Shown: positions 1-36,362 of the stretch, one piece after another | How positions within the stretch are numbered: the first letter of the stretch is position 1 | Layout: the number at the start of each line of letters is the position of its first letter | IMG/VR virus record: IMGVR_UViG_3300040751_001413 | Location: 1-36,362 of that record | Reading direction: 5' to 3' (one strand) | Origin: a virus | DNA: 36,362 nucleotides | Notes under the pieces: model-generated | The model's input: only the letters and a program-made list of their open reading frames with translations | The model's database searches: none | What the model was told of the DNA's origin: nothing | Program-made: the position numbers and the translations under genes

Positions 1-864
1 CTGAGTTATGTAGTGGTGTTTCACCTCCAATGCATTTAGAGGTTGTTCAATGTATTTTATTGTTTTTAAGTTAAATGAAGTGGTTCCGACATGAATATTA
101 CCCGAACCTGTGGTTCCCCCACCCCACGACTGTATGAAGGGTTGGAACCCTCTTTTCGACGGTACTATCTCTTCCCAATTATCTATTTTATATATGGGCC
201 AACCATTTAGGTATATTTTAAGAATACCCAAACGAGCGTACCTCTCATCATTCCAATCTTTATTTAATTCTTCCGTATACCTTATCGATTCTGTGGAACC
301 CGATAAAACAACATCAGATGCGTTCATTATAGTATCTCCCGTTATTAGGTCATTCCATCCACCTGCATTTTCTATTTCACATTCAGTGTGTCTTAGGTGA
401 CGATCAAATACAACAGTAATATTAAAATCTTTAGAAGTTCCATTAGAACATAATATGGGTGTTACCCCTGAGTCTATATAAAAAGTTTCTTGGTATGATT
501 CATTAACACACGATCCCGAATACCTATATGCCTGCCACTTAATTCTACCATCAGAAGTAAAAGAAAATGATAAATTGTTATCAGCGTATAAGTACGGGTC
601 ATTCTCGTCCCTAACACCAAAAAAATAGAAAACACTCCCAAGAGACCACGGTAGATTTTCTCTATTGAAAACAAAATCTAATGTCCACCCCTTTTCCGTT
701 CTTCTATCGATTAAGAAATCACAATTATTGGTACCACCATGAGTGTTGAATTTATATGCCCATGGTCTCACATCTAAAGTGGGATCAATAGGACAACAAT
801 CACCCGATAAGGTTGACTGACATTCAATTAAATTGGTGCTAAAACCTGATATCTCCAATGACAT
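1..864 (-). CDS. Virion protein with LamG-like character, C-terminus cut by window edge
   Basis: Reading the minus strand from the ATG at 862-864 gives 288 codons with no stop before base 1, so the gene is partial at its C-terminus. The product begins MSLEISGFSTNLIECQ and has many Trp, Tyr and Asn residues in beta-like alternation, with a segment LGILKIYLNGWPIYKIDNW followed by an SWGGGT stretch. That pattern resembles concanavalin/LamG-like modules of phage fibre or virion proteins; this is a resemblance, not a proven family. It lies downstream of the fibre-like gene on the same strand, separated by 66 bases that hold a TATTTATA element 13 bases before the ATG. A tail-fibre or other surface role is inferred from content and neighbour. 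Confidence 0.7.
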   Translation of the reverse strand, partial: MSLEISGFSTNLIECQSTLSGDCCPIDPTLDVRPWAYKFNTHGGTNNCDFLIDRRTEKGWTLDFVFNRENLPWSLGSVFYFFGVRDENDPYLYADNNLSFSFTSDGRIKWQAYRYSGSCVNESYQETFYIDSGVTPILCSNGTSKDFNITVVFDRHLRHTECEIENAGGWNDLITGDTIMNASDVVLSGSTESIRYTEELNKDWNDERYARLGILKIYLNGWPIYKIDNWEEIVPSKRGFQPFIQSWGGGTTGSGNIHVGTTSFNLKTIKYIEQPLNALEVKHHYITQ

Positions 865-877
865 TTTTACTTTTCTA

Positions 878-885
878 TATAAATA
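878..885 (-). promoter_or_regulatory. TATTTATA late-promoter-like element
   Basis: TATTTATA on the minus strand, 13 bases before the start of the partial virion gene, in the 66-base gap after the fibre-like gene. Confidence 0.6.
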
Positions 886-930
886 GTAAAAACATCAGTT
901 ATTTTAGTTGTAATCTAAAAAATTTAGACC

Positions 931-3543
931 TTAGTTAAAGGTTACACTATGTACGTGAGAATGTCCATCATAAAGGGTATAACCATTGTCACTACCACCT
1001 AATTGTGATGGAAGTGTTGATGTTGATGTACCACCTGATGGCCAATTACCCAAACACACTTTATTAATTGCGGTAACAAACGGTTGTCCCGATACCATTG
1101 CGGTTCTATTATCAGATAGTGACTTAACCGCTCTATAATAAGGGCCACCATAACAACCAATCATAAAATAGGTTTTTTCGGGGATTGTAATATTATTTGA
1201 AATATCCGAGTACTTCATAACACCCGAATAATAATTACCATATATCTGTGTAGTTAATTGTTGAACACTTTGCCAATTACCGATGGTATCTTGCGAGTTT
1301 GATTCAACATAGAACCATGTCCATGAATTAGACCCGTTTGTATGTGGTTGTAACCCTATGTTTTGCGTACCCGATGTTAATGTCACTTCTTGGTGGGCAT
1401 AATATAACTGCCACACAAAGTTGTTTGTGTCAAATGCATCTGTAGTTGTCACACCATCTCTCGATGAATAAGCATCAAATAATGTACCCGTTGTATAAGA
1501 CACCGCAGTACCCACACCACCAAGTACTTCTGTTGGTTCAGGTGTTGATGTTGGTATAGGGGTAGATGTTGGTTCGGGGGTAGGACTTGAGGTTGGTAAT
1601 GGAGTACTGTACTGTCTAACTGTAATAATCGAATTGTCCTGTACAGGAATTGTATTACCAATTGTAAATGTAATGTCCGTTGATGTATAAGTTGTAACAT
1701 CCAATTCACCATCCACATACACATAAATGTTCTTAGGACTATTTTGACTTTGGAAATCATATACAATTTGTAACCCAACCAACCCATTCGTGTGAGATAA
1801 TCCCGTTAGTGTTGTATTTTCGTTTGATGACATTGGGAAATCTCCCGTATCATACACGTTAGTATTAACATAAATGCGACTAACAGTCAAACCATTTAAA
1901 TCATTGTAAAAATTTAGTTGAACGTTACTGTTTGGTGTGGGTTCGGGCGTTGATGTTGGTTGTGGTGTCGCGGTTGGAGGTTCTGTTGCGGTTGGCATTG
2001 GTGTAGGTTGTTCCGTTGCCGTTGGATTAGGTGTTGAGGTTGGATTCTCTGTTACTGTGGGCATTGGTGTTGGTTGTGGTGTTGATGTAGGTTCGGGTGT
2101 TGGTGTCGATGTAGGTGAAGGACATGTCACGTTAAATGATTCGTACCTTGTTACAACACCATTAAAATCAGTTTCAATTATATGTTCGGTTGAACCCTGT
2201 ACCCAAATGCCGTTAGGTGCGTTGTTTGTACCAAAGTATTGATTAGTCACCCAACTTTGATTACTTGATATATTATTTGGATTGTAGAATTGGGTACCCA
2301 CACCTAAAGTACCATAATATTGACTTATAATATAGTTCCCCACTAACGCATTACATGTTGCTTCTGATAACTCTGAAAGGGTTAAACCACTCCAAGATAA
2401 AGATCCCATTCCCAAACTGTAATTAAACGATAATGGGATGTCATTTAAGACCTCTGTTGCCGTCGGGTTTGGTGTTGGTTCGGGGGTTGATGTGGGGTTC
2501 GGTGTTGGTGTTGGTTGTTCAGTTACCGTTGGCATTGGTGTAGGTTGTTCTGTTGAGGTTGGAACAGGTGTGGCCGTTGGGTTCTCCGTCGCAGTTGGAT
2601 TAGGTGTTACCGTTGGATTCGGTGTCGGACAAAGAGGTAATTGAGTGATATCGGTTATTGTCCCATTTTCATCGGTGGTAATCCACCTATAATCCGTCAT
2701 TGTATTGAACGTACCGAAAGTAGTTTGCTTAAAATGTAATAAGTTATCATTAGAATACGGGGTGTTATCATTAATGTTCGTAATAACATCACCTATATTA
2801 GGGATTTGAGAAGCATTCCCTGTTGTTGTTTTAGTAAGGTCAAAAACAATTTGGTTAATATCGTTATCACATATAAATGAATATATTGTCCCGTATGATT
2901 GTTCAACAAATGGTCGTATAAGTTCATTAAGCGTGATTGGATTATTAGAATTCGGATTAAATGATAAGACCACCCCCGAGAGTCTCGGTATTTGAGTTGA
3001 TGTTGGAGTTGGTGCTAATGTCTGTGTTGGTTCGGGAGTTGGTGTAGGTTGTTCCGTTGCCGTTGGGTTCGGAGTACTTGTCGGTAGTTCTGTTGATGTT
3101 GGTGTTGGGGATGGTGTTATACAATCCTTATATCCACATACTTTAAAATAGTGTGTCTCACCCGTATACCCCGTATAAGTGAATACGTCATTATTTAAAA
3201 TGAAATTTTTATATGCATGTAGTATGTTACCCTCACTATCTTCAATATTAAAATGTTCTGTAAAATCTTCGAATCTTATGGTTTCGGTTATCCCCGAATA
3301 TACGTAGTTAGGGTCGTTAGGTGTGTTATCAATCTCACATAACTCAACGCAAATCTTTAATATTGAATCATTCGTCAGGTTATTTTGAATCGCGATATCA
3401 TAACCAATCGGGTTTGTAAAATCAATGACTTTAGGGTCATAATCCCCATCAAAACCCGCAATTTCGTAGTCATACGTCTCCGAGTTATCAAGTTCTACAT
3501 CCAAACTTATACCTAAATTTCTTAAAATATCCTGACTATTCAT
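931..3543 (-). CDS. Tail-fibre/adhesin-like protein with four Pro/Thr-rich linkers
   Basis: An 870-residue protein of five globular modules joined by four Pro/Thr/Ser/Glu linkers (about residues 143-186, 305-364, 483-538 and 655-681) built from repeats such as PTPMPTVTEQPTPTPNPTST. Modules two and three (about 187-304 and 366-482) end alike: an acidic TD-x-NG turn, then about ten residues later a Cys-Pro at the next linker, suggesting a duplicated domain. The C-terminus is Gly/Ser rich and ends in a His cluster (DGHSHVHS), a feature seen at the tips of some phage fibres. There is no signal peptide or membrane segment. The ATG start is preceded by TATTTATT at five bases. A receptor-binding or decoration role is inferred from architecture; I recognise no named family. 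Confidence 0.7.
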   Translation of the reverse strand: MNSQDILRNLGISLDVELDNSETYDYEIAGFDGDYDPKVIDFTNPIGYDIAIQNNLTNDSILKICVELCEIDNTPNDPNYVYSGITETIRFEDFTEHFNIEDSEGNILHAYKNFILNNDVFTYTGYTGETHYFKVCGYKDCITPSPTPTSTELPTSTPNPTATEQPTPTPEPTQTLAPTPTSTQIPRLSGVVLSFNPNSNNPITLNELIRPFVEQSYGTIYSFICDNDINQIVFDLTKTTTGNASQIPNIGDVITNINDNTPYSNDNLLHFKQTTFGTFNTMTDYRWITTDENGTITDITQLPLCPTPNPTVTPNPTATENPTATPVPTSTEQPTPMPTVTEQPTPTPNPTSTPEPTPNPTATEVLNDIPLSFNYSLGMGSLSWSGLTLSELSEATCNALVGNYIISQYYGTLGVGTQFYNPNNISSNQSWVTNQYFGTNNAPNGIWVQGSTEHIIETDFNGVVTRYESFNVTCPSPTSTPTPEPTSTPQPTPMPTVTENPTSTPNPTATEQPTPMPTATEPPTATPQPTSTPEPTPNSNVQLNFYNDLNGLTVSRIYVNTNVYDTGDFPMSSNENTTLTGLSHTNGLVGLQIVYDFQSQNSPKNIYVYVDGELDVTTYTSTDITFTIGNTIPVQDNSIITVRQYSTPLPTSSPTPEPTSTPIPTSTPEPTEVLGGVGTAVSYTTGTLFDAYSSRDGVTTTDAFDTNNFVWQLYYAHQEVTLTSGTQNIGLQPHTNGSNSWTWFYVESNSQDTIGNWQSVQQLTTQIYGNYYSGVMKYSDISNNITIPEKTYFMIGCYGGPYYRAVKSLSDNRTAMVSGQPFVTAINKVCLGNWPSGGTSTSTLPSQLGGSDNGYTLYDGHSHVHSVTFN
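1501..1581 (-). repeat. Pro/Thr linker-coding repeat 4
   Basis: Shortest of the four degenerate short-period repeats in the fibre-like gene, encoding PT-rich residues about 655-681 just before the C-terminal module. Confidence 0.6.
1930..2097 (-). repeat. Pro/Thr linker-coding repeat 3
   Basis: Degenerate repeat, with plus-strand units like GGTGTTGGT and GTTGCCGTTGG, encoding residues about 483-538. It shares near-identical blocks with the linker at 2452-2631, so the two could recombine. Confidence 0.65.
2452..2631 (-). repeat. Pro/Thr linker-coding repeat 2
   Basis: Longest linker repeat, encoding residues about 305-364 with units of PTxxPTxTE and PTPxPT type. Confidence 0.65.
2986..3117 (-). 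repeat. Pro/Thr linker-coding repeat 1
   Basis: First linker after the N-terminal module, encoding residues about 143-186. The code is the same PT/TE mix as the other three linkers. Confidence 0.65.
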
Positions 3544-3548
3544 ATTCT

Positions 3549-3556
3549 AATAAATA
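3549..3556 (-). promoter_or_regulatory. TATTTATT late-promoter-like element (fibre gene)
   Basis: TATTTATT on the minus strand, five bases before the ATG of the fibre-like gene. Paired back to back with a plus-strand copy at 3574-3581 in the 53-base divergent gap. Confidence 0.65.
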
Positions 3557-3573
3557 TCTTTCATAACATTTGA

Positions 3574-3581
3574 TATTTATA
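3574..3581 (+). promoter_or_regulatory. TATTTATA late-promoter-like element
   Basis: TATTTATA on the plus strand, 15 bases before the ATG at 3597. With the copy at 3549-3556 it forms a divergent pair, each reading toward its own gene. Confidence 0.65.
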
Positions 3582-3596
3582 ATTAAACTACTTTGT

Positions 3597-4340
3597 ATGA
3601 ATAATTTTTTAAAACAGGTAATTGAAGAGAAATTTGTGTCTAAAGCACAACAGCGTTTTTTCTATGCTAAAGCCAACGAAAAGGGTTTAAGTAAGAAAGA
3701 AAAAAAGAAGTGGGAAAAGTACGCAAGTGAATTTTCTAAAGACACCAACTACGACGAGATTCCCGATAAAGTCACAGACGAAGAGAAGGAAGTCGATGAA
3801 ATCGTAGATGCAAAAGGTAACATCAAGAGAGGGTCTAAGGCGACCGATTTCCATGCTAAGGGAACAACATCAAAAAAGACCACAGACAAGACCGCTAAGG
3901 CGGTGGGTGGATCCCAAGGTACTCATGGAGTACACGGAACACACACATCACTAAGATATTGGGCAGAAACCGATATGAGTAAATCGTTAGGGTACGACGA
4001 CACTTTAGGTGATGATGAAAACTTTAAAAAGGCATACAAGCATTTCACTAAAACATTAAAGTTAACTCACGATGACGCAATGAAACGACTTGAGGATATG
4101 GGTTATGATGAGAAGTTACCTGAAGATAAAGTGAGGTTGGTTGAAAATCCAAAAAAATTTATGAAGGACTATGTTGAAACTGTCCTTACAAAGAAAAGTG
4201 AGGATAAAGACATTGTAAATGATAGTAAGAAAGATATTAACCCAATTATAAAAAGACAATTAATGTCTTTAAAAAACACATTAAAGAATAACAATCTGAC
4301 ATTATCGGATATAAAAGATTTTATAGAGGGAAATGAATAA
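3597..4340 (+). CDS. Conserved phage protein with SKAQQRFFYA motif; internal-head candidate
   Basis: A 247-residue charged protein. I chose the ATG at 3597 over a TTG at 3570 because the longer version would start inside the gap next to the promoter element. The N-terminus MNNFLKQVIEEKF is a short amphipathic helix ending in IEE, like T4 capsid-targeting sequences cut after [LI]xE. Then come SKAQQRFFYAKANEKG (similar to the start of DUF3008-type proteins), a Lys/Glu-rich stretch, a Gly/His/Thr segment around residues 100-112, and a C-terminal part with LRYWAETDMSKSLGYD and predicted helices. Function is unknown. It heads a plus-strand run with the next genes and overlaps its neighbour by 8 bases. 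Confidence 0.75.
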   Translation: MNNFLKQVIEEKFVSKAQQRFFYAKANEKGLSKKEKKKWEKYASEFSKDTNYDEIPDKVTDEEKEVDEIVDAKGNIKRGSKATDFHAKGTTSKKTTDKTAKAVGGSQGTHGVHGTHTSLRYWAETDMSKSLGYDDTLGDDENFKKAYKHFTKTLKLTHDDAMKRLEDMGYDEKLPEDKVRLVENPKKFMKDYVETVLTKKSEDKDIVNDSKKDINPIIKRQLMSLKNTLKNNNLTLSDIKDFIEGNE

Positions 4341-4821
4341 AGATCTTAAAGATAGAGTTTTTAAAATCCCTGATGATGTGTTTAATCAAATACATAAAAC
4401 ATTCACATCATTAAGTGATAAAACCATTGATGGGACCCAAAGGGCTAAAAATCTCTTGAGGACTAAAAACGTTACTTACGCCCAAATCAAAAGGATTATT
4501 CACGATCTCGAGAATGGTGACCCAAATTCCACACAATTTCAATTGGCGGGAGGACAACCTATGTTAGATTGGGCAAAATCCTTTCTTAATGGTGAGAGAC
4601 AAATGATCAAAAACAACAAGACATCACAAAAAAGGGCAAACAACATTGCCCAAATTAATGATATCAGAAAAAATCCTTTCCTAAAAAAACACACAAAAAA
4701 GAAGAGAGACTACTCAATCCCAACAAATATGATGAAGTCTAATTCTGATAAAACATCTGTAACACCAATCTCATCGTTTGGGATTTTTGAAGAGATAGAA
4801 AGAATTAAAGGATTACTATAA
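4333..4821 (+). CDS. Conserved phage protein, function unknown
   Basis: A 162-residue basic, mostly helical protein. It overlaps the upstream gene by 8 bases and shares a TAATG stop-start with the next gene, so it sits inside one operon. The centre contains TQFQLAGGQPMLDWAKSFLN, then a Lys-rich stretch, and it ends with GIFEEIERIKGLL, an amphipathic helix resembling the C-terminus of the WYL-like protein two genes downstream (GLNESIKRIKELLYN). I do not recognise a family. A virion or assembly role is only suggested by its neighbours. Confidence 0.7.
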   Translation: MNKDLKDRVFKIPDDVFNQIHKTFTSLSDKTIDGTQRAKNLLRTKNVTYAQIKRIIHDLENGDPNSTQFQLAGGQPMLDWAKSFLNGERQMIKNNKTSQKRANNIAQINDIRKNPFLKKHTKKKRDYSIPTNMMKSNSDKTSVTPISSFGIFEEIERIKGLL

Positions 4822-5765
4822 TGGCAAGTCAAATAGATCAAATATCAGGTCAGTTTAGAAATGAGGCATTGGCGAGAAATAACTACCAAGGAAATAAAAG
4901 ATACGATTCTAATCACCCTAATGCATTATCTGATGGAGATGAATTAGGTAAGGGTGAAAATAATGGTAAGATTGGTTCATCGAGTGATATATCTAACAGA
5001 CTTGATTCGATGAGTAGAAATAAATATGGACCTGATAATGGGTATGGGGTTGAGAATCCAAATGCAATATCCGATGGTGACGAATATGGTAGAGGTGAGA
5101 ATATGGGTCAAATAGGAACATTCACCGATATTAACCAAAGACAAGAACATATTAAAAGAAATACCTATAATGAAAATACGGGATACGGAGTTAACCACCC
5201 TAATGCAATATCTGACGGAGATGAATTAGGTAAAGGAGATAACAACGGAAAAGTCGGTGGATTAACTGATAATAATACTCGAATAGATAATGTCGCGAGG
5301 AATACTTATAACGAATCCAACGGATACGGAGTTAACCACCCCAATGCAATATCTGACGGAGATGAATTAGGTAAAGGTGATAATAATGGTCAAGTTGGGG
5401 GTATAACTGATATTAATACTCGTGGAGATCTATTAGCGAGAAACAAATACAATAATGATTTAAATGGATACAACACTAACCACCCCAACGCATTATCTGA
5501 TGGTGACGAAAAGGGTAAGGGAGAAAATAATGGTCAAGTTGGTGGTTTAACTGACATCAACACTCGTATTGATAATCAATCGAGAAATATATATGACCTA
5601 AATAATGGTTATGGATCCGTCCACCCTAATGCATTGTCTGACGGCGATGAAAAAGGTAAAGGTGAGGATAATGGTAATGTAGGTTCTAAAACAGACATCA
5701 GTCAAAGAACGGATGGTTTGAATAGAAACTTCTATAGTGATAAGAAACAGTATCCCGATTTTTAA
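4821..5765 (+). CDS. Six-repeat Asp/Gly-rich protein (HPNA-SDGDE repeats)
   Basis: A 314-residue protein made almost wholly of six repeats of 47-48 residues (residues 21-67, 68-114, 115-161, 162-208, 209-256, 257-303), preceded by 20 residues and followed by an 11-residue tail. Each repeat has an aromatic start (xYN..NGYG), HPNAxSDGDExGKGxNNGxxG, a TDIN/TR segment and an RN end. The acidic D-G-D-E-x-G-K-G-x-N-N-G loop looks able to bind a metal such as calcium, which is inference. No signal peptide or membrane segment. TAATG junctions on both sides indicate translational coupling. The family is not recognised; a repetitive virion or internal protein is plausible. Confidence 0.75.
   Translation: MASQIDQISGQFRNEALARNNYQGNKRYDSNHPNALSDGDELGKGENNGKIGSSSDISNRLDSMSRNKYGPDNGYGVENPNAISDGDEYGRGENMGQIGTFTDINQRQEHIKRNTYNENTGYGVNHPNAISDGDELGKGDNNGKVGGLTDNNTRIDNVARNTYNESNGYGVNHPNAISDGDELGKGDNNGQVGGITDINTRGDLLARNKYNNDLNGYNTNHPNALSDGDEKGKGENNGQVGGLTDINTRIDNQSRNIYDLNNGYGSVHPNALSDGDEKGKGEDNGNVGSKTDISQRTDGLNRNFYSDKKQYPDF
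4881..5729 (+). repeat. Six tandem coding repeats of about 141 bp
   Basis: In-frame tandem array within the six-repeat gene. Units three and four are the most alike at DNA level (for example both carry GGAGTTAACCACC followed by AATGCAATATCTGACGG), suggesting a recent duplication; the outer units have diverged more. Confidence 0.8.
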
Positions 5766-6451
5766 TGAAATTAATTAAAGACATATATAACTTCTTAATC
5801 GGTGAACAATCCGAACCTAAATTGACGAGTAGACCAAAATCAATCGCCAATGCAATAAAAAAGAGACACCCCGTTAGTTTTTTCTATAATGGACCACGAG
5901 GTGAAGTACAAGCAGGTAGAAGGATTAAAGCGGAAATGGTTGCTTTAGGGATATCCAAAAAAGGTAAGATGATTGTAAGGGCGTGGGTGCAACCACCCTC
6001 AAGATCTAAAACAGGATTTGAAAAAAACAATTGGAGAACTTTCCTACTTTCCCGAATGACCCAAATAGAGATTTTTGATGAGGAAACATTCGATGTTAAA
6101 AGACCCGGTTATAAGGAAGGAGATGATAACTCAATGATCACCACATATGTCACATCTGATTGGTCAACCAAACCCGAACCACAACCACAAGACACTACAT
6201 CACAAGAACCGACACAACCAAAACCCGAACCTCGGGATACCGACACTTCGGATACTGACACATCGGAACCTGAACAGTCTGTTGAACCTCAGAGTGATGA
6301 ATTACCACAACCCGAACCCGAAAACACACCAAGCATGGAACCACCAACCGCGGATGATGTGGAAGATGATGAAGAGGATGAAAACGAGGATAATAACTAC
6401 GACGGTTTAAACGAAAGTATCAAAAGAATTAAAGAATTACTTTATAATTAG
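5765..6451 (+). CDS. WYL-like domain protein with acidic Pro-rich tail
   Basis: A 228-residue protein. Residues about 22-110 look like a WYL-type fold: SIANAIKKRHPVSFFYNG, an RRIKAEMVALGISKKGK segment, then RAWVQPP, NNWRTFLLSRMTQIEIFDEETF. WYL domains usually bind ligands or nucleic acid in bacterial regulators; here no DNA-binding helix-turn-helix precedes it. The rest (about 125-210) is Pro/Glu/Asp/Thr rich and probably disordered, and the protein ends in GLNESIKRIKELLYN. The first 14 residues (MKLIKDIYNFLIGE) form a helix ending in IGE, so it may be a capsid-targeting sequence. The upstream junction is TAATG. Function is not known. Confidence 0.7.
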   Translation: MKLIKDIYNFLIGEQSEPKLTSRPKSIANAIKKRHPVSFFYNGPRGEVQAGRRIKAEMVALGISKKGKMIVRAWVQPPSRSKTGFEKNNWRTFLLSRMTQIEIFDEETFDVKRPGYKEGDDNSMITTYVTSDWSTKPEPQPQDTTSQEPTQPKPEPRDTDTSDTDTSEPEQSVEPQSDELPQPEPENTPSMEPPTADDVEDDEEDENEDNNYDGLNESIKRIKELLYN

Positions 6452-6479
6452 AAATATAAATCTTATATTTTAAAAAGAC

Positions 6480-6487
6480 TATTTATA
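6480..6487 (+). promoter_or_regulatory. TATTTATA late-promoter-like element
   Basis: TATTTATA three bases before the ATG at 6491, in a 39-base gap. A TTATATTTTA stretch lies further upstream at 6463-6472. Confidence 0.6.
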
Positions 6488-6490
6488 AAC

Positions 6491-7090
6491 ATGTCAGAAA
6501 AACAAGGACCCATATCAACAGACGATTTAATGTCAAGATTAGTTAACGCTAAAAAAGTCATGACCGCAGTAGATGGTGGTGATTATAAGTCAGGGACTAT
6601 CGATCCAACCGCATTAACACAAGTCACCGAAAACCTAACTTCGGAACCAACATCAAAAGACGTTTCAAAAAGAAATGTTGCATCTAATGTCGTTAATGAG
6701 GATAAGATTAGAAACTCTAAATTACCTGACAGTATAAAAAATGCAATGATTAATAACCCAATACCAACTATGGATCAAATATCTTTAAGTGATGGTATTG
6801 ATATGTCATTTGTAGAAGGAGCAAAAAAACTAATGGAGAGAGAGGGACTAAGTAAAAAACAACCTGTTATTCAACAAACACAACCTAAACAACAAATCAA
6901 CGAATCTACTTCAGATATAAAATCTCTAATTAGAGAGACAATCAAAGATACTTTAGAGGAAATTGTAGATCGTAAATTAGAACTTCTTTTAACCGCATCA
7001 AAAACTGCGTCGGTAAATGAAACCTTAGTTCTTAAGGTAGGAGATTCAATATTCAAAGGTAAAATCACGGGTGTAAATAAAGCCAAATAA
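6491..7090 (+). CDS. Conserved phage protein, function unknown
   Basis: A 199-residue protein, Ser/Thr/Asn rich in the first half, then a helical segment (STSDIKSLIRETIKDTLEE, about residues 139-157) and a small beta-like C-terminal module ETLVLKVGDSIFKGKITGV. The TATTTATA element ends three bases before its ATG. The C-terminal GD-x-I-F-x-G-K motif recurs, as far as I recall, in proteins of T4-like marine phages, but no function is assigned. It ends the first structural-like block; the next gene begins the accessory block behind a different AT-rich element. Confidence 0.7.
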   Translation: MSEKQGPISTDDLMSRLVNAKKVMTAVDGGDYKSGTIDPTALTQVTENLTSEPTSKDVSKRNVASNVVNEDKIRNSKLPDSIKNAMINNPIPTMDQISLSDGIDMSFVEGAKKLMEREGLSKKQPVIQQTQPKQQINESTSDIKSLIRETIKDTLEEIVDRKLELLLTASKTASVNETLVLKVGDSIFKGKITGVNKAK

Positions 7091-7115
7091 GGATTGATTT
7101 CATCACTTTTTTTTC

Positions 7116-7126
7116 TTATATTTTGA
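7116..7126 (+). promoter_or_regulatory. TATATTTT-type element before glycosyltransferase
   Basis: TTATATTTTGA 16 bases before the ATG at 7143. It is close to, but not an exact match for, the Bacteroidota -7 box TAnnTTTG. Similar elements precede 10546, 22120(-) and 26515(-). Confidence 0.35.
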
Positions 7127-7142
7127 TATATAGCTTGAATAT

Positions 7143-8372
7143 ATGTCAAAGATAAGAGTACTTGCCATTTCACCTGATCAACATGGTGTCGGCAAATTTA
7201 GAATTATGGATCCATACCTCTTTATTGGTGATAAACACTCTGATGAAGTGCATGTGGATATTTCATATGGTGTCTCTGACGACGACATTTCATTTAAGGG
7301 ATATGATGCGGTAGTATTCCATTCTTTTATACACAAAGAATCACACGAAAGTAATATCAAACGTATTAAATGGTTAAAGACTAATGGTATTAAGGTGATT
7401 ATGGATACAGATGATTATTGGAAAGTTGATCATCGACACCCCAACTACGAAACATTTAAATCAAATGGTCTTTCTCGACGAAGAGTAGAGATGATGAAAT
7501 TATCGGATGTGATTACCACCACAACCGATCATTATGCGGATACCATAAGAAAAGAGTTAGGTATTAAGGATGTGTTTGTTTTCCCCAATGCGGTAGACGA
7601 AACAGAATCACAGTTTAAACCTTCTCCTATTGAATCTGATTTTGTTAGGTTCGGATGGTTAGGTGGGTCGTCTCATTACCATGACCTTGAATTAATGAAG
7701 AGTGGGATATCCCAAATTCATAGACAATATAAAGGTAGAACTCAATTTGTTCTTTGTGGGTTTGATCTAAGAGGTAATATGAGACTTCTGAATAAAAAAA
7801 CAGGAGAATTAACCACCCGACCAATAAGACCCGAAGAAACCGCATGGTTTAAGTACGAAAACATCTTTACTGATGATTATAAATCATTAAGTGATGAGTA
7901 TAAAAACTATCTTGGGTTATGGTCTAAAGACCCCTATGGAGATGAACTATCCCAACCATACGTAAGAAGATGGACGTTAGACATTAAAAGTTACGCAACG
8001 AACTACAATTACTTTGATGTATCGTTAGCACCCCTTGTATCATCTGATTTCAATAAAAACAAATCACAACTTAAGGTGATTGAAGCGGGATTCCACAAGA
8101 AAGCATTAATTGCAACTGCGGAAATTCCCTACACTTTAGACTTGATTGATTCATTTGATATGGGTAAGTTTAATGAAAAGGGAAATGCCCTATTAGTTAA
8201 AAGTTCTAAGAACCATAAACAATGGTTCCAACAGATGAAAAGACTAATGGAAAATCCTAACCTTATTGAGGATTTAGGTAATAGATTATACGAAACAGTT
8301 AAAGACGATTATTCGTTATCAAATGTTTCCAAAAACAGAGTAGAATTATTAAAAACAATCATTAACAATTAA
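7143..8372 (+). CDS. GT-B fold glycosyltransferase (GT4-like)
   Basis: A 409-residue protein with two Rossmann-like halves. The N-terminal half starts IRVLAISPDQHGVGKFR and includes KVIMDTDDYW; the linker carries VFPNAVDE; the C-terminal half has RFGWLGGSSHYHDLELM, FVLCGFDLRG and KVIEAGFHKKALIAT, the last matching the donor-binding Glu region of GT4-type enzymes. GT-B enzymes transfer sugars from nucleotide-sugar donors; the acceptor here (virion protein, DNA or host glycan) cannot be told from sequence. It is cytoplasmic, with no signal peptide. It opens the accessory block and is followed ten bases later by a DUF4494-like gene. Confidence 0.8.
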   Translation: MSKIRVLAISPDQHGVGKFRIMDPYLFIGDKHSDEVHVDISYGVSDDDISFKGYDAVVFHSFIHKESHESNIKRIKWLKTNGIKVIMDTDDYWKVDHRHPNYETFKSNGLSRRRVEMMKLSDVITTTTDHYADTIRKELGIKDVFVFPNAVDETESQFKPSPIESDFVRFGWLGGSSHYHDLELMKSGISQIHRQYKGRTQFVLCGFDLRGNMRLLNKKTGELTTRPIRPEETAWFKYENIFTDDYKSLSDEYKNYLGLWSKDPYGDELSQPYVRRWTLDIKSYATNYNYFDVSLAPLVSSDFNKNKSQLKVIEAGFHKKALIATAEIPYTLDLIDSFDMGKFNEKGNALLVKSSKNHKQWFQQMKRLMENPNLIEDLGNRLYETVKDDYSLSNVSKNRVELLKTIINN

Positions 8373-8382
8373 AATTAAAATT

Positions 8383-8616
8383 ATGTATTATTTAGCTACA
8401 GTTGGTTACGAAATGGAACAATTAGACAGACAAGGTAACCCACGAATTCAAAAAGTAAAGTATGTTGTTGAAGCGGAGTCCGTTGAAGAAGCAACACTCG
8501 TATTGGCCAATTATAGAAAAGAAGATATGAGGTCAAGTGAAAGTATTTCAATTGCCAAGATGGCTATTGAATGTGTACTCGATTCTAAGATCACCCCTGA
8601 ATATTATAAAGGATAA
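8383..8616 (+). CDS. DUF4494-like small protein
   Basis: A 77-residue protein beginning YYLATVGYEMEQLDRQGNP, then KVKYVVEAESVEEATLVLAN. This arrangement (an aromatic-rich first strand, a variable turn, then VEAxSxxEAE-like helix) resembles DUF4494, a small family I know from Bacteroidota and their phages; it is shorter than usual. The function of that family is unknown. It lies ten bases after the glycosyltransferase and three before the HD-like gene, so the three are probably co-transcribed. It is one of the host pointers in this window. Confidence 0.6.
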   Translation: MYYLATVGYEMEQLDRQGNPRIQKVKYVVEAESVEEATLVLANYRKEDMRSSESISIAKMAIECVLDSKITPEYYKG

Positions 8617-8619
8617 ATT

Positions 8620-9180
8620 ATGTTGAATAAAGATCAAATATTAAAAAACAAAAATAGGTTATTAGAAACCTCTGACAAGTATGGGGTTTTTACTCCCGAA
8701 CTTAGGGAGTTTTTAGGTGATGACCTTTTTACATCTCCCGCATCAACATCCTTAGACATGTATGGTGCATATCCGGGTGGTTTAGTAGAACACATATTAG
8801 TTGCATCAAAATACGCAGTCAACGTCAACAACATTTTACCTGAGAGATTACAACAAGATGTCTCAAGTATCTTAAAATGTACCATTCTATCTCAAATAGG
8901 TAAGGTTTTTTTATTTAAACCGAACGAGAGTGAATGGCACAGAAATAAATTAGGTAAAATGTATGAATTCAATGACGAACTTATTTCAATGAGAGTGGGG
9001 GAAAGATCTTCATATTATTGTTCTAAGTACGGTGTTGAATTAACAGAAGAAGAGTTCCAAACAATCCTAAACTCTGATAAGGGTGATGATGATTTACAGT
9101 CAAAATATCACTCAACACCGTTAGCACAAATCGTTAAACAAGGATTTGAGTTAGCAATATTCGATCAAAAAAATGGATGA
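8620..9180 (+). CDS. HD-domain-like protein with degenerate metal site
   Basis: A 186-residue protein. GAYPGGLVEHILVASKYA (about residues 49-66) matches the first His region of HD-type phosphohydrolase-like phage proteins, and YHSTPLAQIVKQG (about 163-175) resembles their C-terminal helix. The place where the HD dipeptide is expected reads LSQIGK (about 90-95) instead of LHDIGK, so the key His-Asp metal ligands are missing. It may be inactive or use other ligands. An AAAGGA lies eight bases before the ATG, one of few Shine-Dalgarno-like sequences here. It overlaps the dUTPase gene by 8 bases. Nucleotide metabolism is suggested by that neighbour only. Confidence 0.6.
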   Translation: MLNKDQILKNKNRLLETSDKYGVFTPELREFLGDDLFTSPASTSLDMYGAYPGGLVEHILVASKYAVNVNNILPERLQQDVSSILKCTILSQIGKVFLFKPNESEWHRNKLGKMYEFNDELISMRVGERSSYYCSKYGVELTEEEFQTILNSDKGDDDLQSKYHSTPLAQIVKQGFELAIFDQKNG

Positions 9181-9793
9181 GAGAACTCTAAAGGAATATC
9201 TTAAGAAATTAGAGAATTATGAGAGGATTTTAGGTGAAGACGAGGACGGGGAAGTTGATCAAGAATTCATTAGTGAGATAGAAAGTACGTTAGCATCATT
9301 AACACACGAAGCGACGAGTCATGTGAATCAAGAACAATTCGGTACCACCAATTCACAATACTCCATTAACTGTAAAATTAAAAAGGTACATCCCGACGCA
9401 ATTATTCCGAAATACTCTAAAGAGGGGGATGGTTGTGTTGACCTACACTGTGTTTCGTTTGAAATGAACGAAAACAAAAACCAAGTCACATACAAAACAG
9501 GGATATCTGTCGAGATACCCAATGGGTTTGTTGGGTTGGTTTTCCCAAGATCTTCAATAAGAAGAACCACACTATCATTAAGTAACTCGGTGGGGGTTAT
9601 CGATAGTGGTTATAGAGGTGAAATTATGGCAACGTTTAATATAAACGCATCTAATGATTCAACTATTTACGAAGTTGGAGATAGAGTATGTCAATTTATG
9701 ATCCTACCCTACCCTAAAATAAACTTCCAAGAAGTGGACAATCTAAGTGAATCCTCAAGAGGTGAGGGTGGATTTGGATCCACGGGAAATTAA
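9173..9793 (+). CDS. dut: dUTP diphosphatase (dUTPase) with N-terminal extension
   Basis: This enzyme hydrolyses dUTP to dUMP and pyrophosphate, keeping uracil out of phage DNA and feeding dTMP synthesis. All five trimeric dUTPase motifs are visible: GCVDLHC (87-93), PRSSI (125-129), NSVGVIDSGYRGEI (138-151, with the catalytic Asp), GDRVCQFMI (169-177) and the C-terminal RGEGGFGSTG (196-205). The core is of usual length, but about 65 extra acidic residues precede it; they look helical and unrelated to dUTPase. The ATG overlaps the upstream HD-like gene by 8 bases. The dCMP deaminase at 21680-22120 acts in the same dUMP-supplying route. Confidence 0.93.
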   Translation: MDERTLKEYLKKLENYERILGEDEDGEVDQEFISEIESTLASLTHEATSHVNQEQFGTTNSQYSINCKIKKVHPDAIIPKYSKEGDGCVDLHCVSFEMNENKNQVTYKTGISVEIPNGFVGLVFPRSSIRRTTLSLSNSVGVIDSGYRGEIMATFNINASNDSTIYEVGDRVCQFMILPYPKINFQEVDNLSESSRGEGGFGSTGN

Positions 9794-9811
9794 TATAATA
9801 CAACACAATAA

Positions 9812-10510
9812 ATGGCCCAAAGAAAAAGTAGTGATAGAAGATTAACACACAAACAAAGAATAAGAGAGATTTTTAAGAAACCAAGAGAGAAATTCTTAAC
9901 CGATTCTCAAAAGGAGTATTGGGATGTGTTAGGTGATAACGAAATCACATTATGTTTTGGCCCTGCGGGTGTGGGTAAGTCATATATTGCAATGAAAAGG
10001 GCGGTCGAGTTACTCCATGACGACAATAACAAATACGAGAAGATTATTATTGTTAGACCTGCGGTTGAAGCGGAAGAAAAGTTAGGATCTCTACCCGGTG
10101 GTTTAGAGGAAAAATTAGATCCATATATTTTTCCCTCATACTATCTTTTAAATAAAATTATCGGTAAGGAGTGTCGAGAAAAATTAAAAGATGAAGGTTA
10201 CATCGAAGTGGCGGCACTTGCCTACATGAGAGGTTGGAATGTTGACAACACAATTCTCGTATTTGAGGAAGCTCAGAATGCAACACCAGCACAATTAAAA
10301 TTACTTCTAACACGAATCGGGTTTAATTCTAAATTCTTCATATCAGGAGACTTAGAACAATCTGATAAGTTTAAAGATAAAACAAAGAGTGGTCTATATG
10401 ACGCTAAAGTGAGGTTAAGTGATCTCAAGAATGTTGGGGTATACGAATTCACAAACAGTGATATTGTAAGGAATCCAATAATCAGTGAGATTTTAAAGAG
10501 GTACGATTAA
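9812..10510 (+). CDS. phoH: PhoH-like P-loop ATPase
   Basis: A 232-residue PhoH family ATPase. The Walker A motif is GPAGVGKS (50-57), followed by the family segment IIIVRPAVEAEEKLGSLPGG and, around residues 145-170, ILVFEEAQNATPAQLKLLLTR, where EEAQN replaces the usual DEAQN Walker B. A further ISGDLEQSD motif matches the family. PhoH proteins are common in marine phages; proposed roles in RNA metabolism or phosphate stress are not settled. The N-terminus is basic (MAQRKSSDRRLTHKQR), which may help nucleic-acid binding. It sits 18 bases after dut, in the same run. Confidence 0.9.
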   Translation: MAQRKSSDRRLTHKQRIREIFKKPREKFLTDSQKEYWDVLGDNEITLCFGPAGVGKSYIAMKRAVELLHDDNNKYEKIIIVRPAVEAEEKLGSLPGGLEEKLDPYIFPSYYLLNKIIGKECREKLKDEGYIEVAALAYMRGWNVDNTILVFEEAQNATPAQLKLLLTRIGFNSKFFISGDLEQSDKFKDKTKSGLYDAKVRLSDLKNVGVYEFTNSDIVRNPIISEILKRYD

Positions 10511-10533
10511 CTTTACTTATAATAAAAAAAATA

Positions 10534-10544
10534 TTATATTTTAA
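10534..10544 (+). promoter_or_regulatory. TATATTTT-type element at start codon
   Basis: TTATATTTTAA one base before the ATG at 10546. The 14 bases TATATTTTAATATG are identical around the start of the minus-strand dCMP deaminase gene. Confidence 0.35.
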
Positions 10545-10545
10545 T

Positions 10546-11199
10546 ATGGAAATATTCATAAGTATTGATGGGGTTTTAAGAAATACGATTGCTAAGTTTG
10601 ATTACCACTACAAAGACTATTACTTAGATTCTGAACCTGAAGAAAAAACAGAGGAAGAGAATTCTTTTGAGTATGGACTAATCGAACCCGTAAAGAATAA
10701 TTTCTTACTTGAAAGTTATAAGTTTCAATCTAAAGATGAGTTTGATAATTTTACGTTTATCGACTATGCGGTTGAGATATTTGGACATGCAAACCCAAGT
10801 TATTCTAACGTGTTCTTTGAACTAAATAAGTTCATTTACGAAAATAAAGAACACAATTTCACTTTAATCGGATTGGATGAATTAGGTAAAGCAAAACCAT
10901 CAACTCTATTCTTTTTATCTAAAAATGGGTTTATGGGTAACAACATAAAATTTACCGCTTCTTCGGAAATTCCAAACTTATGGAAGAAATGTGATTTGTG
11001 GATTACAGATTCGAACGCAGTGATTGAGTATTCACCTAAGAATAAGAAGGTTATAAAGTTCAATACCGATTATAACCAACACTTTACAAATCCCTTAGAA
11101 ATACATAAATTAACAGAAATAGATAGAACATGGTTGAAGTCTTCGGAGAATATTATTACATCGACATTGACAAGATTACAGAAGTTTGTGAATTGGTAG
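10546..11199 (+). CDS. HAD-like protein with altered nucleophile site
   Basis: A 217-residue protein whose first residues (MEIFISIDGVLRN) look like motif I of HAD phosphatases, normally DxDGTL. Here the nucleophile position is Ser6 and only the second Asp (Asp8) remains, so classical phosphatase activity is doubtful. Later KKCDLWITDSNAVIEY and KVIKFNTDYNQ resemble the C-terminal HAD strands. The middle is acidic and variable. The 3' end overlaps the next gene by 70 bases in another frame. It could be a nucleotide- or lipid-modifying remnant or a binding protein; function is not known. Confidence 0.6.
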   Translation: MEIFISIDGVLRNTIAKFDYHYKDYYLDSEPEEKTEEENSFEYGLIEPVKNNFLLESYKFQSKDEFDNFTFIDYAVEIFGHANPSYSNVFFELNKFIYENKEHNFTLIGLDELGKAKPSTLFFLSKNGFMGNNIKFTASSEIPNLWKKCDLWITDSNAVIEYSPKNKKVIKFNTDYNQHFTNPLEIHKLTEIDRTWLKSSENIITSTLTRLQKFVNW

Positions 11200-11423
11200 T
11201 CAATGAAGTGGAAAAAGAAAATGAAGAGAGTCCATCTCAATTGGACCAAACAATAAATGTGTTTAAATACGACGCAATAAAATTATGTATGGATACGGTG
11301 TTTACTGAGAACACCTCTGACGATAACGGATTAGGATTACTTAATAGTGAATTGTCAATACCATTCGGTTTCGCATTTAACACCCTAATAAAATATGGAA
11401 TTTTAGTTAAATCAGATGAGTGA
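11130..11423 (+). CDS. Small phage protein, function unknown
   Basis: A 97-residue acidic protein starting MVEVFGEYYYIDIDKITEVCEL. The start lies 70 bases inside the HAD-like gene. That is a long overlap, but the FGEYYYIDIDKI opening is typical of small phage proteins and reads in continuous sense with the rest, so I keep the first ATG. A later start would remove this segment. It overlaps the following glycosyltransferase by 8 bases, so the gene is embedded in a tightly packed operon. The C-terminal half has a hydrophobic helix-like run FGFAFNTLIKYGILV. No family recognised. Confidence 0.6.
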   Translation: MVEVFGEYYYIDIDKITEVCELVVNEVEKENEESPSQLDQTINVFKYDAIKLCMDTVFTENTSDDNGLGLLNSELSIPFGFAFNTLIKYGILVKSDE

Positions 11424-12480
11424 TAAAACAAAACAAAACATCGAGTCTTTAGAATCGGCATATGGTAGGTTAGAGAATAATAAAAATAAAATCTACTTCT
11501 TAACATACGATACTAAAAACAACGCAAGGGCGGCGGTTAAATACATCTACGATACCGTCCAAACATTACGAAATGAAGGTTACGATGCCAAAATTTTAGT
11601 TGAAGATAAAAATTACGTGGGTATTACTTCTTGGTTAGGGGATAGATACAAGGACATCCCTATTGTAACCATCAAAGAAGATCAAGTTCAAATGAATATT
11701 GATGATGTTTTAGTGGTACCTGAGTATTACTCTAATGTTTTGGAACAACTTGCAAACGTTAGATGTATTAAAGTAATGTTGGTACAACAGGCGGAATATA
11801 TTTTTGAAACTTTACCTGTGGGTAGTAGATGGAGTGATTACGGTTTTGACAAAGTCATTACTACGACCGAAACCTCTAAAGAATATATAAAGTCGATATT
11901 CCCCGAATCACTTATTTTTATTAACCCACCTAAGATAGGTGATGTTTTTAAACCGTCAGAGACACCCGCAAAACCGTTCATTGCAATTAGTGCAAGGGAT
12001 AGAGGACAACATAGGAGAGTCATTTCTGAATTCTATTTGAAGTATCCACAATTAAGATGGATTACCTTCAAGGATATGGTTCAAATGACTTATGAAGAAT
12101 TTGCGGATCAATTACGTGAATGTATCTGTTCTGTTTGGATGGACGACGATTCTACGTTTGGGACGTTCCCATTAGAGTCCATGAAATGTGAAATACCCGT
12201 GATCGGTAAAATCCCAACAAGAGAACCTGAATGGTTATCTGAAAACGGTATTTGGTCTTACGATATAAATAAGATCGTAGATCTCCTTGGGACTTACGTT
12301 TTATCGTGGTTAGAGGGAGTAACAATCACAGATGAGGTTAAAGAAAAGATGAAAGAAACTCTTTTACCATATTCAGATGATATCATCGATAAAAATGTTT
12401 CATCAATTTTTAATTCTTTGAAAAATTCAAGAATGAAGACAATTGAGGAGACTGTTGAGAAATTAAAAGAAGAAGTATAA
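11416..12480 (+). CDS. GT-B fold glycosyltransferase, second copy
   Basis: A 354-residue protein of glycosyltransferase type. The N-terminal Rossmann half has KIYFLTYDTKNNARAAVKYI and GYDAKILVEDK; CIKVMLVQQAEYIF and DKVITTTETSKEYIKSIFP follow. The C-terminal half has PFIAISARDRGQHRRVI, then ECICSVWMDDDSTFGTFPLE and MKCEIPVIGKIP, which match the donor-binding Glu/Gly region of GT4-like enzymes (TFGTFPLESMKC). The acceptor is unknown. It differs strongly from the enzyme at 7143-8372, so this is not a recent duplication. It is joined to a GT-A gene by TAATG, suggesting the two act together. Confidence 0.75.
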   Translation: MSDKTKQNIESLESAYGRLENNKNKIYFLTYDTKNNARAAVKYIYDTVQTLRNEGYDAKILVEDKNYVGITSWLGDRYKDIPIVTIKEDQVQMNIDDVLVVPEYYSNVLEQLANVRCIKVMLVQQAEYIFETLPVGSRWSDYGFDKVITTTETSKEYIKSIFPESLIFINPPKIGDVFKPSETPAKPFIAISARDRGQHRRVISEFYLKYPQLRWITFKDMVQMTYEEFADQLRECICSVWMDDDSTFGTFPLESMKCEIPVIGKIPTREPEWLSENGIWSYDINKIVDLLGTYVLSWLEGVTITDEVKEKMKETLLPYSDDIIDKNVSSIFNSLKNSRMKTIEETVEKLKEEV

Positions 12481-13265
12481 TGAAAAATATAACAGTTATT
12501 TTACCTGTTCACACCCTTGAGGGTGAATACAAAGAAATGTTATCTAAGGCTGTGACATCGGTAGAACAGTTCTATGATGATGTGGTTTTATCTATTGTGG
12601 GACCTAAAGAGGTAACAGGAAATTTAAAAGGAGAAGGGTTATCCGATAAATTGGAAATTACCCTTATAGAAAATACAGGAGAAACTGACTTCTGTTCACA
12701 AATCAATAGAGGTATTGAAGAATGTGGAACAGAGTGGTTTTCAATATTTGAGATAGATGATGAATATACACCTAATTGGTTATCATCATTTAATGGATAT
12801 AAAACAATGTTTGAAGATGTTGATGTCTTTCTACCTGTTGTTAAGGACATCAATTCTGAGGGTAAATTCTTAAACTTTACCAACGAATCAGTATGGGCGT
12901 ATGGGTTCTCAGAAACTCAAGGTGTCTTAGATAATGAGATTCTATTGGACTACCAAAACTACCAAACAAGTGGTGGGATTTATAGAACTGAAGTGGTAAA
13001 AGAAAATGGATCATTTAAGGATAATATCAAACTCACTTTTAGTTATGAGTTCTTACTAAGACTAACACATAATGGAGTTAAGATTGCGACTATACCTCAA
13101 ATCGGATATAGACACGTAAACTTTAGAGAAGGGTCGTTATTTTGGTTGTATAAAAATGATGATTCACTAAAATTGAATACCGAAGAACCTAAGTTTTGGT
13201 TAGAAACCGCGAAGAAAGAATTCTTCTTCAAAAATAAACGAGAAGTAGAATATGTAGAAAGTTAA
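12480..13265 (+). CDS. GT-A fold glycosyltransferase (GT2-like)
   Basis: A 261-residue protein opening NITVILPVHTLEGEYKEML, a typical GT2 first strand. The acidic metal/donor motif is FSIFEIDDEYTPNW (about 87-100), matching the DxD region, and YQTSGGIYRTEVV (about 161-173) matches the later acceptor-side region. GT2 enzymes transfer sugars from nucleotide sugars with divalent metal. The substrate cannot be read from sequence. It is coupled by TAATG to the GT-B gene upstream and by TAATG to the late sigma factor gene downstream, so glycosylation and late transcription genes share one transcript. Confidence 0.75.
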   Translation: MKNITVILPVHTLEGEYKEMLSKAVTSVEQFYDDVVLSIVGPKEVTGNLKGEGLSDKLEITLIENTGETDFCSQINRGIEECGTEWFSIFEIDDEYTPNWLSSFNGYKTMFEDVDVFLPVVKDINSEGKFLNFTNESVWAYGFSETQGVLDNEILLDYQNYQTSGGIYRTEVVKENGSFKDNIKLTFSYEFLLRLTHNGVKIATIPQIGYRHVNFREGSLFWLYKNDDSLKLNTEEPKFWLETAKKEFFFKNKREVEYVES

Positions 13266-13966
13266 TGCCAAGAAAGCGAACCCAAAAAATGTACTTTGGG
13301 GAGGAGCAAGAACAAGCGGTAGTACGATATTTAGAATCCGAAAACGAAGAAGAAAAGAATAAGATATTCAATGAATATTTAAGAGAACCTCTCAAAATAA
13401 TGGTGGAAAGTATAATCCGCCGTTACAAACTTTATAGGAAAGATTACGAATTCGAAGAGATTCATACTGATACTATGTCATTTTTAATGACTAAGATTAG
13501 TAAGTTCGATACTACTAAAAACTATAAGGCATACTCATATTTTGGTACCATTTGTAAAAACTACTTAATGGGTACCATACAAAAAGACCAAAAAGAAATG
13601 AATAGGTCTGTTTCCTATGAAGATATCTCCACGAGATTAGAAGATAGGGCAGACCTTTCCTACATTATAGATGAGGAGATCATTGATTATAAGGACGTAG
13701 TTAATAAATTGACCGTTGAATTAGAAAAGTTTGTTGACGAAGAAGAACTTAATCAAAATGAACGCAAATTAGGGTACGCCCTTATTGAGGTTTTCAGCAA
13801 TTTTGAAAAGATATTTCAAATCGGCGAAGGTAATAAGTTCAATAAGAACTTAATATTACTTTCTCTACGAGAAATGACATCCCTTACAACTAAGGAAATT
13901 AGAGTGGCAATGAAGAAGTACAAGAAACTCTATGAAGTACTTAAGTTGGATTTCATAAATTATTAA
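13265..13966 (+). CDS. T4 gp55-like late-transcription sigma factor
   Basis: A 233-residue sigma-70-type protein. Residues about 40-110 form a recognisable region 2: EPLKIMVESIIRRYKLY, then FEEIHTDTMSFLMTKISKFD and KAYSYFGTICKNYLMGTI, with the F-D-x-x-K and A-Y-S-Y-F patterns of phage gp55-like sigma factors. A C-terminal helical segment (about 205-228) could be a reduced region 4. T4 gp55 directs host core RNA polymerase to the late promoter TATAAATA. The recurrent TATTTATA elements in this window are its natural candidate targets, which is inference. The last residues (LKLDFINY) are hydrophobic and acidic and might dock on the sliding clamp as in T4. It is coupled to the GT2 gene by TAATG. 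Confidence 0.82.
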   Translation: MPRKRTQKMYFGEEQEQAVVRYLESENEEEKNKIFNEYLREPLKIMVESIIRRYKLYRKDYEFEEIHTDTMSFLMTKISKFDTTKNYKAYSYFGTICKNYLMGTIQKDQKEMNRSVSYEDISTRLEDRADLSYIIDEEIIDYKDVVNKLTVELEKFVDEEELNQNERKLGYALIEVFSNFEKIFQIGEGNKFNKNLILLSLREMTSLTTKEIRVAMKKYKKLYEVLKLDFINY

Positions 13967-13973
13967 ACCAATC

Positions 13974-13981
13974 TATTTATA
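13974..13981 (+). promoter_or_regulatory. TATTTATA late-promoter-like element
   Basis: TATTTATA three bases before the ATG at 13985. The whole gap after the sigma gene is only 18 bases, so the element fills almost half of it. Confidence 0.62.
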
Positions 13982-13984
13982 GGT

Positions 13985-14368
13985 ATGAGAAGAAAAAAGA
14001 ATTTATTGTCTTTAGATACAGATTCTGCACTCGCTCTCATGCAAGAGATCTACAACGATATTGTGGAACAAAAACAGACTGCAAGTATGATTACTAAAAA
14101 GATGTTGAGTTTCATGAAAGAGGCGGAGGATATGAGTGTAATTGGACCTGTAATAAAAGAACAGCAGAAGATCTTAAATGATTGTACGGAGAAGAAGATA
14201 TCTCTCGTAAAATTACAAAGTGCACTACTGAAACAAACAGGAGGTGGACAAACACAGCAGGGTGGTAAAATGGAACTATCTGAAGAGGATAGACTTTTAT
14301 TAGAAAAACTAATGAAAGAGGATGATGAACCATCTTCGGGAAGTGATTCCCAAAAATATAAAATGTAA
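13985..14368 (+). CDS. Small helical phage protein, function unknown
   Basis: A 127-residue, mostly helical protein: DTDSALALMQEIYNDIVEQK, then VIKEQQKILNDCTEKK, which can form a coiled coil, then a Gly/Gln linker (about 90-97) and an acidic end. It follows the late sigma factor but has its own TATTTATA element three bases before the ATG. It shares a TAATG junction with the large tail-region gene downstream, suggesting a role in tail or baseplate assembly. I considered a T4 gp33-like late co-activator because of size and position, but see no specific motif. Confidence 0.65.
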   Translation: MRRKKNLLSLDTDSALALMQEIYNDIVEQKQTASMITKKMLSFMKEAEDMSVIGPVIKEQQKILNDCTEKKISLVKLQSALLKQTGGGQTQQGGKMELSEEDRLLLEKLMKEDDEPSSGSDSQKYKM

Positions 14369-16263
14369 TGAGCAAGGTCAAAAAACTTAGGAATGAAATT
14401 AAGTCTAAGATCGAGGTAATTAAAAAGATTAATGATAATCCAAAATTAGCCGTCGATGACTTATATGATTTATATGGCGATGGTGTCACCAACGTCGATA
14501 AATTACTACAATCCAAAGTTGATGGACTCAAAAGTAAATTAAAAAGAAAAAAAGACAACAAAACAGACATCTTTGGTTCTGTTATCGATGTTGCGTCAGG
14601 GTTCCTTAACAACAAGTCCAAAGACATTGTAGTTAATGATAAACTTATATCGGGTAATAAGATAAAGAAATACGCATTAGACTCCGCAAAAATAACTGTA
14701 GAAGATTCCAAGAACATTGTTATGGATGCAGTTAAGAAGGTACTATTCGTCGATGATGAAACAAGTATCTGTGGTGTGGACACCCCTATTCCGAATGATG
14801 CTATGTCTATTTCCCCAAAGGAGTTTGACTTTCTCGAGGTACTACAAAACGAACCCACATCTAAAATAGGTCAGATAATGTATGAAAACCCTAATTCGAC
14901 AACGGGTGACATTAAAATGAATAGGGAGTTCTATAGTGCGTTCGACACTAACTATACGTTTAGTAGTAAATCAGGGCAAAGTCTATTCGATCTACAATGG
15001 AATGCAACAAATCAGGAATATGATATCAGTGGTTTAAAACAAGGAGGGTTAGACATAAAATTTGCGGATTGGATTGATGATTACTACGATACTGTGGAAA
15101 TACCCAATTTAGAGTATATCACAAAAACCGCAATGTTAATGACATTACAAGGTGATGGTGATAACCCCCAAGTCTTTGATAAGGCATTAAATGAGCTGAA
15201 TAGATTATGTTCCAAACTTTTTAAGATATGTGGATCGCCCACTGAAGATAGTGGATTAATACAAACGACTTCACAACAATTCAGTGAAAATGATCAAGAT
15301 GTGGAATCGTATTTTGATTTCAATGATGTTGAAGGTATCGACATTGATGACGAAGACGCAAGATATAGAAAGGTTTTAAAGTTTGTTGATTGTGGTAACT
15401 TCGAAGTACCTTCATCGGAATCCAACTTCGAAGATTTCGTATACCTATCAAACAATCAAGATTTGGCAGGTCTTGTGAACTCAACTATTGAGAAAACAGC
15501 AAGAAATGCGGCAATCTCAAGTGATAATCAACAACACATAGATAATATCCAATTAGAGATAATTAATCTATTTGTTCTGAACGTACCTAAGGCGTTAGTT
15601 TCCTCAGTGGTTAGTCCTAAGTTTATTTTCCCCGTAGTTGTTGCGTGGAAACAGTTAAAAGGTTTTATTGGTGATGTAAAAGAATTACTTAAAAAATTAT
15701 CTAAACTATTCTTTACCATCATTAAAGATGTTTTTTGGAAATTCATACAAGAGTTTTGGAAAATGATTAAGAGGGACTTATTATCATTTATTGCGGAAGT
15801 TGCTTTGAGAATTATACTAAACAGGTTTAAGAGATATAGAACAATATTACTTGCACTAATTAAGATTATTAGAAAAATTATTTCAAGAGGTATAAAAAGT
15901 TGTTTGGAATTATTCCAAACAATAATCGATGTGGTTAACGGTGCACTGAACGCTCGTGGTCCTGTAATTAATATACCCGGATTTATTTTAGGGTTCGCCG
16001 ATTTATTACCGGGATATAGTGCAGATAGGGCGTTTATGGGGGCAAGTGAACGATTGGCGTCTGAAGGTTTAAATGTGGGTACCATCTACGGAGATCAAAA
16101 TGAATATCTAACATTTGCGAAGAGTTTAATTGACGGAATAACCGAAGAAAATGATACTAATGGGTTCGTTAAGGGAAGTAACAAATTAACCACAATACCA
16201 ACACCTGTAGGTCCCATTGTCATTCCGCCGGGAATCATAAACATAGCAGGAAAAACATTCTAA
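14368..16263 (+). CDS. Large tail/baseplate-region structural protein
   Basis: A 631-residue protein with a basic helical N-terminus (1-65), an acidic middle with few hydrophobic runs (about 130-390), and a long strongly amphipathic to hydrophobic helical region (about 395-525, including KFIFPVVVAWKQLKGFIGDV and RTILLALIKIIRKIISRGIK). It ends in Gly/Pro/Ile turns (TPVGPIVIPPGIINIAG). The hydrophobic region could cross a membrane during infection or pack in a hub; both are inference. It is coupled by TAATG to small genes on both sides and precedes the OB-fold baseplate protein, so a tail-hub or tail-associated role is likely. Confidence 0.6.
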   Translation: MSKVKKLRNEIKSKIEVIKKINDNPKLAVDDLYDLYGDGVTNVDKLLQSKVDGLKSKLKRKKDNKTDIFGSVIDVASGFLNNKSKDIVVNDKLISGNKIKKYALDSAKITVEDSKNIVMDAVKKVLFVDDETSICGVDTPIPNDAMSISPKEFDFLEVLQNEPTSKIGQIMYENPNSTTGDIKMNREFYSAFDTNYTFSSKSGQSLFDLQWNATNQEYDISGLKQGGLDIKFADWIDDYYDTVEIPNLEYITKTAMLMTLQGDGDNPQVFDKALNELNRLCSKLFKICGSPTEDSGLIQTTSQQFSENDQDVESYFDFNDVEGIDIDDEDARYRKVLKFVDCGNFEVPSSESNFEDFVYLSNNQDLAGLVNSTIEKTARNAAISSDNQQHIDNIQLEIINLFVLNVPKALVSSVVSPKFIFPVVVAWKQLKGFIGDVKELLKKLSKLFFTIIKDVFWKFIQEFWKMIKRDLLSFIAEVALRIILNRFKRYRTILLALIKIIRKIISRGIKSCLELFQTIIDVVNGALNARGPVINIPGFILGFADLLPGYSADRAFMGASERLASEGLNVGTIYGDQNEYLTFAKSLIDGITEENDTNGFVKGSNKLTTIPTPVGPIVIPPGIINIAGKTF

Positions 16264-16463
16264 TGGATAGAAATAAAATTATAGAAATTGTAGAGGATCC
16301 ATCGATTAAATCTAATAAAGATCTAAATGAAGGTATATCATTTTTAAGTGACGAATTCGAGAAGACTAAAGATGCTATTGTACAATTAACTAAACATTTA
16401 GATGCGGTTGAGGACGCATATAAAAAAATTAACGAAGAATTAGGTAAAAGAGTAATTAGGTAA
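16263..16463 (+). CDS. Small coiled-coil protein, tail region
   Basis: A 66-residue highly charged helical protein; DEFEKTKDAIVQLTKHLDAV and the following residues show a heptad-like pattern. TAATG junctions on both sides place it tightly between the large tail-region gene and the OB-fold baseplate gene. No family recognised; the likely role is as an accessory in tail or baseplate assembly, from context only. Confidence 0.6.
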   Translation: MDRNKIIEIVEDPSIKSNKDLNEGISFLSDEFEKTKDAIVQLTKHLDAVEDAYKKINEELGKRVIR

Positions 16464-17956
16464 TGAGTAGTATTATTGAGTTAGGTATTGTCGATGATAA
16501 TATAGACCCTAAAGGGTTTGGTAGGATACGTATAAAACTTACTGACCCAACAGGACCTATAGAAAAATCTGAGACCTATGAACCATGGGACGAAAAAGAT
16601 CCATTCATTGCATTACCATTTCTACCAAACAACTTAAATTTTATCCCGCAAAAAGGTCAGACTGTTAAAATCATAACATATGATAGTGACAACAAATTGA
16701 TCAATAGGGAGTATATCCCCGGTCCGTTTACTACGGTTCATGATTATAATAGTCAAACAAACGCCAGGCAAGTAGAAGACACCACATATGGTGGTAACGT
16801 AAAGAAATCAAATGATATTTTCAGTTCAAATGGTGATTATAACCAAAAGAAATCAATTGGATCATTATCCAAGTTAAGTGATTTTGCAATCTATGGTCAA
16901 TATGGTTCTGACGTTTTATTCACTGAAAATGGTGTAACACTTAGGGGTGGTAAACTTCAGTCTAAAGAAAATGCATCCGACAAGGAAAGATCTGAGATAC
17001 TTAGTTACCCCGTTTTAGCGGAAAAAAGATCCATTCTAACACTTAAGAAATTTGGTACAAAACAAAAGTATGTTGAGGTAGAGGTGGAGGAAACCACAAT
17101 ACCGAGTAAAAAACTTTCATACATTGTTGAATATGATGTAGATCTTAACCCCAATGCCCAAAACTATAAGATAGATTGGTATGTATATGAAGTTAAAAAG
17201 ATTTTTGGGGACACATTCAATACGAGAGTTTTTAATAACAATACGGCACAGGATTTAACTGCATATTCGGATAAAATAAAGTTGTTGAATATTGAAAATG
17301 ACACTACTTCACCCACATTTTCACAAACAGTTACCTCATATGAATTGGCATATGTTACAGTAAGAAATACAATTTGTGAATTGAACTCCGAAGGACTTAG
17401 AAAATTCGACTTAAGATTACCTAAGATAACATTACAACCATTCTATTATCGACCTGTATTAACACTGAAAGATGAGGACTTCTTATCTAAAATTAAACCC
17501 GGGTGTTTTAATAATTCAACAAGTGGACATGGTTTGGTTTTTAGTATTAATGAACCTCAACCTAAACCTAAAACTGTAAAAAAGAAAGAAAAGACACTTA
17601 AGACCGAATCTAATAGTCTTGAACAGTCTTTCAGTGCGTTATCGTCGGATAAAATTTATTTAATATCGAGTGATACAAATGAAGTGGGGTCGAAGTCGGT
17701 ACCATTCAATAAATTAGACAAGTACGAGTATACTCAAGAAGACCTACTAACACGAATAGAACCAAACACCTACTCAACTGTAAGAGGTGAAACATTATTA
17801 GAGTACTTAGATATATTAACAAGAGTTATCGCGGGCCATGCACATAATCCCGCAAAACCCATGGTAAAGAATGGGTACCCTGATTGGGACAAATTGGTAG
17901 AGTTAAGGAAGACATTAGAAAATGATATCTTAAATAAATCGATTAGAATAAACTAA
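16463..17956 (+). CDS. Baseplate hub/spike-like protein with gp5-type OB domain
   Basis: A 497-residue protein. Residues about 5-95 resemble the OB-fold domain at the start of T4 gp5 and VgrG-type spike proteins: LGIVDDNIDPKGFGRIRIKL, an EPWDEKDPFIALPFLP segment, GQTVKIITYD and INREYIPGP. No lysozyme domain follows, unlike T4 gp5. The C-terminus has STVRGETLLEYLDILTRVIA then GHAHNPAKP, a pattern I associate with phage baseplate proteins. The centre (about 200-420) is beta-rich with a Lys-rich insertion around 368-380. Likely a piece of the baseplate central hub or spike; the exact position in the baseplate is not determined. Confidence 0.7.
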   Translation: MSSIIELGIVDDNIDPKGFGRIRIKLTDPTGPIEKSETYEPWDEKDPFIALPFLPNNLNFIPQKGQTVKIITYDSDNKLINREYIPGPFTTVHDYNSQTNARQVEDTTYGGNVKKSNDIFSSNGDYNQKKSIGSLSKLSDFAIYGQYGSDVLFTENGVTLRGGKLQSKENASDKERSEILSYPVLAEKRSILTLKKFGTKQKYVEVEVEETTIPSKKLSYIVEYDVDLNPNAQNYKIDWYVYEVKKIFGDTFNTRVFNNNTAQDLTAYSDKIKLLNIENDTTSPTFSQTVTSYELAYVTVRNTICELNSEGLRKFDLRLPKITLQPFYYRPVLTLKDEDFLSKIKPGCFNNSTSGHGLVFSINEPQPKPKTVKKKEKTLKTESNSLEQSFSALSSDKIYLISSDTNEVGSKSVPFNKLDKYEYTQEDLLTRIEPNTYSTVRGETLLEYLDILTRVIAGHAHNPAKPMVKNGYPDWDKLVELRKTLENDILNKSIRIN

Positions 17957-17960
17957 GAGA

Positions 17961-17968
17961 TATTTATA
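17961..17968 (+). promoter_or_regulatory. TATTTATA late-promoter-like element
   Basis: TATTTATA 18 bases before the ATG at 17987, in the 30-base gap after the baseplate gene. Confidence 0.62.
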
Positions 17969-17986
17969 TAAGAAAGCAAAGTTAAG

Positions 17987-19360
17987 ATGTCATACTATCG
18001 TTCATATTTTGAGAAAAATAATACCATTATAAAGGGTATGAAGGTGAATACCTCTAAAAACCCTACATGTGAGATTTTCTATGGTTCAGGATTTTCCAAA
18101 TTCATATTCAAAGTTGATTTAGACCCACTAAAAGAAAAAATCGATGGTGGTGATTATGTATTGGACAACGACACAAAACACACCCTCCATATGACTAACA
18201 CCATTTTTGGTGATGAGACTTTCTTAGGGGCAAAAAGAGGATCCGGCAGGGAAAGAACAACGTCTTTTAAATTGGTTGTATTTCAAATACCCGAATATTG
18301 GGACGAAGGTGTTGGTTTTGATTATGAAGATTCGGGATATGATTATACCACAGGTAACAACACATTTGATATAAGACCTTCGAATTGGTTTATGAGGACT
18401 ACATTAAATTCATGGACCGCGGAGGGGATATATTCAAATAACCCTGTGATAGTTGCCGAACAAAATTTCGATAATGGAGATGAGGATTTACATGCAGACA
18501 TCACCGATTACGTTAATGATATACTCACAGGAAACACAACAAATTACGGTTTGGGGGTTGCATTTGACCCACTATACGAAGATTTAACTTCTGAAGTAGA
18601 TCAATCGGTAGCGTTTTTTACTAAGTACACTCAAACCTTCTTTGAACCATACATTGAAAGTGTTTTTGATGATAGGATTGTAGATGATAGAGAAAATTTC
18701 ATTGAAAAAACAGATCAAAACCTATTTCTATACGTAAATAAAGAAACTAACTTCTTTGATCTCGATAACCTACCAACGGTAGACATTCTTGATTCTACTA
18801 AGACACCCATAACAGGTTTAACCGATCTTATCGTTGAGAAAGTCAGAAAAGGAGTATACAGAGTAACCTTTGGTATCGATGGTTTAATATGTGATGGTAA
18901 AAAATTCTTTTACGATGTATGGAAAGGGATTTCTGTGGAGAATAACTCATTCCCCGACATCACTCAAAAGTTTGTCCCTAAACCCTACTCCTCTAAGTTT
19001 TCGATAGGTGAAAACCAAAAAGAAGTGAACAAATACGTTGTTCAATATTCAGGCATCAAACAAAACGAAAAGATAAAATCAGGAGAAACGAGAAAGGTTT
19101 CTGTAATGTTCAGAACCATCTCAAAATCCACAAACGAACTTTTTGATGAGGTATTCTATAGAATATACATAAAAGAGGGTCACACCAACGTTAATGTTTT
19201 TGATTGGACTTATTTAGATGTTACTAATGAGAATAGTTTTATGTTGGATACATCAATCCTTATTCCAAGAGAATATTATGTGGAGATAAAAGGTGTTAAA
19301 CATAATGAGGAGATTTCATACCCTGAGGTTATAAAATTTGAAATTGTCTCAGAGAAATAA
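17987..19360 (+). CDS. Virion structural protein, DNRLRE-like module
   Basis: A 457-residue beta-rich protein with many aromatic and Asn/Asp residues. The part DLHADITDYVNDILTGNTTNYGLGV (read in two pieces around residues 166-190) with a preceding SNWFMRTTLNSWTAEGIY resembles DNRLRE-type carbohydrate-associated modules. The C-terminal third looks like two immunoglobulin-like strands sets (KVSVMFRTISKS, REYYVEIKGVKH). This fits a fibre, baseplate-wedge or other surface virion protein. A TATTTATA element lies 18 bases upstream. The family match is by pattern only. Confidence 0.6.
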   Translation: MSYYRSYFEKNNTIIKGMKVNTSKNPTCEIFYGSGFSKFIFKVDLDPLKEKIDGGDYVLDNDTKHTLHMTNTIFGDETFLGAKRGSGRERTTSFKLVVFQIPEYWDEGVGFDYEDSGYDYTTGNNTFDIRPSNWFMRTTLNSWTAEGIYSNNPVIVAEQNFDNGDEDLHADITDYVNDILTGNTTNYGLGVAFDPLYEDLTSEVDQSVAFFTKYTQTFFEPYIESVFDDRIVDDRENFIEKTDQNLFLYVNKETNFFDLDNLPTVDILDSTKTPITGLTDLIVEKVRKGVYRVTFGIDGLICDGKKFFYDVWKGISVENNSFPDITQKFVPKPYSSKFSIGENQKEVNKYVVQYSGIKQNEKIKSGETRKVSVMFRTISKSTNELFDEVFYRIYIKEGHTNVNVFDWTYLDVTNENSFMLDTSILIPREYYVEIKGVKHNEEISYPEVIKFEIVSEK

Positions 19361-19362
19361 AC

Positions 19363-19370
19363 TATTTATT
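19363..19370 (+). promoter_or_regulatory. TATTTATT late-promoter-like element
   Basis: TATTTATT three bases before the ATG at 19374. The entire gap after the previous gene is 13 bases and consists mostly of this element. Confidence 0.6.
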
Positions 19371-19373
19371 GAT

Positions 19374-19808
19374 ATGAAGAAACTAAAAGACGTTATTAAA
19401 AAACATTTAAAGAATCTACAAGAAGAAAGAACTGAAAACTATATGTTCTTCAGTAATTTAAAACAAATTCAAAGACAGTGTCAAATTCTTTTAGATTTAG
19501 ATCCTATGGTTATTGAAGATATTCTTCAAAACGGTCATGATTGGGCCGATGATCATATTACCGTCGCAAAAGAAAACGTAGATCAAGTAATGGATTTCTT
19601 GATGAACGAAACTAAAGACGAGTTACACGAAGGAAAGAAAAAATCAAATAAACTATGTTCAAGAGGTATTTCTGCCGCTAAGTCGAAATTTGATGTTTAC
19701 CCATCAGCATATGCCAACGGTTATGCGGTACAGGTATGTAAAGGTAAAATCAAAGGATTAGATGGTAAGAAAAAATGTTCAGGTTCTTACTGTAAAAAGA
19801 AGAAGTAA
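19374..19808 (+). CDS. Cys-rich phage protein with VYPSAYANGYA motif
   Basis: A 144-residue protein. I place the start at the ATG at 19374, not at an upstream in-frame TTG inside the previous gene. The N-terminus MKKLKDVIKKHLKNLQEE is an amphipathic helix ending LQE, a capsid-targeting-like signal. The C-terminal half has KLCSRGISAAKSKFDVYPS and AYANGYAVQVCKGKIKG, then CSGSYCKKKK. This Cys/Lys-rich VYPSAYANG motif recurs in T4-like marine phages in my memory; its function is unknown. It is coupled by TAATG to the next gene, which has related Cys-rich modules. Confidence 0.7.
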   Translation: MKKLKDVIKKHLKNLQEERTENYMFFSNLKQIQRQCQILLDLDPMVIEDILQNGHDWADDHITVAKENVDQVMDFLMNETKDELHEGKKKSNKLCSRGISAAKSKFDVYPSAYANGYAVQVCKGKIKGLDGKKKCSGSYCKKKK

Positions 19809-20905
19809 TGAAAGTACAATGTAAAGGTTGTGATTGGAATTGGGAATTATCTGATGGGGGTAATGATCCATATGTGTGCCATAAATGTGGTAAAGACAAT
19901 ACAGACGATTACATTAAAAAAATACGAATTAGTAAAGAAGACCAAAAATATATAGAAGAGTGTCTCGCAAGTGGTGAAGTTCTTAAGGAAGATTTAGGTC
20001 GTTGGTTTAAAGAGAAGTGGGTTGACGTATCAAGGAAGATTGATGGTAAACACCCACCATGTGGACGTAAGGATGCGGACGGTGATAAATCAAGAAAGGG
20101 GTACCCAAAATGTAGACCCTCTAAAAAGGTTTCTAAAGAAACCCCAAAAACAACATCCTCTTATAGTAAGAAAGAAAAAAGAAAAATGACACGTCAAAAA
20201 AGACGTGCCGAGAGAAAAAGCAATAAAAAAGGTAAGGGTAATACCCCAACCTATACAAGTATTGATGAGAATAAAATTATTTCATTAGTGTTTAATAACA
20301 TAGGTGTTAAATCATTAGATTTAAATTATCCAACTTTAAAAACAATAAATGAATCTAAGGTTTCTTTAAGTGAGGGATTAAATTATCATTTAGAGAATAA
20401 ATTACCCATCGTAGAGAACGTATATAGGATCTATTCTAAAGAGTTTTTTGAACTTTATAATGAAGTACGTCAGTTACATGAAGAAAACGTCTTAGAAGTC
20501 ACCGGAGTAGACCTACAGTTAATTCAAACTGATTTAGGTCGAACAGGTGTTTATGAAGGTGAAGAAGTTTATTTAGACATCCCATTTGTAGAGAATGAAG
20601 AAGAATATTTAGTTGAAGCAAAGTATCGTGGTAGAAATGTTAAACTAAATAAACCATTTAGAACCCCCGGTGGACCAAAGAAATTTGCGGTATACGTAAA
20701 GAACCCTAAAACAGGTAACATTAAAAAGGTGACCTTTGGTGATCCTAATTTAAGGGTTAGAAATAATAATAAATCTGCCGCAAAATCATTTAGGGCGAGA
20801 CACAACTGTAAGGATAAAAAAGACCGTACTAAAGCGGGATATTGGAGTTGTAATATTTCTCGTTATAGAAAGGCATTAGGTATTAAATCTTCAAATCCTT
20901 GGTAA
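19808..20905 (+). CDS. Modular Zn-ribbon and Cys/Arg-rich phage protein
   Basis: A 365-residue mosaic. Residues 1-30 form a zinc-ribbon with Cys5, Cys8, Cys24 and Cys27. Then comes RWFKEKWVDVSRKIDGKHPP followed by CGRKDADG and GYPKCRPS, a small module seen in phage and bacterial proteins (DUF5872-like). A basic linker (about 105-145) and a helical acidic part (about 150-255) follow. The C-terminal 80 residues have KFAVYVKNPKTGNIKKVTFG, SFRARHNCKDKKDRTKAGYW and SC, a module I have seen attached to head-maturation proteins of marine T4-like phages. It probably binds metal and nucleic acid. A packaged or virion role is inference. Confidence 0.65.
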   Translation: MKVQCKGCDWNWELSDGGNDPYVCHKCGKDNTDDYIKKIRISKEDQKYIEECLASGEVLKEDLGRWFKEKWVDVSRKIDGKHPPCGRKDADGDKSRKGYPKCRPSKKVSKETPKTTSSYSKKEKRKMTRQKRRAERKSNKKGKGNTPTYTSIDENKIISLVFNNIGVKSLDLNYPTLKTINESKVSLSEGLNYHLENKLPIVENVYRIYSKEFFELYNEVRQLHEENVLEVTGVDLQLIQTDLGRTGVYEGEEVYLDIPFVENEEEYLVEAKYRGRNVKLNKPFRTPGGPKKFAVYVKNPKTGNIKKVTFGDPNLRVRNNNKSAAKSFRARHNCKDKKDRTKAGYWSCNISRYRKALGIKSSNPW

Positions 20906-20906
20906 T

Positions 20907-21410
20907 ATGTCCTTAAAGTTTTTAGACATTCTTAGAGAATGGAACGATCCTGCTGATTATCCCGACCCATCAGGCGAAAGTTTCGTCGATCCTGAATACA
21001 ATGATATAGAAATTGAGTTCTCACTTATTAAGTATGATCGTGAGACCGGGTTATTTATTACACAACACATCGAAACGAAAAAATATTATCTCTCCCATAC
21101 AGATGGTGTAGACCATGATCTTTATCAGGCCGACACATACTCTTATTCGGATTATGATGAGGATGGTCCCTACACGTATGATGAAATTGATAAGGATAAT
21201 GCGGAAATGACCATAGATAGTTTATTAATGCACGCAACCATCGCACATCAGGAAGATGATATTGGTGTAGATTTCGACGAATGGGAAAGTGGTCGAGGTA
21301 TATGTTTAGTTGATAATATATTATTAAGGGGTCTATACCTGAACGATAAAGAGACATTCACTAACGTCACTGAGATGTTAAAGAATTATAATAGAGAAAA
21401 ACGAAAATAA
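20907..21410 (+). CDS. Acidic phage protein, function unknown
   Basis: A 167-residue very acidic protein rich in Asp, Tyr and Glu (for example YSYSDYDEDGPYTYDEIDKD). The first 11 residues (MSLKFLDILRE) form an amphipathic helix ending LRE, so it could be another capsid-targeted protein. The start is one base after the stop of the Zn-ribbon gene. No family recognised. Strong negative charge might indicate DNA mimicry or binding of basic partners, which is speculation. Confidence 0.6.
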   Translation: MSLKFLDILREWNDPADYPDPSGESFVDPEYNDIEIEFSLIKYDRETGLFITQHIETKKYYLSHTDGVDHDLYQADTYSYSDYDEDGPYTYDEIDKDNAEMTIDSLLMHATIAHQEDDIGVDFDEWESGRGICLVDNILLRGLYLNDKETFTNVTEMLKNYNREKRK

Positions 21411-21411
21411 G

Positions 21412-21720
21412 ATGGAAGAGAAGTTACCCTTCAGAGAAGTCCTTTCATCAACCTACAGTATTCGTACTTTCCCACCCGACACCAAAGAAACTGACCTTAA
21501 GTGGCATTTTGATAACGAGGATAGGGAAATCACTTTCTTACACAATACCGATTGGAAATTTCAAATGGATAATCAATTACCTATTGACATACACGAAGGT
21601 ATGGTGATTAATATTCCCGAAGGTGAATACCATAGAATTATTAAAGGTAGTGGGGAGTTAAAAGTTAAAGTTAGAAAACTTAATAAAACTCGACTTCTAC
21701 CCCACACTCAGAAAACATAA
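21412..21720 (+). CDS. Cupin-like small protein
   Basis: A 102-residue protein with a single cupin-like beta-barrel pattern: LKWHFDNEDREITFLHNTDW, then FQMDNQLPIDIHEGMVINIP and GEYHRIIKGSGELKVKVRKL. The second cupin motif PxGxxHR appears as PEGEYHR; the first metal-binding motif is incomplete. Small cupins occur in many phages without known role; sugar or metal binding is typical of the fold. Its last 41 bases overlap the 3' end of the dCMP deaminase gene on the other strand. Confidence 0.6.
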   Translation: MEEKLPFREVLSSTYSIRTFPPDTKETDLKWHFDNEDREITFLHNTDWKFQMDNQLPIDIHEGMVINIPEGEYHRIIKGSGELKVKVRKLNKTRLLPHTQKT

Positions 21721-22120
21721 GTAAAGATCTTTCCTGTTGTTCTACCCATTTTTCTTTATTCTTGGTGGTACAATTTTCTTTACACACTACTTTCTTCACA
21801 CCCGCCTGTATCAGACCACGGGCACAATCCATACACGGTAACCCTGAAGTTAAATAGACTGTGGATCTTTTAAGTGAAACCCCTATACGTGCGGCATTAT
21901 AAATTGCGTTTCTTTCGGCATGTTCAAACCAAAAATATTTTTCAGGTCTTTCCTGTCTTTCATCTAAAGAGTCGTTTAAACCTCTTGGGAACGAATTATA
22001 CCCCGTTGTGAGTATCTCTTTATCTTCACCCACAATTACCGCACCTATTTGTGTGTTAATGTCTTTAGACTTCTCTTTTACTTGTTCCGCAATACTGATA
22101 AAATATTCTTTCCACTCCAT
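21680..22120 (-). CDS. dCMP/deoxycytidylate deaminase
   Basis: A 146-residue zinc enzyme that turns dCMP into dUMP, the precursor of dTMP. The catalytic HAE (67-69, in FEHAERNAIYNAA) and the zinc ligands PCMDC (95-99) are present, along with the N-terminal NTQIGAVIVG and GYNSFPRG motifs. The length is normal for phage enzymes. A strong terminator just upstream separates it from the capsid gene, and an AT element ends one base before its ATG, so it is a unit of its own. It works with the dUTPase at 9173-9793. The last 41 bases overlap the convergent cupin-like gene. Confidence 0.92.
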   Translation of the reverse strand: MEWKEYFISIAEQVKEKSKDINTQIGAVIVGEDKEILTTGYNSFPRGLNDSLDERQERPEKYFWFEHAERNAIYNAARIGVSLKRSTVYLTSGLPCMDCARGLIQAGVKKVVCKENCTTKNKEKWVEQQERSLLMFSECGVEVEFY

Positions 22121-22121
22121 A

Positions 22122-22132
22122 TTAAAATATAC
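22122..22132 (-). promoter_or_regulatory. TATATTTT-type element before dCMP deaminase
   Basis: GTATATTTTAA on the minus strand, one base before the ATG and downstream of the capsid-gene terminator. It shares TATATTTTAATATG exactly with the start of the gene at 10546. Confidence 0.4.
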
Positions 22133-22147
22133 GTAAAATATGGGAAT

Positions 22148-22176
22148 AAAAAAAGGGGATCGAATCGACCCCCTTT
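22148..22176 (-). terminator. Rho-independent terminator after major capsid gene
   Basis: On the minus strand AAAGGGG pairs with CCCCTTT, with an inner TCG/CGA helix, one mismatch and a three-base loop, followed by a run of seven T. It lies about 30 bases after the stop of the capsid gene. Confidence 0.85.
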
Positions 22177-22204
22177 AGTGTTATAATAGAAATTTTAAGA
22201 AATA

Positions 22205-23926
22205 TTATCTTAAAGTATCTAAGTTGAATGTTTGTAGACCCGCTACGTTAATTACACCAAAGTATCTGTTGTTGACCATCTTCTTAGCGTATCTCGTCAT
22301 GATACCTTTGATCGGTGTAAAGTTGAATGGGTTATACATAGTAGGAGTAAGTTGTAATGGTACGTATGGTGCGTAAATGTAACCAGCGTCCAATAATGAC
22401 TTACCTTTGTGTCCTACTAAGATCTTACCTGCAGGGAAGTAAGGATCTCTATACACTTGATATCTTCCCGCTAAAGTACCAACTTTCTCAATACCCATGT
22501 TGTACTGATCTTGTTCTGCACCTGCGTTAGATACGTGGAAGTACTCAAGGTCATCGAATACTGCTGAAACTTCAGAAGAAACAACGATCCAATTGGCACC
22601 ACCTCTTAGTGTAGTTTTATGGATTTGAGCCGATAATTGGTTAATTTTAGTAATTAACGTTTGGTTCCAATCCTTTTGAGTGTAACCTTGTAATGTTGCG
22701 TTGTTCGCTCCACCATATTTCCACTCATTGTAGTCCCACTTTAAGTTCCAAGCTGCACCTTTTCTTAAGTCTCTTAAGATTTCTCTATCCACCTCAGCCG
22801 CGATTTGCTCAGATAACAATGCTGTTAACTCAGCCTCAGCGTCAATGTTGTGGAATGCAGATACATCCTGAGCCAATTCAGGAGACCAGCTCGCTCTTAG
22901 TTTTCTTTCAGTTACCGATACAGTTACTGACTCTAAGTCAAAAGTAACCTCACCGATCTCATCTTCGAATTCTAAAGATGCGTATTGTCTGTAAGTTAGA
23001 GCGAAATCAGATGCCGCTTCAGTACCTGCTGCACTGAATTTTGAATAACCTGTTGATCCGTAAGTCTCAACATCTACATTTAGGTACATAACACCATTCT
23101 TATCTACGATGTCAGGATAAGTACCTGTAACACCGGCTTTTCTACTACCGTATTCTACGATACCTGAACCGTACTTCTGAGTTACAACGTTAAATGGTAA
23201 TTTAGCTCCACTGTTAATGTCTGCGTGTTTGATCTCTAAAGACGCTAAGAACTCTTCAGTGTCCATTTCGTTACCGTTAGGTCCAACAATTTTACCTGAA
23301 CCTGAGTTAGTAAATCCACTAACTTTTACGATAATAGATGAATAATCACCTACAGCGATAGTCGTCGCATCAGTTGCCTCACCATCAGCAAATGTTACTA
23401 CTGAAACACCTGTTAATGACTGTTCAGTATAGTTACCTTTAGAGTAGTCATATAGACCTTCACCTGCGTCATCACTTTCTTCATAGAATCTATCGTAAAG
23501 GTTTGTACCACCCGCACCATAGTTTGCACTTGAAGGAGAACTTGCACTTGGAGAACCAAATGGCTCAGAGTGAGTACCACCTGATGTTCTTTCTTGAATT
23601 TTAGGTACAAAGTAGAATAGTTTACCAATTGGTAAGTTCATAGCTTGTACAGAAACGATATCGTTTGCCAATAATTTAGAGAATACTCTTCTAATAATTG
23701 GAAAAACAACTGTTTCGAATGAACCTGATGCGTCAGACACAGCAGCTTCGTTAATTAGATAAGACGCTTGGTTTTCATATAACTGAGCGATGTTATCTTT
23801 TTGATGTCCATTAAGTCCCTCTAAGAAACCTAAGTCATCCCATTTTTTGATGGTATCTTCCTTGATAACTCTTAGGTGTTTTAACCCGATGTTACCAACC
23901 ATACCACTTTCTAATAATGCTCCCAT
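22205..23926 (-). CDS. Major capsid protein (T4 gp23-like)
   Basis: A 573-residue T4-type capsid protein, somewhat longer than T4 gp23. The N-terminal shell segment has FETVVFPIIRRVFSKLLAND and VSVQAMNLPIGKLFYFVPK; the C-terminus has YAPYVPLQLTPTMYNPFNFT and KGIMTRYAKKMVNNRYFGVI, all gp23 hallmarks. The middle (about 120-300) is a Gly/Ser/Thr-rich insertion. YLINE followed by AAVSD (residues 56-65) fits a gp21-type cleavage site after Glu60, close to the position where T4 gp23 is cut. It lies 33 bases after the scaffold gene with no TATTTATA of its own and ends at a strong terminator, so it is probably co-transcribed with the scaffold. Confidence 0.95.
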   Translation of the reverse strand: MGALLESGMVGNIGLKHLRVIKEDTIKKWDDLGFLEGLNGHQKDNIAQLYENQASYLINEAAVSDASGSFETVVFPIIRRVFSKLLANDIVSVQAMNLPIGKLFYFVPKIQERTSGGTHSEPFGSPSASSPSSANYGAGGTNLYDRFYEESDDAGEGLYDYSKGNYTEQSLTGVSVVTFADGEATDATTIAVGDYSSIIVKVSGFTNSGSGKIVGPNGNEMDTEEFLASLEIKHADINSGAKLPFNVVTQKYGSGIVEYGSRKAGVTGTYPDIVDKNGVMYLNVDVETYGSTGYSKFSAAGTEAASDFALTYRQYASLEFEDEIGEVTFDLESVTVSVTERKLRASWSPELAQDVSAFHNIDAEAELTALLSEQIAAEVDREILRDLRKGAAWNLKWDYNEWKYGGANNATLQGYTQKDWNQTLITKINQLSAQIHKTTLRGGANWIVVSSEVSAVFDDLEYFHVSNAGAEQDQYNMGIEKVGTLAGRYQVYRDPYFPAGKILVGHKGKSLLDAGYIYAPYVPLQLTPTMYNPFNFTPIKGIMTRYAKKMVNNRYFGVINVAGLQTFNLDTLR

Positions 23927-23959
23927 TTTAAATTTGAGTTTTTTAGTTGTTTATTTTTA

Positions 23960-25282
23960 TTATTTTAATTTTGACATCAAATCCTTCATTCTCTTGAATT
24001 GAGGACTCTCATACGCTTTGGCTTCTGAAAGTACTTCTTGAGATGAAGATGTTGTCGGGGTTGATGCGATCTTATTAACGACCGCTTCAGTAACATTTTT
24101 CTTAGATCCTAACTCACCCGCGATTGTTTTATAGGTTGATTTAGATTCAGTTAAAGATGTGACAGAGTCAAATCTTTGCAAAATGTTTAATTTCTCTTGA
24201 CGAGTAGTAGAATGTTCGGTGAACAATCTCGTAGCGTATGCCAAGTTAGCGTTGAACACTGCAACTTCGTTTAGTTTCTCTTTAAATAGAACTAACGCTT
24301 TCTTGTATTCTGCGTTTCGTTTCTTTAAAGTTTCAACCTCTTCGTTAATTGCACCTGCCTTGTACTTAGTTTTAGACTTAATACCGGCTCTGTCCATACC
24401 ACCTTTGTCACCGTGTACGTTTGATTTAGTTCTTGCCGCTTCATCAACTTCCTCTTCGTGAGAATCGTCCTCTTCAGAGACTTCTTCGGATACTTCTTCT
24501 TCCATATCATCTTCAGATACTTCTTCTTCCATTTCCTCAGATACTTCTTCAGACACTTCTTCGTCGACTTCTTCAGACACATCTTCTAATTCGATTTCAT
24601 AGATTGAGTCGTCATCTTCTTCAGACACTTCTTCTTCCATAGAGTCACCACATTCTTGGCAATCCTCTTCTTCAGATACTTCTTCGTCGTAGCCACCTTC
24701 GTGTGCTTCTTCGTCGTGTCCTTCAGCGACTTCACCCTCTTCGTCATCTAATTTGATGATGTACTCTTCGTCTCCGTCTTCGAGTTCAACGTTATTACCA
24801 TCTCTCTTCACAACGATTCCGTCTTCGTCTCCCATTTTCTTGAAAACTGCTAAGACTTCTTCGTCAGAAGCGTTGGTCATGTCGAGTACGTCCTCATCAT
24901 CTTCCTCATCATCCGCTGCGGGTAATTCTAAATCATCGTCACCATCTAATGATAGTTCGTCAGATTCGTCGTCACCTTCATCGTCTAATTCGGCATCCAT
25001 TTGATCAGGATCCTCGTCATCCGCTGGTTCGTCGTTTATCGAAGCTTCGTCGTCATTTCCTTCCTCGTCATCAAATTGTTCCGAGACCGGCATATCATGT
25101 TCGTCTTCTGTAATAGGAGTTTCGTTACCCTCAACTACCTCTTCTTCCATAGATTCTTTAAGCACTTCGTTTAGTTCTTCCTTCATAGTTGAAGCAAGTA
25201 TACCTTTTGCGTTTGCTTTAACTGCCTCCTCAAGATCTTGTACTTGAAGCAATGCTTGTTCTAAAATGGATTCTTTGCTCAT
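23960..25282 (-). CDS. Acidic prohead scaffold protein (T4 gp22-like)
   Basis: A 440-residue extremely acidic protein. Residues about 45-290 are mostly Asp/Glu, including repeated EEVSEE units; one CQEC pair interrupts this. The C-terminal part (about 300-440) is helical and includes EVETLKKRNAEYKKALVLFK and FNANLAYATRLFTEHSTTRQ, which match the coiled core of T4-like gp22 scaffolds, and it ends FKRMKDLMSKLK. The position between protease and capsid genes is the T4 order. The scaffold forms the prohead core and is later degraded by the gp21 protease. A TATTTATT element lies 20 bases upstream of the ATG. Confidence 0.88.
   Translation of the reverse strand: MSKESILEQALLQVQDLEEAVKANAKGILASTMKEELNEVLKESMEEEVVEGNETPITEDEHDMPVSEQFDDEEGNDDEASINDEPADDEDPDQMDAELDDEGDDESDELSLDGDDDLELPAADDEEDDEDVLDMTNASDEEVLAVFKKMGDEDGIVVKRDGNNVELEDGDEEYIIKLDDEEGEVAEGHDEEAHEGGYDEEVSEEEDCQECGDSMEEEVSEEDDDSIYEIELEDVSEEVDEEVSEEVSEEMEEEVSEDDMEEEVSEEVSEEDDSHEEEVDEAARTKSNVHGDKGGMDRAGIKSKTKYKAGAINEEVETLKKRNAEYKKALVLFKEKLNEVAVFNANLAYATRLFTEHSTTRQEKLNILQRFDSVTSLTESKSTYKTIAGELGSKKNVTEAVVNKIASTPTTSSSQEVLSEAKAYESPQFKRMKDLMSKLK
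24444..24693 (-). repeat. Degenerate EEVSEE-coding repeat in scaffold gene
   Basis: Short-period repeat visible on the plus strand as CTTCTTCAGATACTTCTTC-type units, coding for EEVSEE and EEVDEE. It is low-complexity coding sequence, so reading frames on the opposite strand here are artefacts. Confidence 0.7.
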
Positions 25283-25302
25283 TTTTTTTATATTTGTTTA
25301 TT

Positions 25303-25310
25303 AATAAATA
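25303..25310 (-). promoter_or_regulatory. TATTTATT late-promoter-like element (scaffold gene)
   Basis: TATTTATT on the minus strand, 20 bases before the scaffold ATG, in the 82-base gap after the protease gene. Confidence 0.62.
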
Positions 25311-25364
25311 CTTGGGATTTAAGAAAAATTTCTTTTTGGTGTGTCGTAAACACAGAAAAATTAA

Positions 25365-26048
25365 TTATCGAGATAAAAAACTATCTAACTTACCCATCAA
25401 TCTTGACATTCTTTCATCAACAATAGGTTTCTCCTCAATAGATTCTTCGTATTTCTCTCTATCAGATGGGTCTTGGAATACATATGCACCCGGTGTTGAT
25501 GGTGATGATACTAAATCAAAACACACCAATTCAAAATCCTCCTGTACAATATTTTGACCTTTCTCCGATTTAAGAGATCCTACACCACGAGATGAGATAC
25601 CAAGTGTTACCCCGTTCATGAGTAACATTGCTGCTTGGTCACCTTTAGTACTTACTATACCTGATTTCTTCCATCCGGGTGATAGTAGTAATTTTATTTT
25701 ACCCATGAGTATTTTACCGTCCCACCATGTCTCAGTGATAACGTGTGATACTCTATCTAAATCAATTAATGAAGATGAAGGGTGGTTAAGTTCGTTTAAC
25801 GCACTTCCCTTACTAATTACGTTTTGATACTTGTCTACTTCCTTTTTAAGAACACTTTCAGGGTATATTCTACCATTCTTATTAGGTGTATCGTATTTCT
25901 GTAGGACCGCATATAATTCAATATCCTCTGAAAAGTCTATACCTTTCATTTCGGATATCACGGTTTTATTCTCTTCAGGTGAGATGAACCCCGCGTCGTA
26001 TTCTATAAGAATTCCTTTCCCCGTTTCTTTTGGACCAAGTACTTTCAT
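25365..26048 (-). CDS. Prohead core protease (T4 gp21-like)
   Basis: A 227-residue serine protease of the herpes-assemblin/gp21 type that removes the scaffold and trims capsid proteins in the prohead. The expected motifs are ELNHP with His89, and GISSRGVGS with the catalytic Ser near 152-153; the acidic EDFELVCFDLVSSPSTPGA segment follows as in the family. YDTPNKNGRIYP near residues 52-63 is also typical. Length matches T4 gp21. The C-terminus (MSRLMGKLDSFLSR) resembles that of the scaffold. A TATTTATA element lies 19 bases upstream, and scaffold and capsid genes follow on the same strand. Confidence 0.93.
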   Translation of the reverse strand: MKVLGPKETGKGILIEYDAGFISPEENKTVISEMKGIDFSEDIELYAVLQKYDTPNKNGRIYPESVLKKEVDKYQNVISKGSALNELNHPSSSLIDLDRVSHVITETWWDGKILMGKIKLLLSPGWKKSGIVSTKGDQAAMLLMNGVTLGISSRGVGSLKSEKGQNIVQEDFELVCFDLVSSPSTPGAYVFQDPSDREKYEESIEEKPIVDERMSRLMGKLDSFLSR

Positions 26049-26067
26049 GTATCAATAGTTTTATTAC

Positions 26068-26075
26068 TATAAATA
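26068..26075 (-). promoter_or_regulatory. TATTTATA late-promoter-like element (protease gene)
   Basis: TATTTATA on the minus strand, 19 bases before the protease ATG, in the 41-base gap after the preceding gene. Confidence 0.65.
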
Positions 26076-26089
26076 CATCGTAATCCAAG

Positions 26090-26515
26090 TTATTTTTTCT
26101 TTTTGTGGAAATTGTATAATAATTTGTTATCCAAACACGTATCGATTATCTCTCTTAGGAGTTTATCCATATCGTTTTTAAGGGTCTTATCTTTAATATT
26201 AATCTGTTCTAACACATAAAGAGTGATCTCTATATTCATAAAAGATCTTTTCTCTTTAGTGATTCCCTTTGTTCGGATATCTAAATCAACGATAGATTCA
26301 GGTCTGAATAGACCCACACCTAAGTTATAGATAAGTTTTTTTATTTTATTTCTTGAGTTTCTTACGATGGGATCGAAGTCCCCACAACTATGATCAGGTT
26401 CCAACCAAGAACTCAAGTTTAGATATATTGTTTTTAAATCTTTGTGGTTTATTGTGCCATACCCAATTTTAACGTTTTTGTGATCCCCTAATGGGATGTA
26501 ACGTCCTAATTTCAT
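26090..26515 (-). CDS. Phage protein in head cluster, function unknown
   Basis: A 141-residue protein starting MKLGRYIPLGDHKNVKIGYG, with SSWLEPDHSCGDFDPIVRNS in the middle and a helical basic C-terminus ending in a run of Lys. It lies where T4 carries small prohead core genes (67/68), but its sequence does not show the acidic composition of those. NLSSWLEPDHSCGDF and the compact size could suit a neck or baseplate-wedge component. An AT element (TTATATTTTAT) lies 35 bases upstream. I recognise no family with confidence. Confidence 0.65.
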   Translation of the reverse strand: MKLGRYIPLGDHKNVKIGYGTINHKDLKTIYLNLSSWLEPDHSCGDFDPIVRNSRNKIKKLIYNLGVGLFRPESIVDLDIRTKGITKEKRSFMNIEITLYVLEQINIKDKTLKNDMDKLLREIIDTCLDNKLLYNFHKKKK

Positions 26516-26550
26516 TTAATACATACTTTATTCTCTTTTAATGGTGTTTA

Positions 26551-26561
26551 ATAAAATATAA
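26551..26561 (-). promoter_or_regulatory. TATATTTT-type element before 26090-26515
   Basis: TTATATTTTAT on the minus strand, 35 bases before the ATG at 26515, in the 101-base divergent gap shared with rpsU. Confidence 0.3.
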
Positions 26562-26595
26562 AGAAAATTATTGAAAAAAACAAATTTTTTTATTA

Positions 26596-26603
26596 TATTT
26601 ATT
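26596..26603 (+). promoter_or_regulatory. TATTTATT late-promoter-like element (phage rpsU)
   Basis: TATTTATT on the plus strand, 13 bases before the ATG of the phage bS21 gene, suggesting late expression. Confidence 0.58.
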
Positions 26604-26616
26604 GATATTAAGAATT

Positions 26617-26808
26617 ATGCTAATAGTAAAAGTCAAAAAAGGAAATATTGAAGGTGCGATAAAAAAATTGCGCTCCAAGGTCAGGAACACTAAACAATTA
26701 ATCAAACTGAGAAAAGAGAAGGAATATACTAAACCTTCAGTAAAGAAGAGACTTAAAAAACAGAAAGCGGTTTATATTCAAAAACTACGGGATCAAGAGT
26801 GTCATTAA
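26617..26808 (+). CDS. rpsU: Phage-encoded ribosomal protein bS21
   Basis: A 63-residue basic protein that aligns along its length with bS21: MLIVKVKKGNIEGAIKKLRS, then a helix, the R-K-E-x-E-Y-x-K-P-S turn (about 32-41) and a C-terminal helix KKRLKKQKAVYIQKLRDQE. The MLIxxVK start and the A-V-Y-I-Q-K-L ending are those of Bacteroidota bS21. Tyr53 sits where, from memory of the Flavobacterium johnsoniae ribosome, bS21 Tyr54 helps hold the anti-Shine-Dalgarno end of 16S rRNA. I chose the ATG at 26617; an upstream in-frame ATT is not needed. There is no Shine-Dalgarno. It is the only plus-strand gene between 22120 and the right edge, placed among head genes. Confidence 0.88.
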   Translation: MLIVKVKKGNIEGAIKKLRSKVRNTKQLIKLRKEKEYTKPSVKKRLKKQKAVYIQKLRDQECH

Positions 26809-26844
26809 AAAAAACCCCCACTAAAGTTATACAATAGTGAGGGT
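26807..26844 (-). terminator. Terminator after 26882-27616
   Basis: On the minus strand ACCCTCACTA pairs with TAGTGGGGGT (ten pairs, one mismatch) around an 11-base loop, followed by eight T. It overlaps the stop codon of the convergent rpsU gene and could also slow transcription from that side. Confidence 0.8.
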
Positions 26845-26881
26845 CATTACCTCTAAGGTAGCCGCCGTAAAGGAAATATTC

Positions 26882-27616
26882 TTAACCTAATAAACCATCT
26901 AATAAATCTTCTAAACGATACAGGTTATACTTACTGTAATTCATTTCTGAAATCTCTTTTCTAACCATATCCGCCTTGGTCTTGAATTCTTTGTCTGATC
27001 CAACCAACTCATCTAACTTAGAATTAATACTTTCGTGTAATGTTTTAGTTTTCTCCTCAACCTCTGACTGAGTTAAACCTAAGATAGACTTTAGTTTCGT
27101 TTTATCTTCTTCAGATAATGTTTTATCATAACTAACATTGAAGTTATTCACTAATACTGAATTCAATAAAGATTCATTTACTCCCTGTTCAACCTCTAAT
27201 GTGTCTGATACCTTATTTTTAGTTAGGTGTTCTACTAACGACTTCTTAGCAACAACCTTTTCAGAAATGTTACCCAATTTATCAGGACACGATAAAACGT
27301 CTAAAGACTCGTACAATGGGTTTTCTGTTTTTTCAACACCTTTTAATGATTCATTTAAATCAAAAACTGATTTACTAACATCATGATGTTTATCCTTTAG
27401 TACTTTTGATAATTCCTCAACGTAAAGTTGTGCGGTTTCTTTATCATCGAAACTCATCGTCTCAATGTCTTCGTACAAAGAATACATTTCCTTTAAAACC
27501 GTACTATTCATGATAGGTTTAAAGTATTTTTTAAGATTTTCTTTGAAATCTTTCTTACCGTATGATTCAGTTAACTTAACTAAAACCTTATTTTTTACAT
27601 GTCCAAATGTTGCCAT
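26882..27616 (-). CDS. Helical phage protein after portal; head-core candidate
   Basis: A 244-residue, almost entirely helical and charged protein. Examples are LNESLKGVEKTENPLYESLD and KADMVRKEISEMNYSKYNLY. It starts two bases after the stop of the portal gene, with no promoter element between them, so the two are co-transcribed. In T4 the small prohead core genes 67 and 68 lie between portal and protease, which makes a core or head-assembly role plausible, but sequence similarity is not visible. A strong terminator follows. The family is not recognised. Confidence 0.7.
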   Translation of the reverse strand: MATFGHVKNKVLVKLTESYGKKDFKENLKKYFKPIMNSTVLKEMYSLYEDIETMSFDDKETAQLYVEELSKVLKDKHHDVSKSVFDLNESLKGVEKTENPLYESLDVLSCPDKLGNISEKVVAKKSLVEHLTKNKVSDTLEVEQGVNESLLNSVLVNNFNVSYDKTLSEEDKTKLKSILGLTQSEVEEKTKTLHESINSKLDELVGSDKEFKTKADMVRKEISEMNYSKYNLYRLEDLLDGLLG

Positions 27617-27618
27617 AT

Positions 27619-29454
27619 CTATTCTTGTATAATGTCTTTGAGTTTATTCTCTATCTCATAAATATTCTTTTGTGCCTTATCGACATCAAAAAGATCATCA
27701 AAATCTTGAGATTCATCACCTAACATACCTAATATCTTAGATTTCTTAGTTGATGTTTTGGATTCAGATAATGGTTCGTCTCCACCAATATCAGGTGGTG
27801 GGGGTGATCCTCCTCCAATATCGCCACCTAAGTCTCCACCGGCATCACCTCCTTCTGCAGGTGACATCGAATCTTCCATTGCTTGTCTTTCCTCTTCAGG
27901 AATTCCGTACTTCTTATCTACCTCATCAAATACCCCTGTTCTCTTAATGATGTTTTGGGTAATACCTAACTCAGCACCCAACGCTCTCTCAAGTCTCTGT
28001 TGTTGTAGATCAAGAATAACATCGTTATCACTCATACCAAGTATGTTCTTCTTAGCCCATGTATGTGAAACAGGTTGGATACCGATCTGAGATTGATCTG
28101 AAGTCGCATCTTTATATAGAGTAATCTTCTCTTTCCACTGTTCAATCTTAAGTAAATCTGATTGTGCCGATGGATTTGTAAGTGATAATGTGAAATTATC
28201 TAACTCATCCTCTAAACCTAATAGGTAGAGATGTACTAATGCAATTTTATTTAATTCTTGTATTAGGGATTTTTGTACTCTGTTGATTGTTCTTGCAAAA
28301 CGTATATCCATAAGTGCAAGACTCTTACCCTCACCAACGATCTCTTCAAAACCTAAGAACGCCTTTGGTATTCTAAGTGCTGCGAGAAGTTTCTTTTGGA
28401 TATATTCGATATCGGCAATTTCACCTAAGTTCTGAGCTCCCGGTAAAGTTTCAATTGGAGATGACTGTGATGGATCACGAACAGGAATGAAATAATCTTG
28501 ATCAACCGCCATTTGGTTGTATCTCATATCTACCTGACCATTTCTTTGATCGACAATCTGATCTCTTTTAAACTTGTTGGCGACACGTTGTACGTACGCC
28601 TCGATATCTTTATCATCCATGTTACCCACGAACACTTTGAATACCCTTCTTTCAGGTGCCCTCGAAGTTCTATAGATTAACATAGCATCCTCCGCAAGAA
28701 GTAATTGTTTCCAAATACGTCTTACTTTATCTAACATAGAAGTTCCATAAGGGAGTTTTCTATCATCACCCAATAATCTAAAGTGTGCGACTTCCCACGC
28801 TTGGAATTCCATATCCTTATTCTTCCAAGTAAATCTTAACTCTCTACTTGGTAACTGAACACCTGCAGATGGTTCTGATTTGTGTACATGAGATGCGGCA
28901 CCTTCATGTCTTTCAATTTCAATATTGGGTAACTGTTGACATCCAACCACACCTCTTTCAGGATCTATTTTTAGATAAACAAAATTATCCCCATACTTTG
29001 CCAAACCTCTACACCACATTTGTAGGTTAGTGTTAATGTCAAGTACGTTATTAAAAAGATCTTCTAATATGTTTCTAACTCTTTTAGATTCTGAATATAC
29101 GGTTAGTATTTGACCCTTTTCTGAAAGTGTCGTAGATTCCTCTGAATAGATATCTAAAGCCGCAGATATCTCAGGAGTAAATTCCATTGATTCATAATCG
29201 TAATATGCTGCCAACCTATTTGGTTCGTAATAAACCGATTGATTATATAGGGACTGATCCAATTTAGTCCACTTATCCGCAATGTATTGTGATTGTTGTC
29301 TTTGTAGAAGTTCTCTCTCGAAATCCTCTTTACTATCTGTTTTTAACAGTTTGTCTCTATCAAACTTATACTGCGGAGGGGTTGACGGTTTTTCCGTTTG
29401 GAAACCGAACACCTTCGTCAATCTTTGATAAACTGTCAAATTTTCTTGAGCCAT
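27619..29454 (-). CDS. Portal protein (T4 gp20-like)
   Basis: A 611-residue T4-type portal protein that forms the dodecameric ring for DNA entry and exit and starts prohead assembly. Typical segments are YYEPNRLAAYYDYESMEFTP, LDIYSEESTT, WCRGLAKYGDNFVYLKID, AHFRLLGDDRKLPYGTSMLD and APERRVFKVFVGNMDD, then PKAFLGFEEIVGEGKSLALM. The C-terminus (about 530-575) is an Asp/Gly/Pro-rich linker followed by a helix (YEIENKLKDIIQE). The length is a little above T4 gp20. A TATTTATT element ends three bases before the ATG. It follows the terminase gene directly; the T4 tail sheath and tube genes normally between them are absent here. Confidence 0.94.
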   Translation of the reverse strand: MAQENLTVYQRLTKVFGFQTEKPSTPPQYKFDRDKLLKTDSKEDFERELLQRQQSQYIADKWTKLDQSLYNQSVYYEPNRLAAYYDYESMEFTPEISAALDIYSEESTTLSEKGQILTVYSESKRVRNILEDLFNNVLDINTNLQMWCRGLAKYGDNFVYLKIDPERGVVGCQQLPNIEIERHEGAASHVHKSEPSAGVQLPSRELRFTWKNKDMEFQAWEVAHFRLLGDDRKLPYGTSMLDKVRRIWKQLLLAEDAMLIYRTSRAPERRVFKVFVGNMDDKDIEAYVQRVANKFKRDQIVDQRNGQVDMRYNQMAVDQDYFIPVRDPSQSSPIETLPGAQNLGEIADIEYIQKKLLAALRIPKAFLGFEEIVGEGKSLALMDIRFARTINRVQKSLIQELNKIALVHLYLLGLEDELDNFTLSLTNPSAQSDLLKIEQWKEKITLYKDATSDQSQIGIQPVSHTWAKKNILGMSDNDVILDLQQQRLERALGAELGITQNIIKRTGVFDEVDKKYGIPEEERQAMEDSMSPAEGGDAGGDLGGDIGGGSPPPPDIGGDEPLSESKTSTKKSKILGMLGDESQDFDDLFDVDKAQKNIYEIENKLKDIIQE

Positions 29455-29457
29455 ACT

Positions 29458-29465
29458 AATAAATA
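29458..29465 (-). promoter_or_regulatory. TATTTATT late-promoter-like element (portal gene)
   Basis: TATTTATT on the minus strand, three bases before the portal ATG, in the 46-base gap after the terminase gene. Confidence 0.65.
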
Positions 29466-29500
29466 TTAAACTTTATAATATACGTTTTTTTTTCGACATT

Positions 29501-31279
29501 TTAAAGTTGTTTAGATTTACCACCAAACAACCACGAGTACTCTTGGTACTGTTCTCTCGATAAATTATTGTTTGAGGGGTTGTTTGGTTGTCCGTCCATT
29601 GACATTGAACCCACCGCATCAAACGCGGTTCCATGTGAGTAAAACGATTTTTTCGGTTCGTAGGTTCTTTCGGATAAAACCCACGAATCTAACATCGCCT
29701 TATTCGCACTATCATTTCTCTTTAATTGGGTAAAACAGATATCCCCCACATACATCGCAATTGCCATAGCCATGATAGCGTCATCATGTGCTCCTTTCAT
29801 GTGGTTTGGTCTACCATTAATATAAACAAAGGTGTTTAACTCATTAAGTAATCTTGATGATCTAACCACAAACCCATGTCTTAACTGTTCCTCAAAACTC
29901 GCAACGATTTGTGTCCTCTTATTATTAAAGTTTATACCGGGTATTTTCTCTTGCGCTTTCTTATTGTATTGCCACATATTCATGGAATTAACTCCATCTA
30001 TATATTGGTCTTTGTAACCCATTTCTTGTAGTTTACGAGAAGTTGCAATACCCATACCACCTGTTATATCTGTTGCGACAAATGCCTTATACAAAACACC
30101 CCACTTATACACGATAGACGCTAAGTCGTCGGGTGGTATCTTACCAACATATTCCGCAACTTGTTCTCTTTCGTCAAAATCAATCACACAGATAGAAGAT
30201 GCATCTGCACTATCACCTCTTGAAACGTCGACACCCATTATATACCTATGACCTTCCACAGGTTCTTTCCACATCCACATCGTGCCCTGCATGTATTTTT
30301 CTACAGGGTCCTTTATCATCGTTTTTCTAATTCTTTCCTGAATGTCATTTGGGATAACACCATCCCCTGAACCAAGGAAATCACACTCCAATTCCTGTGC
30401 GATTTTTCTCTTATCGTATTTGAATTTTTTAGCCATGTTCTCAAACCAATGAGAATAGGGTTTGTATCCTTCTTCGAGTAGTTCTTCATAACGTTGCCAT
30501 CCTTCCTCTAAAGTAATCTCCCCGTCATTATACTGTTCCCTATTTAACATGTAATGAATGATATCATCAACCTTTAACCACTTAAGGTCACCTGCGTAAC
30601 GAGGATCTTTAAACCACCTTAAATCGGTGATTTTAAAGTCATTCATTCCCCTTAACGCTTGGTCATATACACCATAGTATATTGGATCATATCCGTTTGG
30701 TGTGGAAATGAGAATCACCTTACCACCTGTTGATAAGGATGCCATACACGCAGCCCAAAAATCTTCACCCGCTTCAATATATGCCGCCTCATCAAATACA
30801 AGTACTGTTGGTGTGTATCCACGGAGTGCATCCGCAGATGTCGCAACCGCCTTTACCTCACAACCGTTATTCATTCTATAACGACTCTCCGAATTTTTAT
30901 CAGGTGAAAACCCAACATTTATCCACTCAGGCCATTGATCTAAGAATCCACGTATTTTGTTCGCCATCTCGATGGCCGTATCTCTTTTATTCGCAATGAT
31001 CAATATCCTCTCAGGATTGTCAGGACTTGCGGTTTGTATCTTCTTGGATAACCACGCCGCTGTCACTGTAGATACACCCGCCTGTCTATATTTACGAGTG
31101 ATATTTTCGTTATAGTTATCATAATCATTAATCAATTCAATTTGATCAGGAAATAACTCTAACGGTACATACTTCTTTTGTGTGTTATCGTATGTTTGTA
31201 GATATGTCTTCAACGCATATGGAGTATCTTTCATGATCTTGGCATACTCCTTAAGTTGTAATAGTTTGTTCTTATCCAT
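29501..31279 (-). CDS. Terminase large subunit (T4 gp17-like)
   Basis: A 592-residue DNA-packaging motor with N-terminal ATPase and C-terminal nuclease. The Walker A region is RQAGVSTV (65-72), which lacks the usual Lys of GKT but matches the variant loop of some T4-like terminases. Walker B is VLVFDEAAY (159-167), and the coupling motif is ISTPNG (191-196). Nuclease acidic residues appear at IMGVDVSRGD (Asp351), ATDITGG (Asp404) and HDDAIMAMA (498-506). It lies alone between a terminator and the portal gene, behind a TATTTATA element four bases from its ATG. Confidence 0.95.
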   Translation of the reverse strand: MDKNKLLQLKEYAKIMKDTPYALKTYLQTYDNTQKKYVPLELFPDQIELINDYDNYNENITRKYRQAGVSTVTAAWLSKKIQTASPDNPERILIIANKRDTAIEMANKIRGFLDQWPEWINVGFSPDKNSESRYRMNNGCEVKAVATSADALRGYTPTVLVFDEAAYIEAGEDFWAACMASLSTGGKVILISTPNGYDPIYYGVYDQALRGMNDFKITDLRWFKDPRYAGDLKWLKVDDIIHYMLNREQYNDGEITLEEGWQRYEELLEEGYKPYSHWFENMAKKFKYDKRKIAQELECDFLGSGDGVIPNDIQERIRKTMIKDPVEKYMQGTMWMWKEPVEGHRYIMGVDVSRGDSADASSICVIDFDEREQVAEYVGKIPPDDLASIVYKWGVLYKAFVATDITGGMGIATSRKLQEMGYKDQYIDGVNSMNMWQYNKKAQEKIPGINFNNKRTQIVASFEEQLRHGFVVRSSRLLNELNTFVYINGRPNHMKGAHDDAIMAMAIAMYVGDICFTQLKRNDSANKAMLDSWVLSERTYEPKKSFYSHGTAFDAVGSMSMDGQPNNPSNNNLSREQYQEYSWLFGGKSKQL

Positions 31280-31283
31280 ATCC

Positions 31284-31291
31284 TATAAATA
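31284..31291 (-). promoter_or_regulatory. TATTTATA late-promoter-like element (terminase gene)
   Basis: TATTTATA on the minus strand, directly after the T-tract of the upstream terminator and four bases before the terminase ATG. Any transcript starting here has almost no leader. Confidence 0.72.
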
Positions 31292-31292
31292 C

Positions 31293-31319
31293 AAAAAAAG
31301 TGGTCGTGTTGACCACTTT
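31293..31319 (-). terminator. Terminator before terminase gene
   Basis: Perfect nine-base stem AAAGTGGTC/GACCACTTT around a five-base loop, followed on the minus strand by seven T. It begins four bases after the stop of the gene at 31323-32687. Confidence 0.88.
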
Positions 31320-31322
31320 GAG

Positions 31323-32687
31323 TTATACTTCAATATCGTCATCATAACGATCGTCCATATCGGGACCATCATCGGAGTCGTCACGAGGTGATAATCCAAT
31401 CCCTAACGAACCGAGGAATCCCTTTAATCCATCGTCTTCTTCATTTCCGAATTCTTTGTTGTATTGATCTTCTTCGTAGTCTTCATTTTGTAAATCTGAA
31501 ATGATTTGATCAACCATCTTACTTAAAATATCTTTACCTAAATCACTTCCTTTTAATATTTCCTTTGACACCTTGAAAAATTCTTGAGTATCTAATGCCG
31601 AAAATCTCGAGAATAAATAATTTTGAATATGTTTCATATCATCATCCATGAGTTTCTCAGGATATGACTCTCTAAACTTACTCCAAATAGTAGGTCCCAA
31701 TCTAAGGTCCCACACTTCCGCAGGTAAAGTATCAGTTTTGGACATTACCATTTCCGCAGATCTTGGGTCATCGGGTAAACCTTGTGTACCCATAATCTCC
31801 ATAACACCCTTAATCACTTCATGAATTAGTGCGGGGAAAAATACCGCCCTTGCAACTACTGTTGGTGGGTCAGTTTCTGTGTTGATTTCTTCTTTACCGG
31901 CGAAATTACCACCACTCATTCCTTGTTCTAACATTCCATCAGGTAAAACCCAATACATTAAATCATTAACGGACATTAGGATACCATATTGATTAACAAT
32001 GTTGGGGTTTCTCTCTGTTAATTGATCAGCAACCAATTCGAACATATAATGTCCCTTTTTTGATGCCCCCTGAATTAACGCATTAATGAAACGTCTTTTT
32101 GCGGTCTCCTGATCAAACTTTTCAAACGCATCGATGAAATCTTCAACATCGTCTTCTGCCTCTTCAGGGTTAACACCAAATTGTTGTTCGATTTCCTCTT
32201 CACTTGGATCTTCACCTTGTTGTTGGAAACCTTCACCATCTATTTGTCCTAAACCAACTAATTTGGCATCAAACTGTAGAGCTCCCTCAGGTAAAGACAT
32301 CTCCTTCTTAACCAATTCTACCGCTAAGTTTTCTAAGTACTCTTTATTTTCTGATTCAAACTGTAAAACACTATTCAACATTTGTCTCATTGTGGACATC
32401 AATTGCATTAATGTGTTTTGGTCAGTCACATTACCTTCTTGACCCGTATATCTTTTAACCTTTGCAATTACGTCTTTAAATCTTTGAGACGCTAATAGTT
32501 CCTCCCAATTAGAAGGTAAACCTTCAGGTTCTTGATCAGGGAATGCGGGATTGTCTTTGAATGGTGTTTCTTTCGATGATAATTTATCTTCGAGACCCGG
32601 TTCTATTCTTTCAGGATTATCACCATAATCCATGGGCATTTCTTTTATTCCCTTTACTGCTTCGAGTAATTCTTTTTTTGTTATCAT
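31323..32687 (-). CDS. Conserved phage protein upstream of terminase, function unknown
   Basis: A 454-residue acidic protein. It has a helical N-terminal part with RQMLNSVLQFESENKEYLEN, an acidic Gln-rich stretch (about 150-185), a more globular centre (NQYGILMSVNDLMYWVLPDG, ARAVFFPALIHEVIKGVMEI) and a long Asp/Glu-rich tail. Such large acidic proteins next to terminase occur in T4-like marine phages without known function. The ATGA overlap with the gene upstream puts it at the end of a four-gene operon that closes with a terminator. A head, packaging or neck role is possible from position only. Confidence 0.7.
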   Translation of the reverse strand: MITKKELLEAVKGIKEMPMDYGDNPERIEPGLEDKLSSKETPFKDNPAFPDQEPEGLPSNWEELLASQRFKDVIAKVKRYTGQEGNVTDQNTLMQLMSTMRQMLNSVLQFESENKEYLENLAVELVKKEMSLPEGALQFDAKLVGLGQIDGEGFQQQGEDPSEEEIEQQFGVNPEEAEDDVEDFIDAFEKFDQETAKRRFINALIQGASKKGHYMFELVADQLTERNPNIVNQYGILMSVNDLMYWVLPDGMLEQGMSGGNFAGKEEINTETDPPTVVARAVFFPALIHEVIKGVMEIMGTQGLPDDPRSAEMVMSKTDTLPAEVWDLRLGPTIWSKFRESYPEKLMDDDMKHIQNYLFSRFSALDTQEFFKVSKEILKGSDLGKDILSKMVDQIISDLQNEDYEEDQYNKEFGNEEDDGLKGFLGSLGIGLSPRDDSDDGPDMDDRYDDDIEV

Positions 32688-33301
32688 TCTGCTGCCATTT
32701 TTAAATCAAGACCCAAACCTGAAAAACTTAACTCTTTAGGTAATTTTGCTTTAGGTTTTGGTTTATGTTTTGGTTCGAACGGATTCTCTCTTTTCGGTTT
32801 ACCCGGCCTTGTTGTTGGTTTTTCTCTTACGGGTGCGTCTGTATCAGGTTTAGATGGGGATGGTTGTTGTTCGTCTACACTAAACATGTTTTTTGCTGCA
32901 ACTAAACTATCCGCACTATCACTAAGAGAACCGATCATTTCATAGATTTCTTTTTTGGTGGTTATTTCAGGGTGGTAGTTTTTCAAAACAACCCCTTCTA
33001 CCCATTCATTCATTTCTTCTTTAGGTTTCTTTCCTGATTTCTTTTTTGAAATTGCAATTGCTGCTTGTTGAGATGGAGAGGACGCTTCTTCAACTTCCTC
33101 ATCCTCTTCAGTGACTTTTAAGACATCGTCGTCACCCAACTTATCTTTTACCTGATCTATTTTTTCCGCAGGTACTTCAATCGTTGCTTCAGAAATAAAT
33201 CTATCAGATAACTCATTTATTTGTTTATCTGTAAGGTTTGATAGGAATTCTAAACTTAATCCTTCACCTAAAAGTTTATTGATAACGTCTTTTCTTTTCA
33301 T
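32684..33301 (-). CDS. Phage protein with CTS-like N-terminus, function unknown
   Basis: A 205-residue protein. The first 13 residues (MKRKDVINKLLGE) form an amphipathic helix ending LGE, a possible gp21 cleavage site. Then come an acidic stretch (about 55-72), SPSQQAAIAISKKKSGKKPK (about 74-93), a helical centre and a Pro/Lys-rich low-complexity part (about 150-190), ending in LSFSGLGLDLKMAAE. ATGA overlaps on both sides show translational coupling with neighbouring genes. No family recognised. Confidence 0.65.
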   Translation of the reverse strand: MKRKDVINKLLGEGLSLEFLSNLTDKQINELSDRFISEATIEVPAEKIDQVKDKLGDDDVLKVTEEDEEVEEASSPSQQAAIAISKKKSGKKPKEEMNEWVEGVVLKNYHPEITTKKEIYEMIGSLSDSADSLVAAKNMFSVDEQQPSPSKPDTDAPVREKPTTRPGKPKRENPFEPKHKPKPKAKLPKELSFSGLGLDLKMAAE

Positions 33302-33702
33302 AATCCTATATTGAAATTTAATTCTTCTTTTATTAGGTGAAATCCTCTTGATTCTATTTTAGTGTTTACTGAATCTAATTTTTCCCCAAATGAGAATGTG
33401 AGTCTTTCAAATTCACTTTCATAATCAAATTTTTCCCACCCTAATGAAATAACACCATCAACGGCATCGATAATACCGAAGTAGTCTGATTTTTGTACTA
33501 AATCTAATTCAATGTCACTGTTCTTTAAGACACCAACTAAACTAACGTACTCTAAATCGGGCGATAATGATTCGGGGTATGTTGAGGCAGGGATATGATA
33601 CCATTCTTCTATATCAAATTCAGTCTGATCACTGAAGATAAATTCATATTGTTTCTGACCTTTATAGTCAGAACCAATCTCATTGATATAGATTAGTCTC
33701 AT
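33298..33702 (-). CDS. Conserved phage protein, function unknown
   Basis: A 134-residue mixed alpha/beta protein starting MRLIYINEIGSDYKGQKQYE, with FSDQTEFDIEEWYHIPAST and LSLGW-like strands, ending in a basic-acidic helix. It begins one base after the stop of the upstream acidic gene and overlaps the next by ATGA. Its compact fold with conserved-looking Trp/Tyr residues suggests an assembly or structural role, but I recognise no family. Confidence 0.65.
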   Translation of the reverse strand: MRLIYINEIGSDYKGQKQYEFIFSDQTEFDIEEWYHIPASTYPESLSPDLEYVSLVGVLKNSDIELDLVQKSDYFGIIDAVDGVISLGWEKFDYESEFERLTFSFGEKLDSVNTKIESRGFHLIKEELNFNIGL

Positions 33703-33703
33703 C

Positions 33704-34759
33704 TTACTTAAAATATTTACTCAATGTGGCATCAACGTGTTTGTTGATTTCTCCCTTGAGTTCTTCTAAGTCGATTTCTTCTAAACTATCTTCTTCCTCT
33801 TCTGAAACTTCTTCGTGTTTTACACTTAAATCTGCGAAATCCTCGATAGATTTTTCGTCTAACGATTCTTCAGACGACTCTTCCTCAACAGGGGCATCAA
33901 CAAAACTTTCTAATTTTGCCATTATCTCGTCGATTTCGGTATCTACCTCACTATCGACATCATCCTCCGCAGATGGGATATCATCCATATCATCTCCCAT
34001 TGATGGTTCATCAAATGACTCCTCATCTTTAGGTTCAAATTTTTCTGCGATATCTTCTCTATCTTCTTCGTCAAGTGCATCTAAATCTACTGCCGAAAGA
34101 ACCATGTTAATGACATATTTAATATCATCACTCATCATTTTTTCTTTAACATCTCTTAGTGCTTGACCTAATTTACCTGAGAACTTTTGTACCTCAGCCA
34201 TGTAGTCTGATCTCTTACCTTCTTCTTCACCTTCCTCATCTGATACTGAATCATCCGCAGGTGGAAGATCATCAATAGGTGCATCATCTACAGGTGCGTC
34301 ACCCACAGGTGCGTCATCTACAGGTGCGTCACTTACAACAGGTTCTTCTGCCGGTAAATCTTCTACAGGTGCATCTGCGACAGGTTCTGCAGGTGCAGAC
34401 GACTTACTTTTCAATACATACTTTTTGGATTCATTCAATGATTCTTGACCACTGATCAACTCTAATCTTTTTAATGCCTCTGAGTAAGAAGAAAATTTAT
34501 TTTTATTTTTCATAAAAATCCCTCCGATGTAATCTAATGAATTTTCGGTTAAACCTTTTTTCACATAGTATCCGTCTTTTTCTTTTACGATACCATATAC
34601 ACCGTTTTCAGATTCTTTTAGGAATTCGATACCTGTCTTTGTTTTTGACTCATTAATTACGGATTTATCCGACCTACCATAATTGGCAAGTTCCATAATC
34701 CTCCTAATTTTTTCGTCACCTTGTAGTCTTTCACTACCTAATGGTCTAAGATCTGACAT
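33704..34759 (-). CDS. Acidic phage protein with APVDD repeats
   Basis: A 351-residue acidic protein and first gene of a four-gene operon. The N-terminal 115 residues contain NGVYGIVKEKDGYYVKKGLT and SLDYIGGIFMKNKNKFSSYS, followed by EALKRLELI, a module I have seen in T4-like marine phages with no assigned function. Residues about 125-165 are tandem pentamers of APVDD type. The rest is Asp/Glu-rich with one helical segment (MAEVQKFSGKLGQALRDVKE). High acidity and size resemble scaffold-type proteins. The TATTTATA element lies 33 bases before the ATG. Confidence 0.7.
   Translation of the reverse strand: MSDLRPLGSERLQGDEKIRRIMELANYGRSDKSVINESKTKTGIEFLKESENGVYGIVKEKDGYYVKKGLTENSLDYIGGIFMKNKNKFSSYSEALKRLELISGQESLNESKKYVLKSKSSAPAEPVADAPVEDLPAEEPVVSDAPVDDAPVGDAPVDDAPIDDLPPADDSVSDEEGEEEGKRSDYMAEVQKFSGKLGQALRDVKEKMMSDDIKYVINMVLSAVDLDALDEEDREDIAEKFEPKDEESFDEPSMGDDMDDIPSAEDDVDSEVDTEIDEIMAKLESFVDAPVEEESSEESLDEKSIEDFADLSVKHEEVSEEEEDSLEEIDLEELKGEINKHVDATLSKYFK
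34271..34330 (-). repeat. Four tandem 15-bp coding repeats
   Basis: Four units of 15 bp (plus-strand form ATCTACAGGTGCGTC with small changes), coding for pentapeptides of DDAPV/GDAPV/DDAPI type. The second and fourth units are identical. Confidence 0.75.
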
Positions 34760-34792
34760 ATTAATATATTTGTTAATAACTTATTCTTATAT

Positions 34793-34800
34793 TATAAATA
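34793..34800 (-). promoter_or_regulatory. TATTTATA late-promoter-like element
   Basis: TATTTATA on the minus strand, 33 bases before the ATG at 34759. The extended form TATTTATAATATA is identical to that at 35906-35913. Confidence 0.62.
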
Positions 34801-34826
34801 CAACAATAACGAGAAAAAAATATCGT

Positions 34827-35597
34827 TTACTGTTGTGTTATGGATAATTTCTTATCCGCAGACTTGGTTTGAACATCTAATAACTTACCTATGTATCCAT
34901 TCCTTCTAAGTAATTTAAATGCTAAATTCTCATAGGAAAACTCACCACCCGTATCTAAACCTGTTTGTCTAAACTTTTTTAATTTTAGTTTCAGTAATTT
35001 TATTTCATCTGTAACGTCATCACCACCATTGAATTTTGATTCAATATCTTCTATCCTATCTTCAAACTCTGATGCCTTTTTAATGATTAAACTCTTATCG
35101 ATTGACTGTACTGTTTTTTCGGGAGTAACTAACCATTTATTGTTGAGTACGGAATATATACCCGATGCGTGATGTTTCTCATTAACGTCTTGGACGTATA
35201 TCTCACAATCGAATCCTTTAATTGTTATTTCATGTTGTTTATTCCATAAACTTCTCTTACTGTCAAAGAATCCTTTTAGTAGGTCTAAATTATATTCTGT
35301 TTCATCGTAATCGATTAGAATGTGTAAGTCCACATCCGAATACTTTGACCAATTGTAATTTGCGAGAGATCCTGTGAGGATTACGTCATGGATGAAAAAC
35401 TCTATATCGAGATAGTCCATAAATTTTTCCGTAACCTCTAAAAGTCTACTTCTGATTTCTTCGTGCATAAAAAATTCACCATCCTCCTCTTTAAAGACAT
35501 CGGAAGACAGTGAATCTCTAACCTCAAAAGATTTTACAATCTCTTTATTGTTACCTATTTCCTCAATTAACTCATCAACTATCTGAATGTTTTTCAT
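34827..35597 (-). CDS. Nucleotidyltransferase-like protein (pol beta superfamily)
   Basis: A 256-residue protein with the nucleotidyltransferase signature: GS (76-77) in ILTGSLANYNWSKYSDVDLH, with Asp88 and Asp90 as metal ligands. A third acidic strand is likely GFDCEIYVQDV (about 126-136). The C-terminal part is helical. Enzymes of this fold transfer nucleotides to RNA, protein or small molecules; the substrate here is unknown. The start overlaps the KTSC gene by ATGA, so they are coupled. The length suits a single catalytic domain plus a helical accessory region. Confidence 0.72.
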   Translation of the reverse strand: MKNIQIVDELIEEIGNNKEIVKSFEVRDSLSSDVFKEEDGEFFMHEEIRSRLLEVTEKFMDYLDIEFFIHDVILTGSLANYNWSKYSDVDLHILIDYDETEYNLDLLKGFFDSKRSLWNKQHEITIKGFDCEIYVQDVNEKHHASGIYSVLNNKWLVTPEKTVQSIDKSLIIKKASEFEDRIEDIESKFNGGDDVTDEIKLLKLKLKKFRQTGLDTGGEFSYENLAFKLLRRNGYIGKLLDVQTKSADKKLSITQQ

Positions 35598-35839
35598 TTC
35601 AGTTTTTTGTACTCATATGATTTCCCAATATTCATATTGAAAAATCTTCCTTGAGATTCCGCTAATCGAAGTTTTGTAAACTTTTCCCACGGAACCTTAT
35701 AATACTCATAAACACCCCCACTCTTAAAAGTGATTTGTAGTGTTTCGTCTTCAGTATTATAAGACGCAGACTGTAAATTAGACGATTGTATTTCTACAAT
35801 AATCTCCTTTCCGTTGATTTTTTCCGATGTTATTGCCAT
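35594..35839 (-). CDS. KTSC-domain protein
   Basis: An 81-residue protein matching the KTSC domain: VEIQSSNLQSASYNTEDETL, then QITFKSGGVYEYYKVPWEKF and AESQGRFFNMNIGKSYEYKK. The S-S-N-L pair, the GGVYEYYKVP strand and the A-x-S-x-G-x-F-F-N motif are the family core. KTSC proteins are common in phages and bacteria; a role in nucleic-acid binding has been suggested but is not firm. I chose the ATG at 35839 over an in-frame TTG at 35869, since the domain begins just after it. Two AT elements lie upstream. Confidence 0.8.
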   Translation of the reverse strand: MAITSEKINGKEIIVEIQSSNLQSASYNTEDETLQITFKSGGVYEYYKVPWEKFTKLRLAESQGRFFNMNIGKSYEYKKLK

Positions 35840-35905
35840 TATATTTTGTTTATATCTTAAATATAACAATTAATCATCATAAAATCAAGTTTGTCTGATG
35901 TATAT

Positions 35906-35913
35906 TATAAATA
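35906..35913 (-). promoter_or_regulatory. TATTTATA late-promoter-like element (KTSC operon)
   Basis: TATTTATA on the minus strand, 66 bases before the KTSC ATG and just downstream of the terminator of the heat-shock gene. Confidence 0.58.
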
Positions 35914-35920
35914 TCACATA

Positions 35921-35949
35921 AAAAATAAACCCCCGAATTGGGGGTTTAT
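35921..35949 (-). terminator. Terminator after small heat-shock gene
   Basis: Ten-base perfect stem ATAAACCCCC/GGGGGTTTAT around a five-base loop, followed by T residues on the minus strand. It starts just after the stop of the heat-shock gene. Confidence 0.87.
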
Positions 35950-35951
35950 AA

Positions 35952-36323
35952 TTAGGATACGGATATGGTTCTTTGAGTATTTTTCTTTTTTAGTCTTGGG
36001 ATTTTAACACTTAAAACCCCATTTTCCACTTTTGCCTCGATCTTTTTATCATTCACATCTTCAGGTAAAGTGTAAGTACGTTCAAATGAACCAACGAATC
36101 CTTCCGACTCTTCGGGTTTCTCGTATGAAATCTTAAGTAAGTCCTCCTCAACAACTATAGTAAAGTCATTTTTAGTTAGTCCCGGCACTACAAAGTCCAA
36201 AGAGTATCCTACTTCATTTTCCGATTTATGGACATTTACAAATCCACTTTGTGTTGGTTGAGTCTTTGATTCGAAGAACTCATCAACAAATCTAATAAAT
36301 GGGTCGTTTCTAAATAAAATCAT
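35952..36323 (-). CDS. Small heat-shock protein (Hsp20/alpha-crystallin)
   Basis: A 123-residue Hsp20 family chaperone. The alpha-crystallin domain (about 27-112) has VGYSLDFVVPGLTKNDFTIV, SFERTYTLPEDVNDKKIEAK and the hallmark NGVLSVKIPR (the G-x-L motif). The N-terminal arm (FRNDPFIRFVDEFFE) is short. Hsp20 proteins bind unfolding proteins without ATP; they are frequent in T4-like phages and may help capsid folding. The ATG lies 39 bases from the window edge with no clear promoter element visible there. A strong terminator follows. Confidence 0.92.
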   Translation of the reverse strand: MILFRNDPFIRFVDEFFESKTQPTQSGFVNVHKSENEVGYSLDFVVPGLTKNDFTIVVEEDLLKISYEKPEESEGFVGSFERTYTLPEDVNDKKIEAKVENGVLSVKIPRLKKKNTQRTISVS

Positions 36324-36362
36324 TTTTTTCTTAATTTAAAATTTATTATTTTTGATATACAC

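Follow-up and report, generated by a model that had tools for sequence, protein, structure and literature searches.

Why would a tailed phage keep a gene for the ribosomal protein bS21 among its head genes, and on the strand opposite to all of them? The question is raised by the 36,362 nucleotides analysed here, hereafter the window, a linear 36-kb virus record (IMG/VR IMGVR_UViG_3300040751_001413) that is itself a fragment. Ribosomal proteins of phages are common in water samples, and their mode of action has so far been a matter of hypothesis. For bS21, neither the arrangement nor the main hypothesis is new: Chen et al. 2022 (PMC9723584) reported the same strand, the same neighbours, the aromatic residue, late expression, and the idea of ribosome takeover, together with the transcription of bS21 of this phage kind along with structural genes. 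The first-pass annotation of the window, which recognised that phage bS21 proteins are known and suggested a late step of ribosome remodelling, thus agrees with a hypothesis for which late-expression data exist. The features on which the following analysis depends are these:

13265–13966, plus strand: T4 gp55-like late sigma factor (PF04542 region 2; PHROG late sigma factor, E 7e-4; PDB gp55, E 2.5e-4)
22205–23926, minus strand: major head protein (PHROG match)
23960–25282, minus strand: 440-aa protein called as scaffold by position; TATTTAT 21 nt 5' of ATG
25365–26048, minus strand: head maturation protease; TATTTAT 20 nt 5' of ATG
26090–26515, minus strand: 141-aa protein, divergent neighbour of bS21 and candidate for bS21_CN of Chen et al.
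26541–26560, minus strand: promoter-like element TATATTTTATTAAACACCAT of the 141-aa gene, conserved, and similar in relatives with and without bS21
26595–26602, plus strand: ATATTTAT, putative late-type promoter element of bS21, 14 nt 5' of ATG
26617–26808, plus strand: bS21 coding sequence (63 aa; Pfam match; Tyr53 equivalent to Tyr54 of Flavobacterium johnsoniae)
26807–26845, minus strand: intrinsic terminator (hairpin and U8) of the terL-portal-hyp244 unit (-17.6 kcal/mol, z -4.2, by folding)
26882–27616, minus strand: 244-aa protein, convergent neighbour of bS21
27619–29454, minus strand: portal protein; TATTTAT 4 nt 5' of ATG
29501–31279, minus strand: large terminase; TATTTAT 5 nt 5' of ATG

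The large terminase, portal, protease, and major head protein, all on the minus strand, match tailed-phage PHROG families, and family searches returned no match for the 440-aa protein in the scaffold position. bS21 is the sole plus-strand gene among the head genes: terL, portal, the 244-aa and 141-aa proteins, protease, scaffold, and major head protein (MCP) all lie on the other strand, as the first-pass annotation had stated. With the terminator placed at the stop codon of bS21, antisense transcription of bS21 from the late operon should be prevented. A sigma-70 consensus scan around bS21 performed no better than on shuffled sequences; a terminator match from that scan was rejected, as it sits inside the bS21 gene, and the gene-end hairpin was found by folding instead. 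The 141-aa protein has a predicted alpha/beta model (pLDDT 81), whose sole resemblance in a fold search is to an unnamed myovirus protein, the search against the PDB giving no reliable match; its gene and the homologues carry a conserved TATATTTTAT..AACACCAT element, with or without bS21. Elsewhere in the window are genes for PhoH (9812–10510), dUTPase (9173–9793), dCMP deaminase (21680–22120), an Hsp20-like protein (35952–36323), and a protein with a DUF5872 domain (19808–20905).

Regarding the protein itself, the stop-free reading frame translates into 63 residues, MLIVKVKKGNIEGAIKKLRSKVRNTKQLIKLRKEKEYTKPSVKKRLKKQKAVYIQKLRDQECH, which match Pfam Ribosomal_S21 (PF01165) at 43 bits (cut-off 27, E 3.8e-11), and among solved structures the closest are 9i5v and 7jil, both bS21 chains of Bacteroidota type, the latter from the F. 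johnsoniae ribosome to which PMC9723584 refers. The description of a full-length bS21 of Bacteroidota type inside the head cluster was therefore correct, as was the placing of a C-terminal tyrosine at the site linked to sequestration of the anti-Shine-Dalgarno sequence: in the alignment to the 7jil chain, phage Tyr53 corresponds to F. johnsoniae Tyr54, the aromatic residue of Bacteroidia-type bS21, and the numbering differs by one since a residue is missing from the N-terminal loop of the phage protein. The predicted model has two helices (11–36 and 42–62) joined by a turn (pLDDT 88); used as a Foldseek query it gave no significant match, and all eight matches returned were mitoribosome chains.

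The gene is under purifying selection, with synonymous changes far exceeding non-synonymous ones: dN/dS is 0.03 against relative L003 (19.3 synonymous and 3.7 non-synonymous differences) and 0.08 against L006, the comparisons with L218 and L221 having been left out on account of an unaligned insertion. Selection, together with the constant opposite strand in relatives, shows that the gene is real. In all 100 distinct phage bS21 proteins of this locus, residues K39, S41, and R45 are unchanged and an aromatic residue occupies position 53 (Y in 95, F in 4, H in 1). The C-terminal core is common to phage and host proteins, whereas at positions 5, 7–9, 17, 20, 22–23, 26–27, and 29 (window numbering) the residues of phage and host hardly overlap, the host set behind this signature being mostly Flavobacteriaceae; the host pattern FDKTGT, for instance, becomes V..TKQ in the phage proteins. 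The tree of phage and host bS21 that the first-pass annotation had called for, computed from 64 columns only, places all phage proteins on one side of a branch with SH-aLRT 99.6, apart from the 24 hosts. A host-type protein in a phage might be explained as a recent, functionless capture of host rpsU, but the low dN/dS values, the deep separation from hosts, the phage-specific signature in 100 proteins, and the complete lack of the host rpsU leader leave this explanation with hardly any probability.

When would the protein be made? The motif TATTTAT precedes 13 ORFs of the window, including terL, portal, protease, and scaffold, and 13 of its 19 sites in the window fall in upstream stretches, against 0.6 expected; the enrichment recurs in a 66-kb relative (20/50 sites, 1.7 expected) and in a 291-kb relative (98/292 sites, 8.8 expected). 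The T4 counterpart of this element acts as a -10 box. In the 291-kb relative (L162-L176), the distance between TATTTAT and ATG peaks at 4–7 nt and again at 12–16 nt; if TATTTAT is a -10 box, the first peak would mean transcripts with almost no leader, and the two preferred distances suggest many near-leaderless mRNAs in this phage. The description of the late genes as perhaps leaderless is thus possibly right, to judge from spacing. The probable reader of the elements is the gp55-like sigma factor, whose homology is weak but consistent in three libraries, and which is present in all eight long relatives at 55–100% identity; none was found in the bS21-less contigs described below, which are short fragments.

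Because the window encodes this sigma factor, the label of late-type element, which the first-pass annotation had given to the motif before bS21, is reasonable for the window phage, and element and sigma factor together are consistent with bS21 belonging to the late class. The label holds for the window, and relatives of its clade keep the same kind of element upstream of bS21, but it is not general: TATTTAT occurs in 35 of 92 distinct upstream stretches of bS21, in window-clade, L018-type, and L043-type genes, and more than half have no such element. The sequence TAnnTTTG, which we take to resemble the housekeeping -7 element of Bacteroidota, is found in 28 of 87 upstream stretches (1.8 in shuffles), often as TATATTTG 16–19 nt 5' of ATG, and TATATATCA in 14 of 87 (0.3 in shuffles). 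In L310, L319, L225, L240, and others, TATATTTG or a near variant stands before bS21 in place of the late element, like a host housekeeping promoter. Given these varied promoter types, the timing of bS21 may differ between relatives.

A sharper contrast with the host lies in the Shine-Dalgarno (SD) sequence. In Bacteroidota, initiation without SD is the normal state, and host rpsU has an exceptionally strong SD and is translated by ribosomes that lack bS21 (PMC9976891). For the present comparison, the 22 nt before each start were paired with the assumed Flavobacterium 16S tail (GGAACACCUCCUUUCU), and host rpsU genes were fetched using two solved host bS21 sequences. All 80 Flavobacteriaceae rpsU genes examined have an extended SD, with energies from -17.5 to -22.8 kcal/mol; the stretch before the window bS21 gives -1.4 kcal/mol and has no extended SD of the Bacteroidota rpsU kind, and 92 distinct phage upstream stretches have a median of -1.0 and a best value of -8.2 kcal/mol. 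These energies are not directly comparable with the -13 kcal/mol threshold of PMC9976891, which was computed by that paper's own method. The best phage values come from the clade of L026, L065, and L067–L069, in which, unlike other phages, a short AGGAGA precedes bS21 that might be a remnant or a regained SD. In the 291-kb relative, none of 287 ORF starts has an SD signal at -8 or stronger. The bS21 type and the SD-less starts together point to Bacteroidota as the host of the window phage. Among the host records, genome G050 (L183), from the Flavobacterium phylum sample, has two bS21 genes, one of them without SD, and L098, L117, and L130, filed under Rhizobium, Limnohabitans, and Pelagibacter MAGs, have Flavobacteriaceae-type rpsU and are probably binning errors.

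The explanation we favour, with a little more confidence than an even chance would give, is that of a replacement bS21 made late in infection, which would keep ribosomes competent for SD-less mRNAs while standing outside host rpsU autoregulation. A gp55-type promoter would probably drive late transcription of the phage gene, whose product, if incorporated as we infer, would substitute for host bS21 on the 30S subunit. There, the retained C-terminal contacts and the aromatic residue would keep the 16S rRNA 3' tail in place and the anti-SD hidden, with efficient initiation on SD-less mRNA, the class to which every phage gene and almost every host gene belongs. As the extended SD of host rpsU is missing from it, the phage gene would stand outside the host feedback on bS21 deficiency, and its mRNA would be translated by ordinary bS21-replete ribosomes. 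The main role would then be a late supply and replacement of bS21 for the mass production of head proteins. Aromatic position 53 in every phage protein, purifying selection, the late element with the gp55-like sigma factor, and the SD contrast support this reading, as does the entry of another phage's bS21 into E. coli ribosomes (PMC6375957); against it are the absence of bS21 from the locus in four lineages, considered below, and the promoter types that vary among relatives. Nor is plain replacement certain, since ribosomes with a Pelagibacter phage bS21 in E. coli, the only phage-bS21 ribosomes tested so far, show almost no activity (PMC6375957), and the phage proteins of this locus diverge strongly from those of the host in their N-terminal half.

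An effect on host rpsU is predicted as part of this account. Ribosomes without bS21, or without its C-terminus, initiate less well on SD-less mRNA and better on rpsU (PMC9976891), and a refilled ribosome should therefore favour phage mRNA in bulk and is predicted to keep host rpsU translation off. The SD contrast also invites a bolder version: that loss of the SD freed phage bS21 from host control, and that the protein, made by replete ribosomes, refills the site and shuts down host rpsU, is a proposal we put forward tentatively and consider rather unlikely as a whole; if true, the phage would take over the supply of bS21 through the host's own feedback loop.

What the locus looks like in relatives bears on all of these readings. 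In most IMG/VR relatives with bS21, the block runs MCP, scaffold, protease, 141-aa protein, reversed bS21, 244-aa protein, portal, and terminase, and the same locus lies on contigs of 251–291 kb. Scans with the portal protein, which do not select for bS21, yielded 106 loci covering the site: bS21 is present in 94, on the opposite strand in every one of them, and absent from the locus in 12, all of which keep both neighbours, the 141-aa and 244-aa genes. The remainder of these 12 contigs, which are partial, gave no S21 match. The 12 loci form four lineages on the portal tree, where strongly supported branches force four changes, and repeated loss of bS21 at the locus is the simplest reading, the root being uncertain; L070, tried as root, was unreliable for its very long branch. 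At the level of the locus, bS21 is dispensable in the lineages that lack it there and is an optional cassette. An obligate partnership of bS21 with the 141-aa neighbour was dropped as an explanation, and if the latter is Chen's co-expressed neighbour, the strict functional pair that PMC9723584 suggests for it is unlikely, because the 141-aa gene persists without bS21. Other gene contexts of bS21 are seen in L009–L017, L027–L035, and L070: in the L009 group bS21 overlaps an upstream frame on the same strand, in L027–L032 it follows a tRNA-like sequence, and in L070 it shares its strand with the head genes.

The relatives without bS21 nevertheless retain the promoter layout, with TATTTAT preceding the portal start by 4–5 nt in 12 of 12 and the terL start by 4 nt (4 of 5 with the motif), and with the element upstream of protease in 12 of 12. 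The first-pass annotation had argued from the coexistence of bS21 with SD-less, perhaps leaderless late genes to ribosome remodelling, and had named absence of the gene from close relatives with identical promoter layout as evidence to the contrary; this absence is what is found at the locus, on contigs that are partial. As the layout persists without bS21 and SD-less starts are normal in Bacteroidota (PMC9976891), the remodelling argument fails: SD-less, possibly leaderless head genes do not need a bS21 at the locus, nor do they alone point to remodelling.

The same observations weigh on the proposal of Chen et al. that the divergent N-terminal half changes the choice of the ribosome, attracting phage mRNA or disfavouring host mRNA. 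The N-terminal positions that hardly overlap those of the host beside a shared C-terminal core, and the well-supported branch that sets the phage proteins apart, speak for this proposal. However, the analysis turned up no feature peculiar to phage late mRNAs that such a ribosome could read, SD being absent in phage and host alike, the relatives without bS21 at the locus share the layout of the start regions, and the signature was drawn from a mostly Flavobacteriaceae host set, so that we regard a changed choice of mRNA as unlikely, if worth keeping in view. A role outside the ribosome, for instance in head assembly through binding of RNA or DNA by this basic protein, or as a component packed into the virion, would account for the constant position beside head genes in nearly all relatives, and packaging was also raised by Chen et al. 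(PMC9723584). Against such a role stand the unbroken conservation of the aromatic residue and of those C-terminal residues that face the ribosome, the opposite strand with its own promoter, the four lineages that keep their head genes without bS21, and the other contexts of bS21 in other phages (L009–L017, L027–L035); we consider it improbable.

The late-replacement reading, to which we return, can be approached experimentally, as the difference between a strong-SD rpsU and an SD-less phage bS21 makes a simple test possible in F. johnsoniae with rpsU reporters and bS21 depletion strains. Likewise, the natural relatives without bS21 at an otherwise unchanged locus help in judging claims that the protein is essential for late translation.

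Among known systems, the closest are the jumbo phages of Chen et al. (PMC9723584), which share the reversed bS21 between TerL/portal and protease/MCP, the two hypothetical neighbours, Tyr54 or another aromatic residue, and N-terminal divergence; the residue pattern of the window locus and the split between phage and host in the tree also agree with theirs. They differ in that theirs are myoviruses with genomes of about 293–331 kb and the window is a 36-kb fragment, in the TATTTAT carried by the window-clade, L018-type, and L043-type bS21 genes, and in that the co-transcribed neighbour was missing from their outgroups, whereas the bS21-less relatives described here keep both neighbouring genes. 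T4 late transcription offers a likeness in gp55 and its promoter TATAAATA, matched in the window by the gene for a gp55-like sigma factor and by an AT-rich element where late genes begin, TATTTATA, which has six of eight letters the same; the window element, however, often lies just 4–5 nt from the ATG, and the homology of the sigma factor to gp55 is weak (E 2.5e-4 to 7e-4). The bS21 of Pelagibacter phage HTVC008M (PMC6375957) is also phage-encoded and entered E. coli ribosomes, but belongs with another host phylum and ribosome type. Finally, host Bacteroidota rpsU (PMC9976891) encodes a member of the same protein family with the same aromatic anti-SD contact, and the phage gene differs from it in lacking the extended SD, a contrast for which no earlier report was found in the literature searched, a scope outside which preprints and most subscription papers fell. 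What is new here lies in phage bS21 genes without the rpsU leader and in a cassette repeatedly absent from natural relatives.

Follow-up and report, generated by a model that had tools for sequence, protein, structure and literature searches.

We propose that a T4-like phage lineage expresses its late genes from a single octamer, TATTTATA/T, which would be a late promoter of the T4 type, limited to a -10 element and recognized by a gp55-like sigma factor, and that a subset of these genes, including the terminase and portal genes, would be translated from leaderless messages. We give this reading, which is built on sequence comparison, a probability of roughly three in four. The window (i.e., the whole stretch of DNA analysed here) is the viral IMG/VR record IMGVR_UViG_3300040751_001413, with 36,362 bases and a G+C content of 35%. 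It contains head genes of the T4 supergroup, namely those of the terminase, the portal, the prohead protease, and the major capsid protein (Table 1), and its clade, a widespread family of T4-like phages, probably has Bacteroidetes as hosts. Our comparison set consisted of 80 terminase relatives and of pieces of ten longer contigs, whose genes were called and grouped into families.

Table 1. Features of the window. The gap is the number of nucleotides between an octamer and the ATG downstream of it.
Feature	Positions	Strand	Basis or conservation
Large terminase subunit (T4 gp17-like), 592 aa	29501..31279	-	phrog_2, Terminase_6N
Portal protein (T4 gp20-like)	27619..29454	-	Portal_T4, E 7.5e-78
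Prohead protease	ATG 26048	-	Peptidase_S77
Major capsid protein	22205-23926	-	Gp23
Putative gp55-like late sigma factor, 233 aa	13265..13966	+	Remote homology, several searches
Ribosomal protein bS21, encoded antisense to its neighbors (portal-side genes and protease)	26617..26808	+	PF01165, E 3.8e-11
Intrinsic terminator, 9-bp stem AAAGTGGTC/GACCACTTT, loop AACAC, T7 at 31299-31293	31293..31319	-	Terminator scan
Terminase octamer TATTTATA, 4 nt before ATG	31284..31291	-	Kept in 67/74 distinct relatives at gap 3-7
Terminase ATG, with the transcription start predicted at A (31279) or within about 2 nt	31277..31279	-	Deduced from octamer +4 to +6
TATTTATT, gap 5 to 870-aa ORF starting at 3543	3549..3556	-	Octamer scan
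TATTTATA, gap 3 to ORF 6491-7090	6480..6487	+	Most orthologues without a conserved close-class promoter
TATTTATA, gap 3 to ORF 13985-14368	13974..13981	+	Close class in 9/9 contigs
TATTTATT, gap 3 to ORF 19374-19808	19363..19370	+	Close class in 6/9 contigs
TATTTATT, gap 3 to portal ATG (29454)	29458..29465	-	Close class in 11/11 contigs
TATTTATA, leadered class, gap 15 to ATG 3597	3574..3581	+	
TATTTATA, leadered class, gap 18 to ATG 17987	17961..17968	+	
TATTTATA, leadered class, gap 19 to prohead protease ATG (26048)	26068..26075	-	
TATTTATT, leadered class, gap 20 to ATG 25282 (gene upstream of major capsid gene)	25303..25310	-	
TATTTATA, leadered class, gap 33 to ATG 34759	34793..34800	-	
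TATTTATA, leadered class, gap 13 to ATG 864	878..885	-	

An Octamer Found at Two Distances from Start Codons

The octamer, an 8-bp TATA-like element, is enriched in front of genes in their own orientation. Over the entire window it is not over-represented (90 matches with at most one mismatch, for 113 expected); therefore its position, and not its abundance, carries the signal. When the contigs are pooled, 185 of 360 octamers are intergenic, at no more than 60 nt from the gene downstream, with which they share their direction, while intergenic DNA makes up about a tenth of the sequence. We measured the octamer-to-ATG gap in 271 gene families from 11 contigs, taking one gene per family and the 5'-most ATG as gene start, a rule on which the starts outside the terminase mostly rest. 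The distribution is bimodal, with a sharp mode at 3–6 nt, a near-empty interval at 7–9 nt, and a broad mode from 10 nt up (25, 3, and, for 10–22 nt, 31 families by per-family median). Gaps of 3–6 nt occur in 25 of the 271 families; 1000 column permutations gave a mean of 0.8 and never more than 5. Gaps of 10–22 nt occur in 27 families, against 2.8 expected (one gene per family, 11 contigs). The genes with the short gap, hereafter the close class, represent 25 of the 77 families with an octamer promoter, i.e., about a third of them.

The class to which a promoter belongs is specific to the gene. The terminase gene is close-class in all 11 contigs, and the portal gene and ORF 13985 are just as constant (Table 1). 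The protease gene and the genes starting at 25282, 3597, and 34759 are of the distant class in every orthologue that bears an octamer, with the exception of one contig in which a second copy of the octamer lies near the 34759 orthologue. Leaderlessness would thus be restricted to particular genes, in which it is conserved, and would not extend to all late genes. The sequence-only reading had listed six genes of the window (starting at 3543, 6491, 13985, 19374, 29454, and 31279) with the element 3–5 nt before the ATG; all six do carry TATTTATA/T at this distance, three of them in the form TATTTATT and not TATTTATA. Two of the window's promoters face away from each other in the divergent pair 3543–3597, where TATTTATT on the minus strand (gap 5) and TATTTATA on the plus strand (gap 15) are found within 53 bases, an arrangement that is kept in relatives.

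The octamer is absent within 60 nt of the major capsid gene, whose transcription probably begins at the promoter of the gene at 23960–25282. The octamer map of the window, with an octamer at gene 25282 and none at this distance for the capsid gene behind it, agrees with RNA mapping in bS21-encoding phages, where the capsid gene and the gene upstream of it may be co-transcribed (PMC9723584).

Other candidate elements were rejected. The true element could have been the reverse complement, TATAAATA, the late promoters then being antisense, but this sequence shows no positional peak; likewise, the canonical T4 sequence is not the element here, TATAAATA/AATAAATA being without a positional peak. The host sigma-A promoter (TAnnTTTG) gave 33 matches and no peak, and the host box of PMC6847099 has a T-7 and a G-5 that are missing from TATTTATA. 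Matches to the sigma-70 consensus are rarer than in shuffled sequences. No conserved -35 element was seen, since positions upstream of the octamer hold at most about 0.3 bits, except for A at -3 and -1; at the terminase gene, the -35 region is the terminator. A further motif, TATATTTT, is similar to the -7 box of host sigma-A and stops 3 nt short of the ATG at 10546 (+) and at 22120 (-), where leaderless starts from host-type promoters are also possible. A literature search of titles and abstracts returned no report of TATTTATA as a phage late promoter.

The Proposed Terminator–Promoter Junction of the Terminase Gene

On the minus strand, the stop codon of the upstream ORF (TAA, 31323) is followed by the hairpin, the seven T, G31292, TATTTATA, GGAT, and the ATG of the terminase gene. 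A GC-rich hairpin with a U tract, as in intrinsic terminators, is present here and in the relatives. The order given by the sequence-only reading (hairpin with seven T, element, four bases, ATG) stands; its statement that the element follows at once needs a correction of one base, because a single G lies between the T-run and the octamer.

We compared 74 distinct terminase upstream sequences, from relatives with about 76–99% protein identity to the window and from further relatives obtained with a clade-2 query. The hairpin is kept in all 74, and its stems differ with their pairing preserved (GTGGTC/GACCAC, GGGGGT/ACCCCC, GGTGG/CCACC, GGGGC/GCCCC, GGGAGG/CCTCCC, and others). Where the octamer does not lie at the usual distance (Table 1), it is found at gap 13 in one sequence and is changed or missing in six (e.g., TATATAAT). 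In one subclade (L038, L043, L044, and L046), the position behind the terminator is taken by TATATAAT or TATATATA and not by TATTTATA. The N-terminus of the terminase before the conserved QLKEYA block varies in length, and the octamer stays with the ATG. Terminator, octamer, and ATG therefore remain locked together in the relatives, which supports a leaderless terminase message. In the proposed mechanism, the terminator would end the upstream unit and the promoter would come directly after it, so that the message would be produced mainly from its own leaderless start.

Conversely, readthrough of the upstream operon could supply most of the messages from which the terminase is translated, the terminator being leaky late in infection and the octamer minor or secondary; long leaders through the terminator were one of the outcomes that the sequence-only reading had named as contrary to it. 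The upstream genes are indeed codirectional, the terminators may be read through during infection, and readthrough by a modified polymerase occurs in other phages. We nevertheless consider this alternative unlikely, as the terminator, the octamer, and the ATG are conserved jointly despite the changing stems and as RNA mapping in bS21 phages with this gene order showed that no single operon covers the structural region (PMC9723584).

Position of the Predicted Transcription Start

The leadered promoters offer a way to place the start. In 49 leadered families, an A is found at octamer +4, +5, and +6 in 65%, 82%, and 69% of cases, respectively, for about half at most other positions, and transcription would start at this peak. 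Close-class genes have the A of the ATG itself at octamer +4 to +6, except in two families where it stands at +7. The start suggested by the leadered promoters thus coincides with the A of the ATG, which favors the earlier proposal that the terminase message begins at the ATG or within a few bases of it. Moreover, the base at -1 is a T in 23 of 28 close-class families, compared to 108 of 246 others (p 1e-4). This T before the ATG creates a pyrimidine-A initiator step, which provides an independent argument for the ATG as the start point. According to our own placement of TATAAATA on the T4 numbering (PMC7892883), however, +1 would fall at octamer +6, which counts against this reading.

Transcription could also start 1–3 nt past the A, in which case close-class messages would be deprived of an intact AUG and the promoter would serve an internal start or the next gene. 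The gap-3 promoters lend themselves to this view: octamer +5 or +6 would lie inside the start codon, +5 being the T of the ATG. For these promoters the commonest start would be this T and, therefore, a start one base earlier is required by the leaderless reading; this group constitutes the main uncertainty on the start position. Yet the pyrimidine-A step at the ATG, with a T at -1 in 82% of the close class, makes a start past the A quite improbable, as does the conservation of the terminase and portal start codons, whose first codons look coding. Indeed, the N-terminus of the portal is conserved next to the ATG and, in the close clade, codons 2–15 of the terminase show 4, 0, and 11 variable sites at first, second, and third codon positions, respectively. 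Since, in addition, the next in-frame Met of the terminase (codon 16) is replaced in some relatives, a true start further downstream, an outcome that the sequence-only reading had named as contrary to it, does not hold for this gene.

A gp55-Like Sigma Factor as Probable Reader of the Octamer

The presence of a gp55-like sigma factor gene in the phage makes a T4-type late -10 element the best reading of the octamer. The late promoters of T4, used with gp55, gp33, and gp45, consist of the same kind of single 8-bp TATA-like -10 element in front of late genes, with no conserved -35 and with a phage sigma containing sigma region 2 (PMC2988020, PMC7892883). The T4 element differs, being TATAAATA instead of TATTTATA, and in the T4 late genes examined it lies 14–28 nt from the ATG, leaving a leader.

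The 233-aa protein of the window is found by phmmer with T4 gp55 (E 6.7e-6), matches phrog_234 "late sigma transcription factor" (E 7e-4) and, weakly, Sigma70_r2, and aligns to the gp55 profile in hhalign (P 3.5e-5, probability 72); among solved structures, its best sequence match is gp55 (PDB 7d7c, E 0.0013). Its structural model is modest (pLDDT 61). Over residues 8–141, this model can be aligned with sigma region 2 domains, that of gp55 among them, and VIA-align gives gp55 a Z of 10.5 with an rmsd of 9.3 over 108 residues, a range in which helical matches can be non-specific; Foldseek alone returned no match below E 0.001 for this model. Orthologues are present in 8 of 10 relatives. The protein is thus only remotely related to the T4 sigma, and it has about 90 additional C-terminal residues that are absent from the latter. 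Its gene lies directly upstream of the close-class promoter at 13974–13981. A gp45-type clamp, known in T4, was not matched here (no PF02916 match in six records, possibly because of fragments or divergence). One contig, G001 (IMGVR_UViG_3300042731_005759), encodes a second, longer sigma factor beside the gp55-like one (133478–134278, +; Sigma70_r2, 2e-17).

T4 gp55 reads nontemplate adenines at -12 (Y97), -9 (N13, H95), and -8 (T99) (PMC7892883). In our alignment, which is weak, the tyrosine equivalent to Y97 is kept in the 233-aa protein, and H95, N13, and T99 are replaced. On the T4 numbering, TATTTATA keeps the A at -12 and -8 and has a T at -9 and -10. The changed -9 contacts would fit the T at -9; the T99 change is not explained in this way. 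Homology and co-occurrence point to the 233-aa protein as probably the reader of the octamer. Carried by the host RNA polymerase, this sigma factor would recognize the octamer without a -35 box and direct a start about 4–6 nt downstream, so that most late genes would receive a leader. The terminase gene, the portal gene, and several unknown genes form a conserved subset whose start codons would coincide with this start point, and their mRNA would begin at the AUG or within 1–2 nt of it.

That the AU-rich octamer beside the ATG is a translation or RNA-processing signal, and no promoter, is very improbable: it does sit where ribosome-binding signals usually do, in phages without Shine-Dalgarno sequences, but this octamer, followed by the same A-peak, also occurs 10–45 nt from other genes, the distances of 7–9 nt are avoided, it directly follows terminators at several genes, and both the clade and the phage immuto carry a late sigma factor.

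Predicted Leaderless Messages, Probable Host, and Related Phages

Leaderless mRNAs are known for lambda cI and in mycobacteria and actinobacteria. They have the AUG at the 5' end, as would be the case here, do without a Shine-Dalgarno sequence, and present a -10 element only a short distance ahead of the start codon, as in the window. Unlike in these cases, the leaderless genes would belong here to a phage sigma regulon and form a fixed subset of it. In the clade, no clear Shine-Dalgarno signal was detected (19 of 275 genes versus 10 in shuffled sequences, compared to 23 of 35 versus 5 in T4), as is also the case in Bacteroidetes. Gene order, the lack of a Shine-Dalgarno signal, and the relatedness to immuto lead us to infer a Bacteroidete host. 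In this phylum, 3.7% of the 5' UTRs of B. thetaiotaomicron (PMC7366714) and 5.5% of those of F. psychrophilum (PMC9723704) are shorter than 10 nt, and in F. johnsoniae 13% have leaders that do not exceed 10 nt (PMC6847099). Leaderless messages thus represent a small minority in Bacteroidetes, hence their use would be unusual for the likely hosts.

Flavobacterium phage immuto (Immutovirus) has a sigma factor of the same family (27% identity, E 5e-19) and, as in the window, a terminator and then TATTTATA before its terminase gene. It differs in that this octamer is 17–18 nt from the ATG (i.e., leadered), only 3 of its 27 promoters being of the close class. As immuto shares the octamer and the terminator–promoter order, it is the leaderlessness that would be characteristic of the window clade. 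bS21 was not found in immuto, unlike in the window clade, where it is present in 10 of 10 relatives; in the window, a TATTTATT lies about 13 nt upstream of the bS21 gene (26596–26603). The same antisense bS21 gene inside a terminase–portal–protease–capsid block was described by Chen et al. 2022 in Bacteroidetes phages (PMC9723584), which we liken to the window by gene order and not by sequence identity; the main text of that article does not mention promoters, sigma factors, or leaderless messages. A speculative and rather doubtful possibility is that late translation has two tiers and that phage bS21 remodels host ribosomes, thereby favoring or tuning late messages with an initial AUG or a very short leader separately from the leadered capsid and protease messages, the link between bS21 and leaderlessness resting on two lineages only.

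If the proposed reading is true, a T4-like lineage has moved its late promoter onto the start codon of a fixed set of genes. It would show how a phage may set late protein levels in a host that ignores Shine-Dalgarno sequences, and it would tie promoter placement to the unexplained phage bS21. Immuto, which was isolated on Flavobacterium and has the shared sigma factor and octamer together with a leadered terminase, would provide a laboratory system for comparison.
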